NCBI GenBank assembly: GCA_018398765.1
Contig: JAHBMJ010005514.1
Coordinates: 1-24,578, forward strand
DNA length: 24,578 nt
Direction of reading: 5' to 3'
DNA from: Chromera velia
Taxonomy: Eukaryota > Sar > Chromeraceae
The notes beneath the pieces are model-generated. The model worked only from the letters and a program-made list of their open reading frames with translations. It searched no databases and was not told where the DNA came from. Below are positions 1 to 24,578 of the stretch, one piece after another (within the stretch, counting starts at the first letter, position 1; the number at the start of each line of letters is the position of its first letter). The translations under genes and the position numbers were made by a program.

Positions 1-26
1 ACACACACACACACATTCACACACAC

Positions 27-59
<33 letters not shown>

Positions 60-75
60 TGCACACACATACACG

Positions 76-131
<56 letters not shown>
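1..131. repeat. compound (CA)n/(GA)n microsatellite
   Basis: The window opens with an interrupted CA tract that changes to a pure GA tract at about 107-131. The same CA-then-GA compound structure recurs at 16475-16544 and 22762-22819. No coding potential is claimed; Val/Cys-rich readings through it are translations of the repeat. Confidence 0.95.
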
Positions 132-325
132 CCACATGCATTCCCAAGTAGTCGCCCCGTTCTGTTTGATCTGTAGTGGGTGGGTTTTCGAGACAGCAGG
201 TTTTTCTGGGGATCCAAAACGATTGGTTCATTGATTGTTTGCCCACAGGTAGCTGTAACAGTGTTTGCCTAGCTGCCTCCTGCCTCTTTAATTAACTGTC
301 TCCCTCTGCACCTCCATCCATGCAG

Positions 326-1601
326 CCCTGGGGTGTTCCAGACTCCCGTCTCAAGTGTGAGGGGTCGCAGATCTTCTCCATCATCATCAGTTCGAGAAAA
401 GAGGGCAGCAGGGAAAAAAAGGAAAGAAGGGGAGAGAGAGGCCTCCCCTCCATGTTCCCCTCCCGGCCTATGGACCCCCCCTGGTCCCCCCAAGTCACGT
501 CGTCGTGAGGCTGCTGCTGCTGGTGTCTCCTCCTCTTCGTCTTTCTTCCGTTCGCCTGTAGCCTCGAACGAGGCTGGTGTTCTTCCTGAGCAGAAGGAGG
601 AAGAGGGAGGGGGGGGGGCAGGTGCGTCCTCCTCTTCAGGAGTTCTCGGAAAGCGAAAGCGGGGAGAGGAGGACGATGGAGAGGAGGAACGAGAGGGGAC
701 TGAAGAAGAGGAAGGGGGCGGATGGCGAGAATCTGCCCTGAAAGGAGTGGGGATGGGATTAGCTCGGTCACCTCCTGCTGTTCCCTTTCTGAGAGAAGAA
801 ACTGGGGAGGAGGGGGAGGGGGAGGGGGAGGGAAGGGGGGAAGAGAAACTGAATGGAGGGGAAGACGGGGATGAAATGATGCCTCTCGCAGAGACACAAA
901 GAGAAAGTGAGGGACATGATCACAGCCTCTCTCTTGTTCCCCCGTCTTCATCCTCCTCCTCTAGTTCTTCTGCACACCCCTTGCCAATGGCTCTGCAGAG
1001 GCAGAGAGACCTCGAAGAAGAGGCAGGAGGAGATAGAGAAGCAACTTCTTCTTGCCCTTTGTTGTCTTCTTTTCCTTCTTCCCATTTTCCTACTGGGGAC
1101 ACAGTGACAACAATCTGGGGTGACGGAAAGGTGGGGGGATGCGCAGATGGTTTTCCTGTTGGAGGAGGGGGGGGAGACGGAGACCCATCTTCCTCTTCCT
1201 CATCTTCTGCGTCTGCTTCTTCTTCTTCTTCCTTTTCACAGAAGAAGACACAAAATGGAAGAGCAGACGACCAGAGTGGAAAGAGGGAAAGGGAACAGAG
1301 CTCAGATGTTTTCCGAATTACCCAACACAGCTTGGTTACGGCGGCTGCGGCTGCTCAGAACCCCAACCACCGCCTTGGGGCTCTCCGTTCCCCTCTCCGC
1401 CCTTTTTGTGCAACTTCCTCCAACGGCATCCCCCCCCATGCACCGTCTCCGTCTCCCCCAAATGTTCCTGACCTCGAGGGGAACTGCGACAGTGACAAAG
1501 ACAAAGAAGGTCCCCCCAGTCCATCTGCCCTCAGTCGGACAAACAGAAGCCCTTCAGGCTCCCCCCCCCAGAAGAGAGTTCGGTTCTCTGTCTTTTGTGA
1601 G
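326..1601 (+). CDS. acidic/Ser-rich nuclear-type protein, exon (5' part of gene not resolved)
   Basis: This is an internal or second exon. The frame is open but has no ATG, and it begins at a good acceptor: a pyrimidine-rich tract with a TTAATTAAC branch-like site, then CATGCAG at 319-325. Base 326 is a third codon position. The encoded about 425 residues are low complexity: basic patches resembling nuclear localisation signals (GKRKRG), poly-Ser, and Glu/Gly/Asp runs. Just before the exon end is KRVRF (1572-1586), the shape of an RVxF protein-phosphatase-1 docking motif. I place the donor at GAG|GTCAGC (1601/1602), phase 0, which matches the next exon; reading on would hit TGA at 1611. A possible first exon is 136-179 (ATG, donor GTGGGT, phase 2, compatible), but this is weak. 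No family is recognised; the nuclear role is inferred from composition only. Confidence 0.65.
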
Positions 1602-2166
1602 GTCAGCCAGTGAGGTCATTCAATCGACCCGCCTATTGGCCTGCCTGCCTGCGAATTGATTGATCATCTGTCCGCATCCCCATACACAGACAGACAGACA
1701 GATGTCTCTCTTCGTGTGTATGCACTGTGGTTTTGTGGTTTTGTGCTTCTGAGGTGCATCATTCTAGAGCAATTGTTTGTGGCTGTGCGTGTGTATGTGT
1801 GTGTGCGTGTGTGTGTATCGCTTTCTTTGTCAACGTGTCCTCTCATCTGATCGAAACTCTCAATGAACAAAAGAACCGGACAGCATTTGCCTCTCGCACA
1901 AGCAGCCTGTGCTGTCTCTTTCCATCTGAAATTCTCTTGAGACAGCTCTACTAAACGCAGTAGCCTCGTTTGATTCCCAAAGACGAAGGATGGATATGAA
2001 TGAGACATGGACCTTTCAGCAGATAATCGTGGGGCCCTCTCAGATGATGGCGCCATGGTGTGTGTGAGTGAGTGAGTGAACAGACAGACAGAAGTGCATG
2101 ACGTGTAGCTGGAGGCTTCTTACACGGTTTCCTTCTGCCCCCTCCTTCTCTCTCTTCCCCATTCAG
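1602..2166 (+). other. intron of the + strand acidic-protein gene
   Basis: The 565-nt phase-0 intron runs from GTCAGC to a strong polypyrimidine tract ending CCCCATTCAG. It contains a (GT)n tract near 1785-1818 and short CAGACAGA runs. This acceptor (TTCAG) is the only one in the window that lacks the GCAG ending. Confidence 0.6.
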
Positions 2167-2988
2167 GTCGTTCCAGCGCCCACCCGACAGGCAGACGAGG
2201 AGGAGGACGAAGAGGCAGAAGAGGAAAGTGAGGGAGAGGAGGTGGATGAGGACGAAGACGAGGAGGATGAGGAAGATGAGGACGAGGAGGAAGAAAACGA
2301 TGAGGAAGACGATGACGAGGATGAGGAGGGGGGGGACGGGTATGGAGGTGGGGAAGAGGACCGGGAAGAAGAAGAGGAAGGGGAAGACGATGAAATGGGG
2401 GACAACGGTGAAGATGAAGAGAAGGACGAACAGGAGGGGGGTGAGTCCGAGATGGAAGAAGAAGGAGGGGAAGAAACGCATTCTGCAGGGAAGTGTGACG
2501 AGAAAATGATGGAAGAGGGAAGAGAGAGCGACGGCGGGAATGGCTGTGTGACTGAAATCGGACAAGCCCGAAGCGCTTTTGCTTCTGTTCCTTCATCCTT
2601 CAGGAGTTCTTTCACTTCACCCCACCGTGACCGAAGAGAACGAGGTCCTTCTCTTTCCAGAAAGCGGCAGAAGACTTCCGATCTTTCTTCCTCTTCTCGC
2701 CTGTCTACACACAGTGTGCCTTCCACTGCCTCATCCTTCTCTCCTTCTCCCTCTCTTCACAGCATCCACTCGCCCCGAGTTTGTACAGCACACCCTTCCC
2801 GTCCCGGCTCTGTCAACAGAAAGCAAAACACAAAAGCAAAAGCCGCTCAGAAAGATCTTCCGAGGTCTCTGCCGCAACCTGGCTCCGTTGGTGTGGGAAG
2901 AACAAGAAGCGATATCATGCCCCCCTCACCCTCAGATTTGTGCCCGCGTAGGGCCACTTCACCGCGGGCCCACTGGTTGCCTTTTTGA
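2167..2988 (+). CDS. acidic/Ser-rich nuclear-type protein, 3' terminal exon
   Basis: This exon follows the acceptor in phase 0 and codes for 273 residues before TGA. The first about 120 residues are almost wholly Glu/Asp with some Gly and Met (an extreme polyanionic tract). The rest is Ser/Pro/Arg-rich with basic clusters such as SRKRQKTS. A polyacidic block followed by basic serine-rich sequence is common in histone- or rRNA-associated nuclear proteins and in some chaperones, but no domain is recognisable. GC content drops sharply right after the stop, which supports this as the gene end. The gene is convergent with the large - strand chromatin gene. Confidence 0.7.
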   Translation, partial: VVPAPTRQADEEEDEEAEEESEGEEVDEDEDEEDEEDEDEEEENDEEDDDEDEEGGDGYGGGEEDREEEEEGEDDEMGDNGEDEEKDEQEGGESEMEEEGGEETHSAGKCDEKMMEEGRESDGGNGCVTEIGQARSAFASVPSSFRSSFTSPHRDRRERGPSLSRKRQKTSDLSSSSRLSTHSVPSTASSFSPSPSLHSIHSPRVCTAHPSRPGSVNRKQNTKAKAAQKDLPRSLPQPGSVGVGRTRSDIMPPSPSDLCPRRATSPRAHWLPF

Positions 2989-3780
2989 TTCGATTGAATG
3001 AGTCTTTCTGTAATAGATCGTGCATGCGGCCATCACATTGACGTATTTTGATCTCAAACTCTAAATTATTGTACAGAAGTGTTTCTATACTCAGAGATGT
3101 AAATACAATATCTAGTACAATATCTGTATGTCATAGGCTCATAGCATCATCATAAATTTTACCGTCTTACTATATGTTACATGTACTCCGCTGACGCCAA
3201 ACTATGAACTTTTTAGAACATAAATTAAAATAAATCTAAATACTTAAAAACGCTAGTCAAAATACCGTCATCTTTAACGTTTTTTTTGTCTTATAAAAAT
3301 ATTAGGAAATTAATATTATTAAATATTGTTAAACTTGATTATTGTTGATGACTCACTAGTTACTCACTAAAAAACATATTTTTGTTACATATTTATATTT
3401 TGGCATATATATTGAATACAATCAAACTAAAATTATCACACAAGTCTAGAAAGTATGGCAAGTCTAGAACTTTAGTTTTTAAGCTCTAAAACATCATATT
3501 TCTCAAGAAAAAAATGGTGAAATTTTTTTAGTGATCACTCACAAGTTACTCATTTTTTTTTTCCTAGTGATTTCACTCACTAATTTTACCCATATGTACT
3601 CATATTTTTTTTTAAGCTAATATTTTGATAAATTTAACAACTTTGAATGCTTTCAAATGTTTTAACAACATTGTTTGAGTTTAGAGCATTCTAATGCACT
3701 ACTTACTTTTCATAAACACTAAATATTTGATGAATTATGGGTGATGAACGTGTTGCTATATATATACAAGCATGCTGTCT
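2989..3780. other. AT-rich intergenic DNA, no gene seen
   Basis: There is an abrupt change to very AT-rich sequence with T and A tracts. The only recurring pattern is a short ACTCACT/CACTCAC motif (near 3351, 3363, 3536 and 3577) that reappears in the AT-rich DNA at 5316-5410. No open frame of note is present. It may be old transposon-derived DNA. Confidence 0.7.
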
Positions 3781-3794
3781 AAACCTGCCTGGGG

Positions 3795-3930
3795 TCTTGG
3801 GGTACCCCAAGCTCGCCGCAGGCGGCCCGTGAGGGCCGCCTGGGGCGTTCCCAAGTGCTTGAGCTCAAGGTGACATATAGCTGCCTGGGGCGAAGCCCCA
3901 GGCAGTCGTTGACAGCTGCCTGGGGTACAG
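3795..3930. repeat. cluster of perfect GC-rich palindromes (GCCTGGGG motif)
   Basis: Three perfect inverted repeats lie close together in otherwise AT-rich surroundings. They are CTTGGGGTACCCCAAG at 3795-3810; a 10-bp stem CAGGCGGCCC with GTGA loop at 3818-3841; and an 11-bp stem CTGCCTGGGGC with GAA loop at 3881-3905. The phrase GCCTGGGG also occurs at about 3786, 3837, 3883 and 3918. All stems are uninterrupted, which suggests recent spread or selection rather than chance. Confidence 0.85.
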
Positions 3931-4209
3931 AACTTCATGCCAAGCACGTCAACCTGCCTGTCAGTGCCAATCACGAAACCAGGCTTCAACCAACTGATTA
4001 TGCAATTACAATGAAGTTGTCCGTGCATGTAAGAGAGTAGCACAAGCTAGTGGAACGACCAGAAACGACCAGAAACAACTAAGCATCCACTTAATGACAC
4101 ACCGTCTCTACACTTGTGTGAAAGGAAGAAAGACTTACCCGTCGCAGCCCTAAGACGATGACACCAGGGAATCACTGGCAGGTCATCGAAGCGGGGAGAC
4201 GGAGCGGGA

Positions 4210-4494
4210 CACAAAGCCACAGAGCGACCGACGAAGCAAGCACAAAGCCACAAAGCAACCGACGGAGCAGGCACAATGCCACAGAGCGACCGACGAAACA
4301 TGCGCAAGCACAAAGCATCACAAAGCACCACAAAGCCACAAAGCAACCAACGGAGCAGGCACAAAGCCACAGAGCGACCGACGAAGCAAGCACAAAGCCA
4401 CAAAGCGACCGACGGAGCAGGCACAAAGCCACAAAGCGACCGACGGAGCAAATACAGGGCAACCCACGGAGCAGGCACAAAGCCACAAGCGCCG
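4210..4494. repeat. 31-bp minisatellite, about nine copies
   Basis: A tandem repeat with period 31 bp has units beginning CACAAAGCCAC at 4210, 4241, 4272, 4309, 4329, 4360, 4391 and 4422, with degenerate or truncated units at 4453 and 4476. Two unit types are visible, ending CGACGAAGCAAG and CGACGGAGCAGG, partly alternating. One unit has an insertion near 4295-4308 and one interval is shortened to 20 bp. Open frames on both strands (for example a Cys/Leu/Val-rich - strand frame, 4047-4532) follow from the repeat and are not called as genes. Confidence 0.9.
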
Positions 4495-5112
4495 ATTCTG
4501 CATAGAATGTCATAAACGAGGACAAAAGCCAAAGAGAAGAAGAAGGTATCATGGGCTTTCAGAAAAGAAGTGGATAGACCGTCATCGGGCGAATCTTGAA
4601 GTCAAGACATGTGGAGATGCAAATGAGACGCAACTGTTGCTTGAAATTTCGCTGAGCTCGACTGACAAAAGTGAAAAGCGAACCGTAAAGCAACAAGCAT
4701 TTGCGATCAACGTACTGACAAGTAGTTCATCCATTCATTTTAGAAGACTGGTGGGCTATGTGGCTGAACGGTGTAGCCTGAACCTACTCTGCACACAGGT
4801 CACTTCATGACATCTCCCAGCATGCGTTGACTGACCTTTCGAGGTCCAAGAACTCAGACAAGTCCGTGCTGGTTGAGTGGGTCGTCCCCAAAGCTCCATG
4901 ACACAACAAATTGAAGGGCTAACATTGTAGAAAGGCGTTCAGTAACACATTCTTCAATAGTTGTATCGAAGAGATGAAGTGAGCCAACATGAGGCGACAA
5001 TGAAGCTCGACTTGAAAAGCAGGCGCCGTAGAGAGCTGCATTGCGATAAGCCTTAATTTGCACGAATTAACCTTTTCTGCATGGCATGCATGCGTTCGCG
5101 TTACGTAAAATG
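4495..5112. other. unassigned intermediate-GC segment
   Basis: This stretch lies between the minisatellite and the repeats at 5113-5193. It has moderate GC and several short open frames on the - strand (for example 4854-5063). None shows a recognisable domain, splice structure or conserved motif. It may be the body of a non-autonomous element whose GC island starts near 3780. Confidence 0.4.
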
Positions 5113-5193
5113 GAGCCGGTTGGGGATGCGCTGTGTGCATGTGCGCTCGGGCCCGCCCATGGCCGCGCAACCGGCTCGGGCCCGCCCATAGCC
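5113..5193. repeat. GC-rich direct and inverted repeat pair
   Basis: Two 20-bp direct repeats (GCTCGGGCCCGCCCATGGCC at 5145-5164, and 5174-5193 with one mismatch) are interleaved with a 10-bp inverted repeat, GAGCCGGTTG at 5113-5122 and CAACCGGCTC at 5168-5177. The GC island ends here; DNA becomes AT-rich within about 20 bases. Confidence 0.8.
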
Positions 5194-5209
5194 AAACTCT
5201 TTTTATGTC

Positions 5210-6163
5210 GCTCATATGACACCAATTTTTAGATAATAAAATGTAGTGTTGTTTCTAGATGCTCGATGCAAAGCTTATTTGACACTAAAGCTTGTAAAAA
5301 GGACAAAAAAAATTTTTTTATATCACTCACAATTTAATCATATTTTATCACTAAAAAAACCCTTAAGTAAAAAGTAGTGACTGAAATATTTTGGGTCATT
5401 CACTAAAAAATCTTTTGTCCAATATTTTTTTTAAAGTTATTATAGAGTGATTCCGTGTTCAAATACGTGTTCTCCGTGTAAATACGAGTCACCAGAGCCA
5501 CTTTTGGACCCCCTCTGCTTTATAGATCACAAAAAAATATTAGTCATATTTTACCAATATTTAGTCAATACTTTTAAAATATTACCATATTTACTCATAT
5601 TTACTCATATTTACTAATATTTTTATAGGGTGTTTCTCAGCTCTCACCTAAACACTAGCCTAAACATCTTTCAATGATGTTCATTATATTTTTATGAGTG
5701 TAAAAAAGACTATATATACTATGGTCTATACTACTGCCACGGGTCAAAATTGTTAAACTCTTCAATATATCTATCCATACCCATAACCGAAGACAAAATT
5801 TTGGCTATATCCAAACTTTTAGATGTATTTGGATATATTGAGAACTATGTTAGGTGAAGCTTTCTTCGGTTTGGATGGAAGCAGTTAAGTGTATGTGTTA
5901 AAGACTCAAACAGTTAGAGTAATAGAAAAAAATGTTGATAAAATTCAATAAGGTCATTATAAAGGGCCATGTATAGACAATCTGCTACAAAGTTGCCTAA
6001 AAAGTGATAATGTTGCCATTATGTTAGTAATTTTTGTGGGATGCAAACAATTTTTGAAGAATGAAACACACATTTTTTAAACATTTGTACTTCCGTTTAT
6101 AGTTGGATATATTTGGCTAAAACATATGACCGAAGGTCCAAACTTTGGCTAAATATATTGGCC
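5210..6163. other. AT-rich intergenic DNA, no gene seen
   Basis: The sequence is very AT-rich with long A/T tracts and many stops in all frames. An ATTTACTCAT-like decamer is repeated in tandem around 5585-5620, and the ATCACTCA/TTCACTAAAA motifs resemble those at 3351-3590. Phrases containing CCGAAG and TTTGGCTA(A)ATAT recur near 5790 and 6130, suggesting another eroded repeat, but I could not define its ends. Confidence 0.6.
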
Positions 6164-6677
6164 TACACTGTGCTCTTAGGAGTAACCAACTTAGTTTGGT
6201 TACCAAAGCGGCCGTTAGGCTACTTGGTAACTATTTTCATGGTCACAGTAATCCTGTAGAGTCATATTGATTACCGTTGTTTCAGTAACCAAAACAGTGG
6301 TAATCGTTCTTTTCAACAAAACAGTACTAAAGCTAGATAGATTTATTGTAAAGTTCTCTTATGTCTAGAAATATGTGTAAGTATGTGTAAGTTAAAGTCA
6401 AGTTCTTGATATTATATAATATTATAGAAACAATTTAGATAAAAAAAGTTTAAAAATAATCTTTTTTACGTCATACTGTACTTGTATATAGTTTTTGAAG
6501 ATGCGTTTCTCCTATATTAGATCTCGATGTAACATATTTATGGGCAGATACACCCAGATTACTGTGGTAGTAGTAATCTCCTCAGACCACCCTAATTACC
6601 AAGTTTTGGTTACTAATTTGATGGTAACCAAAAGCTTTCTGAGAAGGGCTGGTAGTTACTCCTAACAGTACAATGTA
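6164..6677. mobile_element. MITE-like element, copy 1 (514 bp)
   Basis: The left end (6164-6186) and the reverse complement of the right end (6655-6677) match at about 20 of 23 positions, both ending in the core TTAGGAGTAAC. The same core is at both ends of the copy at 9245-9771. Flanking 8-mers are TATTGGCC (6156-6163) and TATTGGTA (6678-6685), a 6/8 match consistent with a decayed 8-bp target duplication. Inside are repeated GGTTACC/GGTAACC motifs near both ends, an AT-rich core and no open frame. It is non-autonomous; the transposase source is unknown. Confidence 0.8.
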
Positions 6678-6713
6678 TATTGGTAATAATTGGCTAAACA
6701 CTTTAATAACTCT

Positions 6714-6935
6714 AGGCGCCGGCTAGAAAGAAAAAAAAAAGATCTCCTTAGATCGTCTACTTTTTTTTTTTAATTTTTTTTTTCTTTTTCAGTCAAACAA
6801 CTGTTGTTTAACTGTTGCACAAGTCTTGTTTGTGTGTTGCACAACTGTTGTTAAGTGTTGTTCAGGGTCAAAAAAAAAAAAAAAAAAGATCTCCGAGATC
6901 GTCTACTTTTTTTTTTTCCCTCTAGCTGGCACGGG
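6714..6935. repeat. paired A-tract/core/T-tract repeats
   Basis: Two units share the plan poly(A), GATCTCC, three bases or none, GATCGTCTAC, poly(T): 6729-6771 and 6870-6917. Between them a CAACTGTTGTT(T)AA phrase is present twice (about 6798 and 6842). The outer borders GCCGGCTAGA and TCTAGCTGGC are near inverted repeats, so the whole could be a small element of about 215 bp. Confidence 0.55.
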
Positions 6936-7589
6936 TAGGCTTACACCGTTAAACCACTCTTCATTTTACTTATCATCATCATCACACAGCCAGGAACGAG
7001 TGAGAACAGCCAACCGGATAGAGAAAATCAGTCAGGGGCGACTGGGAGCAGACAGACAGACAGAGAGAATCAGCCAGAGGCAAGCGAGAGCAGCCAGACA
7101 AACAGGAAGAAACAGACGGGGGCGAAAGGTAGAAGGCAGGAAGCCGAAGAGCATATACCCACTGCAATAACCACTCATACGCCTAACCAGATAGGAAGAG
7201 AGAACAACCTGATACACAAGATAGGTAGACAGGCAGCCGCCATTTCATCATCTTCAGCTTGCTTCCCCATTTCATCTTCCCCCTCCTCTCCCTCCCCCTC
7301 TTCCCCCTCCCCCTCCTCCTCCTACTCCTCCTCCTCCTCTTCCTCCTCCTCCCTCCATGCCTCTTCCTCCTCATCCTCCTCCTCCTCATCCTCTTCCTCC
7401 TCCCCCTCCTCCCTCCACTCGTACCCCCCTTCAGCTTGCCCACCAGCCCCACCCCTTGGCGATTCGCATCGCACAGCATTGTCTTCCTCAGCCGCCTTCG
7501 CGTCGGCCCAAAATGGAAGCGATTGGTTTTTCACAGCGGACAGATGGAGTGCAGGGGTAACAGCCGGAACGGAGAAGAAAAAGCAATAA
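6936..7589. other. low-complexity leader of the retroelement remnant, with (CCT)n tract
   Basis: Purine-rich CAGACAGA-like sequence (6990-7130) is followed by an almost pure pyrimidine tract of CTC/TCC/TCA triplets at 7265-7437. The retroelement frame can be followed back to about 7440 but gives only low-complexity residues and a TAA at 7587, so I do not call coding here. Poly-Ser (+) and poly-Glu (-) readings are artefacts of the tract. Confidence 0.55.
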
Positions 7590-9080
7590 CAGCAGGAGCC
7601 CGATCCCCCCCAGAGATACTGGTACCAGCTCTGGTATGCGGATAACGCGTCCAATACCGGCTGCTTGCACCAGCTGCGAACATGGCTACGCGAGTTAGTC
7701 AAAAGGGGGCCTGCAGCAGGGTATGTAGTGGAGGTACACAAGTTGATCCTTACAGTGCTCCCGCAATTTATGTAGAAAGCCAAGAAGATTTTTGCAGAGT
7801 TCCCCGACCTGCAGATAGTAGAGGGGACGCGTCTCCTAGGGGGGCACGTAGGCACGGACACACACAGAGAGAAATAGGTGCAGGAGAAGGTGAAGGAGTG
7901 GGCTAGAAACGTGGAGAGAGTCACAACAGCAGCAGAATGTGCCCCACACGAAGCATACACAGCCTGTTCCAAATCCCTGCAACATGAATGGAAGTTTGTG
8001 GCGCGGGTAGTGCCAGGGGCGAGAGGACAGATGGGGTAGCTGGAAGGCATGATCAGAGACTGCTTTATCCCCGCCTTGATAAAAAGACGATGGAACGGAG
8101 GGCCCCCCATCCAGCACGATGTGTGGCTGAGAGACGTTGCCGCCCTCCCGGTCCGACTGTTAGGCCTAGGCATCCCCAAACCCACCGAAACAGCAGACAA
8201 GGACTACAAGACCTCAACCGCAGCCAGTAAAGCGATCACAGAGGCCATCCTTCGCAGAGAGGACATAGACGCAGACGAGCACGTGAAAAGGGGGCAGAAG
8301 GCACGGGCAGCCCACAAAAAAGCAGTAAAAGAAGCAGTAGAGAAGGAGTGGGAGAAGTTAGGCAGCCAGTCAGGGCAGGCAGCTAGTGAGGACTAGTATG
8401 AGGAAGTCAGGCAGTCAAAAAAAAAGAGGTAGTCAGGATGGCTGACGGCCACCCCCCTGAAGGAACACGGAATGAATCTTAGCCTAGACAAATTCCGGGA
8501 TGCGATGACAATCCGATATCAGGGGAGGGTAGAGGGGGAGAAGAGCAAATGTGAGGGATATGGGGGAAGGTGGAGTCTATAACACGCCCTTAACTGCCCA
8601 GTAGGGGGATTGCCCATGCTGCGACATGACGAAGTCAACCGCACATAGGCGAGTCTAGCAGTGGAAGCATACTTCATAGGAGCAGTTCATGCAAAAGAGC
8701 CGATCATTAGGGAGGAAGGGGAGGTGCAGGGATGTCTGGCGCTAAGGGGGGACTGTCAAGTCCGGGGGGCCTATGTTCCACAGAGGCTGGCAATTTTCGA
8801 TACCAGGGTGATAAACCCATACACCGCCTCGAGGAAGAAGGTGACCTGGACTCAAGCCCTCAAAGCAGCAGCAGAAGAAAAGAAGAGGAAACATGGGCAG
8901 GCAAGTGCGGACAGAGGGTACGACTTCACCCCACTCGTGAGTGCAGTCGACAGGACGATGGAGGGGGAGGCTAAGATGTTCTTGAAGAGGATAACACGTG
9001 AGCAAGACATGCGGCCGGATCTGAGCCTGACTGCAGATTGCCCACCTAAAAGCAGCAAGCGCATGTATTCGGGGGACTAG
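7590..9080 (+). pseudogene. decayed retroelement ORF: reverse transcriptase C-terminal half plus downstream domain
   Basis: One frame (codons starting at positions divisible by 3) can be read from about 7590 to the stop at 9078. It contains, in order: a reverse-transcriptase active-site box as YADN (7635-7646; family form YADD); the following GP..GY.VE segment; RLLGGHVG; a thumb-like LPVRLLGLGIPKP; then HALNCPVGGLPMLRHDE preceded by one or two Cys (zinc-finger-like); and a C-terminal block with IFDTRV, EEKKRK and FTPLVSAV. I know this order from RT-bearing elements of protists and marine invertebrates, probably non-LTR; the exact clade is uncertain. Internal stops are TAG at 7773, 7875, 8037, 8394, 8430 and 8646, and TAA at 8580, with no frameshift, so it is inactive. 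The 5' half with fingers/palm motifs is absent or unrecognisable. A MITE lies just downstream. Confidence 0.85.
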
Positions 9081-9236
9081 AGGAGTGCAGGGGGAGGGCT
9101 AGGAGGAAGGAGGAGTAGACAGTGTGCTGGTCATAACTGAGGGATAGGAAGTACTTAGCAAATGCTGAAGAACGCATTCGGAAGGAGGACCGTCAAGTAT
9201 GAGGTCGCATGAGAGAGAGAGCTAGCAGCGAGAGCA

Positions 9237-9779
9237 GTAACCAGTACACAGTACGGTTAGGAGTAACGAAAGTAGGATGGTTACTAGGCAGCCGCTAAGC
9301 TGCCCGGTTACCAATTTTGTGGTTACGGTAGTAGTGTTCCAATGGTAGTAGTAATAGCTAAAAACAGGCAGATTTGGCCATAACCTGAATTAAACTTAAC
9401 CTACAAAACCAATTTTAGACTAGTAAGAATCATATCTTTGGCATTTATTAAAAGTTCATTATAGTAAAATTCAATATTCATCATTTTATGACTGAACTCT
9501 AACTGGTATATCACTATATATCACTATGTATAGCATATTATAGCATATATAATTTGACTATGATTATTTTAGGGCTTTAAACTGCTAGTGAGTTAAATTG
9601 TTAGGCTTTAAAATAGGTCTAGCAACTGTTTTTACCAGAGTTTTCCCTTGAACTACCATGGTAGTGGTATACGCCTTCAGGTCTGCCGGTTACCATCTCA
9701 TGGTTACCAAATTGACGGTTACTCGCTACTCGCTAAAAGGGGCTGGTAGTAACTCCTAACCGTACTGTGTAGTAACCAG
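9237..9779. mobile_element. MITE-like element, copy 2 (9245-9771), with 8-bp target duplication
   Basis: The 527-bp element is bounded by perfect direct repeats GTAACCAG at 9237-9244 and 9772-9779. Its ends are inverted repeats of 23 bp with one mismatch (22/23), beginning TACACAGTACGGTTAGG. Subterminal GGTTACC/GGTTACT motifs recur on both sides, and the core is AT-rich without any reading frame. It shares its terminal core and several internal phrases with the copy at 6164-6677. An 8-bp duplication is the size typical of hAT and some other cut-and-paste DNA transposons, but the terminal bases do not look like classic hAT ends, so the superfamily is open. Confidence 0.92.
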
Positions 9780-10276
9780 AACAGAAGGAAGAGACGAAAG
9801 ACGTATAGGCCAGATGCTAGGAACAAACTTTAAGTCAATGCCCCCCCCTATCATCATCATCATACGCCATCCCATCGGCCTATAAATAGGCGTCTATCGT
9901 TTTGCGGCAACGCACGACTCGCACGAGGCAGTTCAGTTCTTAACAACAGCAGTCTAGAGTGTATAAACAACTTTTGAAGCTACCAAATAATAATGAATTG
10001 TACCCACTATAACAATAAGCTACAATATCCTTAATTATTATGTATAGATGTTCGCAGTTGGCTAGGTCGACGGGCTTATTGACTGATTGGGACCAATCAT
10101 TGGGTTGAGCATCCTGTTGCAGGCTGTCTCTCTAGCTGTCTCTTTTTGGAAAAGGCAGCGGCTTCAAAGATAGGGGTCCTGTATGGTCCTGTGTTGTCTA
10201 TGACAGGAGAGGTTGGCTCAGGTTGCGACTTGCAAGGAAAACGGAGAGGTTGCATACAAGAGCAGCTGTATCATTT
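9780..10276. other. intergenic segment with TATA-like palindrome and 3' flank of the - strand gene
   Basis: No open frame is seen. There is a CAT-repeat at 9850-9863, the TATA-like palindrome below, and a short AT-rich stretch at 9970-10050. The part nearest 10277 should contain the 3' UTR of the large - strand gene, but I found no clear AATAAA signal on that strand. Confidence 0.5.
9879..9890. promoter_or_regulatory. TATA-box-like palindrome
   Basis: CCTATAAATAGG is a near-perfect palindrome containing TATAAATA and sits in a locally GC-richer stretch. No gene starts downstream on the + strand, and the - strand reading points into the MITE. It could be a promoter left from a retroelement or LTR, or chance. 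Confidence 0.3.
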
Positions 10277-12440
10277 TTAATCTTCTTCCTCTAGCAAATC
10301 CTCATCTTCATCTTTTTTTTCTTCTTCTAAATTTTGTGGACCTTCACTTCCTCCTTCTTCGTCCTCTTCTTGTCCCTTCTCTGCATCCTCCTCCTCCTGA
10401 CTTTCGCCTGCCAGCTCCTCTCCCCCTCCCCCCTCTCCCTCTTCTTCCTCGTCGTCGTCATCCTCAATGACGCGAATGCCTGACAGCCTGGAGCCCCTGC
10501 CTCCCCCTCCCCGCCTCCTGGATCTCTGACTAGACACAGACATGCAACTCGATCTGCCCCCCCCACCTCTTCTACTGAGGGGCATCGCCTCAGCCTCGGC
10601 CTCGTCCTCTTCTTCTTCCAAATCTTCAACATTCAATCCACGCATAACCTCGGAAGGCTCAGCAGAATTCCCGGCGAGGTTGTTGTTCACATCGGCGGCC
10701 CCGCTCTCTTGGGCACGCGCACGGGTGACTCTCTGGGGCGCCGGGCGGGGTTGACGTTGCCCCCCTCTGCCTCTCATTCCACCTCCACCTCCTCTTGCTA
10801 CCCTCCCTGCCTGACTCCTTCTCTGCCGCCCTCCTGCCCTTCCATTGGCCTGCCCTGGGTCTGCCTCCTCTTCTTCCTCCTCACCCTCTTCTTCTTCCTC
10901 TTCCTCTGCCTCCTCTCCCTTTTGCCGCTGCTGCTGTTGGCGGGAACGTCTAGCGGAGGGGTCAGGGGGGCGGTAGAGAAGGGGCTCTAGTCTTCTCGCC
11001 AGGCGAGAAGGGAGGATGGAGTCGTTCAGCACGCACAGCGCGAGCCTGTCCAATTCAATCTCGGGCCAGAGTTTGGATCTGTCCTCTTTCTCTGCTGCTG
11101 TGAGGAGCCCAGTCGAGGCTCTCCTGTTCTTCCCCCCTCCCCCCATCTTGGCAGCAGTGCCTGTGCGGGTCCTCCCGAGAGAAGCCTTGGGGACCTCTGC
11201 GGTCGATGCTGCTGCTACTGTCGAGGCCACACTGCTGCCGGGTGCAAATGTGGAGGCAGTGAGGGTGTCAGGAGGTTCAGAGAACCAGGGAAGGTCGACA
11301 GGGGAGACGGCGGAATCTGCAAAGTCTGGATCCCTTCGGAGACCCGCCACGTTGGCTGTTGTGGGGTATCGGGAGATTCTGTATCGGAGGGCGAAGTCAA
11401 TGAGGAAAAGAACGTGCGCAAACGCATGGGGGGAGAGGGAAGCTCGAGCCCACAGTGCCTCGTCTGGCATCACGAAGTCTCTGCTCATTTGAGAGCACAG
11501 AGACCGACGCACTTCTTCGAGAAGCGACCGAAGACAACCCTGAAGGCCTTCACTTAGGAAATTAGAGGGCAAGGGGAAAAATTGAGGAAAGGGGGACCGG
11601 TAGGAAACAGCAGCAGAAGCACTGACGTCCTCCATTTGCGAATCGCCTCCCTCCCCTTCCTCTGGAGAAGCAGCAGACTTTTGTTCGACTTCCCTTTCAG
11701 AAACCGAAAAGCGGCTTCCTCTGTGGGTCAATTTTTGTTCCTCCTCATCCTCCTCATCTTCTTTTGTTGGAACGTCCTTAGCGTCGGATTCGGAGCGAAG
11801 AGAAACGGAAAGACTGGACACCTTGAACCGTTCTCCCCCTTCTTCCCTGAAGGCAAAGGGATTTGAGAACATTCTCCGTAGCACGCCGATCACATCCGCT
11901 CTTTCTGCTTCCATCTTTACATCTCTCTCCCTCTCTCTCTGAGAGGCATCCTGAAGGCCGGGTGGGGAATCGGCCTGCTCTTGCGTCTCCCCTACCAGAG
12001 TGCTGGGTTGAGGTTGAGACATGGGGGATGGGCAAGGAGACGGGGATGGAGACGGCGAACGGTCGTTGGAGTTACACCTGCCTGACGGGGCCGCGCCTGA
12101 TTGAGGCACTTCTGCTATCACCTCGCCCCCCTTCCCTTCCTTCTCCTTCTTTTGTTTGTCTTTGCCTTCATGAGCCTCGATGGCCTCTTGCAAGAGGGCC
12201 TCCCTCTCTTGCACAGAGGGCGCAACTCGCAAAACCATCTGAATGAACTCACGCACCCCCCCCTCCCCCTCATGCTGATTCCCTGTCGTCCCCTCCGGCC
12301 CCCCTTTGTCCTCATTTCCCTTTCCATTCGGAGGCCCCCTTCCTCTGCTGGTTCTTCTCGAGGGTGACAGGGGAGGCGGAGGGTCCAGAGGGAGAAGCAC
12401 AGAGGGCCGGTATCTCTTGGAGGACAGAACGGCCTCCATC
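10277..12440 (-). CDS. exon B: terminal exon with C-terminal helical domain, RGG box and acidic tail
   Basis: Acceptor CTGTGTGCAG; the first base completes a Trp codon with exon C. The exon encodes 720 residues and TAA. Disordered Glu/Ser sequence is followed by an ordered segment (EGLQGCLRSLLEEVRRSL; WARASLSPHAFAHVLFLID; ALRYRISRYP) reminiscent of the C-terminal helical region of WSTF/RLT-type proteins, and by an IELDRLALCVLNDSILPSRL helix. It ends with an RGG box (GGGGGMRGRGGQ) and an acidic tail. An in-frame ATG (12437-12439) follows the acceptor, but it is internal in this model. Confidence 0.8.
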
Positions 12441-15400
12441 CTGCACACAGGCAGGCAATTCATTCTCCTCAGAAGCAGACACAGGGAAAACATCTAGCAC
12501 CATACACCACAAGATTCGAAAATGGGGAAGAAGAAAAGAAGGCATCAACGCTGGACTGTAAAAGCGCAGAAACTGTTTTCAAGAAAAGCAGCGGTTAAAA
12601 AAGTGGTTGAAGTGGGGGAGGAAAAAAAAGAGCCTGTATGTGCGGATCAGATGCGAAAGAGGGGCCGTCAAAGCGTCAAACTTCAATTTCGTTTCGTCAA
12701 CCTCCCGTTTTCATATCCGAACGTGAAGGAGGAAGACATTTTGCTCTCTTTTCCACGTGTACAGACCTAGGTGCCCCCATCATCATGCAGATAATTATTG
12801 TGGCTGTCGACTGACCATTCCTTCCTCTCTTCGTCTCTCCAAGTGCTGCCCGTCGCCTGCTTCCTCTTTGAGACAGAGGAGGAGGACCCTCCTGTTTTCC
12901 ACGTAATCTGCCCCCCCGCTCCCGCTGCAGCGACACCAATCTCGAGGAGCAAACAACGCATCCGAAAGAACAATAAAACCTCGGGGGCACTGCTCACTTC
13001 ACTGCCTACCCTGCTTCCACTTCTTTTCTCCATACCGAAACGTTCGGACGGAAAAAGCAATTCTGGTTCTTGTTCATCATCATCAGACCTCATCGTCTGC
13101 TCTCGTTGGAATTTCTCCAACACACGGCGACGAATCAGAACCAATTTGGATCGTTCGTTTCTGTTCAGAAAGAGGAAGGCACGAGTCAGCGTGGAGAACA
13201 CCCCAGCGCGGGGCAGCGGAAAAAGCTGACGGACTGGACGGAGAAGGAGAGCCTGTGCATGTTCCCTCTCTCTCTCATCAAAATTCTCTTCCCTCTTCCC
13301 CCCCTCTATTTCTTCCCGCATTTCCCTCTCCACCCCACACCACCGGGAAATCATATCTTCCTGTGAGATTAACATCTGCCTCGAATGCCTCGGACTAGGC
13401 CCTGAGGAGCATACGGGATGAGTCAGACAAAAGTCAGGGACGATCGACACAACACCACCAGCCTCGGCAGGTACACCCAGGCCGGGGCGGCGCCATTGCG
13501 GCGGCGGCCAGAGAAAGTCTGGCACTTTCGGTTCTTTTCTCTGCAAATGGAGGAGAGGTAAAGCGTGTGCATCCCCAAACACCCACGGCTCTTCAGCCCG
13601 ACTCCTTTCTGCTTGGACTTTTATCTGCTGCAGCTGCTTTACTCTCGGGGAACGGGAAGAAAAGATTTCGGGCCCCCGTCCCCTCCCCCCCCTCCCCCTC
13701 CCACGAGCAACCCATGCACCCCGGTAAGGATGGTGGGTGGCAGGCTGCACTGCGGGTGTGCGTCGGGACGCTGTGTGTGCCCCTGCCTGTGTTGCTGCTG
13801 CGACCACAGCCAGCCGCAGCGCCGCAGCGTCACTCGTGAGGGGCTTCAGGGACAGCTTGTCAAAAAGACCTAAAGGCCCGCTGAGGGAACACGTGAATTG
13901 GGAGACACGGCGGGTCAGTCCCTCGAGAAGAATTCTCTCACTTTCGTTTTGACGTGAAAGGCCCTGTGATATCAGAGCTACCAGGTTAGACGGAGGCGTG
14001 GGTGGGAGACGATTCGTAGAACGGCTACTGCTAGGGGATACTTTCGATCTTCCCCCCACCGCCTTCTTCCCTGTGTTTGTGTAAAATGACCAGCTTCTGC
14101 GAGCTCCATTTTCCCCTCCACCTTCGTCCTCCTCACCCCCCTGTTGAACCCCCCCACGCCCACGACGAGAGCCGATGCCTGGCAAGACGAGGGACTCTCC
14201 TGGGTCTGCTTCTTCCACTTTCACTCTCATGCGACTCCGCAAGCCCATTCTCATTCTCCTCAGCTGGCTGCTGTCCTCCGCTTGCTCTGCTGACTCTCTT
14301 TCTCTTTGTGTTCCTCTCATCCCCATGGTTGGCGACTGGTGCACGCCTTTTTCTAAAAGCCTGCGAGAATCGGGGGGCGAGAGGAAGGAGGATGAGTGCA
14401 AAGGAGCCCGGGATGAGCTCGGTTCTCTCTTCACTTTCTTTGTCGCATCTTCTCTCTCCATATCGTTTTCTCCATTCTCACCCTCTCGCTCAAACTCCCC
14501 CCCACGCTCTACAGGCCATACAGGCACCCCTGACAGAGTCGCGGAATCACCCCCGAAGTCAGACACATCACAGAAACGACGCACAAGGCTCCAAGGATCT
14601 TTCCGGAGCTCCTGCGCCTCCTCATCTGTCCATCCCACTGCGGCTTCCACACACTTCTCTAGAGAAGGGTGGAGAGGAAGAAGAAGATCCTTCTCCTTCT
14701 CCTCCCCTTTCTCCTTCCTCTCTTCAACCTCCATCCTCCCCTCTGTCTCCACTAATCCCTCCCCCTCCCTGTCCCTGAATCTCAACCAATGTCGCCTCTC
14801 TTCTGCTGCCTCCAGTGCGATCTTTGCAACGGCCCGAGCCAGAGGGTCTCTGAGGACTGCCTCAGGGTCGACCAGCCGGTGTTCGAGGAAGAGGAGGTCG
14901 GGGTCGAGACGGGACTGCCAGAAGGCGTCTCCCCTCCTGTCTCTGCCCAGAGGCTGCCACTCTGTCTCGGCCTCAGCCTCCAATAAGGGGAGAAACCGAC
15001 GCTGCACGCAGGCTCCCCCCCACAAGATGCATGCAGACACTTGCACATAACTGTACACACACAAAGAAAGACGTAAAAAGGAGAAGGAAGGCAAGTGAGG
15101 AGGTGAGGAAGCGGAGGAACAGACATGCAGTGAGGATCAACCGGGAAGACGAACAACAACAATGTAGAGAGAAGAGAAGTGCAAAGCCTGACCAGAGTCT
15201 TGGTCGAGAGTGTGAGAAAGGCCAAAATCAGAAACAAACTGAGAGACAAAAACCTAGCGAAAACCACAGCAAGACATCATCGCCATGCAGACCGACATAG
15301 TGTCCTCACTTCACTTCACTCACAATTGCAAAAACTCGGCATTTCGCGTCCACGTACTCGCTCACTCTCGCGTGGTACTCTTGGAGCGTCTCCAGTTCTG

Positions 15401-15610
15401 CATTGACGCACGCAAAGAAAGATGTAGACAGAAGAAGTCGTGAGAACAGAACAGTCTGTGAGGTCTGCGAAAGGAAGAGAAACAGGGACAAGAAAGACAG
15501 AGACAAAAAAACAAGAAGAGAAATACGATGAGATAGAGAAAAAGGAGATGGACACAAGTAGCAAACAAAGAAATTCACCAACGGGTTTATGAGCACGCCC
15601 TTAATGAACG

Positions 15611-15652
<42 letters not shown>

Positions 15653-16482
15653 CCAACCATCTTCATCTTCCAGCCTCTTCCTTCCCTTGTCGTAGAGAAT
15701 CGCGAAGGTGGGTGCGCGTCCCGAAACCCTTAGATTCATCAGCTTCTTCAAGTGACGGTCTGCTTCCATCCTCTCTGCCTCTTCTCTCGCCTCATCTTCG
15801 TCTTTGTCCCCTGCTTTCTCGGCCTCTCCCTCCCCTTCTCCCCCCTCCGTCTCCTTCTCGCTCGGATTTCTGATGGCAAAACGGCGTCTGTCAATCTTCA
15901 GAGACAACACAGAGGAGGGGAAAGGAGCTGCACGAGGACCAAATAAGGCGTCCCTCAAAACTTGCACCTGCGCTTCCTTCTCCCCATCGTGACTCGAAGA
16001 GGAGGGGGAAGACGAAGGTAGGAGCTCCGCTGTCTTCTTTCCACCCACTGCCTTCCATTTTTTTCCTCCAGGAGGAGGAGCGAGAGGCTCCAGTTCTGAA
16101 GCATCATCGGCTGGGGGGCTCTCCTCTTTTTGAACTCCGACTTGTCCCTCCATAGAGTCCTTTTTCCCCTTCTTGCCCTCCCCCTGTTCCCTGATCACCT
16201 CTCCCTCCTTCTTACCCTCCCCCTTCTTTCGTCCCCCCTTCCTCTCCCCAGCAGCAGAATCGGCTGGCAACTTCAGAAGAGCGCGTGCACTCTCGACAGA
16301 CGTTTCCCAAGAGTGAAGTATCAGAGCGTCCTTCTCCTCCTCATTGCCTTCCTCTTCTCCAGCTTCACCCGCCTCCTTGCCCGCAGCCGCAGCAGGTTTT
16401 CGGATGGTCATGGCTTGTCGGAGCTCTTCGAACCCGAGGCGCTTGAACAGAGGAAGAATCAACTCAGACTGCACCACACACA

Positions 16483-16544
<62 letters not shown>

Positions 16545-19500
16545 TTGAAAGACAGACTGACAGAGAGACAGACACCAGAGAACTTCCCCGCATTAACACA
16601 TTGCCCCAGACAACCCCCCCCCTTTTTGCACCCCTTGACAAAAAAGAAAGAAAACCTTCCTTTCATCGACGAGACTCCCTCCATCTTGAGGGCACCCCAT
16701 GCACGCGCTCTCTCAACGCCCCCGCCTTCCTCCCTCCGTCCTCACCCCGCCCCCCTCCGATGCACATCCCACACCCAATCCACTCACTCACTCACTCATT
16801 CACGCATGCACGCACTCACTCACTCTCTCACTCACTCACTCTTGCGTTCATGATCTTGGGTTCCAGCACGTCTCTCATTCTCGTTTCCTCTGCCTGCACG
16901 ATCTGCAAGAATAAAAAGAAAGAAAGAAAGAAAGAAAGAAAGAGAAAGAACATAGGGAGAGGAAGGAACACGGACGTAGGAGGTTCCCCCGTCCTTCCGT
17001 ACGCAAAACTGTAGTAGAAGACCTCACACCTCGAGCAAAAAGAAAAGCCTCGCCTCGGAAAGGACAGAAAGAAGAACTACGAAGAGAAGGAAAAAACAAC
17101 AGGGAAGAGAAGCGAAGGGAAGGACATTGCTGGACTAAGCAGGGAAGGCGATGACGTGCAAAGCGCTGACTACCGAATTCATTTTTTGTATCGACACCCG
17201 CGCACGTACGTCTTCTTCAAGGAAGCCAGAGAGAGACCGAAAGCCAGCGCATGAATGAAAGATAAATGGTGCACAAAGCCTGAGCGAGCGAGTCCTCTCA
17301 GGGAAGGGAAGGATTTTTTTACGAAGAAATCGACCTCAAACTTACGCACTCATGGATTATCTACCTATTCCCCTGCTGCCTGACCTTTCTTAAGGACCGG
17401 AGCCGTGTTTGTTGAAAGCTCATCAGCGCTCTGCGCACACAAACAAAAGAAGCAAATGATTTGAACAATCGTTCCGCCCGACTCGTTAAGTCCACTCGCG
17501 TGGGCAGTCAGTCTGAGTCGCTCTTTCCCGACTGGGAACTTCACACACCTACAAACAGTCTGTCTGACTTCTGCTAAAAAAGCATAGCCGCGGATGCAAT
17601 ATGTCGTAGGCAGGCAAGCTTGCAGTACGACAAATCAAAGACACAAACCCTCCCTCATTCAGAGAAGTATTGAAAGGGGGTCTCTTCTCTCTTCAAAGAC
17701 CGTAGAACGAAAGACGATGCCAAAATGCAAACCCAACGTCGCCCCCCCCCCCCCAATGATTTTCCCAGAAAGAAGCTGAGGCTCTCTCTTTCTTTTCTGA
17801 AGCAAACTCACTCACTGGTACTTTCCTTGCTTCCAGTCTGTCTTTAAGATTGGCGGGGGGCTGACCTGAATACCGGTGTCTCCACACAGATCTCCACGAG
17901 AGCGGAGAGAAGAACGAGACGATCAGACCCGGAGAGACCCAAAAACCCCGAACCTTCAGAAGACTCCAATTTCCGAATCACCTCCCGAATCGGTTTCTTC
18001 TGCATGAAGCAAAGGGAACAAAGAAGGACATATTAACTAACACCACACAAGCAGAACGGCAAAAGAATTAAACGGGTTTGTGGACTATGTAAAATCAGCC
18101 TCTTAAACTATTTGTGTTCATCATTTTCATTCATTCTGTCGTTTGCTCTTGTATCGTAATTTCCGATTGATCTTCAGGTGCTTGACACTTAAGCGTCTGT
18201 ACCCTTTGCCTTCGAGGGTGAAAGGAGACAATTCAGGCAGAAGACAAACAGAGTATACATTCCTCCCTTCTCCCCCCGTTTTTTCCCCCACACACAAGGT
18301 GGCACCTACAGTACCACTCACTCACTCACTCACTCACTCACTCACTCAGTCCTTCACTCCCTCACTCACTCACTCAGTCCCTCACTCCCTCACTCACTCC
18401 CTCACTCACTCACTCACTCACTCACTCCCTCACTCCCTCACTCACTCGCTCACTCACTCAGTCCCTCACTGACAGACAGACTGACGTCTTCAAGAAGCAC
18501 ATCGTCTCTCTCGAGGAAGTGATCGATGGTCTGCATGCATGGATGCATGGATGCAGGGTTGAGTGAGTGCATCACTCAGTCAGTCAGGCAGGAAGCACAG
18601 AGACAGCATGCAGGCAAAGACATGGTCGAAAAGAGGAACGGAAACAGATAAATGGACAGAATCCAGAAAGTACTCAGGATCGGAGTGAGCAAAACTCAAA
18701 AGAGAAACGCGATGACGTTGCCTAACCAGACAGAAGAAGCTGCACTTCTCTGCTCTGAAACTCCAAAAGAATAAAGAGGCGTTTTGTCATTTCAGTCGCC
18801 TTCAAGTTTTGGGTCTTTTGAACCCCTCAGAAAGCAAAAAAAAAATTCCTACCCCCAATTCCAAAAAGCAAAGCAAACTCTGACGGACATCCGCAGCTTC
18901 AAATGGCCAAGTCAAAGGGTTCAACGGCCGGATGGCGAATGCATCGTACTCGTTGAATCTGCGCGCACGTCGAGAGAGAAGAGGCGAACCGGTGCCGCGA
19001 GAAAGATTGGAGACAGAGAGAGAAACAGAAATCCATAGACGCACATCTATGCAACATTGAACATGATCAGCGAACTGAAACAGATTTCCACTTCCCGATT
19101 TAAAAAGAGCGGATGCTCTCCCTCTCCCTCGTTGACTGTTCGTATGCCTTCCCCCCCCCGCCCCGCCCCCAAACTTCCGCGTCCTCTGAGCTACCTTCCT
19201 TTAGACGCAGCTCGGAGGAGACAGATAACCGTCCAGTGAAACAGAGGAGGGTCGGAGTTCTGCACACGAAGAGGGAAACCCGACAAGAGAATCAAAGAGT
19301 GCAGGGGAGGATCTGAAATCGGCACAAAAAAACAAAATGCATCATGCAGAAACGGACTACAAGAAGCGTCTCCACGCGATTCATTAAGTGGATACAATAA
19401 AAAAAAAAGGTTGCAGAGGTGTACACGAAAGGAAACAAAGAGAGATGACATTGTTGCGTTATGCTTTCTCTCTCGCACCCCATTTCCGTTTTTTATCCCA

Positions 19501-22500
19501 GCTTCAGTCCCCTACTCACCATCTCCCCCTCTCGCCTTCCCCCTTTCCCCCCTCCTTCTCCACCGTCCCCCCCCCCAACCCCAACCCAGTCTAGAAGAAT
19601 CCTCAGACTAGGAGGGGGGACACCCATCAAGACGCGAGAGGTTATCGAGAGGAAGTCAGCAACTCGGAGCAGGTCAGAAACTTGCTGCATGCAGAGATCA
19701 GAAGAGGAACACAAACAAAAAGGGAGGGAACGTTCGAAAGCCTATCTATGTTCATGCATGCGGGAGGGAAACTACAGAAAGAAAAAAGTTTCCTTCGTCA
19801 TCCCGATGACATACGCCATTGGCCTTTCTCTCTTTCTTTCCTGCTGTTTTGCTTTCTTTGCCTTCTGTATTTGTGGGCAAACAAACAGGCGAATGGGAGC
19901 GGGGGAGGAAAGGAGGAAAAGGAGGGGGGCGCCAAAAAAGTGACAAACGTGATGTGGACACAAACAAGCATCATGATGATTGAATCCTCTCACTCGAGAC
20001 TCACCCGTGAGTCGACCGGAAGGGGGTCAGAGGGTGGAAGTCTGAGAGGGGTTATTGCGAGTGGGGAATCTTTAGTTCCACTCTCTTCCTCCTTCACCCC
20101 CTCTCCCGAAATGTCATTTCGCTTCCGTTTGCCCCCCCCCTTTCTACTCGGATCGGTGCCTACTTCTTCCTTCACTGCCTTTTTCTTTTTTCTACTCACA
20201 CCCAAGCATCCTTCGCCCCCTTCTTCTTCATCCTGCTCATTGTCCATCCCCAACGGTCGTTTTCGTTTCTTTTTTTGAAGAAGAACTGAAGAAGCGACTA
20301 CACCTGCACCTGCAGCTGCAGATGCACCGAAGTGGGATTCTCTCCTCTTGCTCAAGGGGACGCCATCTCCGTCACTCTCTGCCTCTTCTTCGCTTTGACT
20401 ATCCACACACACCAAAGGAGGCGGCGCGCTGCCTGTAGGTGCCCACCGACCGCCCGACTTTGCCTTAGCAGAAACACCCCCCCGTCTCCTCTTCTGCCCC
20501 CCTCTCCCTCTCTTTTCCAGTCCGAGAGCTTTGAGTTCTCTTTCTCTTTCTTCATTTTCGCGTGCGTCGTCGCTGCCGATTTCGGCCAGAAGATCCGCAG
20601 TCTCGTCTTTGTCTTTGAATTCCCCCTCTTCTCCTGCCCCCGCCTTTTCGGATGATCGGCCCTTCCCTCTCCCCCCTCTCATGCCCCCGCCCCCACGCCC
20701 CCCCCGTCCCCCCATCCCGCCCCTTCTCTTCGGGGGCACGGCCGCCATCATGTCATTGGCCGCCACATACACAGGCTGCCCGTCTTGTTGCGACGCCGAC
20801 CCCTGTGCTTGTGCAGCGGGTATCCACATAGGTCGCTCCATAAACCCAGCAGGAGCAGGAGCGGGAGCGGCGGGCACCAGTGTCGGGCCACCGGCCGAGG
20901 GGTAAAGCGCCCCCACATGAGGGGGGAACGCCCCTCCCCCCCCGGGTGGTGCACTCATCTGCATCATGTGTGCAGGCGGATGTTGCTGCATGGCTGCTGC
21001 TGCTGCTGCTGGGTGTTGGAGGAGGAAGGGGGGGGGAATCCCCTGATGGGGTTGGGCGAGAATGGGGAAAAGGGGAAAGGAGCCGGGGGGGCATGCGGGA
21101 AACATCATGGGGTTGTTTGGGAAGGGAGGAGGGGGGAGTTGTACTGGGTGTGCTGCAGATAGGGAGGACGAAGTGGACCCCAGAAGAGGATTCTGCGCAG
21201 TGGCATCGGAAGGTCTCTCGCCTTCCTCCGTCTCTGCACTCTTCTCTCCAGCTTCTATCTTGACTTCTGCCCACGTCTCGCCCTTAGTTTCCCTTTCCCC
21301 TTCCTCTTGCATCCGTTGGAGATTCAAAAGAGGAATGGAGGCATGGGGCAGAAAGGTGGAGTACACATGGCGTAGGGTGTTCAGAAAAGGGTCTCGAGGT
21401 TCGGGTAGATCTTTCCAAGATCGTGCGTCTGGGTGTGTCTCTCCTGGCTGTGGCTGAAATCCGGGGGGGATGCCTCCGTCTCTGTGTTGGGAGATCTCTA
21501 TGCGAGGAAGAGGGCGTGGGTAAGAAGAAAAATTGCCCCCATGCGGAAAGAGAAAACCCATCTGGGCAAGGGGAGGGGAGACGGGGGGAGGGGGTGACAC
21601 CATACGGTGGTGTCTAGGGTCAAAACAAAGAGAGGCGTTCTCTCCTCCCACTGGCACATCGCCTCCTTGTTTCTCTCCATATGCTCCTGCTCCTGTCTCC
21701 TCTGGCATCATGGGGTTCGATTCCGCACCCTTCTTCTTCCTCGACATGGTCGTTAACTTCGATTGGCTTCGAGCAGATTGGCTCGTGGGGGTGGGCACGC
21801 AGGATGAAGGTCTCGAAAGTTCGTTGCCTCGTCTGCTGCTGTACGGAGGGAGAACGTTTTCGGTTTTGGGGATTTTTTCCTTCAACACTTGATCCCATCT
21901 GCGTGTGATGCGCATGCTGAATGCCTCAGGGGTCGGGGGGATGGCCAACAGATTCTTCAACTCCTCCTCTGAAGGGGAGGTATGGGAGGTCCCGTCAGGC
22001 TGATTTGTGGGTTTATTTGGTTGGAGGAGTGAGGAATCACAAACGTGCCTTTCTTTGATGAGGGCGGTCAGAGAGGCCTGGTGGGTTTGTTTGAGAAAAG
22101 AGAGAAGCTGTTCATCCTTCTTCACCAGCTGCTCCTGTGGAGATGAGGAGGACCGACTGCTTCTCTTCTTCAATCGATGGGAAACAAAGGCGATGCGTCG
22201 TCGAGTCTCGAAGAGGCCCAGAAAAAGAGAGCACAGTCGAGAGAGAGACTCACAAATTTTTGTTGACAAATCATGACCCTCGCCGTCCCCCCCCGTTAGA
22301 GGAAGGGGAACGCCAACGGGGGTAAAAAAAGGGATCCGCGGATCCATTTCGGAGCACTGCCACTGGGCCCATGCAGATGCAGATGCTGTGGGGTCCTCCG
22401 AAGGACTTGCCGCAGGAGGAAAGGGGGGGTCCCCGATCCACGAAACCATACTGGGGGCTTCCTCTTCTTTTTCTTTCTGTCCTTTCTCTTCCTCTTTCTC

Positions 22501-22772
22501 GTGATTCATATCCCCCGTCTTTCCTTCCTTGTCCCTCTCTGCATTCTCTCCGGTCTCTTCGGCCTTCTCTTTGCGTTGAGCATCTTGCACCATTGCGCGC
22601 AGATAGAGATCTTCTGCTATCAGCTTCGACACTTTTCGTTTCAAGCAGAAGGGCAGACTCCGGAGGTAGGACCGGACAGACAGAGGGAGACACTGAAGAA
22701 TTTCCCAACGCTCACGCCCGGTCAGATCTGAAAAGGAAGCCAGCCGAGTCTGCACACGCATGCGCGCGCGCG

Positions 22773-22821
<49 letters not shown>

Positions 22822-23420
22822 CGTCAAAGGCCAAAAGGAACCCATGTCGATGCACAATTTTCATACGTCACGCTAACCACATGCAGAAAGAGACAGAGAG
22901 AGAGAGAGAGAGCGGGGGAAGGGGAGAGAGAGAGAGATGCCGCAAAGCCGGAAGAAAAACAGCAACTGTTTGGAGTGATGATGCGCGGTCTGTTCTGGAA
23001 GCGGAAGGCAAAGTGCCTGTGCATGGTCTTCTTCAGAGGGTGACATTCAACACCACAAACACCAAACGAAAAAGACAGAAAGGACCGTGAAGATTCCCTT
23101 CCTGATGCCTCAAATCCATCTGCCACCGTCCACACCCTTACACCCCCACGTCACTGACCTCTATCGGGAGTGTCTCTATGGCTTCTTTCAGTTCTCTCGG
23201 AGTGCTCCTCTCAGAGTTCCCCTCTGTTCCATTCTGCTGCTGCCCAGAAGCAGAGGAGGAAGAAGAGAGGGGCGCATCCCTACTTCTGTCCCCTTCCCCC
23301 CCTGTCTTCCCTCCTCCCTTCTCCATCCCCTCACCTTGCCCCCCCTCTTCCTCCCTGTCAGAAGGGCCACCGAGACTTTCTGGGTACTCCCAGACAGGCC
23401 TCATGGGAAAGCCGCGAACG
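10277..23420 (-). CDS. large DDT-WHIM chromatin-remodelling subunit (ACF1/WSTF/RLT-like), 12 exons, 5' end incomplete
   Basis: Join on the - strand, 5'->3': 23420-23159, 22749-20005, 19684-19520, 19259-19195, 18958-18853, 17999-17866, 17430-17385, 16902-16840, 16468-15658, 15397-15324, 15001-12816, 12440-10277. All 11 junctions agree in phase and the sum gives 2,939 codons plus TAA. Numbering from the first full codon: residues 1-1002 are mostly disordered; a DDT-like domain is at about 1003-1120 (DFLSITSRVLMGVP, NPLTWPFEAADVRQSL); a WHIM1-like helical region at about 1130-1195 (SDRLVLLSALVEICVETP); a WHIM2 motif LGRDRRGDAFW at about 1508-1518. In characterised proteins DDT-WHIM modules bind the ISWI ATPase and linker DNA/nucleosome spacing machinery, so a nuclear nucleosome-spacing role is inferred. 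No PHD finger or bromodomain is seen in the window. The start codon lies beyond the duplicated region or outside the window. Confidence 0.8.
12441..12815 (-). other. intron C-B
   Basis: The 375-nt phase-2 intron runs from GTCAGT to a pyrimidine-rich end CTGTGTGCAG. An 82-codon + strand open frame inside it (12522-12770, Lys/Arg-rich) has no recognisable feature and is not called. Confidence 0.7.
12816..15001 (-). CDS. exon C: WHIM2 motif and long linker
   Basis: Acceptor GCGTGCAG, donor GAATG|GTCAGT; phase 0 to phase 2. Near its start is EWQPLGRDRRGDAFW, matching the WHIM2/WSD signature 'PLGrDR.G..YW', followed by a DPDLLFLEH strand-like segment and a helix. Then comes charged linker, an ordered patch (LVALISQGLSRQNESERILL), an RGG-type patch GRGRGGRGRG, and further helical segments (REMREEIEG; RNERSKLVLIRRRVLEKFQR). 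Upstream in-frame residues before 15001 belong to the intron. Confidence 0.82.
15002..15323 (-). other. intron D-C
   Basis: The 322-nt phase-0 intron has donor GTGAGTGAAGTGAAGTG (a repeat-like donor) and acceptor GCGTGCAG. Nothing else was seen. Confidence 0.7.
15324..15397 (-). CDS. exon D of the DDT-WHIM gene (74 nt)
   Basis: Acceptor CAATGCAG, donor CAATT|GTGAGT. The phase-1 start completes a Glu codon with exon E and the end is phase 0. It encodes LETLQEYHARVSEYVDAKCR, a likely helix just upstream of WHIM2. Confidence 0.75.
15614..15651. repeat. (GA)n microsatellite next to the exon E donor
   Basis: It lies six bases inside the intron that follows exon E; on the sense strand it reads (CT)n immediately after GTTGGT. 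Confidence 0.9.
15658..16468 (-). CDS. exon E of the DDT-WHIM gene (270 codons)
   Basis: The acceptor GGTGCAG follows a (CT)n(GT)n compound microsatellite; the donor is GATG|GTTGGT. Phase 0 to phase 1. It starts with a helical LILPLFKRLGFEELRQAM, then Glu/Gly/Lys-rich disordered sequence, then a more ordered end (LKIDRRRFAIRNP; HLKKLMNLRVSGRAPTFAIL). This forms the long spacer between WHIM1 and WHIM2. Frames running into the flanking (GA)n and (CA)n repeats are intronic. Confidence 0.78.
16475..16544. repeat. (CA)n(GA)n microsatellite forming the exon E acceptor tract
   Basis: On the sense (-) strand this reads (CT)n then (GT)n and ends GGTGCAG at the exon E boundary, so it takes the place of a polypyrimidine tract. 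Confidence 0.9.
16783..16948. repeat. (CTCA)n and (AAAG)n repeats flanking exon F
   Basis: The CTCA repeat (16783-16840) supplies the donor of exon F as (GTGA)n on the sense strand. The AAAG repeat (about 16917-16944) supplies its pyrimidine tract as (CTTT)n. Confidence 0.85.
16840..16902 (-). CDS. exon F: helical linker after WHIM1 (63 nt)
   Basis: The acceptor is TTCTTGCAG after a (CTTT)n tract, the donor AGA|GTGAGTGAGTGAG. Phase 0-0, 21 codons: IVQAEETRMRDVLEPKIMNA, a charged helix. The donor lies at the edge of a GTGA tetranucleotide repeat, so several identical GTGAGT sites follow in the intron. Confidence 0.72.
16949..17384 (-). other. intron I-F, remainder
   Basis: This is the remainder of the phase-0 intron that spans 16903-17384. 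No further exon, gene or repeat was seen. Confidence 0.6.
17385..17430 (-). CDS. exon I: WHIM1 continuation (46-nt micro-exon)
   Basis: Acceptor GTGTGCGCAG, donor AAAG|GTCAGG. The phase-2 start completes an Arg codon with exon J and the end is phase 0. It encodes ALMSFQQTRLRSLRK, a basic helix continuing the WHIM1 region. The size is small, but phase and context agree on both sides. Confidence 0.7.
17431..17865 (-). other. intron J-I
   Basis: The phase-2 intron spans 17431-17865, donor GTCAGC. It contains a poly(C) run near 17745 and a decoy exon-like stretch (see rejected items). Confidence 0.65.
17866..17999 (-). CDS. exon J: WHIM1-like region
   Basis: Acceptor CTTCATGCAG is preceded by a T-rich tract and a TTAGTTAAT branch-like site. 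Donor TTCAG|GTCAGC ends the exon in phase 2; it starts in phase 0. It encodes KKPIREVIRKLES, then SDRLVLLSALVEICVETPVF, the 'Kl.lL..L.d..l.t' pattern of WHIM1 that follows DDT in ISWI partners. Confidence 0.8.
18000..18852 (-). other. intron K-J
   Basis: The 853-nt phase-0 intron runs from GTAGGA to CTTCATGCAG. Its main content is the ACTC repeat array (18316-18470) and a GCATGGAT-type short repeat near 18533-18556. No additional exon is needed, since K and J join in phase. Confidence 0.65.
18316..18470. repeat. interrupted (ACTC)n array, about 155 bp
   Basis: Tetranucleotide ACTC units are interspersed with ACTCCCTC and AGTCCCTC variants. On the sense strand of the surrounding gene it reads GAGTGAGT, giving many perfect GTGAGT sites. 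Confidence 0.9.
18853..18958 (-). CDS. exon K: end of the DDT domain
   Basis: Acceptor GCGCGCAG, donor GGGG|GTAGGA; phase 2 to phase 0, 106 nt. It encodes NPLTWPFEAADVRQSL, closely resembling the 'lNplTWpE.lRq.L' signature that closes the DDT region in plant RLT and animal BAZ proteins. This is one of the two strongest family clues in the gene. Confidence 0.78.
19195..19259 (-). CDS. exon L: DDT domain, third-helix region
   Basis: The acceptor is CGTGTGCAG after a pyrimidine tract and the donor is GGAAG|GTAGCT. The 65 nt start in phase 0 and end in phase 2. The sequence PPLFHWTVICLLRAASKG resembles the 'L..lh..LLra' helix of DDT domains. An upstream AG at about 19309 was considered, but its frame does not join exon M. 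Confidence 0.72.
19520..19684 (-). CDS. exon M: start of the DDT domain
   Basis: Acceptor GCATGCAG and donor GATG|GTGAGT frame a phase 0-0 exon of 55 codons. The segment SDLLRVADFLSITSRVL, then PPPSLRILLDWV, fits the first helices of the DDT domain (consensus of the type LL.vweFL..F...L.l.....le.L). A Gly/Glu/Lys-rich insertion follows at the 3' end, which is unusual inside this domain. Confidence 0.78.
20005..22749 (-). CDS. exon G of the DDT-WHIM gene (915 codons)
   Basis: The acceptor is GTGTGCAG after a (CT)n(GT)n tract and the donor is CGG|GTGAGT; both are phase 0 and the length is exactly 915 codons. The N-terminal about 50 residues look folded (DLTGRERWEILQCLPLSVRS and a following helix) but match no family I can name. 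The rest is long disordered sequence: Lys/Glu-rich, then Pro/Ala/Met/His-rich with an HPAAAAAAMQQHPP stretch (around 21000), an RGG patch (about 20660-20740), several KKRKR-type basic clusters, and a Glu/Lys-rich end. Reading on past the donor hits TGA at once. The frame extends upstream through the microsatellite only by accident. Confidence 0.8.
22750..23158 (-). other. intron H-G with compound microsatellites
   Basis: The 409-nt phase-0 intron runs from GTCAGT to GTGTGCAG. It includes the alternating CG/CA/GA tract at 22762-22819 adjoining the acceptor (CT, then GT, then GC on the sense strand) and more GA repeats at 22887-22938. Confidence 0.75.
23159..23420 (-). CDS. exon H of the DDT-WHIM gene
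   Basis: Acceptor GCTGCAG precedes 23420 and donor GAG|GTCAGT follows 23159. It starts in phase 2 and ends in phase 0, compatible with exon G. The 262 nt encode 87 full codons: a VRGFPMRPVWEYPESLGG start, then Glu/Gly/Ser-rich disordered sequence, then a possible amphipathic helix (RELKEAIETLPIE). An almost identical copy lies at 23825-24086. Because 262 is not a multiple of 3, only one copy can be used in a continuous frame. Confidence 0.7.
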
Positions 23421-23608
23421 CTGCAGCAACGCAAAAGACAGGGAGATACCAAAATGTTAGAAGCCCTTTTTTTCCCATCAAAGTTGAAGGAAAGATCAAC
23501 CACGCACGCCTCAGGTTATGCACACAGAAGACTAGTGGTGTGACAACGAAAAGAAAAGCCTCCCTCCCTCTGTTAGAGAGTACCAAAAAACGAAAACACA
23601 CTCACCCA

Positions 23609-23645
<37 letters not shown>

Positions 23646-23824
23646 CAGCCCACGACGGTTGCATCAATCAATCAGTTTCCATCCACATCCCCCCCCCCTA
23701 GTTTTCTTTCTGTNAACACCACAAACACCAAACGAAAAAGACAGAAAGGACCGTGAAGATTCCCTTCCTGATGCCTCAAATCCATCTGCCACCGTCCACA
23801 CCCTTACACCCCCACGTCACTGAC

Positions 23825-24086
23825 CTCTATCGGGAGTGTCTCTATGGCTTCTTTCAGTTCTCTCGGAGTGCTCCTCTCAGAGTTCCCCTCTGTTCCATTC
23901 TGCTGCTGCCCAGAAGCAGAGGAGGAAGAAGAGAGGGGCGCATCCCTACTTCTGTCCCCTTCCCCCCCTGTCTTCCCTCCTCCCTTCTCCATCCCCTCAC
24001 CTTGCCCCCCCTCTTCCTCCCTGTCAGAAGGGCCACCGAGACTTTCTGGGTACTCCCAGACAGGCCTCATGGGAAAGCCGCGAACG
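23825..24086 (-). CDS. second copy of exon H (probably an assembly duplicate)
   Basis: It has the same acceptor, donor and coding sequence as 23159-23420. If both copies were spliced in, the phase-0 end of this one would meet the phase-2 start of the other and break the frame, so at most one is used. Confidence 0.5.
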
Positions 24087-24274
24087 CTGCAGCAACGCAA
24101 AAGACAGGGAGATACCAAAATGTTAGAAGCCCTTTTTTTCCCATCAAAGTTGAAGGAAAGATCAACCACGCACGCCTCAGGTTATGCACACAGAAGACTA
24201 GTGGTGTGACAACGAAAAGAAAAGCCTCCCTCCCTCTGTTAGAGAGTACCAAAAAACGAAAACACACTCACCCA

Positions 24275-24327
<53 letters not shown>

Positions 24328-24395
24328 CAGCCCACGACGGTTGCATCAATCAATCAGTTTCCATCCACATCCCCCCCCCCTAGTTTTCTTTCTGT

Positions 24396-24578
24396 TTTCC
24401 TCACCCACCCCTCACGTCAAGCAGCCTTGAGGCTGCAAGTGGACATGCAGCGATCGACCGGTCAAACAGCAGCCAGAAAGGGAGCCACAAAAAGCGAGCG
24501 AGCAGTCAAGGAACCACGGACCACACAACGAATGCAGAAAGAAACCCCCCCCCCCCACAAACCCACCTGAGTTCCTTC
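24396..24578. other. right-edge sequence, probable intron with possible upstream exon end
   Basis: This is intron-like sequence with a poly(C) run. On the - strand, CTCAG|GTGGGT at 24567/24566 would be a good donor ending an exon that begins beyond the window. A phase-2 end there would fit exon H, but only 12 exon bases are visible. Confidence 0.25.

Follow-up and report, generated by a model that had tools for sequence, protein, structure and literature searches.

The window, the whole stretch of 24,578 bases analysed here, comprises the first bases of a 70,357-base scaffold of Chromera velia, and its minus strand carries a large multi-exon gene. We rebuilt 13 exons from position 23420 down to 10277, joined across 12 GT..AG introns of 236–486 bases into 2,954 residues, with all junction phases compatible and no internal stop. 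Exon 1 (23159–23420; acceptor ctgcag, donor gtcagt) is followed by exon 2 (20005–22749), which contributes 915 codons of a compositionally biased N-terminal tract without a Pfam match. Exon 3 encodes two DDT-like helices recognized by pattern (19583–19684, residues 1003–1036) and a Gly/Glu insertion (19520–19582, residues 1037–1057), and exon 4 (19195–19259) would provide a third DDT-like helix, assigned from position and pattern. Exon 5 (18853–18958), without a Pfam match, carries the block NPLTWPFEAADVRQSL at 18921–18871. Exon 6 (18486–18530) is a 45-nt exon of phase 0/0, and exon 7 (17866–17999) encodes the putative WHIM1 domain, the final residues of which lie in exon 8 (17385–17430). After exon 9 (16840–16902), exon 10 (15658–16468) encodes a charged spacer between WHIM1 and WHIM2, and exon 11 (15324–15397) the stretch ahead of WHIM2. 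Exon 12 (12816–15001; 728 open codons) houses both candidate halves of the WHIM2/WSD domain, and exon 13 (10277–12440; 720 open codons) encodes the C-terminal tract with its acidic tail and the stop. Low-complexity or compositionally biased tracts flank the DDT/WHIM region of the protein. An array of CACTCACT occupies 18315–18470, inside the intron that separates exon 6 from exon 7.

In outline, this locus is a genuine gene. The long exons 2, 12 and 13 are strongly supported and the short exons less so: with a codon-usage score trained on the three long exons, the modelled frame was the best of six in 6 of the remaining 10 exons and was not favoured in exons 4, 5, 9 and 11. Each of the 13 modelled acceptors has (T/C)GCAG at its end, a look that partly guided the choice of splice sites, and GCAG also ends 7 of the 8 acceptors used in C1211, another gene of this genome. 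An alternative exon 11/12 junction (AA/gtgagg with tgtacag/T), which adds approximately 20 residues, was rejected in favour of a GCAG acceptor, as in the other introns of the model. A preliminary description of this DNA had counted 12 exons and 2,939 codons. Its multi-exon minus-strand frame, with junctions in phase and no stop, is upheld, whereas the number of exons is 13; because 2,954 minus 15 is exactly 2,939, the 45-nt exon 6 was apparently missing from that model. The same description called the protein very large, a relative term for a 5'-truncated product of 2,954 residues, as large DDT proteins are known. BPTF, one such protein, has approximately 3,000 residues and is thus close in size; unlike BPTF-like proteins, the present one gave no Pfam match to a PHD finger or bromodomain in exons 1, 2, 10, 12 and 13 or in joined segments covering exons 3–11.

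The gene model is 5'-incomplete. Exon 1 opens at an acceptor (ctgcag/C, 23420) in a phase that demands another exon, its first base completing the codon of an unmodelled upstream exon, and the gene therefore starts further upstream. A plausible fitting exon end (..AACTCAG/gtgggt) is present at the very end of the window. Beyond the window edge, the scaffold reads N for approximately 4.8 kb, and long plus-strand open frames begin past the N run. The exon 1 region is also duplicated: a second minus-strand copy at 23715–24395 is identical to 23049–23713 at all 665 aligned bases. The copies differ by one 16-base (GT)n length and are joined by a single N at 23714. This duplication is most likely an assembly artefact, that is, an unmerged overlap; two exon 1 copies in succession would break the reading phase, and the duplication could mislead gene prediction.

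At the 3' end, exon 13 is linked to exon 12 by a putative gtcagt..gtgcag intron and likely belongs to the same transcript. The locus could also be read as two adjacent genes, one consisting of exons 1–12 with a stop just past 12816 and the other of exon 13 from an ATG at 12439, since the frame of exon 12 continues beyond the donor but soon meets a stop, ending at 12770, and exon 13 opens with G/ATG. However, the donor and acceptor match in phase, as they do at the remaining junctions, and the two genes would be separated by only approximately 330 bases. We consider this division unlikely; it would be compatible with the functional interpretation preferred below.

Elsewhere in the window, two plus-strand frames, at 273–1610 (446 codons, Ser/Pro/Glu-rich) and 2080–2985 (302 codons, with a long acidic run), were unmatched by Pfam, as were short plus-strand open frames at 7646–9077, which may resemble a non-LTR reverse transcriptase tail. 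A minisatellite with a 31-base unit in approximately eight copies is located at 4210–4451. Elsewhere in the genome, a 414-codon frame that appears ankyrin-repeat-like by eye was seen on the minus strand of L015 (G000:C3756) at approximately 35.6–36.9 kb.

The domain searches employed 24,736 Pfam models, with cut-offs of 19.1 bits for WHIM1 and 25.4 bits for WSD. Single exons gave no result with Pfam and NCBIfam. With a 101-residue query, WHIM1 scored 19.5 bits (E 0.00073), over its cut-off, and it was the sole Pfam match of the 248-residue DDT–WHIM1 segment at 18.2 bits (E 0.0019), under the cut-off. The match places residues 1144–1177 on profile positions 12–45 of 46. The preliminary description, which had staked its assignment on a match to the DDT or WHIM families, thus narrowly survived, with WHIM1 E-values of 0.0007–0.002. 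Genome-wide scans covered 177.8 Mb in 4,040 contigs, and the six-frame scan yielded two WHIM1 matches at E≤10: the window exon (E 0.377; 18.3 bits, or 20.2 bits when its frame neighbours are counted) and a frame of 40 codons at C2034, which scored higher (20.8 bits, E 0.065) and is probably a chance match. Because this chance-like match outscores the window exon in the scan, WHIM1 by itself is indecisive. Two of the 14 bacterial control genomes also contained a WHIM1 match, in both cases under the cut-off. C1211, a clear in-genome relative, scores just 21.3 bits for WHIM1, and the model is therefore insensitive in this genome. When compared with C1211, the WHIM1 score was reached by 8 of 1,000 shuffles (35 of 1,000 on a wider segment); against C747, another relative, it was reached by 200 of 2,000. 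In a sliding comparison along the window protein, the WHIM1 of C1211 scored best at the expected place.

WHIM1 (residues 1144–1177) precedes, in one reading frame, a weak WHIM2 call at residues 1519–1546 (14879–14962), a stretch that contains PLGRDRRGDAFW and retains the GRD of the GxD signature. The residues named in the preliminary description, including LGRDRRGDAFW, are all present in our model and in the order claimed. A 36-residue cut around LGRDRRGDAFW had WSD as its only Pfam match (profile positions 2–29, 14.6 bits, E 0.037, under the cut-off), and the same stretch in the two clear WSD genes of the genome scored 25.5 and 21.6 bits. Longer cuts of 96, 125, 241 and 728 residues gave no WSD match with Pfam, and the six-frame genome scan for WSD at E≤10 identified five places, none of them within the window. 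The pattern PLGxDR....(F/Y)W is common to the window protein and C1211.

The candidate second half of WSD is located at residues ~1808–1870 (13907–14095), 273 residues past the first half, and was unmatched by Pfam on its own in both of two queries. Joined to the first half, it raised the WSD score to 17.9 bits with one insertion excised and to 23.8 bits (E 5.1e-5, below the 25.4-bit cut-off) with two. This E-value is flattering, as the second half was picked by eye before scoring, and the excision places were also chosen by eye; eight comparison joins (seven controls and one with exon 13) gave 12.8–15.6 bits, without equal freedom to trim. A different candidate for the second half, in exon 13, scored 53 points against C1211, a value reached by 45 of 3,000 shuffles against the whole protein, and was ruled out because the WSD score did not rise when it was joined (13.6 bits). 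The score of the first half was reached by 69 of 1,000 shuffles against C1211 and 49 of 2,000 against C747, and that of the second half by 30 and 117 of 2,000, respectively. In the sliding comparison, the first half of the C1211 WHIM2 tied for best at the expected place, and the first half from C747 and both second halves scored best elsewhere along the window protein.

Because the C2034 match outscores the window WHIM1 and the 96-residue WHIM2 query was empty, weight must be given to the possibility that compositionally biased exons of an unrelated protein resemble WHIM1 and WHIM2 by chance. Every score is near or below threshold, much of the protein is biased in composition, and C2034 is an example, elsewhere in the genome, of a similarly scoring WHIM1 match that looks like chance. 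Nevertheless, two separate segments, the second of them shortened, each matched solely the expected family among 24,736 models and did so in the expected order, and we regard a coincidence of this kind as quite improbable. As WHIM1 and WSD are the sole Pfam matches of these segments, we retain the DDT/WHIM class for this protein, an assignment that appears to hold weakly and is partly supported.

DDT itself, a three-helix domain of approximately 60 residues, was undetected in the window by Pfam in the exon, joined-segment and genome-scan searches. Of the three domains named in the preliminary description, WHIM1 was recovered near its cut-off and WSD under its cut-off, whereas DDT was not. The block NPLTWPFEAADVRQSL (residues 1092–1108) had been presented as the DDT signature, but this placement is probably wrong: the block follows the three-helix DDT-like region and precedes WHIM1, and it probably represents the DDT–WHIM1 linker. 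Judging from pattern and spacing, the DDT-like helices would instead correspond to residues 1003–1036 and 1058–1078, one to two exons upstream. The Gly/Glu insertion reported inside DDT was found again, at residues 1037–1057 between these helices. Between the pattern-based DDT-like region and WHIM1, the start of which is extrapolated, lie ~54 residues, a gap nearly identical to the 55 residues between DDT (604–668) and WHIM1 (724–773) given for human BAZ1B (PMC8536118). The DDT-like segment of exon 3 was compared with C747, and its score was reached by 20 of 2,000 shuffles on a narrow segment and 728 of 2,000 on a wider one; in the sliding comparison, the DDT and LTW queries from C747 scored best elsewhere along the window protein. 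LTW-like blocks seen by eye in C1211 and C747 were unsupported by shuffles, which reached the score of the LTW block in 563 of 1,000 and 942 of 2,000 cases against these two relatives. Weak DDT places were found elsewhere in the genome at C3334 (18 bits) and C557 (16.9 bits), both under the cut-off.

The two relatives provide a scale for these scores. C1211 (L016 5100–9901; G000:C1211), with WSD at 5.8e-11 and WHIM1 at 2.1e-4, is a clear member of the class and perhaps the main ACF1/Itc1-like subunit of the genome. C747 (L033 6720–9340; G000:C747) is a second WSD gene (2.9e-8), in which 66 profile positions of the match are spread over 254 residues; it first surfaced as two collinear weak WSD exon matches, and its WSD halves are ~190 residues apart. 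The C747 segment, whose DDT is presumed by eye, had no Pfam match to DDT or WHIM1. The DDT-like exon of C747, as seen by eye, begins directly after an acceptor, as does that of the window gene. The results for C1211 and C747 imply that near-threshold or missing scores are normal here even for clear WSD genes. The window gene would share with C1211 the combination of WHIM1 with a candidate WSD, and with C747 a long insertion inside WSD, and its introns, like those of C1211, mostly end in GCAG; in contrast, the clear WSD scores are theirs, and the distance between WHIM1 and WHIM2 landmarks is 198 residues in C1211 and 367 in the window gene. The control pair C1211–C747, for which 0 and 16 of 2,000 shuffles reached the scores of the two WSD halves, also outperformed the pairs involving the window protein. 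The shuffle tests of the window protein against C1211 and C747 are weak, in part negative, and the assignment does not depend on them. A further weak WSD place was found at C3306 (17.5 bits).

Since the clearer genes C1211 and C747 could serve ISWI, the window gene might be a decayed or repurposed relative that has lost the pocket, no longer binds ISWI and acts only as a disordered chromatin scaffold. The undetected DDT, the Gly/Glu insertion interrupting the DDT-like region, and a WSD that is under the cut-off and apparently interrupted by 273 residues would fit such a history. However, the frame is open across 2,954 codons, the PLGxDR....(F/Y)W pattern shared with C1211 has been retained, and C747, a clear WSD gene, likewise has a long WSD insertion. 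Decay or repurposing to this extent is decidedly unlikely.

The genome also encodes a candidate motor. Judging from its domains, C2648 is an ISWI-type ATPase with SLIDE: it matched the SNF2 domain at 2.4e-17, SLIDE at 1.1e-10 and a Myb/SANT-like domain at 4.7e-4, the last under the cut-off. Its SNF2 part had 36 PDB sequence matches at E≤1e-10, the first eight of which are chains named ISWI, ISW1 or SMARCA-type and, in one case, 'chromatin-remodeling complex ATPase-like protein', with CHD and others ranking after them. At E≤0.01, its SLIDE exon had two PDB matches, a SMARCA-type chain and the 'ISWI PROTEIN' 1ofc. HAND was unmatched anywhere in the genome in a search that was also silent in the controls. 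Putative ISWI ATPases have been counted elsewhere by the presence of SLIDE and helicase domains (PMC4751559).

Taken together, our preferred reading, to which we assign a probability of about 0.7, is that the window gene encodes a third ISWI accessory subunit that has diverged strongly, with a proposed DDT/WHIM pocket for SLIDE and tether-like flanks. The DDT-like, WHIM1 and WHIM2 helices would together form a pocket that holds on to SLIDE in the ISWI ATPase and also contacts linker DNA; by analogy, the window protein would hold ISWI via residues ~1003–1215 and 1485–1870. The long low-complexity flanks, flexible and charged, would serve as tethers to DNA, nucleosomes or recruiting factors and would in this way determine the place and manner of nucleosome sliding by the motor. 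The pocket and its SLIDE contact are taken from work on other species: in AlphaFold 3 models of Itc1–Isw2 and ACF, DDT, WHIM1 and WHIM2 are described as touching the SLIDE tip (PMC12093815), and a review gives a similar description of BAZ1B (PMC8536118). By this analogy, the window protein may bind ISWI and contact DNA, and its flanks may act as tethers. Structure models predicted from the single sequence for two exon pieces were uninformative (mean pLDDT 47.5 and 50.6) and too poor for structure searches. PDB sequence searches returned three matches for the DDT–WHIM1 region (best E 0.0016, repeat proteins, none passing alone), six for the WHIM2 region (best E 0.029, ISWI partners absent) and one for the WSD region of C1211 (E 0.85).

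Compared with Itc1/ACF1 (BAZ1A) and BAZ1B/WSTF, the window protein would have the same order of DDT-like region, WHIM1 and WHIM2, and, in its pattern-based DDT, the near-identical spacing to WHIM1 seen against BAZ1B (~54 versus 55 residues). A long stretch ahead of DDT is also common to them according to the published descriptions (PMC8536118, PMC12093815) and amounts to ~1,000 residues here. In contrast, the WHIM1–WHIM2 spacer is ~340 residues long, as opposed to 125 in the description of BAZ1B (PMC8536118); the linker of Itc1 is described as disordered (PMC12093815). Furthermore, WSD is apparently split, ~1,400 residues follow the first half of WHIM2, and PHD finger, bromodomain and WAC were not found in the 5'-truncated model. 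WAC gave no match at E≤1 in a genome scan that ignores introns, and the 5' end of the gene, as noted, is missing.

In Paramecium, ICOPa and ICOPb, which are also very divergent alveolate proteins, are reported to give nothing with HMMER/Pfam and a remote WSD (HHpred 91.68%, E 0.35) as the sole domain detected, and to bind ISWI1 (PMC11789628); remote similarity can therefore accompany real function in alveolates. The ICOPs are far smaller than the window protein, at ~93–95 kDa (PMC11789628). By contrast, the ISWI partners of Trypanosoma brucei are described as not being homologues of known partners (PMC4646403).

On this reading, the window gene adds one more member, large, eroded and fast-diverging, to a known class. 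ISWI partners help to decide where nucleosomes are slid, and our literature search, of incomplete coverage, turned up no account of DDT/WHIM ISWI subunits in chromerids. For Plasmodium, one account states that the autoregulatory and substrate-binding domains of Snf2L are not conserved and that orthologues of the characteristic ISWI-type subunits were not identified (PMC11946908). A tentative and rather doubtful scenario is that the alga keeps at least three DDT/WHIM ISWI subunits together with a SLIDE-bearing ISWI, whereas on the way to parasitism Plasmodium lost the pocket and its target together, or changed them beyond recognition, with the window gene serving as a bridge sequence. If this is true, the window gene, being near the detection limit, would help to find a hidden parasite counterpart. 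The alga, with an ISWI of conventional appearance, two WSD genes that are clear and a third that is eroded, would supply intermediates for asking whether the parasite partners have been lost or disguised.
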